A program made the translations under genes and the position numbers. From NCBI RefSeq assembly GCF_028369105.1, contig NZ_JAQNDO010000001.1:6418501-6482500 (forward strand): a stretch of 64,000 nt of DNA. The letters run 5' to 3'. The DNA is from Polyangium mundeleinium. GTDB lineage: Bacteria; Myxococcota_A; Polyangia; Polyangiales; Polyangiaceae. Numbering within the stretch: position 1 is the first letter of the stretch; each line of letters begins with the position of its first letter. A model generated the notes under the pieces. It saw only the letters and a list, made by a program, of their open reading frames with translations. It was not told the DNA's origin and made no database searches. Below, one piece after another: positions 1-64,000 of the stretch.

Positions 1-10
1 AGCCTCCGGA

Positions 11-222
11 GGTACGAGGCCGTGCCTTGGAGGGACGGGAACGTGTCTCTGGGGCGTGCGGTCGAGCCTCCGGAGGTACGAGGCCGTGCCTTGGAGGGAC
101 GGGGTCGTGCCTTGGAGGGACGGGAACGTGTCTCTGGGGCGTGCGGTCGAGCCTCCGGAGGTACGAGGCCGTGCCTTGGAGGTACGAGGCCGTGCCTTGG
201 AGGGACGAGGCCGTGCCTTGGA
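11..222. repeat. 21-bp tandem repeat block with 43-bp variants
   Basis: Six copies of a 21-bp unit (beginning GGTACGAGG or GGGACG and ending CGTGCCTTGGA) start at 11, 75, 96, 160, 181 and 202. Two copies of a 43-bp unit (32-74 and 117-159) are interspersed. A degenerate copy is at about 325-350. The 21-bp unit could encode a heptapeptide, but the 43-bp unit is not a multiple of three, so successive copies fall in different frames; all three forward frames read pieces of the same peptide. That argues for a non-coding variable-number repeat. Nothing else recognisable was seen in 223-525. Confidence 0.85.
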
Positions 223-525
223 GGAACGGGGGCGATGGTAGGCGCGGCGGGCCCGTGGCGTCGAGAGATGGGCACGATGTAGGGAGACCATGGGCTCATC
301 GCCGAAGACCTACGGCCCCATTGCGTGGAGGGACGGAGCCGTGCCGTTTGGAACGTGAGGCCACCGCGTCACGCCATGACGTCATGCGACGAGACGTTGG
401 CCGCCGACCTGTCAGCGCTGCGGCCTTTGGTAGGCAGGCTCATCCCTGGTCTTGACCGGCGGAGGCGTTCCCCACCAACACAGCCGCGCTGCGGCTTCTG
501 CTGGCCCCCCGGCTCCTTCGTCGGC

Positions 526-643
526 CCGTTTGAAAAACTGCGCGGAGCGCAGTTTTTCAACCCTGGGTCCAGCCCCTGGCTGGTCCGGGGTCGAGGGGGC
601 GGACAGCCCCCCGCGGGGACCGGGGCGGCGCCCCGGCGCGGCG
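526..643 (+). repeat. Dispersed hairpin element, copy A
   Basis: A palindrome with 13-bp arms (TGAAAAACTGCGC at 531-543, its complement at 547-559, loop GGA) is followed by a G/C-rich tail that itself contains short inverted repeats. Related copies lie at 51252-51370 (same orientation) and 51033-51170 (opposite orientation). The conserved hairpin core is AACTGCGCGGAGCGCAGTT. It lies downstream of the response regulator gene on the minus strand, so it may also act as a terminator there, but no U-tract follows. Multi-copy REP-like element is the best description. Confidence 0.75.
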
Positions 644-681
644 CTTCCCAGAGGAGACCCATGCTCAGCCCGTAGAGCAGC

Positions 682-1947
682 CTATTTGCTCGACGGCGTC
701 CCCGATCGTTTCTCGGAAAAGCCGTGTTCTTCGAGCTTCGCGTAGAGCTGCGGGCGCGGAATGCCGAGGAGCTTGGCCGCCAGGGTGCGGTTGCCGTCGG
801 CGCGCTGGAGCGCGGACGCGAGCAGATCCCGCTCCAGCCGGGCCACGGCCTCGCGCAGTGGAAGGCCGAGGTAGCGGTTCGTGGGCTCGGTCGGGGACGC
901 GGGGGTCGCGAGCTCGGGCGGGAGCGCGTCGGCGTCGATGACCTCGCCGTGGCACATTTCGGCCGCGCGGCGGACCACGAGGAACAGCTCGCGGACGTTG
1001 CCCGGCCAGTCGTGGCGCACGAGCGCGGCCATCGCCTCCTCGGAGATCGCGCGCGCGCGTGTTCCCACGATCGCCCGCGAGACGAGCAGCGCCACGTCGC
1101 TCCGGCGCTCGCGCAGCGGTGGAACGGCGATTTCGAGGACCGCGAGCTGATAATAAAGCTCCGCGATCAGAGGGACCTCCAGTGAGCCGGGCGCGAGCCG
1201 CGCCAGCGTGACGACGCGGACCGGCGGTGATTCGGAGAGCCAAGCGGCGAACGCGCCTTGCGCCGCCGGCGTCAGATCCCCCGCGCCGTCGACGAGGAGG
1301 GTTCCGCCCGCGCGCGCGCCTGCGAGCATCCCCCGAAGCTCGGCGGCGTCCGTCGACGGATCGACGCGCACGACGACGAGCGGCTCGCTGGCGCGGCTCG
1401 AATACTCGTGGATCGCGCGGGCCACGAGCTCCTTGCCGGCGCCGGCCTCGCCCTTGACGAGCACGGGGGCCTGCGATCCGGCGGCGCGGCCGATGAGCTT
1501 CCAGACTGCGTGCATGGCCGCGCTCCGCCCTACGAGCGGCGTGCTCTCCGCGAGTGCCTCCACGGCCGCCGGAGGCGCGCGCCGCTGCTTGACCGCGCGC
1601 GCGACGGTGGCGACGAGGCGCTGCAAATCGAAGGGTTTTGTCAGATAATCGAAGGCCCCGTCGCGCATCGCCTCGATGGTGCGCTCGCCGTCGTCGTACG
1701 CGGTGGCCACGATCACGGGCAGATCGCGGTGTTGGCCCGTCCGGAGCTCGCGCAAGAGCTCGAGGCCGCTGCCGTCCTTGAGACGGATGTCGACCAGGGC
1801 GCAGTCGAACGTGTTCGGCTCGGCGAGCCGCGTCCGCGCCTCGGCCAGGCTCGCGGCGGCCACGGTCGTGTGCCCCACGCGCGCCAGGGCTGTCGCGAGC
1901 CCGAGCCGGATGCCTTTTTCGTCGTCCACGATGAGCACCGTGCTCAT
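682..1947 (-). CDS. NtrC-family response regulator with degenerate AAA+ domain
   Basis: 421 residues: receiver domain (1-120, phosphoacceptor Asp53, conserved Lys104), AAA+ domain of the NtrC type (135-325; Walker A GEAGAGKE at 166-173, arginine-rich PPLRERRSDV, WPGNVREL), and a C-terminal Fis-type helix-turn-helix (about 383-410). About 20 residues are missing where the GAFTGA loop that contacts sigma54 should be, and the Walker B box reads LLVDGAG, without the usual DE. It can probably be phosphorylated and bind DNA but is unlikely to remodel sigma54 polymerase. The ATG at 1945-1947 overlaps the stop of the upstream kinase gene (ATGA), so the two are translationally coupled. Probable partner of that kinase and candidate regulator of the divergent efflux operon (inference). 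Confidence 0.88.
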   Translation of the reverse strand: MSTVLIVDDEKGIRLGLATALARVGHTTVAAASLAEARTRLAEPNTFDCALVDIRLKDGSGLELLRELRTGQHRDLPVIVATAYDDGERTIEAMRDGAFDYLTKPFDLQRLVATVARAVKQRRAPPAAVEALAESTPLVGRSAAMHAVWKLIGRAAGSQAPVLVKGEAGAGKELVARAIHEYSSRASEPLVVVRVDPSTDAAELRGMLAGARAGGTLLVDGAGDLTPAAQGAFAAWLSESPPVRVVTLARLAPGSLEVPLIAELYYQLAVLEIAVPPLRERRSDVALLVSRAIVGTRARAISEEAMAALVRHDWPGNVRELFLVVRRAAEMCHGEVIDADALPPELATPASPTEPTNRYLGLPLREAVARLERDLLASALQRADGNRTLAAKLLGIPRPQLYAKLEEHGFSEKRSGTPSSK

Positions 1948-3323
1948 GCCGCGCCTCCTTCGGCCGGAACGGAGAGCTCGAACCGCGTGACGCCGCCCTC
2001 GCGCTGGTAGGTGAGCCGCCCGCCGCTCGCCACCGCGATGGCCCGCGACACCGCGAGGCCGAGCCCCGTGCCCTCGGGTTTCGTCGTGAAAAATGGCTCG
2101 AAGAGCTCGGAGACGCGATCCTCGGGGACGCCGTCGCCGTCGTCCTCGACCGTCAGCACCGACAAGCCCCCGTGCCGCTCGATCTGCACGCGCACCTCGG
2201 CCCCCGACGGCGACGCCTCGACGCCGTTCTTGACGAGGTTGTCCACGGCGCGGGCGCAAGCGTCGGGGTCGACGACGGCGCGCGCGCGGCCGCTCACGGC
2301 CAGGGAGACGCCTCGCTCCTTCGCCCAGGTCGAGAGCAAGCCGAGCCGCCGATCGACCACGTCGCGGAGCTCCGTGTCCACGCGTCGGCCGATCCGGCGG
2401 CCGCTGACGACCAGGAAATCCGTGAGGAGGCGATCGAGCCGCGTGATCTCCTCGTCCACCGCGTCGAGCTCCTGCGCGACCTCGGCCGGGACGCCCTCGG
2501 AGGTGCGCGCCATGTCGACGCGCAGCTTGATCGACGCGAGCGGGTTGCGGACCTCGTGCGCGACGCCGGCGACGACCCGGCCGAGCGCGGCCAGGCGCTC
2601 TTTGCGGCCGAGCTCCTCGGCGAGCCGCTCCCGCTCATGCTCGGCCGCCGCGAGGCTCGCCGCCAGGCTCGCGACGCCCTCGGCCACGCTCGAAAGCTCG
2701 GCGAGCGCGGGGCGCGGGACTTCGGACGTGAGATCCTCCTCCAGCGCCGCGAGCGACCGCTTGAGCCCGCGCGCCCCGCGCGTGGCGGCGATCACGGTGC
2801 CGAGCGCGATCACGCCGAGGAGCACGGTCGCCGACGTGAGCAGGCCTGCGATGAGGCGCCAGGTGCCGACGAGCTTGGACATCGACACGGTGTAGGCGAC
2901 CCAGAGCAAGCGGCCGTCGGCGCTCCGCCGCGCGCCGAGGAAGAGCGTGCCTTCGCCGACGTCGAGCGCCCCGACCTCGGCGCGATCCCGCTTTGCTACG
3001 GCCGCGAGCGTGGAGAGCGCGCGATCGGCCTCGCTGGAGATGCCCGAGCGGATCGGGATCGGCCCTCCGGGGACGGCCGGATCCTGGGCGGTGCCGCCAC
3101 GCAGCCCGAGCACGGTGAACCGCGCGGCGCCGCCGTCCGCGTCGGGCTGCTCGGCCCAGCGGGCGAGCTCGCGTTGCACGAGGTCGCGGCCGCGCTCCAG
3201 GCGTTGCTCGCTCGACATGCGGATGACGCGGTTCACCGACACGACCGAGACCCCGAACACGAGCGAGGCCAGGATCGTCACGGCTCCGAGCAGCCACCTC
3301 AACGACACACGCGGGAGCCTCAT
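1944..3323 (-). CDS. Membrane sensor histidine kinase
   Basis: 459 residues. An N-terminal membrane segment (about 10-30) and a second one (about 155-180) enclose a periplasmic sensor region. A HAMP-like linker and short coiled coil follow, then the dimerisation/phosphoacceptor box AGVAHEVRNPLASIK (His256) and an HATPase domain with N-box (DNLVKNGVEAS), G1 (DDGDGVPE), F-box (FEPFFTTKPEG) and G2 (GTGLGLAVS). All catalytic boxes look intact. The start at 3323 has no strong Shine-Dalgarno, so the exact N-terminus is uncertain. It overlaps the response regulator start by 4 bases. A 129-bp divergent gap separates it from the TolC/RND operon, which suggests local control of efflux. Confidence 0.92.
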   Translation of the reverse strand: MRLPRVSLRWLLGAVTILASLVFGVSVVSVNRVIRMSSEQRLERGRDLVQRELARWAEQPDADGGAARFTVLGLRGGTAQDPAVPGGPIPIRSGISSEADRALSTLAAVAKRDRAEVGALDVGEGTLFLGARRSADGRLLWVAYTVSMSKLVGTWRLIAGLLTSATVLLGVIALGTVIAATRGARGLKRSLAALEEDLTSEVPRPALAELSSVAEGVASLAASLAAAEHERERLAEELGRKERLAALGRVVAGVAHEVRNPLASIKLRVDMARTSEGVPAEVAQELDAVDEEITRLDRLLTDFLVVSGRRIGRRVDTELRDVVDRRLGLLSTWAKERGVSLAVSGRARAVVDPDACARAVDNLVKNGVEASPSGAEVRVQIERHGGLSVLTVEDDGDGVPEDRVSELFEPFFTTKPEGTGLGLAVSRAIAVASGGRLTYQREGGVTRFELSVPAEGGAA

Positions 3324-3452
3324 CAGGGCGGACGAATGATGTCCCGAATCCTGACAGGTGTCATGGCCCGTGACGAAGCAGGGGACGGCCTCGATCGGGC
3401 CGAGCCTCGGCCCGCAGGGAGGCGGTAGAGGGGAAGGGCGAGGAAACGCTCG

Positions 3453-4769
3453 ATGACGGTCCGAAGGTCGTTTTTCCCCACGCTACTCGTCTCGCTTCTT
3501 TTGATCTTTCCCCGCGGCGCGCACGCCGGCTCGCTCACGCTCGAGCAAGCCGTGCGGCAAGCGCTCGGGAACCACGAGCGCGCCGGCAAGGCGCCGCTCC
3601 GCGTGAAGGCCGCCGAAGGTCAGCTCGACCGCGCGCGCTCGTCGTTCCTGCCGAGCCTGGTCGCGGGCGCGAACGCCACGCTCCGCGGCACCGAGGATCG
3701 GATCGGCCGCCAGCTCTTCGGCACGGGCACGATCACGCTCACGCAGCCCCTCTTGAACCCGTCGGCGATCCCGCAGTACACGCAGGCCAGGCGCCAGCTC
3801 GCGGCCGAGCGCTGGGGCGCGGTCGAGGATCGGCGCAGCCTCGCCTTCGACACGGCGCGCGCGTTCCTCGTGGTGCTCACGCGCGAGCGCGTGCACGAAG
3901 CGGCGACACGCAGGCTCGAACGGGCCCGCGCCAACCAGCAGAACGCCGACGCACGTGCACAGGCGGGCCTCGCGAGCACGAACGACGTGACGCGCGCGCT
4001 GCTCGAGACCACGGCGGCCGCGCGGGAAGTGGCGCAGGCCGAGGGCAACGTCAGCACGGCCTACCTGGAGCTCGGGTTCCTCGTGGGGAGCCCGGTCACG
4101 GGGCCACTCTCGGCGCCGGATCGCACGACGCGCGCCGCGGAGAGCGGGGGCGTCCGGGCCGAAGACGAGGTCCGGCAAGCCGAGGCGCGCAGGCCGGATC
4201 TCCGCGCCGCCGAGGAGCGCACCGCGGCCCTCCGCGCATCGGCCCAGGAGCCCCTGTACCGACTCGCGCCCACGCTCACGCTCTCGGCGCAGGTGCGCTT
4301 CAACCCCGCGCCCGCCCCGCCCGACACGACCCACGACGAGACGTTGCAACTGAACCTCACCTGGCCGCTCTTCGACGCCGGCGCGCGCTACGGCGATCGC
4401 AAGACGCGTGTCGCGCAAGCCGAGAGCCAGGCCCTCGACGAGCGGCAGATCCGGCGGTCCGTGGCGACCGACATCGGCATCGCGCGGGTCACGCTGAAGG
4501 CCGCGCGCGAGAGCTACCGCATCGCCGAGGAGGCGGTTGCGGCGGCGAAGAAGAACACGGCCGAGACGGAGATCCTCTACCAGCAAGGGCTCGCGCGGGC
4601 GATCGAGCTCGTCGACGCGAACGCGCGCCGCTACGAGGCCGAGGTCGCCCTCGCCACCGCCAAGCTCGCGATGGAGCAGGCCTACCTGGAGCTGCGCTTC
4701 GCGCTCGGCCAAGGCCCCACCGACGACGACACCGAACGCCCCGCCCAGGCGGATGGAGGTGCGCAATGA
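3453..4769 (+). CDS. TolC-family outer membrane efflux protein
   Basis: 438 residues with a cleavable signal peptide (1-25, cleavage after GAHA). The mature part has the internal duplication typical of OEP/TolC proteins: long amphipathic helices rich in Ala, Arg and Glu, with a GSL-TLEQAVRQAL start and repeated LxLxxPLF(D)-type strand motifs (LTQPLLNPS and LTWPLFDAG). It would form the outer-membrane channel of the tripartite pump. The stop overlaps the start of the adaptor gene (ATGA at 4766-4769). First gene of a three-gene operon. Confidence 0.93.
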   Translation: MTVRRSFFPTLLVSLLLIFPRGAHAGSLTLEQAVRQALGNHERAGKAPLRVKAAEGQLDRARSSFLPSLVAGANATLRGTEDRIGRQLFGTGTITLTQPLLNPSAIPQYTQARRQLAAERWGAVEDRRSLAFDTARAFLVVLTRERVHEAATRRLERARANQQNADARAQAGLASTNDVTRALLETTAAAREVAQAEGNVSTAYLELGFLVGSPVTGPLSAPDRTTRAAESGGVRAEDEVRQAEARRPDLRAAEERTAALRASAQEPLYRLAPTLTLSAQVRFNPAPAPPDTTHDETLQLNLTWPLFDAGARYGDRKTRVAQAESQALDERQIRRSVATDIGIARVTLKAARESYRIAEEAVAAAKKNTAETEILYQQGLARAIELVDANARRYEAEVALATAKLAMEQAYLELRFALGQGPTDDDTERPAQADGGAQ

Positions 4770-6025
4770 AGCTCGCGCGTGTGCTCCTTTTGCTTTGCTT
4801 GCCCCTCGCCGTCGCCTGCAAAGGCAAGCCGACCGAAGGCGGCGCCTCCGGCGGAGGCAAGCCCGGCCGCGACGGAGGCGGCCTCTCGTTCGCCGCCGAC
4901 GTCATGCCCGTGGAGGCCAAGAAGGTCACCTACACGGTGAACGCGCCGGGCACGATCGAGGCCTTCGAGCGGGTCCAGGTCACGGCCCGCGTGGCCGGCG
5001 TCGTCGACCGCGTGGCCTTCACGGAGGGCCAGGAGGTCAAGAAGGGCGACGTCCTCGTGGTCATCGACTCGGAGCGGTACCTGCTCGCGGTGAACGGCGC
5101 CAAGGCGGCGCTCGCCAAGACGGAGGCCGCGGTCCGGGACATGGAGGCGATGGTCGCGCGGCGCGAGGGCGCGAGCGGCATGAACCCCGGCCTCATCCCG
5201 GGCGAGGAGCTCGAGAGCTACAAGAGCAAGGTCCTCACCGCCAAGGCCGATCGCGACATCGCCTTCCAGTCGCTCCGCAGCGCGCAGCTCAACCTGCGCG
5301 ACTCGTCCGTGCGCGCGCCCATGGTCGGCGCGATCCAGACGCGCACCGTCGAGACGGGGCAATACGTGCAAGCGGGGTACGTGATGGCCACGCTCCTCCA
5401 GAGCGATCCGCTCCTCCTGCGCTTCCAGGTCGAGCCGCTCGAAGCGCCGCGCCTCAAGGTCGGGATGACGGCCACGTTCACGATGCGCGAGACGCTGCGG
5501 AAGTTCACCGCGAAGATCACGCTCATCGCGGCGGCCGCCGACCCGACGACGCACATGGTCGCGGTCACGGGCGAGGTGAACGACGAAGGCCACAAGTACT
5601 GGCTGCGCCCCGGCTCGTTCTGCGACGTCAGCGTCGACATCGGCGCCCAGCGCGAGGCGGTGACGATCCCGCGGCTCGCGGCGCGCGCCACCGACCACGG
5701 CTACGTCGCCTACGTCGTGGAGAACGGCGTCGCCAAGGAGCGCGTGCTCGCGCTCGGGATGAGCACGCAGGACGGCTGGGTCGAGGTCCGCTCCGGCCTC
5801 GCCGCGGGCGACGTGCTCGTCGTGCGTGGCGCCGAGGCGCTGACCGACGGCGCCAAGGTCCGCCCGACGACCATCACGCCCGAAGCGCTCCTCACGGCCA
5901 CCGCCCCGAGCGCCCGCCCACAGGCTTCGAGCGCGCCGCCTCCGGCCGATCCTGCCTCGGGCGAGCCTGCGCCCGGCGCCCCCCCGACGCCGAGCGCATC
6001 GGCCAGCGCGGGGGTGCGGCCGTGA
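4766..6025 (+). CDS. RND efflux periplasmic adaptor (MFP) lipoprotein
   Basis: 419 residues. A lipoprotein signal peptide ends with LAVAC (Cys18), followed by a Gly-rich tether. The membrane-fusion core is recognisable: a biotinyl-lipoyl-like segment (FERVQVTARVAGVVDRVAFTEGQEVKKGDVL), an alpha-hairpin with coiled-coil character (about 105-175), the second lipoyl half (VRAPMVGAIQTRTVETGQYV), then beta-barrel and membrane-proximal domains. The C-terminus is a low-complexity Ala/Pro/Ser tail. It links the RND permease to the TolC channel. Start and stop overlap both neighbours by 4 bases, so the operon is tightly coupled. Confidence 0.94.
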   Translation: MKLARVLLLLCLPLAVACKGKPTEGGASGGGKPGRDGGGLSFAADVMPVEAKKVTYTVNAPGTIEAFERVQVTARVAGVVDRVAFTEGQEVKKGDVLVVIDSERYLLAVNGAKAALAKTEAAVRDMEAMVARREGASGMNPGLIPGEELESYKSKVLTAKADRDIAFQSLRSAQLNLRDSSVRAPMVGAIQTRTVETGQYVQAGYVMATLLQSDPLLLRFQVEPLEAPRLKVGMTATFTMRETLRKFTAKITLIAAAADPTTHMVAVTGEVNDEGHKYWLRPGSFCDVSVDIGAQREAVTIPRLAARATDHGYVAYVVENGVAKERVLALGMSTQDGWVEVRSGLAAGDVLVVRGAEALTDGAKVRPTTITPEALLTATAPSARPQASSAPPPADPASGEPAPGAPPTPSASASAGVRP

Positions 6026-9000
6026 ACCTCACCGACATCTCCATCAAGAACCCGGTCTTCGCCTGGATGCTCATGGCGTGCACGATCCTCTTCGGCATCG
6101 TCGCGGCCACGCGCATCGGCATCAGCCAGTACCCGGACGTCGACTACCCCAACATCAGCGTCAACCTCTCCTGGCCCGGCGCGTCGCCCTCGGCCGTCGA
6201 GCGCGAGATCGTCGAGCCGCTCGAACAGGCCCTCGCGCAGGTCGAGGGCGTCAAGGAGATCTCGTCGCAGGCGCGGCAGGGATCGGCGCGGATCACGGCG
6301 AGCTTCGACATCTCGCGCAACGTCGACCTCGCCCTCCAGGACGTCCAGGCCAAGGTCGCGCAGGCCCAGCGGCAGCTCCCGCGCGACGTGCCAGCAGCCA
6401 CCGTCTCCAAGTCGAACCCCGACGACACGCCCATCGTCACCGTCGGCGTCTCCGGCCCGTTTTCGCGCCAGCTCCTCGCCGACGTCGCCCGCTACCAGGT
6501 CCAGGAAAAGCTCCAGACCGTGCCGGGCGTCGGTCAAATCACGCTGAACGGCTACCTCGATCGCAACATCCGCATCTGGCTCGACACGAGCCGCCTCGCG
6601 GAAAAAGGCGTCGTCGCGAGCGACGTCATCGACGGGATCCGCCGCGAGCACGTCGAGGTCCCGGGCGGCCAGCTCGAAGCGGGCGGTAGGCAGCTCAACG
6701 TCCGCCTCCTCGGCGAGGCGCTCGACGTCGAGGCGCTGCGCAAGCTCGTGGTGCGGCACGTGAACAACACGCCCGTCTACCTCGAAGACGTCGCCGTCGT
6801 GGAGGACGGCTTCGAGGACGTGAACTCCGTCGCGCGGCTCGACGGCATCCCCTTGCAGGCGCTCGGCGTGCTCAAGCAACGCGGGACGAACGCCGTCGCC
6901 GTGGCGAGCGCGGTGCGCGAGAAGGTCACGGAGATCCAGCGCAGCCTGCCCGAGGGGATGAAGGTCGAGGTCCTCTTCGACACCACGACCTTCATCGAAG
7001 AGTCCGTCCACGAAATCGAGATCGAGCTCGGTCTCGCGCTCATCCTCACGGCGCTCGTCTGCTGGCTCTTCCTCGGCTCGCTCTCCAGCACGGTCAACGT
7101 GATCCTGGCGATCCCGATGTCGCTGCTCGGCACCGTGGCGGTCGTCTACTTCCTCGGCTTCACGCTGAACACATTTACCCTGCTCGGCCTCTCGCTCGCC
7201 GTCGGGCTCGTCGTCGACGACGCCGTGATGGTCATGGAGAACATCTACCGGCACGCCGAGATGGGGAAGGCGCGCGCCAAGGCCGCGGCCGACGGCACCA
7301 AGGAGATCACGTTCGCCGCGCTCGCGGCCACGGTCGCCGTCATCGCGATCTTCCTCCCCGTCGTGTTCATGGGCGGCGTCATCGGCCGCTTCTTCTTCCA
7401 GTTCGGCGTGACGCTCTCGGTGGCCGTGATGCTCTCGTACTTCGAGGCGATCACGCTCGCGCCCGCCCGCTGCGCGCAGATCCTCGACACCTCGCGCGAG
7501 GGGCGGAGCGCCGTCGGCAAGGCCATGGATCGCGGCTTCTCCGCGCTCGAACGCGGTTATGGACGCGTGCTCGGCAAGGCGCTCGCGCACCCCTGGAAGG
7601 TCCTCCTCGGCGCGACGCTCCTCCTCGGCGCCACCGCGTTCATCGTCCCGCGGCTCGGCACCGAGTTCGTCCCCGCGCAAGACCAGAGCCGCCTCGACGT
7701 CCGCATCCAGACGGAGACCGGGACCAGCGTGCAGGCCGCCGCGCCGCTCTTGCAGCGGGCCGAGCAGAAGCTCGCGGCGCGGCCCGAGGTCACGCGGGTC
7801 CTCACCACGCTCTCGGCCTCGCGCGGCGTGATGAGCTTGACCCTGGTCCCGCCGAACGAACGCAAGCTCTCGGCGCAGGAGCTCGCCGCCCAGATCCGCC
7901 GCGAATTGCAGTCGATCGCTGGCATCCGCGCGTCGGTGCAGGATCCCTCGCAGCAGAGCTTCGGCGCGCAGCGCGGGTATCCCGTCGACTTCACGGTGCG
8001 CGGCGCGGACTGGGACACGCTCGTCACGGCGGCGATGCAGCTCAAGACCGACCTCGAAAAGAGCGGCACCGTGACGGACGTGACGACCGACTACCAGATC
8101 GGCGCGCCCGAGGTGCAGATCGTCCCGGATCGCCGCCGCGCCACGGATCTCGGCGTCCCGGTGAGCGATCTCGCGAACACGGTGAGCGCGCTCGTCGGCG
8201 GCAACATCGTCGGCAAGTTCTCCACCGGGGGCCGCCGCGTCGACATCCGCGTGCGCCTCCTCGCCACGCAACGCTCTCGCCCCGAGGACCTCGGCGAGAT
8301 CCGCGTGCGGGCGCAAAATGGGACCACGATTCCGCTCTCGCTCGTCGTCTCGCAGAACGAGACGGCGGTGCTGCAATCGATCAACCGCGTCGATCGGGAG
8401 CGGGCGATCCGGATCTCGGGGAACGTGGCGCCGGGGCATTCGCAGATCGAGGCGATGAACACGGTGAAGGATCTTTCGAAGGCGCTGCCGCTCGGCTACC
8501 GGGCCGTGGCCGGCGGCCAGGCCTCGCAGTTCGACGAAACCACGGGGGGCCTCGTCTTCGCGCTCGTGATCGGGATCCTCGTCGCGTACATGGTGCTCGC
8601 AAGCCAGTTCAATTCGTTCCTGCACCCCGTCACCGTGCTGACGATTTTGCCCCTGGCGCTCTCGGGGGCGGCGATCGGCTTGTTCGTCACGGGCAAGACG
8701 CTGAACATCTTCAGCATGATCGGCGTGCTCTTGCTCATGGGCATCGTCAAGAAAAACTCCATTCTGCTCGTGGAGTACGCGAATCAAGTGCGCGAGCACG
8801 AGGGGTTGTCCGCGCACGAGGCCATGCGCAAGGCGGGGCCGCTGCGGCTGCGGCCGATCCTGATGACCACGATCGCGACGATGATGGCGGCCGTGCCGGC
8901 CGTGCTCGGCATCGGCCCGGGCACGGAGACGCGCAGCCCCATGGCCGTCGTGGTGCTCGGCGGGCTCACGGTGTCGACGCTGCTCAGCCTGCTCGTGGTG

Positions 9001-9087
9001 CCGGCGTTCTACCGGGTCGCCGATGACATCAAGGAGAAGCTGCGCCCGAAAGCTGCGCCGGCCGAGGTCGAGCAGACGTCAGGTTGA
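6022..9087 (+). CDS. RND multidrug efflux permease (AcrB/MexF type)
   Basis: 1021 residues, the normal length for the HAE-1/HAE-3 RND class. The start is GTG at 6022, overlapping the adaptor stop (GTGA). It begins NLTDISIKNPVFAWMLM, the usual first membrane helix, and the porter domain follows. TM4 carries the paired proton-relay aspartates (VGLVVDDAVMVMEN), and the FLPVVFMGGVIGRFFFQFG segment is the classical second signature. The second half repeats this pattern (GIVKKNSILLVEYANQ, LRPILMTTIATMMAAVPA). Substrate cannot be read; drugs, lipids or metabolites are all possible. Confidence 0.96.
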   Translation: MNLTDISIKNPVFAWMLMACTILFGIVAATRIGISQYPDVDYPNISVNLSWPGASPSAVEREIVEPLEQALAQVEGVKEISSQARQGSARITASFDISRNVDLALQDVQAKVAQAQRQLPRDVPAATVSKSNPDDTPIVTVGVSGPFSRQLLADVARYQVQEKLQTVPGVGQITLNGYLDRNIRIWLDTSRLAEKGVVASDVIDGIRREHVEVPGGQLEAGGRQLNVRLLGEALDVEALRKLVVRHVNNTPVYLEDVAVVEDGFEDVNSVARLDGIPLQALGVLKQRGTNAVAVASAVREKVTEIQRSLPEGMKVEVLFDTTTFIEESVHEIEIELGLALILTALVCWLFLGSLSSTVNVILAIPMSLLGTVAVVYFLGFTLNTFTLLGLSLAVGLVVDDAVMVMENIYRHAEMGKARAKAAADGTKEITFAALAATVAVIAIFLPVVFMGGVIGRFFFQFGVTLSVAVMLSYFEAITLAPARCAQILDTSREGRSAVGKAMDRGFSALERGYGRVLGKALAHPWKVLLGATLLLGATAFIVPRLGTEFVPAQDQSRLDVRIQTETGTSVQAAAPLLQRAEQKLAARPEVTRVLTTLSASRGVMSLTLVPPNERKLSAQELAAQIRRELQSIAGIRASVQDPSQQSFGAQRGYPVDFTVRGADWDTLVTAAMQLKTDLEKSGTVTDVTTDYQIGAPEVQIVPDRRRATDLGVPVSDLANTVSALVGGNIVGKFSTGGRRVDIRVRLLATQRSRPEDLGEIRVRAQNGTTIPLSLVVSQNETAVLQSINRVDRERAIRISGNVAPGHSQIEAMNTVKDLSKALPLGYRAVAGGQASQFDETTGGLVFALVIGILVAYMVLASQFNSFLHPVTVLTILPLALSGAAIGLFVTGKTLNIFSMIGVLLLMGIVKKNSILLVEYANQVREHEGLSAHEAMRKAGPLRLRPILMTTIATMMAAVPAVLGIGPGTETRSPMAVVVLGGLTVSTLLSLLVVPAFYRVADDIKEKLRPKAAPAEVEQTSG

Positions 9088-9156
9088 ACCACGGCTCAGC
9101 GTGCAGCATGTTCGAGTGAACCTCGTTCGAGGCTCGTGTCGACCTTCGTGGAGGCG

Positions 9157-10308
9157 TTACGCCGTCGCCGCCGGGGCGCCGTACCTCCCGCAGAGATCGA
9201 TCTCGGCGCGGAGCTCGTCCGCAAGCGCGCGCGCGACGGCCTTCATCGAACCGGTTCGCCTCAGCACATCCATCTGCCGCATGCTCGAGTTGCCCCGCGA
9301 GAGCAGGCCCTCGGCGCGCGCGAGATCCGCCTCCTCGCCGAGGGCGCGCGCCTTCGGCCGGGTGATGTCGAACAGGTCCTCGGCCATTCTCCGAAGGGCT
9401 CGCGAATGCCCCTCGGCGTCGACGACGAGCTCGGCGTCGAGCCCATCCCGGGCAGCGCGGTGACCGTTTTCCTTTTCGATCCACCACGGGATCGCCCGAG
9501 GGAGCCGCGGATCCGTCGTGGCGTCGTCCATCACGACCGCGAGCAGTGAATGCACGAGCGCGCCGAGCGCGAGAGCGTCCGCGTTGGTGGGCTGTGCATC
9601 CATGATCCGCACCTCGAGCGTGCCGAGGTCGGGGCGCGGACGCAGATCCCAGTGCATGTCCCGGTACGACGCGAACATCGCGGCCCGCTCGACCACGTCC
9701 ACGAAATGCAAAAAAGCTGCCCAGTCGTCGAACGCCGGGGCGATTCCCGCGCTGCGCGTGGGGGCGAGCAGGCAGCGCCGGAACGAGGCGAACGAAGTCT
9801 CCCTGCCGCAATACGCGGGCGACGACGCCGAGAGCGCGAGCAGGACGGGCAAGACGGCGCGGATCTGGGCCATGACACGGATCGCGACCTCCCCGGAAGG
9901 CATGCCCACGTGCACGTGCAGCGCATACACGATCTGCGTGTTCGCGAGATACCCGCTCCTCCGCTGCATTTCGAGGTACCGCGGCAGCGGCGTGACGGGG
10001 ACGATCCGCTCGCAGAAGGGGTGCGTCCCGGCGCCGACGAGGACCATGCCGAGCCGCGCCGCCGCCTCCGATACGCGCGAGACCCGTTCGAGGAGCGCCC
10101 CGCGGAGCAGCGCCGTCGACGCCATCGGAGCCGTGACGACCTCCACGCAGGGCTCGATCACTTCGGGTTTGATGCACGGATCCGGCGGGAGGAGCGCGAG
10201 CAGCGGCGCGATTCCCTCGTGGAGATCGAGCGTCTCGTGGTGGACGAGCTGCCATTCGAGCTCGAGGCCGACCGTGGGCGGGCTCGGGTGGAAATCACGG
10301 GGCATCAT
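9157..10308 (-). CDS. YbdK-type carboxylate-amine ligase (GCS2 family)
   Basis: 383 residues. It begins with the family hallmark TVGLELEWQLV near residue 12 and contains the ALHVHVGMPSGEVAIRVM motif and the C-terminal RGNSSMRQMDVLRRTGSM segment typical of the GCS2/YbdK proteins, which are weak glutamate-cysteine ligases or ATP-dependent carboxylate-amine ligases of unknown physiological substrate. The ATG at 10308 overlaps the stop of the M20 amidohydrolase gene (ATGA), so the two genes form one operon; the pair may make and cleave an amide bond in the same pathway (inference). It converges on the RND permease with a 69-bp gap. Confidence 0.9.
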   Translation of the reverse strand: MMPRDFHPSPPTVGLELEWQLVHHETLDLHEGIAPLLALLPPDPCIKPEVIEPCVEVVTAPMASTALLRGALLERVSRVSEAAARLGMVLVGAGTHPFCERIVPVTPLPRYLEMQRRSGYLANTQIVYALHVHVGMPSGEVAIRVMAQIRAVLPVLLALSASSPAYCGRETSFASFRRCLLAPTRSAGIAPAFDDWAAFLHFVDVVERAAMFASYRDMHWDLRPRPDLGTLEVRIMDAQPTNADALALGALVHSLLAVVMDDATTDPRLPRAIPWWIEKENGHRAARDGLDAELVVDAEGHSRALRRMAEDLFDITRPKARALGEEADLARAEGLLSRGNSSMRQMDVLRRTGSMKAVARALADELRAEIDLCGRYGAPAATA

Positions 10309-11489
10309 GGTCGTCTCGCCAAACAGCGCTGCGCCTCGCGCGCGACCTCGGCGAAGAAGGCCGCGCCGAGCGGCAAGACGTCCTCGTCCACCGTGAAGGC
10401 GGGGCTATGCAGGGGGACGTAATCCCAGCCATCCCTGCGCGCGCCGAAGCGGACGAAACAGCCGGGCGTCTCGTGCAGATAATACGCAAAATCCTCCGAG
10501 CCCATGCTGGGGTGCTCCTGTGGAAGCACGTCGTTCGCGCTGAAGATACGCGCCGCGGCGCGGCGGCAGATCGAGGCCTCACGCGCCGTGTTGACGACGG
10601 GCGGGTATCCCTCGACGAGCTCGACGCCGACCACAGCGCCGTGCAAGGAGCCGACGGCGTCGGCCATGCGGCGGATGCCGCGCATCACGCGGAGACGGGC
10701 GGCCTCGACGGTCGTGCGAATGCTCCCTTCGAGCACCGCTTCCTCGGCGATGACGTTCGCGGCCGTCCCGGCCTGCACGCGGCCCACGGTGATCACCGTG
10801 GGGTGGAGCGGATCCGACTCGCGCGAGACCAGGGTTTGCAGCACCGAAATCAAGAAAGCCGCGACGATCACCGCGTCGACGGCCTCGTGCGGGCGCGCGC
10901 CGTGCCCGCCCTTGCCATGGACCCGCAGGACGAACCGGTCCGACTGCGCCGTGACCACGCCCTCGGTGACCATGATTTGCCCCGTGTGGTAATGGTGGGT
11001 CACGTGTCCGCCGAAAATGGCGGAGACCCCGGCGAGCGCGCCGGACCGCATCATGACGCGCGCCCCACCGCCGTGCTCCTCGGCGGGCTGAAAGATGAGC
11101 ACCACGTCTCCCGCGGGCGGATCGCCTCGCGAGAGCAGCCGCGCGGCCCCGAGCACCATGGCCATGTGCGCGTCGTGGCCGCAGGCGTGCACGCGCCCCG
11201 GGCGCTTCGACGCGAACGGCAGCCCCGTGGACTCGTCGCCGGGCAATGCATCCATCTCGGCGCGCAGCGCAATGGCGGGGGCCGCCGGATCCCGTCCTTG
11301 GATCCGGCCGACCACGCCCGTGCCGCGCCCGCCGTACGTCGCGGGGATCCCCAGGCGGGAGAGCTCCTCTAGGATGAAATGGGCCGTCTCCTCCTCCACG
11401 AAGGCGAGCTCGGGGATGCGATGCAAGCCGCGCCGGAGGGCGACGAGATCGTCGCGGAAAACGGATGTATCGGGGATTTCCACCGGCAT
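10305..11489 (-). CDS. M20-family metal-dependent amidohydrolase
   Basis: 394 residues from the ATG at 11489 (MPVEIPDTSV). M20D features are clear: LRRGLHRIPELAFVEEET, the metal-binding HACGHDAHMAM, a QPAEEHGGGA catalytic Glu pair, the dimerisation domain (GKGGHGARPHEAVDAV) and a final metal ligand in MGSEDFAYYL. Relatives hydrolyse N-acyl or indole-acyl amino acids (hippurate, N-acetyl amino acids). A longer N-terminus is open to 11585 but is Arg/Pro rich and unlike the family. It is divergent from the PLP decarboxylase gene and co-transcribed with the ligase. Confidence 0.92.
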   Translation of the reverse strand: MPVEIPDTSVFRDDLVALRRGLHRIPELAFVEEETAHFILEELSRLGIPATYGGRGTGVVGRIQGRDPAAPAIALRAEMDALPGDESTGLPFASKRPGRVHACGHDAHMAMVLGAARLLSRGDPPAGDVVLIFQPAEEHGGGARVMMRSGALAGVSAIFGGHVTHHYHTGQIMVTEGVVTAQSDRFVLRVHGKGGHGARPHEAVDAVIVAAFLISVLQTLVSRESDPLHPTVITVGRVQAGTAANVIAEEAVLEGSIRTTVEAARLRVMRGIRRMADAVGSLHGAVVGVELVEGYPPVVNTAREASICRRAAARIFSANDVLPQEHPSMGSEDFAYYLHETPGCFVRFGARRDGWDYVPLHSPAFTVDEDVLPLGAAFFAEVAREAQRCLARRP

Positions 11490-11605
11490 GCCCTCCGAAC
11501 GGTTCGAAGGGGCACGTAACGCGGGCCGGCGTGAAAGGAAGCGGCTTGACCGGCATGCCGGGGGCCCAAGGGTCTTTACGAACACGGCCGGGGGAGGGAC
11601 GAGGC

Positions 11606-13330
11606 GTGGACGCGAACGAACGACCGATGAGCCGAGCGCCCGAGGGGGCAGAGGACCCTTGCTTGGTGTTCGACCGTGCCTCCGGCCTCGACGACGAGCT
11701 CTTTCGCCTGCGGGCCGAGGGGCTCTCGCCCGCCGAGCGCGCGGCGGCCCTCGACGCGCTCTTTCGTTACGAATCCCGACAGACGGATCTCTTGCTCGGA
11801 TACCAGTGCAACGAGCGGATCGATTGCGCGGAGACCCTCTCGCGATATCTCGATCGGCACCTCAACAACGTCGGCGACCCGTTCCAGAGCGGGTCGGCCA
11901 GCTTCAACACGAAATGGCTCGAGCGCGCCGTGCTCGATTATTTTGCCGCGCTCTGGCGCGCGAAGACCCCGCACGATCCCGACGACGGCGCGTCGTACTG
12001 GGGCTACCTGCTCACGATGGGCTCGACCGAGGGCAACCTCTACGGGCTCTGGAACGCCCGGGATTACCTCGCCGGGAAGTTCCTGCTCATCGACCCCGAG
12101 TCGGCGGACGAGGCGCGGGCGGCGGCCTCGAACGGAGGCGCGCGCGTCGTGCCTCCGCGCCTCGTCTATCAGCAGGCGCCCGCGCCCGAAAGCCAGCCGA
12201 ACGCGCGCGTCCCGATCGCATTTTATTCGCAAGATACGCATTACTCCATCATCAAGGCGATGCGGGTGCTCGACATCCGCACGTTCTACGAGGTCGGCAC
12301 CGAGCGCTACCCCCGCGACAACCCGCTCGCGCCCGGCAAGCCGTGGCCGCACGAGGTGCCGTCGGTCGGCGGGACGAACGGCGTCGGGGTCATCGACATC
12401 GACGCGCTGACCACGCTCGTCGCGTTTTTCGCCTCGCGGGGCCACCCGATCCTCGTCAATTTCAACTACGGAACGACCTTCAAAGGCGCCTACGACGACG
12501 TGGAGGCGGCCGGGGCCGCGCTCCTGCCCATCCTGCGCCGGTACGGCCTCGACGAGCGCGAGGTTCATTATGATCCCAGGGATTGCCGGAAGTACGACGT
12601 CCGCACGGGGTACTGGTTCCACGTCGACGGCGCGCTCGGCGCCGCGTACATGCCCTTCCTGGAGATGGCCCACGCGGCGGGGCGGATCACGACGCGCGGG
12701 CCGAACTTCGATTTCCGTCTCCCGTACGTGTGCTCCCTCGTGATGAGCGGGCACAAATGGATCGGCGCGCCGTTTCCTTGCGGCGTGTACATGACCCGGA
12801 CGAAGCTCATGCTCCGGCCGCCCAGCCGGCCCGAGTACATCGGCTCGCCCGACACCACGTTCGCCGGATCCCGCAATGGCCTGTCCGCCCTCGTCCTCTG
12901 GGATCACCTCGCCAGGCGCTCGTACGAGGATCAGATCCGGAAAGCGCTCTACACGGAGGATCTCTCGGCCTACGCGGAGCGGAGACTACGCGAGCTCGGC
13001 CAGCGGCTCGGGCAAGCTCTTTGGGTCGAGCGCGCCCCGCTTTCGCTCACCATTCGCTTCCGGGCCGTGAGCCCCGCGCTCGCGTTCAAGTACACACTGG
13101 CGTGCGAGACGCTCTACGTGGATGGAGAAAAACGGCAATACCACCACATTTACGTGATGGAGCACGTCACGCGCGAGCGCATCGACGCGTTCCTGAACGA
13201 CCTCGCGGCCCCCGACGCGTTCCCGGCGCAGGAAGTCCGGCCCACGGCGCCGGCCCATGAAAGCCACGTGGCTGGGCGCGAGGGCAGGCTCATGCACGTG
13301 CCGCATACGGGGCGCAGCTTCAGCGGCTGA
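11606..13330 (+). CDS. Group II PLP-dependent decarboxylase (histidine decarboxylase-like)
   Basis: About 574 residues from GTG 11606, which follows a good Shine-Dalgarno (GGAGGGACGAGGC). An ATG at 11627 is an alternative start. PLP-binding features of group II decarboxylases are present: a NFNYGTTFKGAYDD segment, HVDGALGAAYMPF (the Asp that contacts the pyridine nitrogen), and the Schiff-base lysine in MSGHKWIGAPFPCG (Lys384). The SGHK-x-IG-x-P-x-PCG pattern resembles PLP-dependent histidine decarboxylases. It also has extra N- and C-terminal sequence compared with bacterial histidine decarboxylase (about 380 residues). The amino-acid substrate is not determinable from sequence. It lies divergent from the M20/ligase operon with 116 bp between. 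Confidence 0.88.
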   Translation: MDANERPMSRAPEGAEDPCLVFDRASGLDDELFRLRAEGLSPAERAAALDALFRYESRQTDLLLGYQCNERIDCAETLSRYLDRHLNNVGDPFQSGSASFNTKWLERAVLDYFAALWRAKTPHDPDDGASYWGYLLTMGSTEGNLYGLWNARDYLAGKFLLIDPESADEARAAASNGGARVVPPRLVYQQAPAPESQPNARVPIAFYSQDTHYSIIKAMRVLDIRTFYEVGTERYPRDNPLAPGKPWPHEVPSVGGTNGVGVIDIDALTTLVAFFASRGHPILVNFNYGTTFKGAYDDVEAAGAALLPILRRYGLDEREVHYDPRDCRKYDVRTGYWFHVDGALGAAYMPFLEMAHAAGRITTRGPNFDFRLPYVCSLVMSGHKWIGAPFPCGVYMTRTKLMLRPPSRPEYIGSPDTTFAGSRNGLSALVLWDHLARRSYEDQIRKALYTEDLSAYAERRLRELGQRLGQALWVERAPLSLTIRFRAVSPALAFKYTLACETLYVDGEKRQYHHIYVMEHVTRERIDAFLNDLAAPDAFPAQEVRPTAPAHESHVAGREGRLMHVPHTGRSFSG

Positions 13331-13349
13331 CAGGCTCCACGGCGAGAGC

Positions 13350-14063
13350 TCAACGCGGCGTGAAGATGGCCAAATCGTCGATGCCGAGGGCTTGCTCCAT
13401 CCTGGCCACGTCTGCGACGGCGTCCTCGAAGCCATGTTCGCCGAAGAGCTCGTGCTCGCGGTCCTCGAATGCCTCGCCGAGCGCCTCGTACGCGTCCTTC
13501 GAGACGATCGACCGGAATGCGGGAAACAGCACGGTGTCCTCGCGCGCCTCGTGCGGGCGGTACATCCTGACGAATTGCCGGAGCACCGTCACGAGCCTCC
13601 CGCGATTGGCCTCTTTCGACGCGGCGAGCCGCCGGACCTCGTCCGTCAGGCGGCGCCCCGCCTCGTGCTGGCTCCGGAGCACGCTCACCAGATCAACGAG
13701 CTTTCCCGCCTGCACGAACCGGGGAAAGAGGTGCTCCTCTTCGAGCTTCTCGTGATACTCCTCGATGAAGCGCCGCAGGAGCCCGGTCGCGCTCGCGAGG
13801 ACGTCCATGGGCATCTCCTCCTTCGATGCGAGGCGGCGCGCGGATTCGTCGTACACGAGCAGGACGCGGTTCAGGACGCCGTGCTCGCGCATCAGGTCCT
13901 CCGCCGGGGACACGTCCGGCTCTTCTTGGGCCTCCTTCCGCCCCTGGGCGCGCGGAGACGCGATCGAGGCGGACGTACCGGCGCAGCCCCCGACGAGCAG
14001 GCCCGCGCCCGCAGCTCCGGCGGATCGAAGAAACGTCCGGCGCAGGCGATTTCCACGCTCCAT
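13350..14063 (-). CDS. Hemerythrin-like domain lipoprotein with twin-arginine signal
   Basis: 237 residues. The ATG at 14063 has a consensus Shine-Dalgarno (GGAGGTG) 6 bases upstream. The N-terminus has a twin-arginine motif (RRTFLR, Arg8-Arg9) and then a lipobox (LVGGC, Cys27), so it is probably Tat-exported folded and lipid-anchored. The rest is a four-helix hemerythrin-like domain: REHGVLNR, EEYHEKLEEEHLFP, SQHEAGRRL and YRPHEAREDTVLFPAF supply the His/Glu ligands for a di-iron site. Roles of the family include oxygen, NO or iron sensing. Tat export fits prior cofactor insertion. It is convergent with the decarboxylase gene, 19 bp apart. Confidence 0.88.
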   Translation of the reverse strand: MERGNRLRRTFLRSAGAAGAGLLVGGCAGTSASIASPRAQGRKEAQEEPDVSPAEDLMREHGVLNRVLLVYDESARRLASKEEMPMDVLASATGLLRRFIEEYHEKLEEEHLFPRFVQAGKLVDLVSVLRSQHEAGRRLTDEVRRLAASKEANRGRLVTVLRQFVRMYRPHEAREDTVLFPAFRSIVSKDAYEALGEAFEDREHELFGEHGFEDAVADVARMEQALGIDDLAIFTPR

Positions 14064-14281
14064 GACCGACACCTCCTGCTTTCGTGTGTCGCGAATTCGA
14101 TCGATATCGAGATACGGCTGCGGCGAGGCACGGTCAAGGCCGGCGGGCTGCGGCGTCCGAGCAAGATTTCCACGCTGTTCCAACCTGTGCCACGCCTGGC
14201 ACCCGTGCCGCGCCCCCCGAGGCGCGCCGCCCCTGCTCGTCGGAGATTCCCCGGGGCACGACCGTTGCTCGTCCGCCCGGC

Positions 14282-17200
14282 ATGAAACGTAGCATTCTGC
14301 GGCGCGCCGCTTTCTTGCTCCTCGCGCTCTCGAGCGCCTCGGCACTCTGGGCTTGTGGCGATGGTGGCGGCAATCCAAACCCCGGCTCCGGCGGCGGAGA
14401 CCAGGGCGGCGGTGGACAGGGCGGCGGTGGCCCCGGCGGTGGAGACCAAGGCGGCGGCGGACAGGGCGGGACGGGCGGGTTCGACTGGCCCGTCGATACC
14501 TATCCCATCTCGATCACGCCGTCCGACACCTGGAAAAACCAGATCTCGTACCCCTACGACCCCTTCGTCTCGGAGCCCAATGGCAACAGCCTGGATGGCG
14601 GCGTCCGGTGGATCAAATTCACCGTCCTGATGCACGACCCGACGAAGGTGTATTTCCAGGACAGCTACCCGTACCCCTTCCACGCGCCCTTCGCCGTCGA
14701 GCGCCTCGATCCGTTCTTCGGCATGTCGATCGCCGAATACAACGACGTCTCGCTGCACGCGGAAGGCCAGAAGGCCATCCTCGGCGCCGTGCTCATCCCG
14801 CCCGATCCGCTGAGCTTCCCGGAGTACGGCATCCAGCTCGTCCGGCAGGACGCATACGACCCCGAGATGGCGCGCGTCGTCCTCGATCTCGTGAAAAAGA
14901 ACGTCGTGGCGGAGACGCCGGTGACGCCGTTTTATTTCCCCACGTACGAGCAAAACGCATCGGCGCAGGAGAACCAGAGCTTCTACGCCAATGCAGGCTT
15001 CCCCGTGAGCAGCGTCGATCGGTGGATCGGGGGCAACCAATGTTATGCGATGGGCTGGGCGCTCGGCAAGCTCCGCTACGTGCCTACCGATCAGATCGAG
15101 GACGCGTACACGAATGGGACGTTGAAATCAGAGGACATCCTCCTCACCGATGCGATCCCCGCGGAATTGCCTTATCTCGCGGGGATCGTCTCCCTCTCAC
15201 CGTCGACGCCGAATGCGCACACCGCCATCCTCGCGACCTCGTTCGGCATCCCGTTCGTGTACCTCGCGAGCGAGGCGGAACGCGAGCAAGCCAAGGCCCT
15301 CGACGGCAAGGAGATCATCCTGCGCGCGAAAAACCAGTACGGCCGTTGCGACGCCGCACTCTTCGACATGAACGGCGCGCTCACGGCCGCCGATCGCGAC
15401 GCGCTGCTCGCGCAGAAAAAGCCGGCACCTCTCTCCTTTTCGCCCAAGCAGACGCTCGGCGCCATCGTCCGGAACACCGACGATCTCGGCCCGGCCGACA
15501 TCGTTCATTTCGGCGGCAAGGCGGCCAATTACGGCCTGCTCCGCGACGCGATCCCCGACGATTCCCAGGAAGCCCTCGCCCTCTCGTTCGACCTATGGGA
15601 CGGCTTCCTCGATCAAACCATGCCGGGCGGCAAAACGCTGCGGCAGGAAATCGGCGAGCGGCTCGCGAGCTACCAGTACCCGCCGAACCTCGCCGCCCTC
15701 AAGGTCGATCTCGCCGCCATTCGCGCACGAATCGAGGGCGACGCGACCTTCTCGGACGCCCAGCGGCAAGCGGTCCTCGCCGCGCTCGCCTCGTTCGATC
15801 CGGCGCGCAAGATCCGCTTCCGCAGCTCGACCAACGTCGAGGACAGCGACGCATTCACGGGCGCAGGGCTCTACGACAGCGCGAGCGGCTGCCTCGCCGA
15901 CGACACCGACGCGGACACCACGGGCCCGAGCCATTGCGACGCGTCACAAAGCAGCGAGCGCGGCGTGTTCCGCGCGCTCCAGAAGGTGTACGCGAGCTTC
16001 TACAACGACAACGCCTTCATCGCGCGCCTGCTCTACGGCGTGAACGAGAGCGACGTCGGCATGGGCGTGCTCGTCCATTACTCCTACCCGGACGAGGACG
16101 AGCTCGCGAATGGAGTGGCGACGAACGTGCGCCGCACCGACCCGATCGACGACATGAAAATCGTCTCGCAGGTCGGCGCGCTCAGCGTGACGAACCCCGA
16201 GGGCGGCGCGCTCCCCGAGGTCGTCCACGGCTTCCATTCCCAGTGGGGCAACTCGTTCGCTACCATCGCCGGATCGAGCCTCGTGCCGCTCGGCGGCCAC
16301 GTCATGGAGTGGGACAGCGATTACGTGAAGCTCGGCGGGCTGCTCGGCAAGGTGGCGGATCGGTTCGCCGAGGCCCATCCCGGCAAACCGACGTTCGCGC
16401 TCGATTACGAGTACAAGAAGATGAAACCCGACGGGGCGCTGCTCATCAAGCAGGTGCGCGAGCTGCCGCTGCCGGACGACAAAGCCACGCTCACGCCCTT
16501 CCTCGTCCCCGGGCCACGCGTGCTCTGCACGCTCCAGGGCGAGCAAAGCGACGTCTTTGCCCTCCATCGGCTGAAAATGCGCGCGTCGCTCCGGGCGCGT
16601 ACGGGGTTCGTCGACGCGGCGAGCCTCGCGGCCGAGACGTTGTATGGCGACGTGTCGTTCACCTACGTCTCCGCGAATGGCGTTTCGACCCTCACGGGCA
16701 ATCCGGGGACGTGGCCCTCCGCCGCGCACAGCTTCATGAGCGATCAGACGCTCGATCTCTTCACGTCGGGCAGCGGCGCGGACGCGCGGACCCTCGAGCT
16801 CTCGACGAGCTCCGTGCCCACGCTGCTCCCGCCGTCCGACGGCCCGATCCTCGCCCTTCGCGACATGGAGATTCAGCTCGCGGCGGAGTATACGACGCCG
16901 GTCCCGTATCTCGACTGGGATGGCACGCCGGCGAAACGCACGCGGGACGATGCCATTCGCCTCACCACGTGCATGGACGAGGGACCCCTCCCGTCGGGCG
17001 CGTCGATGCAGACAAGGACGATCGAGGCGGGCGGCGTGAAAATCGTGACGAAGTATTACTGGCCAGCGCCGCCCACCGGCGTCGTCGCCGGCTACACCGC
17101 GCCGCTCCTGCGCTGGGAGGAGACGCGGATCGAGGGCCTCACGACGGCGCCCATCGTGCTCAAGGGGTATTTCTCGCAGACGTACCGGCCGCAGCACCAC

Positions 17201-17356
17201 AACTTCAGCGAGGATTTCCTCTTCGAGCCGGCCCTCGAAGAGGGTTTGCCCGCGAACGTGCTCGCCGAGCTCACGGCGAAGGGGATTCGTCAGATGTACG
17301 TGCTCGGCACCACGATCGGCACGATCGACCCGGCCGGGCAGATGAAGACGCTGTAA
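14282..17356 (+). CDS. Lipoprotein with PEP/pyruvate-dikinase-like domains
   Basis: 1024 residues. A signal peptide with lipobox-like LWAC (Cys25) is followed by a Gly/Gln-rich tether (27-62). A phosphohistidine-like segment (LSPSTPNAHTAILATSFGIPFVYL, His313) precedes an ATP-grasp-like PPDK N-terminal segment (IRFRSSTNVEDSDAFTGAGLYDS, from Arg514; KQVRELPLP near 730). In pyruvate phosphate dikinase the order is ATP-grasp first; here it is reversed, as in plant glucan-water dikinase. The last 280 residues look like an unassigned beta-rich domain. A dikinase outside the cytoplasm would lack ATP, so it may bind a ligand or be non-enzymatic. The start was chosen because the signal peptide begins here. 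Confidence 0.8.
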   Translation: MKRSILRRAAFLLLALSSASALWACGDGGGNPNPGSGGGDQGGGGQGGGGPGGGDQGGGGQGGTGGFDWPVDTYPISITPSDTWKNQISYPYDPFVSEPNGNSLDGGVRWIKFTVLMHDPTKVYFQDSYPYPFHAPFAVERLDPFFGMSIAEYNDVSLHAEGQKAILGAVLIPPDPLSFPEYGIQLVRQDAYDPEMARVVLDLVKKNVVAETPVTPFYFPTYEQNASAQENQSFYANAGFPVSSVDRWIGGNQCYAMGWALGKLRYVPTDQIEDAYTNGTLKSEDILLTDAIPAELPYLAGIVSLSPSTPNAHTAILATSFGIPFVYLASEAEREQAKALDGKEIILRAKNQYGRCDAALFDMNGALTAADRDALLAQKKPAPLSFSPKQTLGAIVRNTDDLGPADIVHFGGKAANYGLLRDAIPDDSQEALALSFDLWDGFLDQTMPGGKTLRQEIGERLASYQYPPNLAALKVDLAAIRARIEGDATFSDAQRQAVLAALASFDPARKIRFRSSTNVEDSDAFTGAGLYDSASGCLADDTDADTTGPSHCDASQSSERGVFRALQKVYASFYNDNAFIARLLYGVNESDVGMGVLVHYSYPDEDELANGVATNVRRTDPIDDMKIVSQVGALSVTNPEGGALPEVVHGFHSQWGNSFATIAGSSLVPLGGHVMEWDSDYVKLGGLLGKVADRFAEAHPGKPTFALDYEYKKMKPDGALLIKQVRELPLPDDKATLTPFLVPGPRVLCTLQGEQSDVFALHRLKMRASLRARTGFVDAASLAAETLYGDVSFTYVSANGVSTLTGNPGTWPSAAHSFMSDQTLDLFTSGSGADARTLELSTSSVPTLLPPSDGPILALRDMEIQLAAEYTTPVPYLDWDGTPAKRTRDDAIRLTTCMDEGPLPSGASMQTRTIEAGGVKIVTKYYWPAPPTGVVAGYTAPLLRWEETRIEGLTTAPIVLKGYFSQTYRPQHHNFSEDFLFEPALEEGLPANVLAELTAKGIRQMYVLGTTIGTIDPAGQMKTL

Positions 17357-17461
17357 CCCTTCATTCGAGACGCACGTCTCTACTTCTTCGCCGCCCGCGG
17401 GAACACCGGTCGCCGGCCCGGGACCTGAGCATGGGTCTCATCTGGAAGCCGTTTCGCTGAA

Positions 17462-18613
17462 TTATCGCGGCATCTTCCCGATATCGACGACCCGCGCCGC
17501 GCGTGGCCGCGTCTGCCATCGGAGCAGTTGAATCGGCCATGCGACCTTCGACGCACCGTTATGGAAGAGCGCCACGCGATCCATCTGCGGCACCGGCAGC
17601 CAGAGCGCGCCGTCGCCGTCGAGAAACGGCGCGTCGGCCCAGTGCAGGCGCGGATCCGTCACGAGCGTCGTCAACGAGCCATCCGGCATGCGCTTTTTCA
17701 CGGAGTTCGTCGCGAGCTCCGTGAAGTAAAGCTCGCCCCCCGGCCCGAGGGCCGTGCCGCCCACGGGAGGCAAATCCGCCCACGGCTCGACCTTGCTCGC
17801 GAGCGCTTCCGGCGAGAGCGATGCGTCGTCGAGCGCGCTCGTGGGCACGCGCGACCACGGACCGCCGAGCGGCCCATAGAAGAGCCATTCTCCATCGGAG
17901 CTCACCTCGAGCGGATCGGCATGCACGCGGAGCGGCTCGCCCGAGGGGTTTTTCACGACCGCGCCGCCGACCACGATATCGCGATCCGCGCGGGCCGTGA
18001 CGGAGGCATGCCCATCGAGGACGCGGCGACCCTTGCCGCTCGCGAGGTCCACGACCACGAGCGCCGGCGCGCCCGCATCCGTGAGGTACACGCTTCGCTT
18101 GCCGAAACGCACGTCGTCGATGTAGCTCCCGCGCTTCGTCACGCCGTCGAGCGGCACGATCTGCTCCACGGCCCCCCCCGGCAGCCCGATCCGGATGAGC
18201 TTCGCGCCGCCGGGAATCGGATCGCCGCCAAACGTGGGTGCGCCCGTGTCCACGACCCATAGCGCGCCCGCGCCGTCGAGGTGCAGGGCGTTCACGCTCA
18301 CGAACGCGCGCGAGGGATCCTCGCCGGGATGAAAGCCATTCCACGCCGCATCCGGAAACGGAGCGACGCGCCCCTTCGCGTCGAGCGCGCCCACGGCCGG
18401 CCCACGTGAGCCGGTCCAGCGGGGTCCGGCCACGAAAACGCGACCCGCGTGAACGGCGACGGCGTTCCAGATCATCCCGTCGGAGCTCGCCACCACCTCG
18501 ATCGCATCTTCGGTCTTGCTCGCGGGCGTGGCAGGCGCGATCGTGGCGCTGCCGCACGCCGTCATCATGATCCCGGTTAAAATCGCACCCATCGCACTCG
18601 TTTTCATGCGCAT
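17462..18613 (-). CDS. Beta-propeller lipoprotein (SMP-30/NHL/Yellow-like)
   Basis: 383 residues from ATG 18613, which has a GAGAGGA Shine-Dalgarno; the next ATG (18607) is equally in frame. The lipobox is MMTAC (Cys20). The mature part shows repeated short strands with DG-x-LW, GxLYFTELAT and GSYIDDVRFGKRSVYLTDAGAPALVVVDL blades, as in SMP-30/gluconolactonase and Yellow/major royal jelly proteins. Possibly a lactonase or sugar-binding surface protein. Only 27 bp separates it from the divergent LysR gene, a hint that LysR controls it. Confidence 0.8.
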   Translation of the reverse strand: MRMKTSAMGAILTGIMMTACGSATIAPATPASKTEDAIEVVASSDGMIWNAVAVHAGRVFVAGPRWTGSRGPAVGALDAKGRVAPFPDAAWNGFHPGEDPSRAFVSVNALHLDGAGALWVVDTGAPTFGGDPIPGGAKLIRIGLPGGAVEQIVPLDGVTKRGSYIDDVRFGKRSVYLTDAGAPALVVVDLASGKGRRVLDGHASVTARADRDIVVGGAVVKNPSGEPLRVHADPLEVSSDGEWLFYGPLGGPWSRVPTSALDDASLSPEALASKVEPWADLPPVGGTALGPGGELYFTELATNSVKKRMPDGSLTTLVTDPRLHWADAPFLDGDGALWLPVPQMDRVALFHNGASKVAWPIQLLRWQTRPRAARVVDIGKMPR

Positions 18614-18640
18614 GATCCTCTCCCGTATCGAAGGCGCCCC

Positions 18641-19522
18641 GTGAAAGACCCGCGGGTCGCCTGGGACGACGTTCACTTGTTCCTCGCCGTGGCGCGCGCC
18701 GGCACGCTGAGCGCCGCCGGGCCGCGGCTCGGCCTCACGCAGCCCACGGCGGGCCGGCGGCTCCGCGCGCTGGAGCAGTCCGTCGGCGTCACGCTCTTCC
18801 AGCGCACGCCGCGCGGATTTCGCCTCACGGAAGCAGGGGAGGCGATGTTCCGTCACGCCGAGCGCATGGAGCACGAAGCCGTGGCCCTCGAGCGACGTCT
18901 CTTCGGCGAGACGCGCGAAACGGGCGGCGTGCTCCGCATCTCGACGAGCGAGTGGTTCGCGCGGCACGTCCTCGGCCCGGTGCTCGCCGCGTTCACCCGC
19001 GAGCATCCGCGCGTGACCGTCGAAGTCGTGGCCGAATCACGCCTCCTCGACCTCGATCGGCAAGAGGCCGACCTGGTCTTTCGTTTCATCGCGTTCGACC
19101 GCGCCGACATCGTGCAGCGTCGGCTCACGCAAATCCGGTATGGCCTCTACGCCGCGCAGACGTATCTCGATGCGCGCGGCGCTCCCGACGCGCACGGCGG
19201 CGAGGGCCACGCGATCGTCACGATGGATCGCGCATTCGACGCGCTCGCCGACGTCGCATGGCTCCGCGCGCGGTTCCCTGGCGCGCACGCCACCGTGCGG
19301 AGCAACAGCCGCGACGTGCAGGCCGCCGCGTGCGTACACGGCGCCGGCCTCGCCGTCTTGCCGAGGGTGATCGGAGATGCGCTCCCGCTCGTGCGCCTCG
19401 ACGTCGGAGAAGAGCCGCCCGGCCGTACCATCTGGCTCGGCTACCATCGCGACCTCAAGGGCCTCCCGCGCCTTCGCGCGCTCGCCGACCACGTGCACGC
19501 CTCCGTGCCGAAGACGCTCTGA
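18641..19522 (+). CDS. LysR-family transcriptional regulator
   Basis: 293 residues starting at GTG 18641. The N-terminal winged helix-turn-helix is typical (DDVHLFLAVARAGTLSAAGPRLGLTQPTAGRRLRALEQSVGVTLFQR), and the C-terminal substrate-binding domain has the usual two lobes. The Pro-Thr-Ala-Gly recognition helix (in place of PSAVSRRI) resembles the LysR subgroup with 'TQPTxGRR'. It is divergent from the beta-propeller lipoprotein and convergent with the alcohol dehydrogenase gene (2 bp apart). The intergenic 27 bp are too short for two full promoters, so operators must extend into coding sequence. Confidence 0.92.
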   Translation: MKDPRVAWDDVHLFLAVARAGTLSAAGPRLGLTQPTAGRRLRALEQSVGVTLFQRTPRGFRLTEAGEAMFRHAERMEHEAVALERRLFGETRETGGVLRISTSEWFARHVLGPVLAAFTREHPRVTVEVVAESRLLDLDRQEADLVFRFIAFDRADIVQRRLTQIRYGLYAAQTYLDARGAPDAHGGEGHAIVTMDRAFDALADVAWLRARFPGAHATVRSNSRDVQAAACVHGAGLAVLPRVIGDALPLVRLDVGEEPPGRTIWLGYHRDLKGLPRLRALADHVHASVPKTL

Positions 19523-19524
19523 CG

Positions 19525-20538
19525 TCAGAAGCCGACGAGCACGCTCTTGCCGATCGCCTTGCCACTCTCGATCGTGGCGTGAACCTTCTTCAGCGTCGCC
19601 GCATCGATACGGCCGGCCCGCTCGGTCAGCGTCGTGCGGAGCACGCCTGCGTCGACGAGCGCCGAGACTTCTTCGAGCAGACGATGCTGCTCGAGCATGT
19701 CGTTCGTCTGGAAGATCGACCGCGTGAACATGAGCTCCCAGCCGACCGTCACGCTCTTCCGCTTGAAGGGTACGATGTCGAAGGATTTCGGATCGTCGAT
19801 AAGCACCACGCGTCCCTGCGGCGCGACGGCCTTGGCGATCGCCTCCTGATGCCGGTCGCTCGCGGTCAGCCCTGCCACGTACTCCACGTTTGGAATTCCA
19901 AGCGCGGCCAATCCTGCATCGAGCGGCTGCGTGTGATCGATCGCGTGATGGGCGCCCATGTCGAGGACCCACTTTTTCGTCTCCGGCCGTGAGGCCGTCG
20001 CGATGACCGTGAGCCCCGTCAGGCGCCGCGCGATCTGAATGAGGATCGAACCCACGCCGCCCGCGCCGTTGATGACGAGGAGTGATCCCGCCTGCGCCTT
20101 GCGACCATACGGAACGCCGAGCCGATCAAAAAGCAGCTCCCACGCGGTGATCGCGGTCAGCGGCAGCGCCGCGGCTTCGGCGAAATCGAGGGACTTCGGT
20201 TTGCGACCCACGATCCGTTCGTCGACGAGATGTTTTTCGGCATTCGTGCCGGGCCGGCCGATTGCGCCTGCATAAAAGACCTCGTCTCCCGGGCGGAACA
20301 ACGTCACGTCCGGCCCGACCGCTTCGACGACGCCCGACGCGTCCCAGCCGAGCACACGGGGGTTTCCGTCCTCGGACTTGAAGCTCGCGCGAATTTTCAC
20401 GTCGACGGGGTTCACGGAGACCGCGTGGACACGGACGAGGAGGTCGCGCCCGGTGGCTTTCGGCTCGGGGAGCTCGACGTCGACGAGGGCATGGTCTGCG
20501 GTAATGGGGAGAGGTTGGTGGGTGCCGACGGCCTTCAT
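19525..20538 (-). CDS. Zinc-type alcohol dehydrogenase / quinone oxidoreductase family protein
   Basis: 337 residues from ATG 20538 (MKAVGTHQPLPI), with a GGAGTC Shine-Dalgarno. The medium-chain dehydrogenase fold is clear: GroES-like half (DLLVRVHAVSVNPVDVKIR, GWDASGVVEAVG, PGDEVFYAG) and Rossmann half with the nucleotide-binding GAGGVGSILIQIARRL. The catalytic zinc ligands of true alcohol dehydrogenases are absent, so an NADPH:quinone or enal reductase is more likely. It is convergent with LysR. The 171 bp before the HEAT gene hold the divergent promoters. Confidence 0.9.
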   Translation of the reverse strand: MKAVGTHQPLPITADHALVDVELPEPKATGRDLLVRVHAVSVNPVDVKIRASFKSEDGNPRVLGWDASGVVEAVGPDVTLFRPGDEVFYAGAIGRPGTNAEKHLVDERIVGRKPKSLDFAEAAALPLTAITAWELLFDRLGVPYGRKAQAGSLLVINGAGGVGSILIQIARRLTGLTVIATASRPETKKWVLDMGAHHAIDHTQPLDAGLAALGIPNVEYVAGLTASDRHQEAIAKAVAPQGRVVLIDDPKSFDIVPFKRKSVTVGWELMFTRSIFQTNDMLEQHRLLEEVSALVDAGVLRTTLTERAGRIDAATLKKVHATIESGKAIGKSVLVGF

Positions 20539-20709
20539 GGGGACGACTCCTTGGTTCGTGGAGGTCCTGCGTATCATTGGACCCCTCGGTCCGCCGCGCG
20601 AGGTCCGTGTGCGCATGCCGGCCATGCGCCAGCGCATGGCGCGAAAGGGACGTCGCGACAAGCCCGCGAAGGCGCTGGTGCTCGGCATCGAGCTGGGGTA
20701 CGAGGCCTC

Positions 20710-23700
20710 GTGATCAGCGATGTGATGCGCGCCGAAGCCTCCGTCTGGATGCTCGAAACGTATCGGCCCCCGCTCGCCGTTCTCGCGGAGCGCCTGGCCT
20801 CGACGGATCCAGCCGAGGCGCTCGCGGCCGCAAAAGCGCTCGCGAAGCACGCGAGGGAAGGGGAGGACGATCCAAAAGCACTCGCGGCGTGCGTGCCGGC
20901 AGACCTCCTCGCGTTGACACACGATGCGCAGGCTGTCGTCGCCGAGCTCGCGGTCACGGGCTTGCCCATTGTGATCCCCAAGCTCCCCGCAAACCTTCCG
21001 CCCGAGCTCGCGTGCCGTTTTCGATGCGCGACGCTGCTCGCTTCCCCCGAGCGCCTGCCGCTCGACGAGGCCTCGCCGCTGGATCTACGCGCCGTCGCGG
21101 ATGCGCCCGTCGAACGGGCCTTGACGTCGGGCCTCTGGCTCCGCGCGGCTGCCCATGCACGGCCTGCGATGCACGATCGCGCCATCACCTTCGCGCGCGC
21201 CGGGCTTGTATGTGCGATCCTCTCGCCGGTCGAAGCGGCGGAGGTCCTCCTCGATATCGCGCGCCGCTCGTCGGATGCCGTGGCCTCACGCGCGCTGGGG
21301 CTCCTCGCCGAGCCCTGGGCGCAAGGATTGTCCTGTCCGCCGCTCGCTGCATGGTTGCACGGAGAGGAGGTCGCGCTCGCGGCGCTGCGCCTCGCGGCTT
21401 CGCGAAGGGATACGGCGTGGGTGCGGCGATTCGCGACGTGCGAGGACGTGGCCCGCAGCGTTCGGCGCGCGGCGCTCGTGGCGCTCGGCGCGCTCGGCGA
21501 GGTCGAGGATGTCGAGCTGCTCCTCGTGCTGGCCGAGGAAGATCCGGCCGGCGCGGGGCCCGAGGCGATCGAGGCGATGTGTTGCCTCAAGCGGCGCGGA
21601 ATCTCGCCGGATGAAGACCAGGCGCGCCGCGCGATCGAGCTCGCGCTCCACTACGATGCTTTGCCGATCGAGGCGCTCGTGGAAAGCACGAGCAGCCGGG
21701 CCGACGCGCTCGTCGCAACAATCGACGAATGCATCTCCCGCGGCGCGTCCAAGGCGAGAGCCGCGCGTTTGCTGGCCGCCTTCGGGACGCGGCGGACCCT
21801 CGCGCGCCTCCTCGAAATGGCGGAACAATCCGCGGATCCAATTCTGTCACGGTGCGCGATCCGCGAACTCGGCCGGCTGGAGGAACGCTCGGCCGAGCCC
21901 GTGATCCTGGCGAAGCTCGACGCAGAACCCGAAGCGTGCCTGTTTGCCCTCGGGCGGCTTGGCGGCGCTACCACGGCGCAGCGATTGCGAAGCCTCCTCG
22001 AGGGCACGCCACCTCCCTGGCTCTCGGCTGGGCTGCGTGTGCTTTTTCGGCTGGATCCGTCCCCCACCGTCCTCGCCGCGGCGGCCGAGCACGGCGCGAT
22101 CTCCGCCGAGACACTCGATGCATTGCAGGCCCACGGGAGCGCCGAGCAAATCGACGCGCTCGCCGCCCTTGCAAAAGCCCCCGGGCATCCCTTTCGCGCC
22201 TCGGCGATCAGCGCGCTCGGTCGCACGGGCGGGCCACTCGCGATCGACCCGCTCGCCGCGCTGTTGACGGACGGCGACGAAGAGATCCGCGAGCTCTGCA
22301 AGGCCGCGCTGCGCACGCTGGGACAGCGCCTCGCCATTCCGGATCCGCCGCTCGCGTGCCTCGAAGGGGCGACGGATCCGGGCGCCGCGCTCGTGGCGGA
22401 GGCCGCTCTACGGAGGTTGCGTCTGCGGTCCGAATCCGTCGCCGAAACGACGCTCCTGCTCGACGCGGTCCTCGGGTGCGATCATCCGCACCTCGTTCGT
22501 GTGGTACGTCCGCTTCTGCGCCGGGAAAACCCCGAAATACGCAAACGCGCGATCGCCTGCCTTTCGGCCGCGGGGCCTGCTTGCGCGGCCTGGCTTCTCC
22601 CTTCTCTGAGCAGGGACGTACCCCTCCCGGTCGCGCGTCAGGCCTTGCTCGCCCTCGGGAATGCGGCCGTGCCCGGTCTCGGCGGGACGATCGCCGCGTG
22701 GCTCTCCCATCCCAACATGAATTTGAAAAAAGCGGCCGCCGAGGCGCTCGCCCGGAGCCGCGATTCCGATGTGATCCCGGCGCTCGTCGACGTGCTCGCG
22801 TTTCACGATCAGCCGGGGCTCCGGGAGCTCGCGGAGCAGGCGCTCCGGGCCATCGCGGGTCCCTTTTTCCGCTCGCTGATCGTCGAGAGGATCGCCGCGA
22901 CCAAGGAGCCACGCCGCGAAGATTTGCTCGCGTCCACGATCGCGCGTGATTTCTCCCCGGAGGAGCTCGCCGCGCTCGTCGCGCGCCGGCCGGATCTCCC
23001 AAAGGTCCTCCTTCTGCACGCCTATGCCGCGAATGCGGGCAGCTCCGCCGATCTGGATGCCGCGCTTCTGCGCCAGGGTGCTCGCCTTCGCATTCCGCGC
23101 GAAACCGATGTCGCGCCGGAGAGCCCGCTGCGGGCCGGCCTCGCGGGTGCCGATGCGGAGCGATGCATCACGGAGCTGCGAAGGAGAATCCACGAGGCGC
23201 CCTTCCTCGACAAACCTTCCCCCGATCTCGTCACGAGCCTTCGAGCGGCGGCCGAGCGGGCGGGCTCGATGGGCGCGCGGCTCGCCGTCCCCGAGCAGCG
23301 CGTCCTTTCTGCGCTGCTCTCGCAGCTCGACCCTGCGACGCGCAAGGACGCCCTCGCCCTGCTCGCCACGACGACGGATCCCTTCGTTTCCAGCCGCGTG
23401 ATCCCCTTCGTCGATATCGAAGAGGAAATCGACCCGCGCCACGCGCCACTGCTTCCCGCCGTGCTCCGCCGAAGCGGCGCCGAGGCCGCGCGTTCCCGAA
23501 GCGCGGATCCGCGCCCCGCCGTGCGCGCCCAGGCGGCGCTCGTGCTCCGGCTCGCAGGGGAGGGAACACTCGCATTCACGCCCCCGAGCGAGCGTGCCTC
23601 ATTGCTTCAAGCCTGGATTGACGCGGGGCGCGAAAACGACCTCCTCGCGGCGCTGGAGGGCCGGGACGCGCCGCCGCTCGTGCATGTCGCAAAACTCGTC

Positions 23701-25269
23701 GCCGATCGCTCCGGCGCCGCCGCGGCGTGGGCGCTCGCGCAACGATGGGCGGCAGCACGTCCCGCGGAGCGAGCGCCGGCCCTCGTCGATCTCGCGTTCC
23801 TCGGCGAGATCGCAGGCTCCGCGCTTCGCGAGATCGCGCAGGGCGAAACGCGCGGCGAGGTCCGACAACGCGCAATCACGGAGCTGTCTCGCGCACGCCG
23901 TGCAGATCGCGCATTCCTCCGGCCCTTGCTCGCCGATGCGCACCCCGGTGTCCGCGAAGCCGCGGCGGAAGCGCTGATCCACGCGGGAGATCACGACGAT
24001 CGCGCCTACGTGCTCGGCACATGGCTCGGGGGCGCAATCCGTGGATCGTTCTCCATGACGCTGGGCGAGCAGGACACGCCCGCCGTTGCAAAGGCCGTCG
24101 CCGACGCGACGACCGAGGCCGAGCAGCTCCGCGTCTTGGGCCCCGTGGCCGCATTGCCCCCGGCGTCCCGCATTCCGCTGCTGTTCGCGCTCCATTCGTC
24201 CCCGCATCCGCGCGTCTCCGGGGCGGCCCGCGATTCGTTGCGTTCGCTCCCGGCAGCACACGTCCTCCCGCATGTCGAAGCGCGTCTCCGCGCCGGGGAT
24301 CTTTCCCTGCTCGACATCATCGGCGCAGCGGGCGCCGTCCCCAGGCTCCTCGCGGACCTCGCGCGCACGTCGGACGACCCCGCGGCGTGGATTCGCTTTT
24401 GCCTGCGCGCAGCGGGCGGCGGCGTTCTTTATGCGGCCGGCCTCGGATCCGCGATCGCGGCGTGGGCCTCGGCGTCCCCGTCTCCCGCGGCGCTCTCGCT
24501 CCTCGCGCGCCTCGCCGATTGGTACGACGAACGCCACGCCCGGGCGCTTTGCCGCGCCCTCGATCCTGCGCTCTCCGGCGCGCATCGCGACGCCGTGCTC
24601 GGCGCCCTTCTCGAAGCGCTCCGCGAGCAACCTCCCGAGCTCGTCTCGCGCGTGCTCTCGGGCATCGTTCGTCCCACCGACACATTGGCCCTGCAGCTCC
24701 TCGCCGAGGCCGAGGCGCGATCGCCCGGCCTGCTCGACCTCCTCGCCCCCGCATTACGCGCCGCCGTGGAGCGCGCGCTCGACACGGCGCTCGACACGGC
24801 CGGTCCGGAGACCGCGCGCCGCTTGCTCACCTATTTTGCTGGCCGCGCCGATCGTCCCTCCGAGCGCGAGCGTGTCCTCACCTTGCTGGAACGGCACGTA
24901 CGCTCCTCCGAGCGCCGCGTGAGCCTCCACGCCCACCGCCTGCTTCGCACGCTGGCTCCGCGCGAACGTTATCTCCGCGCCACCCGCGCGTTGCTCGACG
25001 ACTCTGATCCCACGACCGTCCGGCTTGCGATCCGCGTCCTCGCATTCGGCGGTCATGCAGACTCCGCCGCCGAAATCGCGGCTCGCTTGTTTCATCTGCA
25101 CGCCGGCGTCTCGCGCGCGGCCCGCGCAGGGCTGCTCGCGCTCGGGGAAGCGGCCGTGCCGCCGCTGCTCGGCGCCCGCGGCCACCTGCGGCCCGATCGG
25201 CGCGCGGCGATCGACGCCGTGCTCGACGAGATCCGGAGCCGCCTCACCGCTGGAAAAACCGCGCGTTGA
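20710..25269 (+). CDS. Giant HEAT-repeat protein
   Basis: About 1519 residues starting at GTG 20710; ATG 20725 (MRAEASVWML) is an equally good alternative. The whole length is built of roughly 35-residue helical pairs of the HEAT/PBS-lyase type, with motifs such as AAEALARSRDSDVIPALVDVL, EIRKRAIACLSAAGP, AVPGLGGTIAAWL and GVREAAAEALIHAGDHD. No catalytic motif, signal peptide or membrane segment was seen, so it is probably a cytoplasmic scaffold. Its 3' end overlaps the 3' end of the ferredoxin gene on the other strand by 26 bases. A small overlapping reading frame upstream ends in the GTGA start but is not convincing. Confidence 0.85.
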   Translation: MISDVMRAEASVWMLETYRPPLAVLAERLASTDPAEALAAAKALAKHAREGEDDPKALAACVPADLLALTHDAQAVVAELAVTGLPIVIPKLPANLPPELACRFRCATLLASPERLPLDEASPLDLRAVADAPVERALTSGLWLRAAAHARPAMHDRAITFARAGLVCAILSPVEAAEVLLDIARRSSDAVASRALGLLAEPWAQGLSCPPLAAWLHGEEVALAALRLAASRRDTAWVRRFATCEDVARSVRRAALVALGALGEVEDVELLLVLAEEDPAGAGPEAIEAMCCLKRRGISPDEDQARRAIELALHYDALPIEALVESTSSRADALVATIDECISRGASKARAARLLAAFGTRRTLARLLEMAEQSADPILSRCAIRELGRLEERSAEPVILAKLDAEPEACLFALGRLGGATTAQRLRSLLEGTPPPWLSAGLRVLFRLDPSPTVLAAAAEHGAISAETLDALQAHGSAEQIDALAALAKAPGHPFRASAISALGRTGGPLAIDPLAALLTDGDEEIRELCKAALRTLGQRLAIPDPPLACLEGATDPGAALVAEAALRRLRLRSESVAETTLLLDAVLGCDHPHLVRVVRPLLRRENPEIRKRAIACLSAAGPACAAWLLPSLSRDVPLPVARQALLALGNAAVPGLGGTIAAWLSHPNMNLKKAAAEALARSRDSDVIPALVDVLAFHDQPGLRELAEQALRAIAGPFFRSLIVERIAATKEPRREDLLASTIARDFSPEELAALVARRPDLPKVLLLHAYAANAGSSADLDAALLRQGARLRIPRETDVAPESPLRAGLAGADAERCITELRRRIHEAPFLDKPSPDLVTSLRAAAERAGSMGARLAVPEQRVLSALLSQLDPATRKDALALLATTTDPFVSSRVIPFVDIEEEIDPRHAPLLPAVLRRSGAEAARSRSADPRPAVRAQAALVLRLAGEGTLAFTPPSERASLLQAWIDAGRENDLLAALEGRDAPPLVHVAKLVADRSGAAAAWALAQRWAAARPAERAPALVDLAFLGEIAGSALREIAQGETRGEVRQRAITELSRARRADRAFLRPLLADAHPGVREAAAEALIHAGDHDDRAYVLGTWLGGAIRGSFSMTLGEQDTPAVAKAVADATTEAEQLRVLGPVAALPPASRIPLLFALHSSPHPRVSGAARDSLRSLPAAHVLPHVEARLRAGDLSLLDIIGAAGAVPRLLADLARTSDDPAAWIRFCLRAAGGGVLYAAGLGSAIAAWASASPSPAALSLLARLADWYDERHARALCRALDPALSGAHRDAVLGALLEALREQPPELVSRVLSGIVRPTDTLALQLLAEAEARSPGLLDLLAPALRAAVERALDTALDTAGPETARRLLTYFAGRADRPSERERVLTLLERHVRSSERRVSLHAHRLLRTLAPRERYLRATRALLDDSDPTTVRLAIRVLAFGGHADSAAEIAARLFHLHAGVSRAARAGLLALGEAAVPPLLGARGHLRPDRRAAIDAVLDEIRSRLTAGKTAR

Positions 25270-25537
25270 TCTCCTTGTAATGCTCCCACGCCGGCGGGAG
25301 ATCGTCCTCGTCGAAGATCGCCTCCACGGGGCATTCTCGTTCACAAGCCGCGCAGCAGATGCACGCCTCGGGGTCGATGTAGAGCTGCAGCCCGCGCAGC
25401 TTCGCCGGGCGCTCCTCGGGCGGGATGAACTCGATCTCCTCGGGCTTCATCGGCCCGTGAATGCAATCGACCGGACAAACCTTCACGCACGCCGTATCAC
25501 ACGTCGCGACGCACGGCTCGGCAATCACATACGCCAT
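25244..25537 (-). CDS. Dicluster ferredoxin
   Basis: 97 residues from ATG 25537 with a near-perfect Shine-Dalgarno (GGAGGAGG). Two iron-sulphur motifs are visible: an N-terminal CVATCDTACVKVCP and CICCAACERECP, followed by VEAIFDEDDLPPAWEHYKEIN, the C-terminal pattern of 7Fe/8Fe bacterial ferredoxins. An insertion of about 18 residues between the clusters (PMKPEEIEFIPPEERPAKLR) is longer than in the shortest relatives. It is a soluble electron carrier. Convergent overlap of 26 bases with the HEAT gene is the only unusual point. Confidence 0.92.
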   Translation of the reverse strand: MAYVIAEPCVATCDTACVKVCPVDCIHGPMKPEEIEFIPPEERPAKLRGLQLYIDPEACICCAACERECPVEAIFDEDDLPPAWEHYKEINARFFQR

Positions 25538-25665
25538 GGAACCTCCTCCATCGGTCCGCCGGGGCACCGGCGCTCCCCAGGCCCATCGCAGGAGCCGTGC
25601 CCGCTGCCGCCCCGCGCAAAAGGCCTCGGTTCACCGGCCCGCCGAGGCCCCATCCCGGCGCCACC

Positions 25666-25703
25666 ACCGAAATCCCAGTACCGAACCACCGATATTTCGG
25701 TAC
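25666..25703. promoter_or_regulatory. Inverted-repeat operator candidate upstream of the GAF/sigma54 activator
   Basis: Two nested perfect 8-bp inverted repeats share a right arm: ACCGAAAT (25666-25673) with ATTTCGGT (25694-25701), and GTACCGAA (25678-25685) with TTCGGTAC (25696-25703). This gives three half-sites with the core ACCGAA. The site ends 12 bases before the activator start, a position suited to repression or autoregulation. The binding protein is unknown; the downstream Fis-type activator is the first candidate. Confidence 0.5.
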
Positions 25704-25715
25704 ATGTGAGCTAGG

Positions 25716-27242
<1,527 letters not shown>

Positions 27243-27266
27243 CCCGAAGCATGATATCGTGCCGCG

Positions 27267-28484
27267 ATGCCGTTCGTCGCGCAACACCGCACCTTTGCAG
27301 GAGCCACCCTCGGGGCCATGGGCGCCCTCGTCCTGGCCTGCGCGTCTACGCCCGCCCCGCCTCCTCCCGTCGTCACGATGGCGCCGCCTCGCGGGGAAGA
27401 GCCGAGCGCACCGACGGACCTGGCGCCTTTGCGCATTGGCGTCTATCTCCCTCTCAGCGGCGCGGAGGCGACCTTCGGAACGGAGACGAGAGAAGGCATC
27501 GATCTCGCCGTGGAACGCGTGATCGATTCCGGCGGCATTCGCGGCCGCTCGATCGAGCTCGTGTACGCGGACGACCACAGCCTGCCACGGGATGCCTCCA
27601 AGGCCGTTCTCGACTTTTCCAAGGATCCCACCCTCGTCGCCGTTCTCGGCGAGGTCGCCTCGTCGCGCAGCAAAGTCGGCGGGATCGTCGCGGACAAGAA
27701 CCACGTCCCCATGCTGACCCCTGCATCCACGAACCCCGACGTCACCCGGGTCGGTCCGTTCGTGTTTCGTGCATGTTTCGACGACGAGGCGCAGGGCAGG
27801 GCGGCCGCGCGGTACCTGATTCAAGAGCGCCGTCACAAGAAAATCGGCGTTTTGTTGGCTTCCGATGATCTTTATAGCGCCTTGCTCGCACGCACGTTCC
27901 GCGAGCAGGCAGAGCGGCTCGGCGCCACGGTCTTCGAGCGTAGGATCCTCACGACCGCGACGAATTTCACAGCCCCGCTCGGCGACCTCCAAACGCAACG
28001 CCCCGACGTCGTGTACGCGCCCCTGTATTACAATGTCATGCAGGACGTCTTCCGGGAGGCGGGCGCCCTCGGGTTCTCCGGGCGTGACTTCTTCGGCGGA
28101 GACGGCTGGGACAGCGACACACTGCGGAAGGGCGCAGGCGCCACGGGCGCCGCGTTCACGACGCACTGGATGCTCGACATCCCCTCGGCGGAAAATCGTG
28201 CCTTCGTGGACGCCTACCGCGCTCGATACCACCGGGACCCCTCGAGCATCTCGGCGCTGGGCTACGACGCGGCGGCGCTGCTCCTCGACGCCATGAAGCG
28301 CGCCTCCGCCGATACCCGCGAGGCGGTGCGCGACGCGCTCGCCCATACCCGCGGTTTCGTCGGCGTCACGGGGACGATCACGATGCGAGAGGACCGTAAC
28401 CCCGAGAAGGACGTGTTCATCGCCCGCATCGAGGGCGGGCGGTTCCGGTACGAGGGGCGCGTGCGGTCGGTCCCTGCGAACTGA
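27267..28484 (+). CDS. Branched-chain amino-acid-type ABC substrate-binding lipoprotein
   Basis: 405 residues. Lipobox LVLAC (Cys25), a Pro-rich tether, then a type I periplasmic-binding domain of the LivJ/Leu-Ile-Val class: LRIGVYLPLSGAEATFG, GIRGRSIELVYADDHS, AVLGEVASSRS, VPMLTPASTNPDVT, and YDAAALLLDAMKRA. No permease or ATPase genes are adjacent, so it may be an orphan binding protein or act as a sensor for the neighbouring regulators. It lies 24 bp after the GAF/sigma54 activator and in the same direction, which suggests co-transcription. Confidence 0.9.
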   Translation: MPFVAQHRTFAGATLGAMGALVLACASTPAPPPPVVTMAPPRGEEPSAPTDLAPLRIGVYLPLSGAEATFGTETREGIDLAVERVIDSGGIRGRSIELVYADDHSLPRDASKAVLDFSKDPTLVAVLGEVASSRSKVGGIVADKNHVPMLTPASTNPDVTRVGPFVFRACFDDEAQGRAAARYLIQERRHKKIGVLLASDDLYSALLARTFREQAERLGATVFERRILTTATNFTAPLGDLQTQRPDVVYAPLYYNVMQDVFREAGALGFSGRDFFGGDGWDSDTLRKGAGATGAAFTTHWMLDIPSAENRAFVDAYRARYHRDPSSISALGYDAAALLLDAMKRASADTREAVRDALAHTRGFVGVTGTITMREDRNPEKDVFIARIEGGRFRYEGRVRSVPAN

Positions 28485-28777
28485 AAAAAGCGACGCTCCC
28501 TGCTCGCCCCCCAAAGCGGGCCTGGGTTCTTCCTTGCTCTCGCGCGCCGCAAAGATCGAGGACCCCGAGCTACGCCCTCGAAACCTGATTCCTGCGGACG
28601 ACCGGCCTCTCCCGCGATGTGCAAGGGGATCCGGTTGCGACGAAGGAGAGGCGCCAAACCAAGACCCGACCCCAGCAGACGGACCGGCGCGGGAGAGCCC
28701 TTCGCAGGGCTGCAAGAGCTTCACCCGTCAGGTATGTAGAAGATCCGTGGGACCGCTCTGCGGGAAAGGTTGGCGAC

Positions 28778-31700
28778 GTGCACGATGGAACGAGCGACTT
28801 GAACGCGCAGGTGGCGGGGAGCACGTTGCGCGAGATGCTCGGGCAAAATGGGAGCGGCCTTTCGCTCCTGGACAGCCTCGGGGCGATCGTCTGGCTCGCC
28901 GACGCGACGGAGCTGTCGTTGTCCTTCCTGAATCGCCAGGCCAGCGCGCTGCTCGGCCTCACGGGGAGCGATGTGCCGTCCCCTTCGTGCGTCCTCTGCC
29001 GGGTTCATCGCGACGATCGGGCGCGCCTCCGCGACGTCTGCCACGCGGTCGCCACGACCGGCACGAGTCGCTCGGTCGATTACCGCATCGTTGCCGACGG
29101 CGGGCAGCTCGTCCCCCTGTCGGGCCACGTGCACGCCGTGCAAGCGGAGAGCGGCGACGCGCTCCTGGCGCTCGCCTTCGTGGGGCTCGTCGCTCCCGGA
29201 CAAGCGCCGGCGCCAAGGCCGTACGGCGTGGCGGACGAGGCCCACGAGCACGGGAGCCACGCCGAGGACGGCAAGCGGTCCGTGCATACGGCCGGCGGGC
29301 CTCTCAGCGTCCGGCGCACGGCTCGGTTGAGTCGCATCGAGGACATCATCGACAACATCGACGGCATCGTGTGGGAGGTCGAGGCGGACACGTTCTGTTT
29401 CACCTACGTGAGTGCACACGCCGAACAGATCCTCGGATACCCCGTCGCGCAGTGGATCGAGGAGCCGACGTTCTGGGTGGACCACATCCACCCGGACGAC
29501 CGCCATTGGTGCGTGGCGCTCTGCAAAGAGGCGACGGCCCGAGGGGAGCCCCATCGATTCGAATACAGGATGATCGCCGCGGACGGCCGGGTGGTATGGC
29601 TGCGGGACTATGTCCGCGTGGTGCTCGACCAGGGCCGGCCTGCCAGGCTGCGCGGGGTGATGGTCGACATCACCGAGTGGAAGGGCGTGCAGGGGGAGCT
29701 CGAAAAAACGGTCTCGCTCCTGCGCACGACCCTCGATTCGACCGCGGATGGGATCCTCGTCACGGCGTCGGACGGATCGACCATCAATGCCTACAACCAG
29801 CAGTTCGTGGAGATGTGGCGGCTGCCGCTGTCCATCCTCGAGCAAGGGAGCGACGAGCAGGCCTTGGCCTCCGTCCTCGATCAAATCGCCGATCCGGCCT
29901 CGTTCCACGCCAAGGTGCGGTGGCTCTACCAGTCCCCGGAGGAGGAGAGCTACGATATCGTAGCGTTCAAGGACGGTCGCCTCTTCGAGCGTTATTCGCG
30001 CCCGCAGCGGCTCGGGCGGGACGTCATCGGCAGGGTTTGGAGCTTCCGCGACGTCTCGCGGCGTTTTCGCGCCGAGGCGGAGCGCGACCGGCTGCTGGTC
30101 GAGGAGCGCCGCTTGCGGGCCGACGCGGAGCGCGCGCACGGTCGAATGGCCTTCCTCGCCGAGGCGAGCCGCAAGCTCGCCGCCGCGCCGCTCGACATGG
30201 AGCGGACGCTCGCGGCGGTCGTCGAGCACGTGGTCCCGGCGCTGGCCCGGTGGTGCGCGATTGTCCTGCCCGAAGGCATCGGCGCGCGCGGCCGCCCCAC
30301 GACGGCGGCGACGCACGAGAGTCCGACGATCGACGATCGCCTGTGTCCGCTGCTCCGGCGTTATCTGCCGGGCGCCGACGATCCGATGGGCTTCACGCAG
30401 GTGCTTTGCTCGGGCGAGCCCCTCCTCGTGTCGACCGTCTCCGACGAGGCGCTTCGGACCGTCGCGCGTGACGAGGCGCACCTCGCGCTCTTGCGCGCCC
30501 TCGGCGCCACGCCGCGAATGCTCGTGCCTCTGATGATCCAGGGGCGCGCGATGGGCGTGCTCGCGATGGGCGCGAAGACCCTCGGCACCAACTTCTCGCC
30601 GGAGGATCAAGCCCTCGTCGAGGAGCTCGGCCGGCGGTGCTCCACGGCGCTCGAGAACATGCGACTTTATGGCGAAGTGCAGGAAGCCCTGCGCCGCAAG
30701 GAAGAGTCGCTGGCGCTGCTCGACACGTTGTTCACGAGCGCCCCCGTGGGGCTCGCCTTCCTCGACAGGGACATGCGGTATGTCCGGAGCAACCGGGCCC
30801 TCGCGGTGGGCATTCATCGACGTTCGCCGGACGAGGAAATCGGAATGACGCCCCGCCAGGCGATTCCGGAGCTCGCCGCGCGCGTCGAGTCTTACATTCG
30901 CCACGTCCTCGAGACGGGAAAGCCGCTCGTCGGCGTGGAGATATCGGCCCGGATCCCGGCAGATCCCGACCACGACCGGCACTGGCTCGCGAGTTATTAT
31001 CCGGTCCGGACCGGGCGGGGCGATCTGCTCGGCGTGGGCGTCGTCGTCGTGGATCTGACCGATCAGAAGTGCGCCGAGGAGGTGCGCGCGAAGCTCTACC
31101 AGGAGGCGCAGGAGGCGATCCGCGTGCGGGACGATTTCCTCTCCATCGCGTCCCACGAGCTCAAGACGCCGCTCGCCACGCTGACGTTGCGCCTCGAGCA
31201 GATATCCCGCCGCCTCCGCGATGGACAGCCCGTGGACAAGGAGCCGCTCGTCCGCGCGCTCGCGCAGGTCGGCCGGTTGACGGCGCTGACGAACGACCTG
31301 CTCGACGTCTCGCGCATCGCGGCCGGCCGGCTCACGATCCGCGCGGAGCAAGTCGCGCTCGCCGACCTCGCCCGCGAGGCGGTGGCGAATGCGGCCATGG
31401 GCTTGCAGAAGCACACGATCGAGATCGTCGAGCCCTTCGAGGACCTCGTCGTGGTGGCCGATCGCAGCCGTCTCGCGCAGGTCCTCGCCAACCTCCTCGA
31501 CAACGCGGTCAAATACTCGCCCTCCGGCGGCACGATTCACGTCGCGCTGTCGAAACACGACGGCGAAGCCGTCCTGTCCGTCACCGATCCCGGCATCGGG
31601 ATCCCGAAAGAGCAACAGGGGATGCTCTTCGAGCGTTATTTCCGCGCGCGGAACGCGCCCATTACATCGTACGGCGGGCTCGGGCTCGGCCTCTACATCT

Positions 31701-31828
31701 GCCGCGACATCGTCGAGCGGCACGGCGGGCGCATCTGGACGGAGAGCGAGGTCGGGCGGGGCTCGACGTTCGCGGTCGCGCTCCCGCTCGAAGGTCGCCC
31801 GCAAGAAGAGCAGGCGCGTCCTGGTTGA
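28778..31828 (+). CDS. Multi-PAS/GAF hybrid-type sensor histidine kinase
   Basis: About 1016 residues from GTG 28778, preceded by GAAAGG; upstream in-frame GTG (28619) would add a basic, low-complexity 53 residues and is less likely. Order: a PAS-like region (20-125), PAS with PAC (about 190-310, DPDDRHWC and EYRMIAADGRVVWLRDY), PAS (about 320-420), GAF (about 450-630), PAS (about 650-765), HisKA with H-box SIASHELKTPLATLTLRL (His about 792) and HATPase with N-box (LLDNAVKYSP), G1 (DPGIGIP) and G2 (GGLGLGLYI). No membrane helices, so cytoplasmic. No receiver domain or adjacent response regulator; it is probably an orphan kinase. The 293 bp before it hold no clear gene. Confidence 0.9.
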   Translation: MHDGTSDLNAQVAGSTLREMLGQNGSGLSLLDSLGAIVWLADATELSLSFLNRQASALLGLTGSDVPSPSCVLCRVHRDDRARLRDVCHAVATTGTSRSVDYRIVADGGQLVPLSGHVHAVQAESGDALLALAFVGLVAPGQAPAPRPYGVADEAHEHGSHAEDGKRSVHTAGGPLSVRRTARLSRIEDIIDNIDGIVWEVEADTFCFTYVSAHAEQILGYPVAQWIEEPTFWVDHIHPDDRHWCVALCKEATARGEPHRFEYRMIAADGRVVWLRDYVRVVLDQGRPARLRGVMVDITEWKGVQGELEKTVSLLRTTLDSTADGILVTASDGSTINAYNQQFVEMWRLPLSILEQGSDEQALASVLDQIADPASFHAKVRWLYQSPEEESYDIVAFKDGRLFERYSRPQRLGRDVIGRVWSFRDVSRRFRAEAERDRLLVEERRLRADAERAHGRMAFLAEASRKLAAAPLDMERTLAAVVEHVVPALARWCAIVLPEGIGARGRPTTAATHESPTIDDRLCPLLRRYLPGADDPMGFTQVLCSGEPLLVSTVSDEALRTVARDEAHLALLRALGATPRMLVPLMIQGRAMGVLAMGAKTLGTNFSPEDQALVEELGRRCSTALENMRLYGEVQEALRRKEESLALLDTLFTSAPVGLAFLDRDMRYVRSNRALAVGIHRRSPDEEIGMTPRQAIPELAARVESYIRHVLETGKPLVGVEISARIPADPDHDRHWLASYYPVRTGRGDLLGVGVVVVDLTDQKCAEEVRAKLYQEAQEAIRVRDDFLSIASHELKTPLATLTLRLEQISRRLRDGQPVDKEPLVRALAQVGRLTALTNDLLDVSRIAAGRLTIRAEQVALADLAREAVANAAMGLQKHTIEIVEPFEDLVVVADRSRLAQVLANLLDNAVKYSPSGGTIHVALSKHDGEAVLSVTDPGIGIPKEQQGMLFERYFRARNAPITSYGGLGLGLYICRDIVERHGGRIWTESEVGRGSTFAVALPLEGRPQEEQARPG

Positions 31829-31984
31829 CGAGGCGCAAGCTGGCACATTCCCGGCTCCTTTTGACCTGGAGGCCGGCGCCGGAGCGTGGGGATCCTCGGA
31901 GTTTCGCGCTGGCGCCGGCATTGCCATGCAGGCTGCCGGAGAGGGCGAGCCCGTGCTCGGCCCGTGCATCCAAGGAGGCGTAGC

Positions 31985-32617
31985 GTGATATCGTGGTGGA
32001 TGCGTGGTGCAATGGCGGCGACGCTCGTGCTGGCGACGGCCTGCGGGAGCACGGTGAACCAGGATGGATCCGGCGGCGCCGGTGGGACCGGCGGCGCAGG
32101 CGGGACCGGAGGCGAGGGGGGCGTGCTCCCGCCGGAATGCGTGGTCGAGACCTCGGAGACCGGGCCGTACGGGGTGACGTTCCAGTTCGAGAACAACGGG
32201 GCATTCCCGGCCTTCCTGCGGGAGGATTGCGCCGTCGAATACACGATCTCGTCGTGCGAGGACGGCTATTCTGCGTCGCTCGCCATCCGCGCCTCGTGCA
32301 GCCAGGCGTGCGACAGCACCGTGGACGGCTGCCTCACCTGCGGAGCCTGTCCGCCGGTGGGCGGCGTGCCGGTCGATGTCGGCGCGCAGACCACGGATAC
32401 CTGGGCGGGGATGCGATATACGTTCGGAATGACCGCCGAGGGGTGCAACTGCCACGAATCCCACGTGGCGCGGGCGGGGCGATATCAAATCCGGGTGCCG
32501 GTGTATACCTCCGACGACGCGGCGCAGACGGGAGCCCCCTCGTATGAGGTGACCGTGAACTTCGAGCTGCCGGCGCCGAACGGCGTGGTGGTGGTGCCCA
32601 TCGGGCAGTCGCCGTGA
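31985..32617 (+). CDS. Gly-rich, Cys-rich lipoprotein of unknown function
   Basis: 210 residues from GTG 31985, which has a GGAGGC Shine-Dalgarno. The lipobox is LATAC (Cys20), followed by a Gly/Thr-rich repeat tether. The mature part has about ten cysteines (CAVEYTISSC, CSQAC, CLTCGACPP, GCNCHE), suggesting disulphides outside the cytoplasm. It resembles the abundant small secreted lipoproteins of myxobacteria. Function unknown. It follows the kinase gene by 156 bp and may be separately transcribed. Confidence 0.75.
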   Translation: MISWWMRGAMAATLVLATACGSTVNQDGSGGAGGTGGAGGTGGEGGVLPPECVVETSETGPYGVTFQFENNGAFPAFLREDCAVEYTISSCEDGYSASLAIRASCSQACDSTVDGCLTCGACPPVGGVPVDVGAQTTDTWAGMRYTFGMTAEGCNCHESHVARAGRYQIRVPVYTSDDAAQTGAPSYEVTVNFELPAPNGVVVVPIGQSP

Positions 32618-32674
32618 GGCCCCAATGCATGAACTTCACGCATTGCACCGCGCGCGGTAGCGTTTCGCCGTCCG

Positions 32675-32803
32675 ATGCCGAGTCGATCGACCATTTCGCC
32701 GAGGAAGGTCCCGCAACAGCGACGCTCGCAGGCGCTCGTCCACGCGGTGATCGAGGCAGCGGTCCGCATCTTGATCTCGATGGCCAAAGGCGCTGTCCGA
32801 TGA
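32675..32803 (+). pseudogene. Truncated TetR-family regulator N-terminus
   Basis: 42 codons from ATG 32675 to TGA 32803. The segment SPRKVPQQRRSQALVHAVIEAAVRILI matches the opening of TetR-type DNA-binding domains, where a basic PRxxPxQxRS stretch is followed by helix 1 (VxAxIEAAxRIL). The recognition helix and ligand domain are absent; the frame closes directly after helix 1 and no continuation was found before 32902. It looks like a gene remnant. The rest of the 285-bp interval 32618-32902 shows nothing else recognisable. Confidence 0.45.
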
Positions 32804-32902
32804 GGCCCACGCGTCCGAAGCCGCGCGAGCCCGCCGCAGTACAGGCCGCGCTCCGGCGATTCAGCGTGTGGCAGTCTGCCCCCGCTTGCGGTCCGACCCC
32901 GA

Positions 32903-34927
32903 TCAGCGGAGGACGCGCAGGGCGCGCTGGTAGTATGCCCTTCGGCGCGCGAGCCCCCTGTATCCGCCGTTGATCCGGTACGTGATCTTCTTGAAGTCGC
33001 CCCGGTCCGCGAGCGCGTTCAGCTTGCGGCTCTTCCAGAACCACCCTGCAATGCGGAATCCCACGTCGAGGCGGGCTGCGCGTTTCGGGTTTTTCTCCAG
33101 GTCGATGCCGAGCGCCTTGCCCGCGGTGCGGTAATTGCTGCGGCCCGTGATCTGGATCGGGCCACGGCCCTTGAAGCGGGGGCCGTCGCCGGGGCGGACG
33201 TTTCCGAGATCCTTGCGCCCCTCGTAAGACTTGCCGGTGCCGAGCTCCTCGAAATGGCGGAGCTCCCCACTCTCGTGCGCCAGTTGCGCGAGGAACGCGG
33301 CGATCCGCTTCTTCGTGGTGATGGCCGCCTCCTTCATGGCCTTGTTGAGGTGTGGCAAGCACGCGCGGGCCCGCCCGACCGGGAGTCGAGGCATGATGGC
33401 CCTGAGCTCGGCCAGCGTGACCCCGGCCCGCGCCGCAGGCTTCTTCGCAGGCTTCTTCGCGGGCTTTTTCGCGGGCTTTTTCGTGGGCGCGGCGGCGGGC
33501 TTCACCACGCCCGCCTCGGTGCCGCCCGTCGGGGCCTCGGGCTGCGATTCGATCACCAGCGTGACAGGGCCCTGCTGCTCGCTCGTCACGGTCGTCTTGG
33601 TGGTCGCCCCCCGGCTGGAGAACGCTTTCAGCGCATGACGCCCGGGCTTTGCCATCGGCAACGAAAACGAGCCGTCTTCCGTCGAGGTCGTGGCAATCGT
33701 GGGAGCGCCCTGGCTGGAGATCGTGACCGTGACGTCGGCGAGCGGGCGCATTGCCGCGTCGACCACCTTGCCCGTGATCTCCCTGGCCGTCGTCCCGGCC
33801 TCGAGCGTCGCGCTCTCCGCCGAGCTCGCGGGAGCCGAGGCTCCCCGGGTGGGGGCCGGTAACCTGCCCCGCCGGTGCGTCGCCGCCTCCTCCGACCACC
33901 GCCGCAGGTTCTCGAGCACGTCGGCCGTGATGCGCAGCCCGGAGTTCCAGCGGATGGGCTCTTTGGGTCCGCTCGTGTGGATCCCGACCACGATGCGCCT
34001 CCCGTCCGGCCGCGTAACCCATATCGGGGCGCCGCTCTGCCCTTTAAACGTGTCGATGTCGTACTGGACGAGACGGGCGGCGGTGTCCCGCAGCTCCCGC
34101 GCGTGGAAGAAAAGGCGGCTGGCATTCTCGCGATCCCCCGGATATCCCGCGATATTGGCGAGGATGCCCGCGAGCGCCGCATCCGAGAGCGCCTCGGGCA
34201 CGAAGAAACCTTCTTCGAGCTGGACGGGCTCGTCGAGGAGGATCGCGCCGTAATCGTACTCCCGGGAGCGGCGCATGAGCCACGCCGACACCGTTCGGAA
34301 CCGGGTCGCTCTGACGGAGCCGAAGGGCCGCCGCGTCGCATCGAGCGCCGGGATCACCTCCACGGAGACCGCCCATCCGCCCATCTTCTGGCAGTCGTAC
34401 ACGCAATGCCCCGCCGTGATGACGGTGCGCGAATCGATGAGCCACCCCGTACCGGCGTTTGGGGCGCCATTGGTGCCGATGAGCCGCAGCGCGCAGATGG
34501 CTCGAAACGGTTCCACGTCGGTCGGGGAGACCAGGACCCGATCATCGTCGCCGAATAGGGCGACCGGCATTACGCGGATGGCGGCCTCGGCGCCCCCATT
34601 CTCCGGCTCCATCGTGAACGTCCGCGCCGGCGCGACCGTCGGCTTCTGCAAAAGCATGGCCCCCTCCCGTGCGAACCGCTTGGGCACGAGGAACCTGTCA
34701 GGCGTCTCCTCCACGCGCCTCCCGGGCGGGCCTGACATGGGCGCGGCGGCCTCCGGCCTTGGCCGCTGGTACCCTGGCACGTACTCGATCAGGCTCGTGG
34801 GCTTCATGGTGCCCGCCTCGGTCGCAGGGCCACACGGCCTGGGCCCGTCCTCGCTCCGGTAAACCTCGTCACCGCCGGTCACGTGGCTTCCCTCGGTGGC
34901 CACGACTCGACGACGATTCCTGTTCAT
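32903..34927 (-). CDS. V8/trypsin-like protease fused to a GH19 chitinase/lysozyme-like domain
   Basis: 674 residues from ATG 34927 (Shine-Dalgarno AGGGGGA). No signal peptide. The N-terminal 125 residues are low-complexity with a VPGYQRPRPE motif. A V8-like serine protease follows (about 130-345) with His174 (ITAGHCVY), Asp225 (EYDYGAILL) and Ser298 (KGQSGAPIW). A carboxypeptidase-regulatory-like beta domain (about 380-465) comes next, then a Lys-Pro linker (KKPAKKPAKK) and a GH19 domain (505-674) with QLAHESGELRHFEEL, the substrate-cleft signature FKGRGPIQITGRSNYR, and a C-terminal RINGGYRGLARR. The GH19 part resembles phage endolysin domains. The first two modules are shared with the 1050-residue protein at 37062-40214. 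Confidence 0.85.
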   Translation of the reverse strand: MNRNRRRVVATEGSHVTGGDEVYRSEDGPRPCGPATEAGTMKPTSLIEYVPGYQRPRPEAAAPMSGPPGRRVEETPDRFLVPKRFAREGAMLLQKPTVAPARTFTMEPENGGAEAAIRVMPVALFGDDDRVLVSPTDVEPFRAICALRLIGTNGAPNAGTGWLIDSRTVITAGHCVYDCQKMGGWAVSVEVIPALDATRRPFGSVRATRFRTVSAWLMRRSREYDYGAILLDEPVQLEEGFFVPEALSDAALAGILANIAGYPGDRENASRLFFHARELRDTAARLVQYDIDTFKGQSGAPIWVTRPDGRRIVVGIHTSGPKEPIRWNSGLRITADVLENLRRWSEEAATHRRGRLPAPTRGASAPASSAESATLEAGTTAREITGKVVDAAMRPLADVTVTISSQGAPTIATTSTEDGSFSLPMAKPGRHALKAFSSRGATTKTTVTSEQQGPVTLVIESQPEAPTGGTEAGVVKPAAAPTKKPAKKPAKKPAKKPAARAGVTLAELRAIMPRLPVGRARACLPHLNKAMKEAAITTKKRIAAFLAQLAHESGELRHFEELGTGKSYEGRKDLGNVRPGDGPRFKGRGPIQITGRSNYRTAGKALGIDLEKNPKRAARLDVGFRIAGWFWKSRKLNALADRGDFKKITYRINGGYRGLARRRAYYQRALRVLR

Positions 34928-34964
34928 GAGAATCCCCCTTCCTGGAATTCGATACCCGGGCATC

Positions 34965-35034
34965 CCCCCGCCTCGTGTGATCCTGGTCCGCGTGAAAAAT
35001 GAGGAGGGTCACCACGGAGGCGCCGACGCGCTCG
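34965..35034 (-). pseudogene. Remnant of a metallo-beta-lactamase coding sequence
   Basis: Between the M15 gene and the protease-GH19 gene the minus strand still encodes GASVVTLLIFHADQDHT, almost the motif GRASVVTLLIVSHAHQDHIG of the intact MBL domain at 37062-40214. At DNA level 34999-35018 is identical to 39949-39968, and the neighbouring TGTGATCCTG also matches (34976, 39923). The remnant is one codon shorter, and the first two metal histidines of HxHxDH are altered. It has no start or continuing frame. It implies that an MBL domain once preceded this protease. Confidence 0.6.
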
Positions 35035-35036
35035 GT

Positions 35037-35741
35037 TTATTTGGCTCCGCCTTTCTGGATGCGTTTCGCGAGCGCCACCGCCTCCGCGCGGGGCAGGATC
35101 ACCTCGAAGTGCATGTCGTCCTTGCGGCGGCGATAATTCCCTCCCCAGCGCAGGCCGTACTTCTTGATGAGCTCGTTGATGGTCTTGCGCTGGGCCGCGT
35201 TGAACGTCCCGGCGCGCCCGAGCGGGTGCTTCGGCGCGTTCAGATCGATGGCGATGCCGGCCCAGTGGAACGAGGGCCGCTTGGAGCCGCGGACGCTGCG
35301 GGCCGCGTACCCCCAGCACCACCCCTTGCGCAGCCGCTCCACCTTCTGGTGGAACTCCCTTGCGAAGCCGATGAGCAGCGGCGCGATGATCGCGCGGACC
35401 GGCAGGGCTACGGTCGTGCCCGGGACACGATACGTCTTGATCCCGATGCCTTTCCGGGTTCCCACGGTGAAGCCATTGATCGACGGCGTCTCCTTCTTCT
35501 CCCGCGCCACGGCTTCGGTTTCATGTCCGCCGACCTCCACGTCTTCGAGGACGTCCTCCCGGTCGCCCTCGACATGCTCGTGCCAGTCCTTGAGCGGCAA
35601 AACCCCCTCGGAATCGTCGACCACCTGGAGCGCGACGGGCTCGACCCCCTCGCCGACCTCCAGGATTTCGTCGACGTTCTCGCCAGCCGCTTTTTTAATG
35701 ACCCCAGCCGCAGATTTTCCATTTTGCTTGGTCCGGGCCAT
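35037..35741 (-). CDS. M15-family peptidase (D-Ala-D-Ala carboxypeptidase/endolysin-like)
   Basis: 234 residues from ATG 35741, with a strong Shine-Dalgarno (GGAGGTG). An acidic N-terminal half (20-80) has no assigned domain. The C-terminal half is an M15C/VanY-like zinc peptidase: SFHWAGIAIDLNAPKHP gives His159 and Asp166, and DDMHFEVI gives His211, the three expected zinc ligands. Relatives cut peptidoglycan stem peptides or act as phage L-alanyl-D-glutamate endopeptidases. No signal peptide. It lies 109 bp upstream of the protease-GH19 gene and is probably co-transcribed. Confidence 0.85.
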   Translation of the reverse strand: MARTKQNGKSAAGVIKKAAGENVDEILEVGEGVEPVALQVVDDSEGVLPLKDWHEHVEGDREDVLEDVEVGGHETEAVAREKKETPSINGFTVGTRKGIGIKTYRVPGTTVALPVRAIIAPLLIGFAREFHQKVERLRKGWCWGYAARSVRGSKRPSFHWAGIAIDLNAPKHPLGRAGTFNAAQRKTINELIKKYGLRWGGNYRRRKDDMHFEVILPRAEAVALAKRIQKGGAK

Positions 35742-36013
35742 ACGACACCTCCTCTGGGTTCAATGTTGTGCCCATGGTTCACATGGCAATCATCCAGCCG
35801 GGGATGGGAGACAAACTCTGAGAGAAGACATCTCCGGTCGCGGAGGTGCAGGCGTGAGACGTTGCCTGCGGGGGGGCCACGCACTGATTGACGGCGGAAA
35901 CCGGAAACCCAATGAAATGCATGACGCGAGTCTGTCGGCTCCGAAGACTGCGAACCCTGATGGGTCCGCGGGAAGGGACACGACTGCGCGCGAACCACGC
36001 AGGAGGGCAGGTC

Positions 36014-36748
36014 ATGGCAACAAAGCATTCGAAAAAATACGAATCCATGGCGGAACCGGCGCAGGAGTTCGTGACCGAGGTGCTCGAGCGGAGCGAGGTG
36101 GAGGGCCTCGAACTCGTGCTGAAAACGCAGGTCTCCGACCTCGAGAAGCTCATGCCTGGCAAAGCGGTGCCGAGCGAGACGTTGGTCAAGGCGATCTTCG
36201 CGCATTGCGCGGAGATCAACCAGCTGGCCAAGGAGGCCGCCGCCCGCGCCGGGAGCCACTTGGCTGCCGCGGAGGCCGGCGAGGACGAAGATGAGGTGGC
36301 CCCTGACTTTTCTTTCCCCACCTTCGAGGCTTTCCTCGCGAACGAGGCCGCCGCCACCGAGGCTGCCCAGGAGGGCGCAACGTCCGAGGCTGGGGCCCCG
36401 CCCAAGAGCCTGGTGACAACCGTGGCCGCGAAGCTCGTCTCCGCGATCGGCATTGAACCGGGCATGGTCACCGCAATCATCTTTGCGGTGCAGGTGGCGG
36501 ACAAGAAGAGCTGGCAGGCGCTGATCGATCACCTCAAGGGGAGGCGCTTCTCGAAAGCGAAGAAGCCCTTGAAGAAGGTGCTGAACGCGATGCGCTCGAG
36601 CAAGTTCCGGAACGCGCTCGCGAAGCGGGTCGGCGCCAAGGCTGCCGCCAAGATGGTGGCCAAGGTCGCCTCGAAGGCCCTCCCGTTCGTGGGGTGGACC
36701 TCCTTGGTTGTGGCGCTCGGCTGGGCCTTCGCCAGGCAGATCCGCTGA
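36014..36748 (+). CDS. Cationic helical protein of unknown function with C-terminal hydrophobic helix
   Basis: 244 residues from ATG 36014 (Shine-Dalgarno AGGAGGGCAGG). It has no signal peptide. The first half is helical and acidic (Glu/Asp-rich near 95-105). The second half is strongly cationic and amphipathic (KGRRFSKAKKPLKKVLNAMRSSKFRNALAKRVGAKAAAKMVAKVASK) and ends with a hydrophobic helix (ALPFVGWTSLVVALGWAF). No family was recognised. The composition would suit a membrane-active or nucleic-acid-binding protein. It is divergent from the M15 gene, 272 bp away, and convergent with the MBL-protease gene, with two strong hairpins between. Confidence 0.7.
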   Translation: MATKHSKKYESMAEPAQEFVTEVLERSEVEGLELVLKTQVSDLEKLMPGKAVPSETLVKAIFAHCAEINQLAKEAAARAGSHLAAAEAGEDEDEVAPDFSFPTFEAFLANEAAATEAAQEGATSEAGAPPKSLVTTVAAKLVSAIGIEPGMVTAIIFAVQVADKKSWQALIDHLKGRRFSKAKKPLKKVLNAMRSSKFRNALAKRVGAKAAAKMVAKVASKALPFVGWTSLVVALGWAFARQIR

Positions 36749-36787
36749 GCCTGTAGCTGGCGCATCGACGAGAATGCGCCGTTCCGT

Positions 36788-36837
36788 GCACACGAAGGCG
36801 CGCCCCCCGTACCCGCGGAGGGCGCGCCTTCGTGTGC
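36788..36837. terminator. Strong hairpin downstream of the cationic protein gene
   Basis: 18-bp perfect arms (36788-36805 GCACACGAAGGCGCGCCC; complement 36820-36837) with a 14-base loop. It lies 39 bp after the stop at 36748. There is no U-tract, so it may act as a terminator or as an mRNA stabiliser. Confidence 0.6.
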
Positions 36838-36946
36838 GCGAGGCGATCGTGAAATGCTGACCGACCGCCGTCGCACCTAACGCATTCTCCGCGCCAGGGA
36901 GGGCAGACCAGGTCCATCGGTGAATTCCTCGGTTCAGGCAGCAATG

Positions 36947-36993
36947 GACGTATCCGGGCCGGCTGCGCTCGGCACAGCCGGCCCGGATACGTC
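36947..36993. terminator. Strong hairpin downstream of the MBL-protease gene
   Basis: 19-bp perfect arms (36947-36965 and 36975-36993) with a 9-base loop. It lies 69 bp after the stop of the minus-strand gene at 37062, so it probably terminates that transcript. With the hairpin at 36788 it separates two convergent units. No clear U-tract. Confidence 0.6.
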
Positions 36994-37061
36994 GCGCGGT
37001 GGCGCGTTCAGGGCGCTACGCATGGACAAAGGTGGGGCATGATGGCCTGGAGCTGCGCGAG

Positions 37062-40000
37062 TTATACGCCGCCGCGCGTCGTGCGGCGGGGCTTCGGCGC
37101 TTTGGCCACCTTCGCGCCGAGCTTCGCGAAGGCCGCGCGCGTCTTCGGGCCGTAGGTGCCCGTGACCGGCACGCCGTGTTTGGCCTGGAACTTCTTCAGC
37201 GCCGCCTCGGTTTGCTCGCCGAACGTGCCCCGGTCCGCGTTCACCTGGGCCTTCGTCATGTGACCGAGCCTCACCAGCGCATTCTGGAGCTGCGTCACGG
37301 CCTCACTCTTGACGCAGCGTTTCATGCCTGTCCCCGGGAGTGGCATCCCACGCAGCGGAGGTTTCGACGGCGCCGCCACCGTTTCGTTCGTCATGTCCTC
37401 TCTCTCCGAATCGAGCATGATGGTCGCGTCGCTCGTCTCGTCCCCCGCGACGGTGGTCGTGGTGGCGCCTCTGCCTCCCGCCGAAAATGCCTCCACCCCG
37501 TAACGCCCCGACCTCGTGATCGGCAGCGTGAAGGAGCCGTCCTCCGCCGAGATCGCTGCGACCTCGGGATAAGGCGCGTCGCCTGCGCTGATCGCGACGG
37601 TGGCGCCGGCGATGGGGCGTCGTACACGGTCGATGACCCGGCCCCTGAGCATCGTCGCCGTACGCTCCCGCGGCCGTTCCCCTGCGCTCTCCGTCGCGGG
37701 CGCCTCTTCTCTGCGCGGCGCGCGTCGCCTCCGCGGATTCGGCGCCTCCGCCTCCGCCGCCCATTTCGTCAGGTTGCGGAGCACCTCGGCGGTGATCCGC
37801 GTCCCCGAGTTGAACTTCACGCTGGGCGTGGTGCCGTTCGTGTGGATCGCCGTCACGATGCGCTTCCCATTCGGGAGCGTGACCCACACCGGGCTGCCGC
37901 TCTGACCGCCGAACGTATCGATGTCGTACTGGACCCGCCGCGTCCCGATGTTCTGGAGCTTTCGCGCGTGGAAGAAGAGGCGCCGGCCGAGCTCTCGATC
38001 CGAAGGGTACCCCGCGATGTTCGCGAGGACGCCCTCGAGCTCCGCGTTCGAGGCCGGCATGGGCACGAAGAAGCCACTTTCGAGCCTGATGGGCTCGTCG
38101 AGCAGGATGACGCCGTAATCGTACTCCGACGACTTGTCCTTGATCCACTCCTCCGCGGCGTGGAACTTCTTCCCCACCACCGAGCCGAACGGCCTCGCGT
38201 CGGAATCAAGCGCCGGGGTGACCTCCACGGATTTCATGAAGCCTCCGAAGGCGTGGGAATAGACGCAATGCCCCGCCGTGAGGACGGTGCGCGGATTGAT
38301 GAGGCAGCCCGTGCCAATGAACCGCTTTCCATCGGCGCTGGTCATGCGCAACGAGCATATCGCGCGCCAGGGCAGCGCCGTCGTCGGGGTGATGAGCCGC
38401 CGATCGTCGACGCCGCCGACGATGCTCTCGGTCGCCGTGATGGGGGCCAGGTAGGCTGGGTCGAACAGGGTCTCCGGCTCGGCCGCGGCCTCGATCGCGA
38501 GCGTGGCTTCCTCCCCCGTGGGCTTGGCGGGGCGGGCGGGGCGCAGGACAGGGTCGGAGGGCGCAGCGCCCGTTTCGAGCCCGTGCTCGAGCTCGGCGGC
38601 GACCCCGCCGGCGCGCCGATACCCAGGTACGAACTCCAGGACTCCCTCCAAGGGAGCGACGTTGGTCTCCTCCCCCCGCTCCCCGGCAAACCCGACGTTG
38701 GTCTCGTCCCCGTGCTCCGGGGCAGACCCGACGCACGGCCCGGAAGCGACCGGCTTTCCACGTGCGCGCGATTCTGTCTCCTCCATGTCCACCTCGTCCA
38801 TATCCACCTCGTCCATATCCGCCTCGTCCATGTCCGCCTCGTCCATGTCCGCCTCGTCCATGTCCGCCGTTTCCGATCGCCTCGAGCCTCTCGGCGGGCT
38901 CGCGTCGTTGATGTGACCGCAGGACACGTTCACGGCCGGCTCGCCCTTGTCGAAGCGGATCGTCGTGAGCCCGTTCTTGTCGGTCCGCGCCCAGCGCAGG
39001 TCGCGCTTGGCGCGTGTCCTCTTCATGAGATCGATCGTCCTCGCGTTCGGGTGCCGGCTGCTCTTTTCGCCGGCGCATATGCCGAGCAATCGGGGATTCC
39101 CCATGAGCTCGAGGAGCTCTGCGCTGATTCCGTTGTCGCTCCCGTGATGCGACAGCTTCACGAAGTCGTAGGGCGCGTCCTTCCGGATGGCCCCGAGGAT
39201 CTTCTTCATCCCAGCGAGCACCGTGGGGTCCGTGGTTTGCGGATCCGCGAGCTGCATATCCCCGGTGAACAGGAACTTCTTGCCTTGATATGCGAAGACC
39301 AGCACCGAGCTCTGGAGGTTCACGAACTTCGATACGCGGGGAATTCCCGCCTCCTCGCCCCCCCCGGCCTCCTCGTCCGCGGAGGCGAAACGCGAGGCGA
39401 ACCTACGGTAAACCTCGAGCTCACGCGCCTCTTTGGCCTCGTCAGCCTCCTCGTCGGGGCTCTCGGTGCTCTCGGCCGCGAGCACTTTCTCGATTTCGAC
39501 GCTCATCGTCTCCAGACCCCCGGAGATGCCCTCCGCGCAGGCGGCGACGTGTTTTCGGGTCGGGCCGAGGAGCTTCAGGGAAACCCCGCGGCGCGCGAGC
39601 GCCTCCACGAGCGGCCGGACCGCAGGGTCGTCGCTCCCCAAAAACGGAATGACCCGCGTTCCTTTGCGGGCCAGCGTATTCAGCATCTCGCGGTACTCGT
39701 CATCCATGCGCTGTGCCGCTTCGAGGAACGCGCTCTCCTCGCCGGCGTCGTCGAACTCTTGCGGCTCCTCGCGCAGGGCCGCCGCGATCCGGAGCGCGGA
39801 GGGCGATACCTCCGGCGCCGCGCGTTCCCTGCCCACTTTGCCCCAGCCGAGCTCCGGATGCGCCACGAGCGCCCACTCGGCGACGAGGTGCCCGTCGCGC
39901 ACGAGCCGCGGCAGGCACCCGATGTGATCCTGATGCGCATGAGAGACGATGAGGAGGGTCACCACGGATGCGCGACCTCGCTGCGGCAGGAGCGGCTTGA

Positions 40001-40214
40001 TCTGCTCCTGAATCGAGAGGTGTCCGTCTTTCCGCCGGTGATTGGCGGGGTGGGCCCCGTCGATCATGATGGAGATGTCGCCGAAGCGGCAGAGCACTGC
40101 ATCGCCGTAGGGTTGTTCCCCTACGTCGAGCAACGTGAGCATGAACGGCGCCTCGGCGGAAAGGGCGGGGCGCGCCTCGGTCCCGCCCACGTCCTCGCGT
40201 GTTTTACGGCCCAT
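37062..40214 (-). CDS. MBL-fold / V8-like protease / beta domain / PG-binding fusion
   Basis: 1050 residues from ATG 40214, chosen because GGAGGT sits 6 bases upstream; ATG 40220 directly abuts it. No signal peptide. A ComEC-like metallo-beta-lactamase domain (20-430) has HAHQDH (His92, His94, Asp96, His97), FTGDMQLAD (316-324) and LSHHGSDNG (354-362). An acidic ADMDE repeat (about 450-480) follows, then a V8-like protease (610-830) with His649, Asp699 and Ser772 (GGQSGSPVW), a carboxypeptidase-regulatory-like domain (855-935) and a PG-binding domain (970-1035, QTEAALKKFQAKHGVPVTG). Hydrolase, protease and wall-binding modules are all intact. The protease and beta domain resemble those at 32903-34927. 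Confidence 0.88.
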   Translation of the reverse strand: MGRKTREDVGGTEARPALSAEAPFMLTLLDVGEQPYGDAVLCRFGDISIMIDGAHPANHRRKDGHLSIQEQIKPLLPQRGRASVVTLLIVSHAHQDHIGCLPRLVRDGHLVAEWALVAHPELGWGKVGRERAAPEVSPSALRIAAALREEPQEFDDAGEESAFLEAAQRMDDEYREMLNTLARKGTRVIPFLGSDDPAVRPLVEALARRGVSLKLLGPTRKHVAACAEGISGGLETMSVEIEKVLAAESTESPDEEADEAKEARELEVYRRFASRFASADEEAGGGEEAGIPRVSKFVNLQSSVLVFAYQGKKFLFTGDMQLADPQTTDPTVLAGMKKILGAIRKDAPYDFVKLSHHGSDNGISAELLELMGNPRLLGICAGEKSSRHPNARTIDLMKRTRAKRDLRWARTDKNGLTTIRFDKGEPAVNVSCGHINDASPPRGSRRSETADMDEADMDEADMDEADMDEVDMDEVDMEETESRARGKPVASGPCVGSAPEHGDETNVGFAGERGEETNVAPLEGVLEFVPGYRRAGGVAAELEHGLETGAAPSDPVLRPARPAKPTGEEATLAIEAAAEPETLFDPAYLAPITATESIVGGVDDRRLITPTTALPWRAICSLRMTSADGKRFIGTGCLINPRTVLTAGHCVYSHAFGGFMKSVEVTPALDSDARPFGSVVGKKFHAAEEWIKDKSSEYDYGVILLDEPIRLESGFFVPMPASNAELEGVLANIAGYPSDRELGRRLFFHARKLQNIGTRRVQYDIDTFGGQSGSPVWVTLPNGKRIVTAIHTNGTTPSVKFNSGTRITAEVLRNLTKWAAEAEAPNPRRRRAPRREEAPATESAGERPRERTATMLRGRVIDRVRRPIAGATVAISAGDAPYPEVAAISAEDGSFTLPITRSGRYGVEAFSAGGRGATTTTVAGDETSDATIMLDSEREDMTNETVAAPSKPPLRGMPLPGTGMKRCVKSEAVTQLQNALVRLGHMTKAQVNADRGTFGEQTEAALKKFQAKHGVPVTGTYGPKTRAAFAKLGAKVAKAPKPRRTTRGGV
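38778..38867 (-). repeat. 15-bp coding repeat (ADMDE linker)
   Basis: Six tandem 15-bp units inside the MBL-protease gene encode ADMDE four times, then VDMDE and VDMEE. The first units are identical, so the array is recent or actively homogenised. It makes a highly acidic linker between the MBL and protease domains. Confidence 0.85.
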
Positions 40215-40492
40215 GGTCATACCTCCACGTGATGCACATCGGGCGTTCGTATCGCCGCCGCGAAATGCTCTTCTCATTTCATTGGAGAGCCTGCCCGACG
40301 CCGCAAGAACCTAACGCGTGGCGATCGTGTTCGTGCACCGATCCGTTGCCACGTGAAACCCAGACGCCATATTGACAGAGGAGCCGAGGTCGAGGCGGAC
40401 GTCGACCCGAGCGGGAACCGGTGGCGGGCTGTTCGACGCGCCGCCACCAGCTCACTCGTCCATTGGCACGGAGAAGGCGAAGGAGAGCTGCG

Positions 40493-40534
40493 ATGCCAGC
40501 TTGGAAGCGAATGAAGGAGAACCCCGATGCCTAG
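40493..40534 (+). CDS. 13-residue leader reading frame
   Basis: A short frame (MPAWKRMKENPDA) starts at ATG 40493 with a good Shine-Dalgarno (AAGGAGAG) and ends at TAG 40534, 8 bases inside the dual-M15 gene that starts at 40527. Such an arrangement would couple translation. It may also be chance. The 312 bp between 40214 and 40527 hold no larger gene; a TTGACA sequence is at 40373 without a convincing -10. Confidence 0.3.
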   Translation: MPAWKRMKENPDA

Positions 40535-41696
40535 CCCGAACCCTTCCGCGATCACCAATCCAATGTGGAACTTCTGGCTTGCGTTCAAGGCCCTGGAGCC
40601 CTCCGTAAGGATGGGCGGGATCTACGCCAACAAGCCCGGGTACCACAACAAGCGCTCCAACCTCCCCAAAAGTGACTACTCCGTCCGGTTGGCTGCCGAC
40701 AAGACCGGCCCGAACCATGCCGCTGCCATCGACCTCTCCCTTCCACCTGCGAAGATGAAGGTCTACTCCAGCCGGCTGCTGAAGTCCGGCAAGGACATGA
40801 AAGACGAGCGAGGCAACTACCTCCGGGAGTTCTACGGCACCATCAACGGCCGAAGCGTCGTGGGCTGGGACTTCCAGTCCGTCACCGCGTCAACCTCTGA
40901 CACCACTCATCTCTGGCACATACACCTCTCCTTCCTCCGGAAGTACCTCAACGACCCCAAGGCGTTCCGTGCGGTCATGAGCATCCTCCGAGGCGAGAGC
41001 GTGGCGAGCTGGCGTGCGAAGGAGAAGGCGCTCCAGGCTCGCGGGAAGCCTCCGGGGAAACGCGTCGCCCCGCCCAAGCGTGCGACGGCGGAGGCGAAGC
41101 TCGCGCCGGCCCCGATTCCCGAGAGCGACGCGAGGCTTGCGGCGAAGCGCGTCCCCCCGGCCAAGCGTGCGGCGGCGAAGGCGAAGTTCAAGCCGGTCCC
41201 GATCCCCGGGGGCAACGCGAAGGCGTGGCCGAAGCCCACCACTCGGGCACAGAAGACCCAGGCCGTGGCAGCGATTCTGCAACGGTTCGTCGAGCGATAC
41301 TACCCGAAGGCTGCGGAGCTGAGAATCACCTCGGCCCAGCGGGACCGGGAAGACAAGGGCGGGACGTGGTCACACCACAACGGTCAGGTGTACAAGAACA
41401 GCCCGACAGCGGCCGTGGACTTCGCCCAGCGGACGGGGTCCTTCCCCGGCCCCGCAGCGAGCACGAAGATGCGGGACTTCGCGAAGTGGTGGTTCGATAA
41501 CTTCGGGGACCTCACCGTCGAGATGCTGCATTCGACGCCGTTCTCTACCGACAAGGGATTCTTTGTCAAGAATCAGAAGAAGTCGGGCGGGTTCGACGCC
41601 CACCACGTCAACCACGTACACATAGCGATGAGCAGGCATCTGCTGGTTCTCGCCGAGAATAGAGCGGCAAGGAAGTGGCCAGCCAGGAAGCCGTGA
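40527..41696 (+). CDS. Protein with two M15-like peptidase domains
   Basis: 389 residues from ATG 40527 (AAGGAG Shine-Dalgarno). No signal peptide. The N-terminal domain (1-160) has NHAAAIDLS (His64, Asp69) and HLWHIHLSF (His128, His131, His133). The C-terminal domain (240-389) has SHHNGQVYKNSPTAAVDFAQ (His283/His284, Asp298) and VNHVHIAM (His363, His365). Both fit the His...Asp...His zinc pattern of M15/D-Ala-D-Ala peptidase-like enzymes. The linker holds two imperfect copies of a 28-residue Lys/Ala/Pro repeat (AKRV-PPAKRA-type). Phage- and actinobacteria-like peptidases have similar modules, so transfer is possible. It sits at the end of the wall-lytic cluster. Confidence 0.75.
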   Translation: MPSPNPSAITNPMWNFWLAFKALEPSVRMGGIYANKPGYHNKRSNLPKSDYSVRLAADKTGPNHAAAIDLSLPPAKMKVYSSRLLKSGKDMKDERGNYLREFYGTINGRSVVGWDFQSVTASTSDTTHLWHIHLSFLRKYLNDPKAFRAVMSILRGESVASWRAKEKALQARGKPPGKRVAPPKRATAEAKLAPAPIPESDARLAAKRVPPAKRAAAKAKFKPVPIPGGNAKAWPKPTTRAQKTQAVAAILQRFVERYYPKAAELRITSAQRDREDKGGTWSHHNGQVYKNSPTAAVDFAQRTGSFPGPAASTKMRDFAKWWFDNFGDLTVEMLHSTPFSTDKGFFVKNQKKSGGFDAHHVNHVHIAMSRHLLVLAENRAARKWPARKP

Positions 41697-41738
41697 GAGG
41701 GCCTGAGACGTATATCTGTTGTCGGCTGGGTCGTGGAG

Positions 41739-41936
41739 ATGACCCGCGACGGCGAAAGCGAGCCCGCTCTGGTGGGCCCGTGGACAATGGGGCGCGGATG
41801 CAGGTCGACCTCGACGTGGTGCCCGATGAGGACGATCCCCACGCGATCCTGACCTTGCGAGACCGCTCTGGGGCGGTGACACGGTCGGCGCTGCCGATGG
41901 TATCGGGCGTAAGGGATGCCGGCCGCGCCTTGAACG
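41739..41936 (+). pseudogene. Possible decayed gene fragment
   Basis: ATG 41739 with GGAG directly upstream opens MTRDGESEPALVGPWTMGRG. A +1 shift then reads MQVDLDVVPDEDDPHAILTL and continues RDRSGAVTRSALPMVSGVRDAGRALN, after which coding character stops. The acidic Val/Asp-rich beta-strand pattern resembles beta domains of contractile-tail or T6SS-associated spike proteins, but this is weak. It may be a remnant related to the neighbouring cluster. Confidence 0.25.
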
Positions 41937-42214
41937 GAATTTCCGGAGCCTCCTCGCACGGGGCCCCCCGCTTCGGAGGGCCCGCCAGGATCACCGCCGC
42001 TTCATGGCGCGAAGCAACTTGCCGACGGCATGGTGCGCAGCCCGCGCAGCGGTCGTGCTTTCGTCGGTATCCGAAAGCGGAGTGGCACCAACGCGCGCCA
42101 ACGGGGTCGATCCGTCATCAGCAGGACGCGGATCCAGCGGGTTACGCCGGGTCAGGGGTGCCGGAATCCGAAGCGGAGGCGGAGGCGGCAACGCATCCGC
42201 CGAGGGCGCGACGT

Positions 42215-42277
42215 GCCTTGCACGCGCGCAAATCGCCCGATCGCCGTCGCTCGGTGGGTGTTGCACGCGTGCAAGGC
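42215..42277. promoter_or_regulatory. Paired 14-bp palindromes (operator-like)
   Basis: TTGCACGCGCGCAA (42218-42231, one mismatch from palindromic) and TTGCACGCGTGCAA (42261-42274, perfect) are 43 bp apart, close to four helical turns. The outer 12-bp arms (42215-42226 and 42266-42277) also form an inverted repeat. The layout suits two dimers on one face of the DNA. The nearest minus-strand gene start is far away (45320), so the target is unclear. Confidence 0.4.
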
Positions 42278-42584
42278 GCCCCAAACGACCTGCCGTCACA
42301 GCCGCGGTGGCTCCCGTGCATCCCACACTGTGCACGTGTCACGGGCGCCTTCGCGTCGGTGCAAGGACGAGCGCGCAGGCGTCTGCGCTCCATTTGCGTT
42401 GGCGCAGCCGTGGCTGACCCAGCGGCCGGACGAGCTGCGTGATCTCCGCCTCACCACGGACATCACCGACCTCATTCTTGGCTACCTGGGGCGCCTGCGC
42501 GAACGGCACGTCGCCGAGCACGACGCGCCCGTGGCGCCCGGCTGATCCCGCATGCGAATCGCAGCCCTTCGTCGGCTGCCCCCC

Positions 42585-45320
42585 TCAAAGCCCCTGCGGC
42601 GCAATGTAAACGGCCGTCGCCGGATCGAGGAGATATCCGCCCTGGCCTGTCATCAGGACATCGCGGAGCCCGAGCTTGCGGAGCGTCGCGAGTGCCACGC
42701 GCACGCGGTTTGCTGCGGCATCTGCGCCGATGCGCTCCCCGGGCCAGCCGGCGCGGATGATCTCGTCGAGCGGTAGCGTTTGTCCAGGCGCGGAGGCTCG
42801 TAGCTTTGCGAGGGCGAGCAGGATGCGGCGCAGCGGCGCGCGGCTCGACAGGTCTACGGATGCGCGTGCCCCTGGCAGCCGCAGCCGTGCCCCCTCGTCG
42901 GAGACGACCAGCGCCTCCGTGGGCGCCGCGAGCCCGTGCTGGCCGGCTGCGAGCAGGATCCGGAGTGCGAACCGCACGTCGTCGTTCGAACGCCCGCGCG
43001 CGAGTGCGCGCGCCTCCTCCAGCAGCCGCGCTCGATCGGGCTCGCTCGCCTTTGCCAGCGCGACGTGGGCTTCGTGAATTGCGACGGTCGCTTGCAAGGC
43101 TGGTTCGCTCTTGCATGCGGCGGCTGCGCGTTGTGCTTTCGCGAGCCACTGCGCGGAGGCCTCGGGATCCCCTTCTTCGGACCACACCGACGCGAGACAC
43201 CCGGCGATCAGCGCCTCGTACCGGTGAAACCCCGCTGCGCCCATCAGGTCGAACGAACGCATCAGCATCTTCGTCGCTTCGCCTGGCGAGCCTCGTTCGA
43301 GAAACGTCGTCCCGAGATAATAGAGCGCGCTCCCCTCGCGGTGACGGCTCCCGATCTCGTGGAACAAACGCACGGCGTGCGCGTGGCATGCGAGCGCCGC
43401 GTCGAGCTTCCCGCGCTCCTGAAACAGGATGCCCTGCGCGCTCAGGAGCGCGCCTTCGGCGTGTTTGTCGCCGCTCTGCCGCACGATCACGAGCCCCTCG
43501 TCGAGATGCGCGCCCGCCTCCGCGTAGCTCTCGCGAAAGAGGGCGATGACCGCCGTCTCGTACAGCACCCTCGGCAGCCGATCCTCGCAATCGGCATCAC
43601 GGTAGAGCGCGAGCGCTCGTTTTGCCTCGCGCTCGGCTGCGGCGAGATCCCCCTCGCGGCGGTGCGCGTGCCCGAGACATGCCCGGATCTCGGCCTCCCG
43701 CACGCGCCGCGACCGGCCCCCCGCTGCGCCCCCGAGGCATGCGAGACCTCGCACGAAATGCGCGCGCGCCTCGACTGTGCGGCCGAGCGTCTCGACGCTC
43801 TCCCCGAGGTGCGTGCAGGCGAGCGCCTCGAGCGCTGCATCTCCCCGCGCGCGGGCGAGCGCGAGGCCGGCTTCCAGATCGTCGACGGAGGTCTTCGGAT
43901 CGCCGAGCTCGCGCCGCGCGACGCCTCGCGCGACGAGGGCGGCCGCGAAATCCGGGGACTGCGCCCCGGCCGTGGTCGCCTGCGCCGCCGTGATCGCTCG
44001 GTCGAGCAGGACGAGCCGCAGCTCGAACAACCCTCGTGGCACGACGACTGGCTCGAGCGCGAGCGCGAGCCCGAGCGCGAGCGCGACGCCGTCTCCCTCG
44101 GGCGCGTGCTCCGCATCTTCGAGCGCGCGCGCGTGCGCCGCCACCATGTTGTCCATCTCGCGACCGAGCTTCTCCCGCGCGGCGCCGCCGAAGGCCGCCT
44201 CCTCGGCGAGCGCGCGGCCGAATTGCGCGAACCAGCGCGTGTGCTGGTCGGCCGTGCGTTCGAGCTCTCCCGGCCGCTTTTGCAGCTCCTCCGCGGCGAG
44301 CTCGCGGATCGCCTCGAAGAGCGAGAAACGCGCCTCGTCGCCCTCCGCGCGCATTCGTACGAGCGAGCGCGCGACGAGCCCCTCCAGCACCCCGAGCACG
44401 TCGGCGCCCGGCCGAGCGAGCACGCTCTCCGCCGCCTCCAGGGTAAAACCCCCGCGAAACACCGACGACGCCGCGAAACACGCGCGCTCGGCCTCGTCGA
44501 GCTGCACGAGCGAGTCCAGGATCGTGCGCCGCATCGACGAATGCCGCCCGTGGTCCTCGCGCCGGACCAGGAAATCGAGCGGCTCGGCCAGGCGGCTCCG
44601 GATCTGCCCCAGGCCGAGCAGCCGCACACGTGCTGCGCAGAGCTCGATCGCGAGCGGGATGCCGTCCGTCGCGCGCACGACGTCCCCGAGCGCCGCGAGC
44701 TCGGCCGGGCCCACATCGAAGCCCGGCCGCACCTCGCGCGCGCGGCTCAGGAAGAGCGCCACGCCTTCGGTCGCGAACAGCGCCTCGCGGCTCGCGCCGG
44801 GCTCCGGCACCCGGAGCGGCTCCAGCGGCACGAGGTGCTCGCCCGCGATGCCGAGCACGACCCGCGACGTCACCAGGATGCGCGCGTGCGGCGCGACCTT
44901 CATCCATGCGGCCACCACGCCGGCGGCCGCGGCCGCGATGTGCTCCACGTTGTCGAGGAGCAGGAGCACGCGGTTCTTCCGGGCGAGGGCCTGCCCGAGC
45001 GCCGCCACCACGGCGCTCTCCTCCGTCGTCCGTTCGAGCGCCACGCCCAGCACCGACGCCACGACGCGGCACATCGCCGCCACGTCGCCGGCGTCCGTCA
45101 GGTCGCAAAACCACACCCCGCCGCCGTGGGCCGCGTACGCCGCGCCATGCAATGCTGCGAATCGCGTCGCCACGCGCGTCTTGCCCATGCCTCCGGGCGC
45201 GACGATCGTCACGAGCCGCGCGCCCTCGTCGAACCGGTCGCGCAGGATCGCCATGTCCAAGGCGCGCCCCACGAACGACGACGGGCTCTCGTACACGTTC
45301 GTACGCGCCTTCGATTTCAT
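42585..45320 (-). CDS. STAND ATPase with TPR repeats and C-terminal winged helix
   Basis: 911 residues. An NB-ARC/STAND ATPase (about 12-300) has Walker A APGGMGKT (41-48), Walker B RVLLLLDNVEH (117-127) and the family motif VTSRVVLGIAGEHLVPLEPL plus GIPLAIELCAARVR. A winged-helix connector follows, then many TPR-like helices (about 430-800). The C-terminus (about 815-905) is an OmpR-type winged helix (PLRRILLALAKLR...LDEIIRAGWPGE...ANRVRVALATLRKLGL). In SARP/AfsR regulators the winged helix is N-terminal; here it is C-terminal. Probably a transcriptional regulator that opens with ligand or partner binding. No signal peptide. Confidence 0.88.
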   Translation of the reverse strand: MKSKARTNVYESPSSFVGRALDMAILRDRFDEGARLVTIVAPGGMGKTRVATRFAALHGAAYAAHGGGVWFCDLTDAGDVAAMCRVVASVLGVALERTTEESAVVAALGQALARKNRVLLLLDNVEHIAAAAAGVVAAWMKVAPHARILVTSRVVLGIAGEHLVPLEPLRVPEPGASREALFATEGVALFLSRAREVRPGFDVGPAELAALGDVVRATDGIPLAIELCAARVRLLGLGQIRSRLAEPLDFLVRREDHGRHSSMRRTILDSLVQLDEAERACFAASSVFRGGFTLEAAESVLARPGADVLGVLEGLVARSLVRMRAEGDEARFSLFEAIRELAAEELQKRPGELERTADQHTRWFAQFGRALAEEAAFGGAAREKLGREMDNMVAAHARALEDAEHAPEGDGVALALGLALALEPVVVPRGLFELRLVLLDRAITAAQATTAGAQSPDFAAALVARGVARRELGDPKTSVDDLEAGLALARARGDAALEALACTHLGESVETLGRTVEARAHFVRGLACLGGAAGGRSRRVREAEIRACLGHAHRREGDLAAAEREAKRALALYRDADCEDRLPRVLYETAVIALFRESYAEAGAHLDEGLVIVRQSGDKHAEGALLSAQGILFQERGKLDAALACHAHAVRLFHEIGSRHREGSALYYLGTTFLERGSPGEATKMLMRSFDLMGAAGFHRYEALIAGCLASVWSEEGDPEASAQWLAKAQRAAAACKSEPALQATVAIHEAHVALAKASEPDRARLLEEARALARGRSNDDVRFALRILLAAGQHGLAAPTEALVVSDEGARLRLPGARASVDLSSRAPLRRILLALAKLRASAPGQTLPLDEIIRAGWPGERIGADAAANRVRVALATLRKLGLRDVLMTGQGGYLLDPATAVYIAPQGL

Positions 45321-45444
45321 GGCGTGAAAGGATGCGAGAAAGGCGGCGTGACCGCCATGCTCGAGGCGACGCGGGCGATCGGGGACGCCGGCCGCGTCAC
45401 GCGTCGACGACCTCGTCGTCAGACGCGGCCGGCCGTCTTCGGGC

Positions 45445-46260
45445 TCACCTGCACTCGCTGTCTTTGTCCGAGCGACGCTCGCAACCGGAGGGATCCGGCG
45501 GGTGCTCCTTCATGCAACGCTCACCGCAGCTCATATCGCTGCTCGACATGCAGCGCGAGAGGCACGCGGCGGATTCGCCCGCGCATTTGTTCACCGCCGA
45601 CACCGACGGGCACTGGTAATAGGAGCCGTTCACACAGCAATGGGCCGAGGCATTGCCGCCCTGCCCGGACCCCGAGCCCCCGCCACCATTGCCCTGCCCG
45701 GGCCCCGTGGTGACCTTCACGCTCCCGAGGACGTCCGCGGCCGCGCCGAGGAAGCCGCCGAGCCCGCCGCCGCTCGATCCGCCGGACGCCTTCGCCTCGG
45801 CGGCCTTGCGGTCCTCTTCTTCCTTTTCCCTCCGCTCCGCCTCTGCGCGCGCCACGGCCTCGGCCTTCTCCTTCTCCGCCTCGACCTTCTCGCGTTGCAG
45901 CGCGTCTTCGCTCGCCTCGCGCCAGATCGCCTCCCCGACGGCCGACGCCTCGTCCGTCAGCGCCTTTCGCTTGTCCGCGGCCATCTTCTTGCCGTTGACC
46001 ACGTCGACGGCCATCACGACCCTGTCCGAGCTTGTCTTGTAATGGACCCAGACCTCGGGGTTGTACTGGAACTTGCAGTACTCCCGCTTGGAGCAGATCG
46101 GCTTGTAGCCTCGCTTTTGAATGGAGGCCTCGATGGACGACACCGTGGAGCGCCCGTCGTCACCGGCGTAGACGAGGGGCGTCGTCTCTCGCACCGTGCT
46201 GCACGCAGCCAGCGACGAGAGGGAAACAGCAAGCAGAAGGGGGAAGACTTTGGTGTTCAT
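45445..46260 (-). CDS. Coiled-coil, Cys-rich lipoprotein of unknown function
   Basis: 271 residues from ATG 46260 (GGAG with an 8-base spacer; the in-frame GTG at 46266 is too close to it). Lipobox LAAC (Cys20). A globular N-terminal part (30-110) is followed by a charged helix (EKVEAEKEKAEAVARAEAERREKEEEDRKAAEAK), a Gly-rich stretch, and a Cys-rich end with eight or more cysteines (HCCVNGSYYQCPS, CAGESAACLSRCMSS, CGERCMKEH). Function unknown; the charged helix suggests assembly into a coiled coil in the periplasm. 124 bp separates its stop from the STAND gene start. Confidence 0.75.
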   Translation of the reverse strand: MNTKVFPLLLAVSLSSLAACSTVRETTPLVYAGDDGRSTVSSIEASIQKRGYKPICSKREYCKFQYNPEVWVHYKTSSDRVVMAVDVVNGKKMAADKRKALTDEASAVGEAIWREASEDALQREKVEAEKEKAEAVARAEAERREKEEEDRKAAEAKASGGSSGGGLGGFLGAAADVLGSVKVTTGPGQGNGGGGSGSGQGGNASAHCCVNGSYYQCPSVSAVNKCAGESAACLSRCMSSSDMSCGERCMKEHPPDPSGCERRSDKDSECR

Positions 46261-46432
46261 GTTCACGACTCCGGATCCGTCAGGCGCAGGCCTCGCATCC
46301 GGGGGATGCTCGTCCGGTCCCTAGGTCGCATTTTTTCATCGAAAAGTCTCGATCCCGTCCCGCCGCCGTCCCGAGGGGGACGCGAGGCGAGCTCGCTTCG
46401 TGATCTCGCAGAGCGCCGAACCGTTCGGCGCT

Positions 46433-47332
46433 CTACCCCTGCGACCGCAACGTGATCTCCAGCCGGCTCTGGATGAGGCGGAGAATGTCGTCCAGCTCGC
46501 CGCGCTCGACCTGCAGGCGCTCGCGCATGCGCTGCCGCGTGCCCGAGGCGAGGTTCTCGCGGGCGCGGGCGAGCCACCGGGCGGCCGTCGCGCGGTGGAT
46601 GTCGTAGAGCGCACTCAGTTGATCGATGCCGAGGCCCTGCTGGTAGTGCTGCCGGAGGAGGTTGCGCTCCCGCGGCGAGAGCGTGGCCAGCGCTTCGCGG
46701 AAGGCGCTCTGGAACTCCTCGCGGTAGAGCTGCTCGATCCGGGCGAGCTCGGGATCCCCCGACGCGGGGTCGAGGTGGGCAAGCTCGACGTGCGCGCGCT
46801 CCTCGCGCTTCTGCTTGCGCAAGAGGCCGAGCGCCTCGCGCACGGCGACGACCCGCAGCCACCCGCGTAGATCCCCCCGGCCCGTGAATTCGGAGATCCG
46901 AGGGAGCGCGCCGCCCTCGCCGATGAGGATTCGGTGCCGGATACGGTCGCGCAGGTCCTCCAGCGTGGTGCTCCCGAGGTCGATACGCGAAAGCGCCGCC
47001 GTGACGTCGCGGAGCAAGGTCTTGTCGAACGTCGTGAGGGCCGCCGCATCGCCGTGGGCGCACGCGCAGGCGAGGTACAGATCCGTGCACGCGCGGGGCG
47101 AGAGCGCGCGCGTCAATGGCGCATCCGTGCCGATCCTCGCGGCGAGGTAGGGAATGAATACATTCGGCTCGATTTTCACCGGGGCCCAGGCCGCGCGGGC
47201 CTCGGCGAGCAGGGAGGCGAGCGCCGCTTCGAGCGAGGCCAGGTCGCCCTCCATCGCATCCGGCGGGGCGTCCGGCCGCGCAGCTCTCCACGCAGACAAG
47301 AAGCAGCGCGCCAGAGCCGAACCGTCTCCCAT
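46433..47332 (-). CDS. Sigma-70-family RNA polymerase sigma factor (Myxococcales type)
   Basis: 299 residues from ATG 47332; the Shine-Dalgarno is weak and an earlier in-frame ATG (47350) exists. It has an ECF-like region 2 (TLEDLRDRIRHRILIGEGG ... GRGDLRGWLRVVAVREAL) and a clear region 4 (LATLSPRERNLLRQHYQQGLGIDQLSALYDIHRATAARWLARARENL). A long N-terminal helical extension (about 1-120) is a feature of the Myxococcales-specific sigma subfamily often found beside Ser/Thr kinases. The divergent gene, 103 bp away, begins with a zinc-finger domain like that of anti-sigma factors. Confidence 0.88.
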   Translation of the reverse strand: MGDGSALARCFLSAWRAARPDAPPDAMEGDLASLEAALASLLAEARAAWAPVKIEPNVFIPYLAARIGTDAPLTRALSPRACTDLYLACACAHGDAAALTTFDKTLLRDVTAALSRIDLGSTTLEDLRDRIRHRILIGEGGALPRISEFTGRGDLRGWLRVVAVREALGLLRKQKREERAHVELAHLDPASGDPELARIEQLYREEFQSAFREALATLSPRERNLLRQHYQQGLGIDQLSALYDIHRATAARWLARARENLASGTRQRMRERLQVERGELDDILRLIQSRLEITLRSQG

Positions 47333-47435
47333 GTGCGCGCATGGTAGCATCACGGGAGCCGATCCTGCCAAGCGCGGCGCGGTCAGCGCGCTTGCCCGCA
47401 GAAGACACGCACGATAACGTTGCCCCGACGTCCGC

Positions 47436-50400
47436 ATGGCTTGCCCGGGTGAAAACACGCTGAACGCGCTCCTCGGCGGCCAGCTCGCGCCCGAGATGGC
47501 CACGCGCACCGAGCACCACGTGGGCGAATGCCCCGCGTGCCAGGAGCTGCTCGCCGTCGTGGGACAACCCCTCGGCACGTCAGGCGGGTACGACGCGACG
47601 CCGGAGCTCGGCACGCGCCACGAGGACACGGCCCCGACGGCCCGGGAGGCGCGAACGCCGAGCGCCGACGCCCCGCTGCAGCCGGGCAGCGCCGTCCGCC
47701 GCTACGTCGTGCTTTCCAAGGTGGGCGCCGGCGGAATGGGCGTGGTGTATGCCGCCTACGACCCGGAGCTGAACCGGCGGGTGGCATTGAAGGTGCTCCG
47801 CGCCGAGGACCAGGGGGAGGGGAGCGAGCAGGCCCGCGCGCGCCTGCTCTCCGAGGCGCAGACGCTGGCGCGCCTCGCCCATCCGAACGTGGTCGCGATC
47901 CACGACGTGGGCGTGACCCATGGAAACGTCTTCCTCGTGATGGAGTTCGTCGAGGGGCCGACGCTGGCTGCGTGGCTCGCCGAGCGCCGTCGCCCGGTTC
48001 CCGAGGTCCTCCCCATCTTCCTCCAGGCGGGCCGGGGGCTCGCCGCCGCGCACGCCGTGGGGATCGTGCACCGGGACTTCAAGCCCGCGAACGTCGTGGT
48101 CGGGCGCGACGACCGGGTGCGCGTGCTCGACTTTGGCCTCGCGCGGGAAGGGCAACCGCAGCTTCCGCCCCGGGGCGCCGCATCCCTCGGCGCGGGCGCG
48201 GCCGGGGAGACGTCGCTGAGCGTCGTCGCGGGCACGCCCGCGTACATGGCGCCCGAGCAACACCTCGGCCGACGCGCCGACGCGCGCGCGGATCAATTCA
48301 GCTTTTGCGTCGCCCTCCACGAGGCCCTCCACGGCGTACGCCCCTTCCGCGGCGACACGGCGCGGGAGATCCTCGATTCCATCCAGCGCGGCGACGTCGT
48401 CTCCCCGCGCGCGGGGGAGCTCCCGGCCTGGTTGAACGAGGCCCTTCGGCGCGGGCTCTCCGCGAAGCCCGAGGCCCGACACCCCTCGCTCGTGGAGCTG
48501 CTCGCGATCCTCGAACGGGATCGGCGCGCGCTTCGCCGGCGGATCGGGATGGTCGTCGTTCCGCTGCTCGCGGCGGCCGTCGCGGGCGTGGCCGTTCGCG
48601 CCTCGATGGGGCCGGCCGCGGAGCCTCTTTGCCAGGGGGCGTCGAGGCGGCTCGAAGGCGTGTGGGACACGTCCGGGCGCGAAGCCGTCCGCGCGTCCTT
48701 CCTGGCGACCGGGCTGCCCTATGCGGCGGGGGCCTTCGACCAGGTCGCGGCGGACCTCGACCGGCGCGCGACGGAATGGGCGAGCGCGCACACGCAGGCC
48801 TGCGAGGCGACGCGGGTGCGAGGCGAGCAGACGGAAGAGCAGCTCGGCCGGCGCATGGTCTGCCTGGAGCGGCGGCTCACCGATCTCGGCGCGCTCACGC
48901 AGGCGCTCGCGCAAGCCGACGTCGCCGTGGTCGACGGGAGCGCGCGCGCGGTCTCCGAGCTCGCGCCCGTGAGCGATTGCGAAAACCTGGCGTCGCTCTC
49001 CTCGATGGATCCACGTCCGGAGGATCCGGCCGCGCAGGAGGAGATCAACCGCATCTCGGGCGATCTCTCCCGCGCGCGCGCAGAGCTCGCCGTCGGTCGT
49101 TACGAGGACGGGCTCGCGCGGATGGATCCGCTGATCGAGCGCGCCGCCGGCACACGTCATGGGCCGCTTTCAGCGGAGGCGCTTTACCTGCGCGCGCGCC
49201 TTCGAGACCTCCTCGGCCGGGATCGAGAAGCCGAGGTGGATTATCACGCCGCCGCCCACGCAGCGATTTCGAGCCACCACGACGAGATCGTGGCGAGCGC
49301 CTGGGTGGATCTCTTCGGCATTCTCTCGTTCGACACGCGCCGGGCGGAGGAAGCCGCGCGCTCGCTCGACTATGCGCGCGCGACGATTCGCAGGCGCGGC
49401 GCCAACCCGGAGCTCACGGCGCGGCTGTCCGTACGGATCTGCACGCGCGGCAATGCGCTCGCCGATGCGCCGCAAATCGAGGCCGACTGCCGGCGCGCCA
49501 TCGACGAGGTCGAGCGATTCGCGCCCCACGACCCGGAGCTGCTCGCGGCCTCGCTGCAAGCGCTCGGGAGCGCGCTGCGCAACCAGGGCAAGCTCGCCGA
49601 TGCCCGAGCGGCCGTCGATCGCGCGATCACCACGCTGTCGAAGACGCTGGGCAAAGACCATCCGTCGGCGCTGCGCGCGCGCCGGGCGCTCGCCCTCGTC
49701 CACCAGGAGAGCGGCGCGCTGGCCGAGGCGGAGGCCGAGAGCCGATCCATCCTCGAGAGCAGCGAACGGAACCTGCCGGCCGACCACCCCATGCGACGGT
49801 CGGCGCTCTTCGACCTGGCCCGGGTCCTCACGACCCGGGGCGACCACGCCGGGGCGCTGCCCCTCTTTCAGCAGGCCTACGAGGCGCAGCGCCGCGCGCG
49901 CGGCGAGGACTCCGAACAAGCAGCCACCTGCCTCGAAGCCATGGGGCGCGCCCAGCACAGCCTGGGGCGCAAAAAGGAAGCCATCGACCATTACCAGCGC
50001 TCGCTGGCCATCCGAGAAAAGACGCTCGGCGCCGATCACGTCTCCGTCGCCGGCACGCTGGTGCTCCTCGCGGTCGTGCGAGACGACGAAGGCGCCCACG
50101 AGGAAGCCATCTCGCTCGTGCGCCGCGCGCTCGACATCCGCGAAAAAGCGCTCGGGCCGGAGCATCCCCTCGTCGCGAAAACGCTCGATACGCTGGGCCG
50201 ATTCTACACCACGCTCGGCCGCCTGGACGCCGCCGAGCCGCTGCTCGAGCGCTCCCTCGTCATCAACGAGGCGCGGCTCGGCAAAGAACACCCCTCGCTC
50301 GCCGACGCGCTCGTCCCGCTCGCAGACATCCACCTCGAACGTCACGCGCCCAAACGAGCCATCCCGCTGCTCGAACGCGCCATTGCCCTGTACGTGCGCC

Positions 50401-50591
50401 ACCCGGGCGACCCCGCCATCCTGGCGGAGGCGCGTTATTCCCTCGCGCAAGCGCTCGTGGCCGTCGGAGAGGACCGTCGGCGCGCCATCACGCTCGCCGA
50501 CGAAGCACGCGCAGGGTACGTGGCCGCCGGGCCAAGGGCAGAATCCGCCGTCGCAGAGGTCGATGCGTGGCTCCGTCAGAACAGGCGGTGA
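47436..50591 (+). CDS. Zinc-finger anti-sigma-like Ser/Thr kinase with TPR repeats
   Basis: 1051 residues. The first 40 residues form a zf-HC2-type anti-sigma zinc-finger motif (HHVGECPACQ; His28, Cys32, Cys35). A Pknb-like kinase (90-360) follows, with GAGGMGVVY, Lys119, HRDFKPAN (Asp214) and LDFG (Asp232), then one membrane helix (about 370-388). The outer part (about 400-1051) carries many tetratricopeptide repeats (for example GRYEDGLARMDPLIERA, KEAIDHYQRSLAIREKTLG). It therefore combines sigma sequestration, a kinase and a TPR sensor. It is divergent from its likely sigma partner at 46433-47332. Confidence 0.92.
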   Translation: MACPGENTLNALLGGQLAPEMATRTEHHVGECPACQELLAVVGQPLGTSGGYDATPELGTRHEDTAPTAREARTPSADAPLQPGSAVRRYVVLSKVGAGGMGVVYAAYDPELNRRVALKVLRAEDQGEGSEQARARLLSEAQTLARLAHPNVVAIHDVGVTHGNVFLVMEFVEGPTLAAWLAERRRPVPEVLPIFLQAGRGLAAAHAVGIVHRDFKPANVVVGRDDRVRVLDFGLAREGQPQLPPRGAASLGAGAAGETSLSVVAGTPAYMAPEQHLGRRADARADQFSFCVALHEALHGVRPFRGDTAREILDSIQRGDVVSPRAGELPAWLNEALRRGLSAKPEARHPSLVELLAILERDRRALRRRIGMVVVPLLAAAVAGVAVRASMGPAAEPLCQGASRRLEGVWDTSGREAVRASFLATGLPYAAGAFDQVAADLDRRATEWASAHTQACEATRVRGEQTEEQLGRRMVCLERRLTDLGALTQALAQADVAVVDGSARAVSELAPVSDCENLASLSSMDPRPEDPAAQEEINRISGDLSRARAELAVGRYEDGLARMDPLIERAAGTRHGPLSAEALYLRARLRDLLGRDREAEVDYHAAAHAAISSHHDEIVASAWVDLFGILSFDTRRAEEAARSLDYARATIRRRGANPELTARLSVRICTRGNALADAPQIEADCRRAIDEVERFAPHDPELLAASLQALGSALRNQGKLADARAAVDRAITTLSKTLGKDHPSALRARRALALVHQESGALAEAEAESRSILESSERNLPADHPMRRSALFDLARVLTTRGDHAGALPLFQQAYEAQRRARGEDSEQAATCLEAMGRAQHSLGRKKEAIDHYQRSLAIREKTLGADHVSVAGTLVLLAVVRDDEGAHEEAISLVRRALDIREKALGPEHPLVAKTLDTLGRFYTTLGRLDAAEPLLERSLVINEARLGKEHPSLADALVPLADIHLERHAPKRAIPLLERAIALYVRHPGDPAILAEARYSLAQALVAVGEDRRRAITLADEARAGYVAAGPRAESAVAEVDAWLRQNRR

Positions 50592-50807
50592 TCAAGAACG
50601 GAGCAGGCTGCGCCCGCAGGGCTCTCCGCCCCGGGACCCGAGGCCTGCCCGCAGTGCCGCAGGATGGGGGGCGCAGAGCGCGCGCGGGGACCTGCGGGGC
50701 CGTCGAACGGGAGACGACCTCGCGGAGGGAGACGTGCCGCGCCGCAAGTCGGCGTCTCCAGAGGGGTGTCTTCGAGCTGCGGCGCCGTCGATCAGGTGCA
50801 GGTGAGC

Positions 50808-50930
50808 GCGGATTGCCGCCTGCAGCGCCGCAGGGCGGAAGACGCGCCCAGGGAGCAGCAGTTCACGACGCCCGAGGTCGGCAAGCGCTCAGACGGGGGC
50901 CAGGTTGCGGCACGGCAGGCGGCAATCCGC
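50808..50930. repeat. 16-bp inverted repeat with long loop
   Basis: GCGGATTGCCGCCTGC (50808-50823) and its perfect complement (50915-50930) enclose 91 bases. The interval 50592-51032 shows no convincing gene; this pair is its main structure. It could fold an RNA or mark a recombined repeat. Confidence 0.5.
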
Positions 50931-51032
50931 AGGGAGCGATCACGATCTTGCGGGGATGCAAGGCCTTCCGCGCCTGGTGCTGACCCCATGAGGGGTCTGG
51001 AGCTGAGGATGGGTCTCAGGTTGGGGGCGCGG

Positions 51033-51170
51033 AGCTGGGGCTTTGCCCCAGGCCCCACCGGGGCTGTCCGCCCCTGGACCCGGACCAGCGCAAGCGCTGG
51101 ACGCGGGGTCGATGAACTGCGCTCCGCGCAGTTCATCGAACAGCCGCTGGCAAGACCGCAAACGACCCCG
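51033..51170 (-). repeat. Dispersed hairpin element, copy B (inverted)
   Basis: Arms TCGATGAACTGCGC (51109-51122) and complement (51126-51139), loop TCC, followed on the minus strand by the same G/C-rich tail as copy A. It shares the AACTGCGC core but the outer arm bases differ from copies A and C, with matching changes on both sides. Confidence 0.75.
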
Positions 51171-51251
51171 CCAACAGAGACCGCGGCGCTGCAGGTTCAA
51201 CCTGCAGCGCGCGCGTCGCCGGCTCGAGATGCACCTTCATGGTCTTGCCAC

Positions 51252-51370
51252 CGGCCCGTTGGAAGAACTGCGCGGAGCGCAGTTCTTCCACCTTCGGTCC
51301 AGGCCGTGCCTGGTCCGGGTCGAGGGGCGGACAGCCCCCGCGGGGTCCGGGGCAGCGCCCCGGCGCGGCG
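51252..51370 (+). repeat. Dispersed hairpin element, copy C
   Basis: Arms GGAAGAACTGCGC (51261-51273) and complement (51277-51289), loop GGA, then the same tail as copy A (about 526-643). It faces copy B, so the two form an inverted pair about 80-220 bp apart in gene-free sequence. No other gene was seen in 51371-51572. Confidence 0.75.
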
Positions 51371-51572
51371 TCACAGCGCCGAGAGATTGTGGTGAGACCG
51401 GAGTGCCTGCGATAGCGCGGCGGCCCGTGGGCATAACCACGGGCTTGCGTCGCCCTGCGTCGTGAAATGTTTTTTTCAGTTGCTCGAAGAGATTTGAGTC
51501 AATTATTCATGCCTGCGTCGTCCATGCGTCGGGGGCCGATCTTCTGGGACGACGCGAGAGCGAACGAGGAGC

Positions 51573-52334
51573 ATGAAGGGTCTCGATTCTTCCGGAGATT
51601 CCGGAAATGAGGGGACGTCGCGCCCATCGCGCGAGCCTGTGGACCGTGAATCGCTGGAGGTGAAGCTTGACGCGCTGATCGAGGAAATGCGCGGGGAGCT
51701 TTCGGCTGAGCTTGCTGCGGCTGCGGAGCTGAAGGGGCCTTCTGTGCACGTGGCGGGGATTGTGCCTCCTGCGAGCCGTGGGACGGAGGAGGTTGCGGCG
51801 CCGAAGGTCATCGTGGGGAGTGGCGTTGATCCGCGCGCGGAGCTGACGATCGTCGGGCGGCGCTCGCTGGAGGGGGCCGAATGGGTCTTCGACGGCGTGG
51901 AGGAAGAGGCTCCGCTGCAGGGGATCCACGCGCCTTTGACGAGGAGCGATGCGCCGGTCGAGCGTGTCGTCGGGGTGGAGATGAAGCCGCGGCGGCGGGC
52001 GCCGCTCGTGGCGGTCGCGGGGGCGGCGGTGGGCGTGGCATTGACGTGGATGCTGCTGGGACGGGGGGCGACGCCGCTCGTGCTGCGGCATGTCCCGCGG
52101 CCTGTGATCCTTGCGGCGGCAGGGGCGCCGGAGGGGAAGGGGAATGCGGTGGAGACGGGGGAGACGGGGGAGACGGGGGAGATACGCGAAAAGGTGGAAA
52201 CGCGGATCGAGCTGGAGGGGAAGGGCCCGCGGCCGGCGGCTTCGCCTTTGCCGTGGCCGTCGTGGAAATCGACGCGTACGAGGAGTGAGGCCAAGCCGCG
52301 TGCGACGGCGCTCGAGACGGACAGGAAGTTTTGA
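51573..52334 (+). CDS. Single-pass membrane protein of unknown function, kinase cluster
   Basis: 253 residues from ATG 51573, preceded by GAGGAG. A low-complexity acidic N-terminus, one membrane helix (about 137-158, APLVAVAGAAVGVALTWMLLG) and a Gly/Glu-rich outer part with ETGETGETGE repeats. Nothing enzymatic was recognised. Its stop overlaps the next gene's start region, and the six genes from 51573 to 57110 run in the same direction. Probably an accessory membrane component of the Ser/Thr kinase cluster. Confidence 0.7.
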   Translation: MKGLDSSGDSGNEGTSRPSREPVDRESLEVKLDALIEEMRGELSAELAAAAELKGPSVHVAGIVPPASRGTEEVAAPKVIVGSGVDPRAELTIVGRRSLEGAEWVFDGVEEEAPLQGIHAPLTRSDAPVERVVGVEMKPRRRAPLVAVAGAAVGVALTWMLLGRGATPLVLRHVPRPVILAAAGAPEGKGNAVETGETGETGEIREKVETRIELEGKGPRPAASPLPWPSWKSTRTRSEAKPRATALETDRKF

Positions 52335-52336
52335 AG

Positions 52337-53305
52337 ATGCGACGATATCTCGTGTTCTGTTGGCTTGGTTTCGCCACGGCCCTTTCGGGCACGAGCCTCG
52401 CCGAACCGGCGCTCCCGCCGCCTGACGTGGCCACGACGCGCGCTGGACAGCTCTATGACGAGGGGCTCGATCTTTATGGCGCGGAGCGATTCTCGGAGGC
52501 GCATGCGGCGCTCGTCGCGGCGTGGAGCCTGAAGAAGCATTACCAGATCGCTGGGGTGCTGGGTGATTGCGAGATGCGCCTCGGCAAGTACAGGGACGCG
52601 GCCGAGCACCTCACGTATTACGTTCGTGACTATCCGAAGGACCAGCCGGCGGCGAAGATCGAGCAGGCGCGGAAGATGCTCGACGAGGCGAAGGGGCATC
52701 TTGGCACGTTGACGATCCGGGTGGACGAGCCGGGGGCGGACGTGTTCGTGGATGGCAAGCACGTCGGGCCCTCGCCGCTCGTGGATCCGGTGTTCGTGGA
52801 TCCCGGGACGCGGCTCATCGAGGCGCAGCGGAGCTCGGGCAAGACGATGCAAACGGTGGAGGTGCGCGCCGGGAGCACCCATGCTGTGCGGCTCACGCTC
52901 GGGCCGGCGAGGGCGCCGGTTCCGCCGGGGGAGTCGAAGGGGTTGCCTTGGGCGGCGATGGCGACTGGGGCGGGGACGGCGGTGAGCCTCGGGGTGGGGA
53001 TCGGGCTTTTGGCGATGGCGGGCTCGGCGGATGCGGAGGCGGCGGCGTATCGGCGCGAGCATGGCATCGAGGACAGGTCGTACTGCGCGGAGAGGCCGTC
53101 GCTCGACATGTGCAAAGAGCTGCATGGGATTGCGGTGCGGCAGGTCCCGTACTTCTGGGGCGGGGTCGGCGCGCTCGCGCTGGCCGGCGTGGGGGCGGGG
53201 GTGACGACGTACCTGCTCGTGCGGCCTTCGGGGAAGGGGGCGGCGCCGCGGGTGGGGTTGCGTGTGTCGCCGGGGCCTTATTTCGAGATTCGAGGAGCGT
53301 TTTGA
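52337..53305 (+). CDS. TPR/PEGA-like exported membrane protein
   Basis: 322 residues from ATG 52337 (AGGAAG Shine-Dalgarno; the TTG at 52331 is less likely). A signal peptide (cleavage near SLAEP) leads into TPR-like helices (AGQLYDEGLDLYGAERFSEAHAALVAAWSLKK), a PEGA-like beta segment (GTLTIRVDEPGADVFVDGKHVGPSPLVDPVFVDPG) and two C-terminal membrane helices. The protein at 56163-57110 has the same layout, so the two look like duplicated partners of the local kinase. PEGA domains bind surfaces or carbohydrate in other contexts, but a role here is inferred only. Confidence 0.82.
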   Translation: MRRYLVFCWLGFATALSGTSLAEPALPPPDVATTRAGQLYDEGLDLYGAERFSEAHAALVAAWSLKKHYQIAGVLGDCEMRLGKYRDAAEHLTYYVRDYPKDQPAAKIEQARKMLDEAKGHLGTLTIRVDEPGADVFVDGKHVGPSPLVDPVFVDPGTRLIEAQRSSGKTMQTVEVRAGSTHAVRLTLGPARAPVPPGESKGLPWAAMATGAGTAVSLGVGIGLLAMAGSADAEAAAYRREHGIEDRSYCAERPSLDMCKELHGIAVRQVPYFWGGVGALALAGVGAGVTTYLLVRPSGKGAAPRVGLRVSPGPYFEIRGAF

Positions 53306-53322
53306 GGGGCGAGAGGAAAGCC

Positions 53323-54237
53323 ATGAAGTGGAGCAAGCTGAGCGCTTCGATGGTCCTGCCGGTCGCGATGCTGGTGTTTCATCCGCTCGGGTGCAGCGTT
53401 CTCTACACCTGCGAAGACGACGGGACGTGCGCGGAGGTCCCGGAAGGCTGGACGGGGTATCACTTCCTGCACGAGGTCGACGACGCGAGAGCGGCGGCCG
53501 AGAGATGTGGCGACGGAGCGGAGCCGACGTCGTATTTCATGCATCCGCCTCCGCAAGGCCCGCAAAAGTGCCGCGCGTGCGCTTGCGATCCGCTGGACGT
53601 CCAAAAGGGCTGTCCGCTGCCGAAGCTCGAATGCTGGGACGGTTCGCGTTGCGACGCGGGGATCAAGCTCAAGACGAATGTCTCCGTGGAGCGCTGCGAG
53701 TTATCGTACTGGAACGAGGACAGCAATGGCGTACCGTTCGATGAGCTGAGCGGGAACGCCCGTTGCCGCATCAGCGAGGCAGCCCCACCCGAGATCAACG
53801 CAATCGAGGTCAAGGCCATCGACTTGCCGACGTGGGGAGGGAGGCTCGACCTTTGTGATGCCGCATCGTCAACGGCGACGGATCTCATTTGCATCCAGGC
53901 GCCAGGACATGGTCGTGCGTGCCCATCAGGCTGGGATCACAGCCTCGAAGCCTATACGACCGGCGCGGATTCTCGAACCTGCTCGGCCTGTAGCTGTGAA
54001 GCTCGGTGTGACGGGGGAGGTTACACGTTCTCCGATTACTGCTACCAAGCGGAACCAGCTGGCAAACTGAAGGACGTCGACGCAACCGGGGCCTGCTTGA
54101 GCGTCTCGTATTCGTGGCCGTCCTACGGTATCAAGCCGCGACAGCCCCAACTGAGCACCCAAGCCAAGGGTGGGGAGCTGCGCGGCACCCTGGAACCCCA
54201 AGGCCCCGTGACCTTCTGCTGCAGACCGGCCGAATAA
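53323..54237 (+). CDS. Cys-rich lipoprotein of the kinase cluster
   Basis: 304 residues from ATG 53323 (GAGAGGA Shine-Dalgarno). A signal peptide ends with a lipobox-like PLGC (Cys24). About 28 cysteines (CRACACDPL, RCELSYW, CSACSCEARCDGGG) imply a disulphide-bonded extracellular domain. No family was recognised. It sits 4 bp before the kinase gene and may be the surface sensor for it. Confidence 0.72.
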   Translation: MKWSKLSASMVLPVAMLVFHPLGCSVLYTCEDDGTCAEVPEGWTGYHFLHEVDDARAAAERCGDGAEPTSYFMHPPPQGPQKCRACACDPLDVQKGCPLPKLECWDGSRCDAGIKLKTNVSVERCELSYWNEDSNGVPFDELSGNARCRISEAAPPEINAIEVKAIDLPTWGGRLDLCDAASSTATDLICIQAPGHGRACPSGWDHSLEAYTTGADSRTCSACSCEARCDGGGYTFSDYCYQAEPAGKLKDVDATGACLSVSYSWPSYGIKPRQPQLSTQAKGGELRGTLEPQGPVTFCCRPAE

Positions 54238-54241
54238 CGCC

Positions 54242-56152
54242 ATGGATCTATCACCTCGTGACGTACAACCCGGCGACATCCTCGCCGACAAGTATCGCGT
54301 CGAGCGGGTCCTCGGCAGAGGCGGCATGGGCGTCGTCGTCGCCGCGCTGCACCTCGATCTGCACGAGAAACGCGCGATCAAGCTGATGCTCCCCAATCAG
54401 CTCGGAAACGCCGTCGCGGTGGAGCGCTTCCTCCGCGAGGCGAGGGCCACGGTGCGGCTGCGGAGCGAGCACATCACGCAGGTCTATGACGTCGGGCGCC
54501 TCGAATCCGGCGCGCCGTACATCGTCATGGAGCTGCTCCGTGGCCTCGACCTCGCGCAGCTCCTGCGCAAAACGGGGCCGCTGCCGACCGACCTCGCCGC
54601 GCTTTACGTCTTCCAGGCCTGCAAGGCCCTCGCCGAGGCCCACGGCGCGGGGATCGTGCACCGCGACATCAAACCGTCGAACCTGTTCTTGACGACCCGC
54701 CCCGATGGTTCGCCCTGCATCAAGGTGGTCGACTTCGGCATCTCGAAGCAGCTCCCCATCCCCGGCGTCGAGGCCGCCGACGTCACGCGCGACAACGACA
54801 TCATGGGCTCGCTGCTCTACATGTCCCCCGAGCAAATGCGCTCGGCGAAAAACGTCGACGGACGCACCGACGTGTGGGCCCTCGGCGCCGTCCTCTACAA
54901 GCTCGTCACGAACCAGGTCCCGTTCGAGGCCTCGAATCACGTGGAGATCTTCGCCACGGTCCTCGACGGGACGCCCTGCGAGCCGCCGGGGAAATACAGG
55001 CTCGACCTCGAACCCGGGCTCGAAGAGGTGATCCTCCGCTGCCTCGCGCACGACATGGCCGCGCGCATGCCGAGCATGACCGACCTCATGAGCGCGCTCG
55101 CGCCCCATTTGCCCGGCCCCGCGAAGGCCGCCGAGGCCCCGGACGACGACGCGACCACGTTGCGCATGGCTTTCCTGCCGAAACGCGAGAGCCCCACGGC
55201 ACGATCGGCCGTTCACCCGGCGACCCTCGCCGAGCTCCGCCGGGAGGTCCCGTTGCACCCACGGGGGCGCCCGACGGATCTCCGCAACCTGAAGCACACG
55301 ATTCCGATCGTGGGTCCCGGGGCCGTTCACCACGCGCCGCCGCCCGCGCTCCCGCCGGCCTCGCACGATAGCGACGAGTTTCCTTATCTGCCGAAACCCC
55401 TCGCGGCGCCGAAAGCTCCCGCGATCACGACGCCGCTGCCCATTGCGCCGTCGTGGCCCTGGCCAAAGGCCGCGGCTCCGCGCGCCAAGATGGATTCGCC
55501 TCCCGGGAGCGAGATCGTCCGCGTCCCGTCCTCCATGCCGCCGCCGACGGCATGGGAAAAGTTCCCTTCGTCCCTCCCGCCGCCGTCGCCGGCCGAGCCC
55601 GATTCGTATGGCCCGCCGTCCCCATTTCTGGAGAGCGGCGCCCCGGCGATAACGTCGGAGCGGGGCAGGCCGGGCTCGATGCCCCTGTTCCCTCTCTCGA
55701 CGAAGCCCGTGGAGCCCGCGAACCACGAACGCTCGCGGCTCCGCGTGGCCGGCGTGATGGCGGCGTCCGGCGCCGTCATGCTGGTCGGGGCGATGGCGCT
55801 CGTGGGCGCGTTATGGGTATGGCTGGGCAGAGGCGGGCCGCCACGCGGCTCCACGGAGCCTGCGGCGACGCTCGTTTCCCCGGTCCCGCCGAAGGACCCC
55901 ACCTCCGAAGCCACGCCCGCCCCGGCCGCGTCGGCGTCCGTGATTGTATCGGCGCCGGCGACGTCCACGTCGACATCGCCCCCCGGCGCAGCTCCCTCGG
56001 CTTCACCCACGCCCCGCCCGCTGTCGCCCATCAAAACGGCGGCGCCCGCGGTCCGGCGCGCGCCCACGCCCTCCGGCACGGGCACGGCCGCCGAGCCTCC
56101 CAAGAACCGCAAACGCACGATCAACGACCCGTTTGGCGGCGTCCCCTTCTAG
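54242..56152 (+). CDS. Membrane Ser/Thr protein kinase
   Basis: 636 residues. The kinase domain (20-290) has GRGGMGVVVAA, Lys47, HRDIKPSN (Asp142), VVDFG (Asp164) and the activation-loop GSLLYMSPEQ, so it should be active. A Pro/Ser-rich linker (about 300-500) precedes one membrane helix (502-528), and a short Pro/Ala/Ser-rich outer tail ends the protein. It belongs to the Pkn/PknB-like kinases typical of myxobacteria. It is flanked by the Cys-rich lipoprotein (4 bp before) and a TPR/membrane protein (10 bp after), which are probable partners. Confidence 0.92.
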   Translation: MDLSPRDVQPGDILADKYRVERVLGRGGMGVVVAALHLDLHEKRAIKLMLPNQLGNAVAVERFLREARATVRLRSEHITQVYDVGRLESGAPYIVMELLRGLDLAQLLRKTGPLPTDLAALYVFQACKALAEAHGAGIVHRDIKPSNLFLTTRPDGSPCIKVVDFGISKQLPIPGVEAADVTRDNDIMGSLLYMSPEQMRSAKNVDGRTDVWALGAVLYKLVTNQVPFEASNHVEIFATVLDGTPCEPPGKYRLDLEPGLEEVILRCLAHDMAARMPSMTDLMSALAPHLPGPAKAAEAPDDDATTLRMAFLPKRESPTARSAVHPATLAELRREVPLHPRGRPTDLRNLKHTIPIVGPGAVHHAPPPALPPASHDSDEFPYLPKPLAAPKAPAITTPLPIAPSWPWPKAAAPRAKMDSPPGSEIVRVPSSMPPPTAWEKFPSSLPPPSPAEPDSYGPPSPFLESGAPAITSERGRPGSMPLFPLSTKPVEPANHERSRLRVAGVMAASGAVMLVGAMALVGALWVWLGRGGPPRGSTEPAATLVSPVPPKDPTSEATPAPAASASVIVSAPATSTSTSPPGAAPSASPTPRPLSPIKTAAPAVRRAPTPSGTGTAAEPPKNRKRTINDPFGGVPF

Positions 56153-56162
56153 GAGAATTCGC

Positions 56163-57110
56163 ATGCACCGCGCGCATGCCCTGGCGCTCGTCCTGCCTCT
56201 TTCCTTGGGGATGACAGCACGAGCCACGGCGACACCGCCCCTCGCAAAGCCGGTCGTCCGACATCCGGAGCGTGCAGGCTCGCAGGGGGGATTGCCCCTT
56301 TCGCAAACCCTCCTCCTGCGAGGGAGGCAGCACATGTCGAAAAACCAGTTTCGCTCGGCATGTCCCCTGCTCGAGGAGAGCCACCGGCTCGACCCCGCCG
56401 TCGCGTCGAAATTCGTGCTCGCGAAGTGTTATTACCGGATGGATCGGCACGCGCGCGCCTTCGAGCTGCTCGAAGACATCCAGAAGACGGCGAAAGACCC
56501 GGCCGACGTGAAGCTCGCGCGGGACATCGCAGCCGGCATCACGCCGACCATCGGCAAGCTGACCGTATCGCTCCCTCCGCCGAGCATGCGGCCGGAGGGG
56601 CTCGAGCTCCACCTCGACGGCGCTCGCCTGAATACGTCGGAACACGGTTCTGCGCCGGTGACGAAGGTGCTCGACCTCGGGGAGCACATCGTGCTCGCGA
56701 CCGCCCCCCACAAGGTGCCCTGGCGGCAATCGTTCCTCGTGACCGCCTACGACAAGCCCATCACGATCCAGGTGCCCCCGCTCGTGGACGAAATGCCGCC
56801 GCCCGCGCCCGTCCCGCAAGCCAAGACGAGCCCCTGGGTGCTGCCGCTCGCGACGCTGGGGGTGCTCGGCCTCGCGGCGGGCACCGGCGTCGGCCTCGTG
56901 GGCCTCGAGAACGAGCCGCAGCGCGCGGGCCTGTTCGTTCCCATGGGTGGCAGCCTCGTCCTCGGCGGCGTGGCCATGGCCGGCGCATTCGCGCTCTGGC
57001 GCGCGACGTCGACCCCGACGAATGCATCCACCACGGCGGGAGTCCCCCTGCAATTCGTGCCCGTCGTGGGCCCCGGCAGCACGTTCGGCGCGCTTCGCGG
57101 GAGCTTCTGA
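56163..57110 (+). CDS. TPR/PEGA-like exported membrane protein, paralogue
   Basis: 315 residues from ATG 56163 with an AGGAGAA Shine-Dalgarno. A signal peptide (about 1-23) is followed by TPR-like helices (SACPLLEESHRLDPAVASKFVLAKCYYRMDRHARAFELLEDI), a beta-rich segment (IGKLTVSLPPPSMRPEGLELHLDGARLN) and two C-terminal membrane helices. Layout and length match the protein at 52337-53305. It follows the kinase gene by 10 bp and probably belongs to the same operon. The next gene starts 198 bp downstream. Confidence 0.82.
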   Translation: MHRAHALALVLPLSLGMTARATATPPLAKPVVRHPERAGSQGGLPLSQTLLLRGRQHMSKNQFRSACPLLEESHRLDPAVASKFVLAKCYYRMDRHARAFELLEDIQKTAKDPADVKLARDIAAGITPTIGKLTVSLPPPSMRPEGLELHLDGARLNTSEHGSAPVTKVLDLGEHIVLATAPHKVPWRQSFLVTAYDKPITIQVPPLVDEMPPPAPVPQAKTSPWVLPLATLGVLGLAAGTGVGLVGLENEPQRAGLFVPMGGSLVLGGVAMAGAFALWRATSTPTNASTTAGVPLQFVPVVGPGSTFGALRGSF

Positions 57111-57174
57111 TCGCCTCTCAGGGCTCGACCTTCACGAGGCGGCCAGAAATGGTAGATTGAAAGGAGTTACAACC

Positions 57175-57219
57175 ATGACGACCGATCCCAAAGAAATGCG
57201 ACAAAGAGGTACGGAGTGA
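57175..57219 (+). CDS. 14-residue leader reading frame
   Basis: ATG 57175 has a strong Shine-Dalgarno (AAAGGAG) and opens MTTDPKEMRQRGTE, ending at TGA 57219, 90 bases before the giant pseudokinase gene. It may be a regulatory leader or a relic. TTCACG (about 57131) and TAGATT 16 bases later could be a promoter. Confidence 0.3.
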   Translation: MTTDPKEMRQRGTE

Positions 57220-57308
57220 TGTGAACCACTGCTCCCCCGGTGCCGGAGGGCTGAACACGGCGCAGGAGCAGAGTCTTTTCTTGACGACGACGCTGCGGCA
57301 CGCTTCTC

Positions 57309-60300
57309 ATGGCGCCCATCGCTGCGGGCAGAGAAGTTATGGGAAGCACGTCGAGTACACTCGGGCTCGATTCGACCTTCGAGGCAATCGAAGAGATCAC
57401 GCCGGGCAAGGAGCACGTCTGGGTCCGCGCCCGGCGCAAGGACGACGGGACGTCGTGGATCCTCGAATTGACGGGCCTCGAGCTCCCGAGCTCCCGCGAA
57501 ATTGCGCTTCTCCGTCACGAGCACGAGATCCTCGAAGAGCTCGCGGCCCTTCCCGGCGTCCTGCACAGCACGGGCCTCGTGCGGGTCGGGCGGCGCTGGG
57601 CGCTCGTGTTCCCCGGCGTCGCGGGTCGTCCGCTGCGCGACACGCTAGAGCGAGGCCGATTGCCGCTGAAAACGGCGCTCCGGGTGGTCGTGTCGGTGTG
57701 CGAGGTCCTCGCGGCCGTCCACGAAAAGGGCATCGTCCACAAGGACATCAATCCGGATCACATCTTCTACGATCCGGCGACGGGCGCAGTCCATCTCTCC
57801 CATTTCGGGCTCGCAGGTCGAATCGGGGCGAAGCTCGCCGGCGCGGTCGCGGCGCAGTCCCTCGAAGGGACGCTCGCCTATGTCTCGCCCGAGCAAACGG
57901 GGCGCACGGGGCGTCCCATCGGCCGCACGAGTGATCTGTATTCGCTCGGGGTCACGCTCTACGAGCTCCTGACAGGCACGTTGCCCTTCACGAACGCCGA
58001 TCCCCTGCACCTCGTGCATAGCCACATCGCGCGGACCCCGACGCCGCCGCACGAGGTCGACGCCGACATCCCCGAGGTGGTCTCGGCCCTCGTTTCGAAG
58101 CTGCTCGCGAAGGAGGCGGACGCCCGGTACCAGAGCGCATCCGGGCTCGCGGCCGACCTCGTCGAGTGCCTGCTCCAGCTCGATGAGCGAGGCGAGATCC
58201 AATCCTTCCCGCTTGGTCAGCACGACCGGCGGCGCACCTTCACCGGAGCGTCGCGGCTCTACGGGCGCGCGCGGGAAGTCGAGGCCTTGCGCGAGGCGTT
58301 CGGGCGGGCGAGCCGCAAAGGCGCCGAGCTCGTGCTCGTGGCGGGGTATGCGGGCATCGGCAAATCAGCGCTCGTGCAGGAGCTCTACCCGGACGTCGCC
58401 CTCGCGCACGGGTATTTCGTCGCGGGAAAGTGCGACCAGTACAACCGCAATCAACCGTTCAGCGCGGTCTCGCAGGCGCTGCGGGATCTGCTGCGCCAGG
58501 TGATGACCGAGCGGCCCGCGGAGGTCGAGGTGCTCCGGCATTCGCTCGCGGCCGTGCTCGGCGCGAACGCGGCCCTCGTCGTCCCGCTCTTGCCCGAAAT
58601 CGAGGGCATCCTCGGGCCCCAGCCGGAGGTCCTCGCGCTCGGGCCGTCCGAGTCGCAGAACCGCTTCGATCAGGTGCTCCAGGCGTTGCTCTCCGTCTTC
58701 TGCCGGCCCGAGCACCCGCTCTCCCTTTTCCTCGACGATCTGCAATGGGCCGACGCGGCCTCCATCCGGCTGCTCCGGCTCTGGCTCACGGATCCGGGGC
58801 GGAGCCATCTGCTCCTCCTCGGCGCCTATCGGGAGCAAGAGGTCGACGCGGCGCACCCGCTCCGGCAAACCCTCGACGCGCTCCGGCGCGACGGCGCGCG
58901 CGTGACGGAGATCCACCTCGATCCGCTCTCCTCGGGCGACGTGACGTCGCTGCTCGCCGACGGGCTCGAGCTTTCGCCCGACGCCGTCGCGAAGCTCGCG
59001 GAGCACGTCGCGCAAAAGACGCTCGGAAACCCGTTTTTCGTGAACCAGCTCGTGCTCGCCATGATCCACGACGGCGACCTCGCCTGGAGCGAGGCCGCGG
59101 GGGCGTGGCAATGGGATCTCGAGACCATCGCCGCGCGGGGCGTCAGCGATGATGTGGCCGAGCTCGTGGCGGCCGAGCTCGGGCGCTTGCCGGCCGAGAC
59201 GTTGCGCGTGCTGCGGCTCGCGGCCTGCATCGGGCACCAGTTCGACCTCGGCGCGCTCTCGCTCGTCGCCGCGCTGCCGCCGGCCGAGCTCGCCGTCGCC
59301 CTCCGGAGCGCGGTGCACGCGGGATTCGTCCAGACGCTCGATGCCAGGGAGGGAAGCGCCCACGAGGCGTCGCGGTATCGCTTCCTGCACGACCGCATCC
59401 AGCAGGGCGCGTACCTGATGATCCCCGAGCCGGAGGGGCCGCGCGTGCACCTCGACATCGGCCGCGCGCTCCGAGCGCGCGGGGGGCTCGACGCAAAAGG
59501 GGCGCTCTTTTCGGTGGTCGGCCACCTCAACCGCGCGGTGAAGCTGCTCGAATCCGCCGAGGAAAAGCTCGACCTCGCGCGGCTCGACCTCGCGGCCGGG
59601 CGGAATGCCAAAACGTCGACGGCCTACGCCTACGCGGTCGAGCTCCTGCGCGTGGGGCTCGGCCTCTTGCCGGAGGACGCGTGGACGACGGAGTACACGC
59701 TCACCCGCGATTTGCACGCGGCGTGCGCCGAGAGCGAGTACCTCGCGGGGCATTTCGACGAAGCCGAGGCGCTCTTCGACGAAGGCCTGCGCCATGCACA
59801 AGACGAGGTCGAGCGCGCGACCCTGGAGAGCGTCCGCCTCCGGCTGTATCAGGTCGCGGGGCGCTACGCGGAGGGCATGGTGCTCGCGACGGCGGCGCTG
59901 CGCAGGCTCGGCGTCGAGCTGCCCGAGACGGCAGAGGATGCGAACGCGCAGATCGCGGCGGAGATCGAGATGATCCCCGCGGGAATGGCGGGCCGCAGCA
60001 TCGAGGATCTCCTCACGGCGCCGCGCATGACGGACCCGCGGGATCGGGCGGTGATGACGTTGCTGGTCGATTCCGCGCCTTGCGCGTACATCGGCCGCCC
60101 GGCGCTCTTCCCGCTGATCGCGCTGCGCATGCTGAACTTCTCGCTCCGGCGCGGCAACGCGGAGGCGTCCTGCTACGCCTACAGCATCTACGGCTTCATG
60201 CGCATCATGATGTTCGGCGACGTCGCGTCCGGCGTCCGCTTCTCGGAGATGTCGCTGCGCCTGAACGAGCAATTGGGCGACAAGCGGCTCCGCGGCACGC

Positions 60301-62369
60301 TGCTGCATCTGCACGGGGATCACATCCAGTTCTGGCAGCGGCACATGCGCGACGATCTGCCGGTGCTGGAGAGCGCATTCACGGCGTGTCAGGAGGTCGG
60401 CGACGCGGTGTACGCGGGGTACCTCGCGTTCGAGACGCCCTGGCAACATTACGAGATCGGCACGCCGCTGCCGGATCTGCTCCGCATTTGCGAGGGGTTC
60501 ATCACGTTCGCGCGGCGGGCCCACAACCGGCCCGTCGAGCTGACGATCAAGGTCGAACGGGAATACTTCCGCGCGCTCACCGGGGCCGCCGTGGGCGAGA
60601 CGTCGCTCGCGGGCCCTGTGTTCGACGAGGCGGACGCCCTCGCGCAGATCCACGCGGCGAGCTTCGGCTGCGGCATCGCCTTCCACCACATTCTGCGGCT
60701 CCTGCAGGCCTACACGTTCGGAAAGCCGGCCGAGGCGCTCGCCGAGCGCGAGCACATCCGGCCCGTGCTCGGCGCGGTGATGGCGATGCCCATCGAGGCG
60801 ACGCTCGCGCTCTACGTGGCGCTCGCGCACCTCGCGCTGGGCGGGGAGGAGCACCTCGAAGCCGCGCGCAAGGAGGAGGAGCGGCTCGCGTCGTGGGCCA
60901 CGCACGGCCGCGACAACTTCCGGCACAAATGGCTGCTCGTGCGCGCCGAGCGCGCGCGCGTCGAGGGACGCCTCCGCGACGCGGTCGCCCTCTTCGACGA
61001 GGCCATCGATGAGGCGCAGCGCGGCGCGTTCTTGCAATACGAGGCGCTCGGGCACGAGCTTGCGGCGGGTTGCCTGCGGCAGCTCGGCTCGGGCCGCGCG
61101 GCGTCCGTGTACGTGGCCGAGGCCATCGACGCCTACGAGCGATGGGGGGCACACGCGAAGGTCGAGGAGCTGCGGGGGCGGTTCGGGGAGGTGGCGCGGT
61201 GGCAACGAATCTCGCAGCCCGCTGGGCGTCTGCGTGTCCAGAGCGACGCGGGCGGGCTCGACGTCGAGGCGCTCTTGCGCGCGTCGAGCGCCATTTCGAG
61301 CGAGCTCCACCTCGAACACGCCCTCGATCGGGTGATGCGCACGATCCTCGCCTGCGCGGGCGCGCAACGCGGCGCGCTGGTGCTCGAACAGGAAGGCGCG
61401 CTCCGCCTCGAAGCGCTGGCGTCGCTCGAACCGGACGAGGTGCGCGTCAAGCTGGAGGCCCCGCTCGAAACGCGGGACGACCTGCCGCAATCGGTCATCC
61501 GTTACACGTCGCGCCTCGGCGAGCCCTTGTTGCTCACGGATCCGGCGATCGATCCACGGTTCTGCGACGATCCCTATCTCCGGCGCCGCGCGCCTCGTTC
61601 GCTCCTTTGCCTCGTGCTCAAGCAACGCGGCCGCCGGTTCGGCGTGCTTTTGCTCGAGCATTTCGAGGCGCGCGACGCGTTCCCGGTGGAGCGCGCGGAG
61701 CTCGTCCAGATTCTGAGCGTGCAGGCGGCCGGCGCCATCGAGAACGCGCTGCTGTATGCGTCGCTGGAGGACAAGACACGCGAGCTCGCGGCGCACGGAA
61801 AGCTGCTCGCACGCGAGGTCGAGGAGCGCACGGCGGAGCTCCGCGCGGCGAGCGCGCACACGCAGGAGCAGGCGGAGGTCTTGCGGGCGCAAAGCGAGCG
61901 GCTCGAACGAGAGCTCGCGGAGCGCTGCCAGGCCGAGCGGGAGCGCGAGGCGCTGCACCGGGAGGTCCTGCGCGCGCAGGAAGACCGGCTCGCGGAGCTG
62001 TCGACGCCGCTCATCCCGCTGACAAAAGGGGTGCTCGTCATGCCGATCATCGGGAGCGTGGACAAGGCGCGCGCCCGGCAGATCCTGGACGCCGCGCTCG
62101 CCGGCGCACACGCGGCGTCCGCGCGCCTGGTGCTGCTCGATCTGACGGGGCTGCGCAGCGTCGATACGGCGGTGGTGAGCACGTTCGTGGAGACGGCGCG
62201 CGCGCTCGCGTTGCTCGGCACAGAGACGGTCCTGACGGGGATCCGCGGCGAGGTCGCCCAGGTGCTCGTCGGGCTCGACGCCGATTTCAGCGGCATCACG
62301 ACACGCTCGTCGCTCGAGAGCGGCATCGAGCACGCCCTCCGGCGCACGGGCGCGGCGTTCCGGCGCTGA
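57309..62369 (+). CDS. Giant pseudokinase-ATPase-GAF-STAS signalling protein
   Basis: 1686 residues from ATG 57309; ATG 57339 is an alternative. A kinase-fold domain (30-290) lacks catalytic residues: the beta3 lysine position reads ILELTG (Glu53), the catalytic loop is HKDINPDH (Asn replaced by His151) and DFG is SHFG (His165). The HKD Asp146 remains. An AAA-type ATPase follows with Walker A GYAGIGKS (346-353) and SLFLDDLQWAD, then a TPR-like helical region (to about 1290), a GAF domain (about 1316-1480), a coiled coil (about 1490-1560) and a STAS domain (about 1565-1680, DLTGLRSVDTAVVSTF). The order fits the kinase-ATPase-GAF family, but the output is a RsbR-like STAS, not a histidine kinase. 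Confidence 0.88.
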   Translation: MAPIAAGREVMGSTSSTLGLDSTFEAIEEITPGKEHVWVRARRKDDGTSWILELTGLELPSSREIALLRHEHEILEELAALPGVLHSTGLVRVGRRWALVFPGVAGRPLRDTLERGRLPLKTALRVVVSVCEVLAAVHEKGIVHKDINPDHIFYDPATGAVHLSHFGLAGRIGAKLAGAVAAQSLEGTLAYVSPEQTGRTGRPIGRTSDLYSLGVTLYELLTGTLPFTNADPLHLVHSHIARTPTPPHEVDADIPEVVSALVSKLLAKEADARYQSASGLAADLVECLLQLDERGEIQSFPLGQHDRRRTFTGASRLYGRAREVEALREAFGRASRKGAELVLVAGYAGIGKSALVQELYPDVALAHGYFVAGKCDQYNRNQPFSAVSQALRDLLRQVMTERPAEVEVLRHSLAAVLGANAALVVPLLPEIEGILGPQPEVLALGPSESQNRFDQVLQALLSVFCRPEHPLSLFLDDLQWADAASIRLLRLWLTDPGRSHLLLLGAYREQEVDAAHPLRQTLDALRRDGARVTEIHLDPLSSGDVTSLLADGLELSPDAVAKLAEHVAQKTLGNPFFVNQLVLAMIHDGDLAWSEAAGAWQWDLETIAARGVSDDVAELVAAELGRLPAETLRVLRLAACIGHQFDLGALSLVAALPPAELAVALRSAVHAGFVQTLDAREGSAHEASRYRFLHDRIQQGAYLMIPEPEGPRVHLDIGRALRARGGLDAKGALFSVVGHLNRAVKLLESAEEKLDLARLDLAAGRNAKTSTAYAYAVELLRVGLGLLPEDAWTTEYTLTRDLHAACAESEYLAGHFDEAEALFDEGLRHAQDEVERATLESVRLRLYQVAGRYAEGMVLATAALRRLGVELPETAEDANAQIAAEIEMIPAGMAGRSIEDLLTAPRMTDPRDRAVMTLLVDSAPCAYIGRPALFPLIALRMLNFSLRRGNAEASCYAYSIYGFMRIMMFGDVASGVRFSEMSLRLNEQLGDKRLRGTLLHLHGDHIQFWQRHMRDDLPVLESAFTACQEVGDAVYAGYLAFETPWQHYEIGTPLPDLLRICEGFITFARRAHNRPVELTIKVEREYFRALTGAAVGETSLAGPVFDEADALAQIHAASFGCGIAFHHILRLLQAYTFGKPAEALAEREHIRPVLGAVMAMPIEATLALYVALAHLALGGEEHLEAARKEEERLASWATHGRDNFRHKWLLVRAERARVEGRLRDAVALFDEAIDEAQRGAFLQYEALGHELAAGCLRQLGSGRAASVYVAEAIDAYERWGAHAKVEELRGRFGEVARWQRISQPAGRLRVQSDAGGLDVEALLRASSAISSELHLEHALDRVMRTILACAGAQRGALVLEQEGALRLEALASLEPDEVRVKLEAPLETRDDLPQSVIRYTSRLGEPLLLTDPAIDPRFCDDPYLRRRAPRSLLCLVLKQRGRRFGVLLLEHFEARDAFPVERAELVQILSVQAAGAIENALLYASLEDKTRELAAHGKLLAREVEERTAELRAASAHTQEQAEVLRAQSERLERELAERCQAEREREALHREVLRAQEDRLAELSTPLIPLTKGVLVMPIIGSVDKARARQILDAALAGAHAASARLVLLDLTGLRSVDTAVVSTFVETARALALLGTETVLTGIRGEVAQVLVGLDADFSGITTRSSLESGIEHALRRTGAAFRR

Positions 62370-62457
62370 ATCCTCGCGCGACGCGCGCCTCGCATCCCGC
62401 ACGATCCGGGAATTGTCGAGGCGGCGGCCTTTCGTGTCATGATGCCCGCCTCCTTCG

Positions 62458-63153
62458 ATGCGATACACCACCGTCTCCGCCCTCGTCGTCGCCTCGTTCA
62501 TCGCGCTCGCCGGTTGTCCGAAAGAGAGCATGAGCGTCGCCCCCGCGTCCGCGCCGCCCGCGGCGCCGGAAAACGTGGCAGCCCGCCTCGCGGCATTGCT
62601 CTCGCGTTGCGAGAAGCTCGAGGGCACGACCGCGTTCGCGACCGACAAGGGCGGCGCGGCGACCGTTCCGATCTGCAAGACCGAAGGCGCGTTGTGGTGG
62701 ACCGCCGACATGGACATCGATTGCGACGGCGGGCAGGGCGCTGCATGCAAGGCCGATCCGTATTATCAGTCGGAGACGGCCGCGGTGGACACGCACGGCA
62801 AGCCACTCGACGCGTCGACGTTGCCCTTCGTCGTCGTGCCGAAGCCGAGCCACGGGTTCGATTACAAGGCCCAGGGGCTCAAGATGGGCAGCGTCGTCGC
62901 GGTCCTCTACAAAGGAAACATCGAATACGGCATTCTCGGCGACGTCGGCCCCGCAGGCATCCTCGGCGAGGCGTCCTACGCGATGGCCGAGAAGCTCGGC
63001 ATCCCTTCGAGCCCGATCTCGGGCGGGGTCGACAGCGGCGTCACGTACGTCGTGTTCACCGGCGACGGGTCCGTCGTGACGAAAAAGGAAGATGCGGCGG
63101 AGGCCGCGCGCATCGGGCAAGCGCGCGCGCGTTTGTTGAGCGGCGCAAACTGA
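62458..63153 (+). CDS. GH75-like chitosanase lipoprotein
   Basis: 231 residues, lipobox LAGC (Cys20). The mature part resembles the GH75 chitosanase family, known mainly from fungi and Streptomyces: WWTADMDIDCDGG (Asp84/Asp86), YYQSETAAV, LDASTLPFVVVP, GSVVAVLYKGNIEYGILGDVGPAGILGEASYAMAEKLGI with the probable catalytic Glu171. Cys89 and Cys97 could pair. A surface-bound chitosan or cell-wall polysaccharide hydrolase is likely. It follows the pseudokinase gene by 88 bp. Confidence 0.72.
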   Translation: MRYTTVSALVVASFIALAGCPKESMSVAPASAPPAAPENVAARLAALLSRCEKLEGTTAFATDKGGAATVPICKTEGALWWTADMDIDCDGGQGAACKADPYYQSETAAVDTHGKPLDASTLPFVVVPKPSHGFDYKAQGLKMGSVVAVLYKGNIEYGILGDVGPAGILGEASYAMAEKLGIPSSPISGGVDSGVTYVVFTGDGSVVTKKEDAAEAARIGQARARLLSGAN

Positions 63154-63191
63154 CACGGGCCATTCCCCACGGCATCCGGAGGCACTTCACG

Positions 63192-64000
63192 ATGCATCAA
63201 GACCGCGTTCGCTTCAGCCAGGCTGCACTCGACGCGCTTCGAACGCACTTCCGCGGCGAGCTCATCGATCCCGATCACAGCCGTTACGATGCGGCCCGCG
63301 TCGTCTGGAATGCCCGGATCGACCGGCGGCCGGCGCTCATCGCGCGCTGCACCGGGGTCGCCGATGTCCTTTCCGTCGTGCGGTTCGCGCGGGAGCAAGA
63401 TGCGCTCGTCGCGGTGCGGGGCGGCGGGCACGACGTCGCCGGCCATGGCGTGTGTGACGGCGGGATCGTGATCGACCTGTCGCCCATGAAGGGCGTCCGC
63501 GTGGATCCCGCGCGGCGCACGGTGCGCGCGCAGGCGGGGCTCACCTGGCGGGAGCTCGATCACGAGACGCAGGCTTTTGGGCTGGCGACGACCGGGGGCC
63601 AGTGCTCCGCCACCGGGGTCGCCGGGGTCACGCTGGGCGGGGGGATCGGCTGGCTCATGCGCCAGCACGGCCTCAGCATCGACAACCTGCTTTCGGTGGA
63701 TCTCGTGACCGCCGACGGCCGGCTCGTCACCGCGAGCGCCGACGAGAATGCGGAGCTTTTCTGGGGGTTGCGCGGCGGCGGCGGCAACTTCGGGATCGTC
63801 ACCGAGTTGGAGCTGCGGCTGCATCCCGTCGAACAGGTGAACGTCGCGATGGTGTTCCACCCGTCGGAGCGATTCGCGGACGCGCTGCGGTTTTACCAGT
63901 CGTTCGTCGCGACCGAGCCGGATCCGATGAGCAGCACGCTGATCCATATCGAGCTCCCGCCCATGCCGCAGATCCCCGCGCACATGCACGGCGCGCCCGG
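63192..64000 (+). CDS. FAD-binding oxidoreductase, berberine-bridge-enzyme type (partial)
   Basis: The gene runs off the end of the window; 269 codons are visible from ATG 63192. The PCMH-type FAD-binding domain is clear: ALVAVRGGGHDVAGHGVCDGGIVIDLS, in which His80 matches the 8-alpha-histidyl attachment site, and GGQCSATGVAGVTLGGGIGWL, in which Cys138 matches the 6-S-cysteinyl site. Both residues are present, so bicovalent FAD is expected. ATADG and WGLRGGGGNFGIVT follow. Substrates of relatives include sugars, alkaloids and polyketides. No signal peptide was seen. Confidence 0.9.
   Translation, partial: MHQDRVRFSQAALDALRTHFRGELIDPDHSRYDAARVVWNARIDRRPALIARCTGVADVLSVVRFAREQDALVAVRGGGHDVAGHGVCDGGIVIDLSPMKGVRVDPARRTVRAQAGLTWRELDHETQAFGLATTGGQCSATGVAGVTLGGGIGWLMRQHGLSIDNLLSVDLVTADGRLVTASADENAELFWGLRGGGGNFGIVTELELRLHPVEQVNVAMVFHPSERFADALRFYQSFVATEPDPMSSTLIHIELPPMPQIPAHMHGAP

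Follow-up and report, generated by a model that had tools for sequence, protein, structure and literature searches.

A probable MBL-domain remnant between an M15 peptidase gene and a protease-GH19 gene in Polyangium mundeleinium

The locus under study lies in a 64,000-nucleotide stretch of DNA (the window) from a 13.25-Mb, two-contig genome of Polyangium mundeleinium, where gene A, an M15 peptidase gene, a 109-bp gap and gene B follow one another in reading order on the minus strand. For comparison, we drew on the genomes G003 and G005 of the same genus and on two loci of the close relative Polyangium sp. 15x6 (apparently the genome labeled G005), namely L012, which is the orthologue of the window locus with gene blocks ~95% identical, and L013. 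Gene A (37062..40277) carries, by Pfam and alignment, an MBL, a trypsin-like protease, a carboxypeptidase-regulatory and a PG-binding domain, and its true start is likely near 40220, since L012 has a stop codon just upstream of the matching methionine. The M15 gene (35037..35741; Pfam PF13539) would be the ancestral upstream neighbor of the fusion gene described below. Gene B (32903..34927), which starts with MNRNRRR, encodes trypsin-like protease, carboxypeptidase-regulatory and GH19 domains by Pfam; its mechanically called ORF begins at 34963, and we prefer the start at 34927, which is kept in L012 and aligns to an internal methionine of the G003 protein. Between gene A and the M15 gene, a plus-strand ORF (35888-36748) has an 82% identical counterpart in 15x6 and gave no match in Pfam, PADLOC, NCBIfam or PHROGs at E 0.001.

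The whole gap between the M15 stop and the start of gene B (34928..35036, minus strand) was aligned at its edges with G003, L013, L012 and a further copy of the locus at 5.57 Mb on contig C1 of the same genome. By alignment, it consists in reading order of a 12-bp spacer, a short stretch resembling the HxHxDH region of an MBL gene, and sequence running into what appears to be an old linker. The MBL-like stretch, hereafter the fossil (34976..35024, minus strand), corresponds to codons 66-83 of the intact G003 fusion, as placed by local alignments to the MBL part of gene A, the third MBL copy of the genome (at 5.57 Mb), G003 and L013.

The similarity of this short stretch to the MBL gene is real. 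The sequence-only reading had pointed to twenty bases (34999-35018) identical to 39949-39968 in gene A and to a further 10-base match, and both hold: the twenty bases occur nowhere else in the window on either strand, and alignment sets 34976-34985 against 39923-39932. On pairwise alignment with gene A, the match extends to 51 columns, of which 43 are identical and 3 are gaps. Against gene A, the fossil scored 57, while 1746 random 109-base pieces of the window reached at most 39; the scores were 53 against the intact G003 fusion (maximum of 42 among 1735 random pieces) and 58 against the third MBL copy (maximum of 45 among 1733). When the fossil was searched against its own genome, with 40 of 82 candidates scored, only the third MBL copy (83%, E 2e-7) and gene A (82%, E 7e-7) fell below E 0.1, and the next match stood at E 0.104. 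Since these two matches among the candidates scored are both MBL genes, we ruled out a common short repeat as the source. Since the third copy, with an identical run of 21 bases, matches equally well, the neighboring gene A is not a special source of the fossil.

The proposed reading of the stretch, GASVVTLLIFHADQDHT, proved correct, with Asp in place of the second His of HxHxDH and one codon absent. With ~17 codons remaining, HxHxDH changed to HxDxDH and that codon gone, the fossil is unable to encode an MBL domain. A tblastn search gave E 2.2e-4 in the gap and E 6.8e-4 for an unrelated stretch downstream of gene B, a false match that marks protein searches of the cassette gaps as noisy; the case depends on the DNA match and the position, protein-level similarity by itself being weak evidence. 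Together, significant similarity, collinearity with an intact relative and loss of coding give the fossil the features of a pseudogene remnant, probably one without function.

The intact relative is found in G003, where the MBL-protease-GH19 fusion that the sequence-only reading had suggested looking for is present as an open gene of 1203 aa. It unites the domains of genes A and B in the order MBL, trypsin-like protease, carboxypeptidase-regulatory, PG-binding and GH19, and an M15 gene ends 31 bp upstream of it. At L013 of 15x6, the M15 gene is followed by the start of the MBL domain through HAHQDHIG and then directly by the protease start; compared to G003, a single 1142-bp block starting just past HxHxDHIG is absent, and one base is missing within the MBL piece. 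The window order of M15, MBL scrap and protease-GH19 is collinear with both G003 and L013. The intact fusion in G003 and the larger MBL remnant at the same place in 15x6 support the earlier proposal that the protease-GH19 gene was once longer and had an N-terminal MBL domain. The copy at 5.57 Mb of the window's own genome consists of an M15 gene, a truncated MBL with HAHQGH rather than HAHQDH, a 66-bp inverted protease piece and a lysozyme-type end. At this locus (L059), a phage-lysozyme domain (minus strand, 6790-7380) stands beside the truncated MBL where PG-binding and GH19 would stand, and so the cell-wall hydrolase end seems exchangeable.

Gene A was also searched in six genomes of the genus, with 20 candidates scored in each: strong matches were found in the window's own genome, G003 and G005, only a weak protease match in G004, and no match in two genomes. 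Across 76 genomes of the order, a draw that left out G003 and G005 and had up to 24 candidates scored in each genome, a related MBL at E 1e-8 was found only in the window's own genome and G054. In G054 (L066), the related MBL is fused to a Peptidase_C25-like domain, and its neighbor gene combines caspase and DEAD helicase domains, an arrangement that resembles a defense locus. Plasmid records contained 16 gene A matches, none spanning 80% of the gene, and the ten that were listed are protease matches.

The start of gene B points to the same history. The fusion linker reads EGERVMNDRG in G003 and GERVMNERG in L013, and gene B begins with MNRNRRR after AGGAAGGGGG and six further bases. The Met codons of gene B, G003 (VMNDRG) and L013 (VMNERG) share one alignment column, and the L012 gene B start is identical to that of the window. 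Since these Met codons align with the linker Met of the fusion, gene B starts within former coding sequence. The purine-rich run AGGAAGGGGG (34934..34943, minus strand) likewise aligns with linker codons of the fusion, as compared across gene B of the window and L012, L013 and G003, and is a putative ribosome-binding site for the start at 34927, which is probably the one used in the cell. On the linker side of the window junction, the alignment with G003 is clear only over the last ~20 bases before the start. The MBL domain had been described as later replaced or separated; replacement is not needed as an explanation, since the protease start lies in the old linker.

On the other hand, the claim that the M15 gene occupies the space vacated by the MBL domain did not hold, as the MBL start is immediately preceded by M15 in G003, at L013 and at the second locus of the same genome (5.57 Mb). 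Since M15 is the upstream neighbor of MBL at these three other loci, it was there before the MBL loss. Identity between the window M15 and each of the three other copies, which are 95-97% alike mutually, is 86-87% over the last 440 nt of the gene and falls to only 57-60% in the 5' part. Because its distances to the three are about equal, we consider the window M15 an old copy, and recent transfer from another M15 locus was ruled out. Overall, the sequence-only reading was right about the former MBL domain of the protease-GH19 gene and wrong about the role it gave to M15.

We are strongly inclined to conclude that an MBL domain, formerly the N-terminus of the protease-GH19 protein, survives in this stretch as a dead remnant. 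The history that we propose builds on the homology, the intact relative, the larger-remnant copy, the collinear order and the aligned start described above. In the ancestral unit, a single long gene encoding MBL, trypsin-like protease, carboxypeptidase-regulatory, PG-binding and GH19 domains would have stood behind an M15 gene. The lineage of the window would then have undergone two deletions, one running from just past the M15 stop to codon 66 and the other from codon 83 into the linker, which left ~49 bp of MBL sequence; both their number and their order are our best estimate. The truncated gene B would then start at the internal Met of the old linker, with the purine-rich stretch before it as a possible ribosome-binding site, while the neighboring gene A would have kept its MBL and lost its GH19 end. 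Gene truncation or fission that leaves pseudogene remnants is a general class, and the window resembles it in having a partial, broken copy that is collinear with an intact relative and a new start in the old frame. It differs in that complementary remnants lie at two neighboring paralogues, MBL before one and GH19 after the other, and in that a larger remnant is kept by a copy in a related species.

In a protease tree, gene B groups with G003 and L013, with gene A outside (ultrafast bootstrap 89, SH-aLRT 97), although this bootstrap is below the tool's strict level of 95 and the distant outgroups sit on very long branches. From this tree, we take genes A and B to be old paralogues, with B nearer to the single-locus copies than to A, so that an origin of the two as a tandem pair is at most a possibility. 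The fossil itself is too short for placing in a tree. The tie to the neighboring paralogue is therefore looser than had been claimed, given this grouping of the gene B protease and the equal closeness of the fossil to the third MBL copy.

Besides the limits of the tree, the fossil length and the junction alignment given above, two observations count against this history. L012 is without both M15 and the fossil, and therefore a later loss in 15x6 must be assumed; such a loss is favored because similarity between L012 and the window resumes at 34951 in the direction of gene B, or by alignment perhaps already just past the fossil. In addition, the window deletion, the L013 deletion and the change in L012 all have borders within roughly 25 bp of one another at the HxHxDH codons (window 34976), a coincidence that the proposed history does not account for and that may reflect a hotspot or recombination.

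The state of L012 could instead mean that the fossil arrived with M15, as part of an M15 and MBL-start segment inserted upstream of a protease-GH19 gene that never had an MBL domain. The border of this segment does lie at or near the fossil end, and the genome does hold an M15-MBL locus at 5.57 Mb. However, the window M15 is about equally far from the three other copies and looks old rather than recently transferred, M15 stands beside the protease-GH19 unit in both G003 and L013, and L012 and the window share the sequence that runs from 34951 in the direction of the gene B start, so we consider an insertion unlikely. It is far less probable still that gene conversion or templated insertion placed a short piece of the neighboring MBL gene in the gap; the twenty bases shared with gene A would fit such an event, but the third MBL copy matches as well with its 21-base run, and the piece sits in the collinear place of MBL in G003 and L013.

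The persistence of 82-83% similarity to coding copies over ~50 bp might also suggest that the stretch is kept for a function, for example as a regulatory element or a small RNA located between the M15 and protease genes. This we find the least credible of the alternatives: window positions 32000-42000 gave no Rfam match at gathering level, the stretch is absent from the 15x6 orthologue despite an intact downstream gene, and the motif is itself 43-46/54 identical between the A genes and other MBL copies. Because of this conservation of the motif, retention of the fossil needs merely a fairly recent loss. Read as a dead remnant, the fossil is a case of ordinary gene decay that relatives document well.

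Gene A carries a complementary scrap of its own (37029..37061, minus strand), directly past its stop. The gene ends at TRGGV, and the G003 fusion reads on from these same residues, through TLAELRAIMPNL, into GH19. Past the gene A stop, the codons read LAQLQAIMPHL against LAELRAIMPNL in the fusion, with 8/11 identical and in register. Among 127,936 eleven-codon readings taken across the window, a count of at least 7 is reached by this scrap and gene B only, gene B alone scoring higher. The DNA match is weak, since its score was reached by 13 of 1749 random pieces against G003 and by 15 of 1749 when gene B was the target, and the in-register peptide count was chosen after this weak result was known. 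In the 15x6 orthologue of gene A, LAEL is kept after the stop and is followed by sequence matching repeat copies elsewhere. With this second scrap, made of the first GH19 codons, the two window genes have therefore lost complementary ends, gene A its GH19 and gene B its MBL and PG-binding domains. Within gene A, 15-bp repeats (38778-38867) code for an acidic DMDEA-type linker whose sequence differs between the window and 15x6.

A ~310-bp imperfect palindromic repeat was seen at 454-644 of the window, 7475-7790 of L012, and 7597-7912 and 13288-13600 of L013, and also just behind gene A in 15x6. With 40 of 256 candidates scored, it occurs at at least some forty places in the genome (84 matches, many of them both strands of one place). 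The own-genome search with the fossil, at 40 of 82 candidates scored, shows no multiplicity like that of this repeat family.

As to the domain that was lost, the best PDB match of a structural model of gene A is the ComEC MBL domain 9ic4 (E 3.3e-13, TM 0.72 by target, rmsd 8.4), in a model that is only moderate (mean pLDDT 63, from 4 sequences). A sequence profile search of the gene A MBL also has ComEC as its best match, and a ComEC-like MBL fold bearing HxHxDH is accordingly assigned to gene A and the G003 fusion. In PADLOC, the MBL part of gene A and the G003 fusion match LmuA, RTasMBL and Avs1a, and the NCBIfam Avs1a and ComEC matches are far below the curated cut-offs.

According to the part of PMC12799240 considered here, nuclease-protease pairs occur in AVAST, Lamassu, Hachiman and DRT; their MBL nucleases are proenzymes that are gated by two disordered insertions and opened by a trypsin-like partner, and the paired nuclease is always a separate gene. 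Gene A and the G003 fusion resemble the pairs in this account by having a ComEC-like MBL followed by a trypsin-like protease. In the gene A model, low-confidence stretches lie between the MBL motifs; positions 125-154 and 275-298 have pLDDT below 50 almost throughout, and other stretches are likewise low. As compared to the pairs described there, MBL and protease form one polypeptide rather than two genes, PG-binding and GH19 domains take the place of HamA, Avs or LmuA behind the protease, and an M15 gene lies upstream of the fusion. The single chain was seen in gene A, its 15x6 orthologue and G003, and its partner domains, PG-binding and GH19, do not make it a protease fused to a defense enzyme. 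Since the nuclease is not a separate gene, we do not file the fusion as a member of the gated pairs, although by analogy, the fused protein may work like one.

The GH19 part, the M15 protein and the lysozyme piece at 5.57 Mb have PHROG endolysin matches, which likens them to phage endolysins with GH19, M15 or lysozyme domains; unlike in these, the GH19 here is fused to MBL and protease, and strong copies occur in 3/6 of the genus genomes searched. Our literature search gave no report that looked relevant to an MBL, trypsin-like and chitinase or endolysin combination. As a tentative proposal that we hold to be possible rather than probable, the ancestral protein would be a predicted single-chain self-destruct or killing enzyme, in which a pro-nuclease is linked to a cell-wall hydrolase and to the protease that cuts it open. 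The window copies would then split the parts, with nuclease and protease in A and protease and endolysin in B; the proteases may act in trans, and the fossils would record the division.

The value of this case is that domain loss, a new start in old coding sequence and complementary loss between paralogues can all be traced through an intact relative and a larger-remnant copy. The intact protein is of greater interest than the fossil, since it combines an endolysin-type domain with a trypsin-like protease and a ComEC-like MBL in a single polypeptide. It indicates a fused form of the nuclease-protease partnership, as opposed to the always separate nuclease gene in the part of PMC12799240 considered here.
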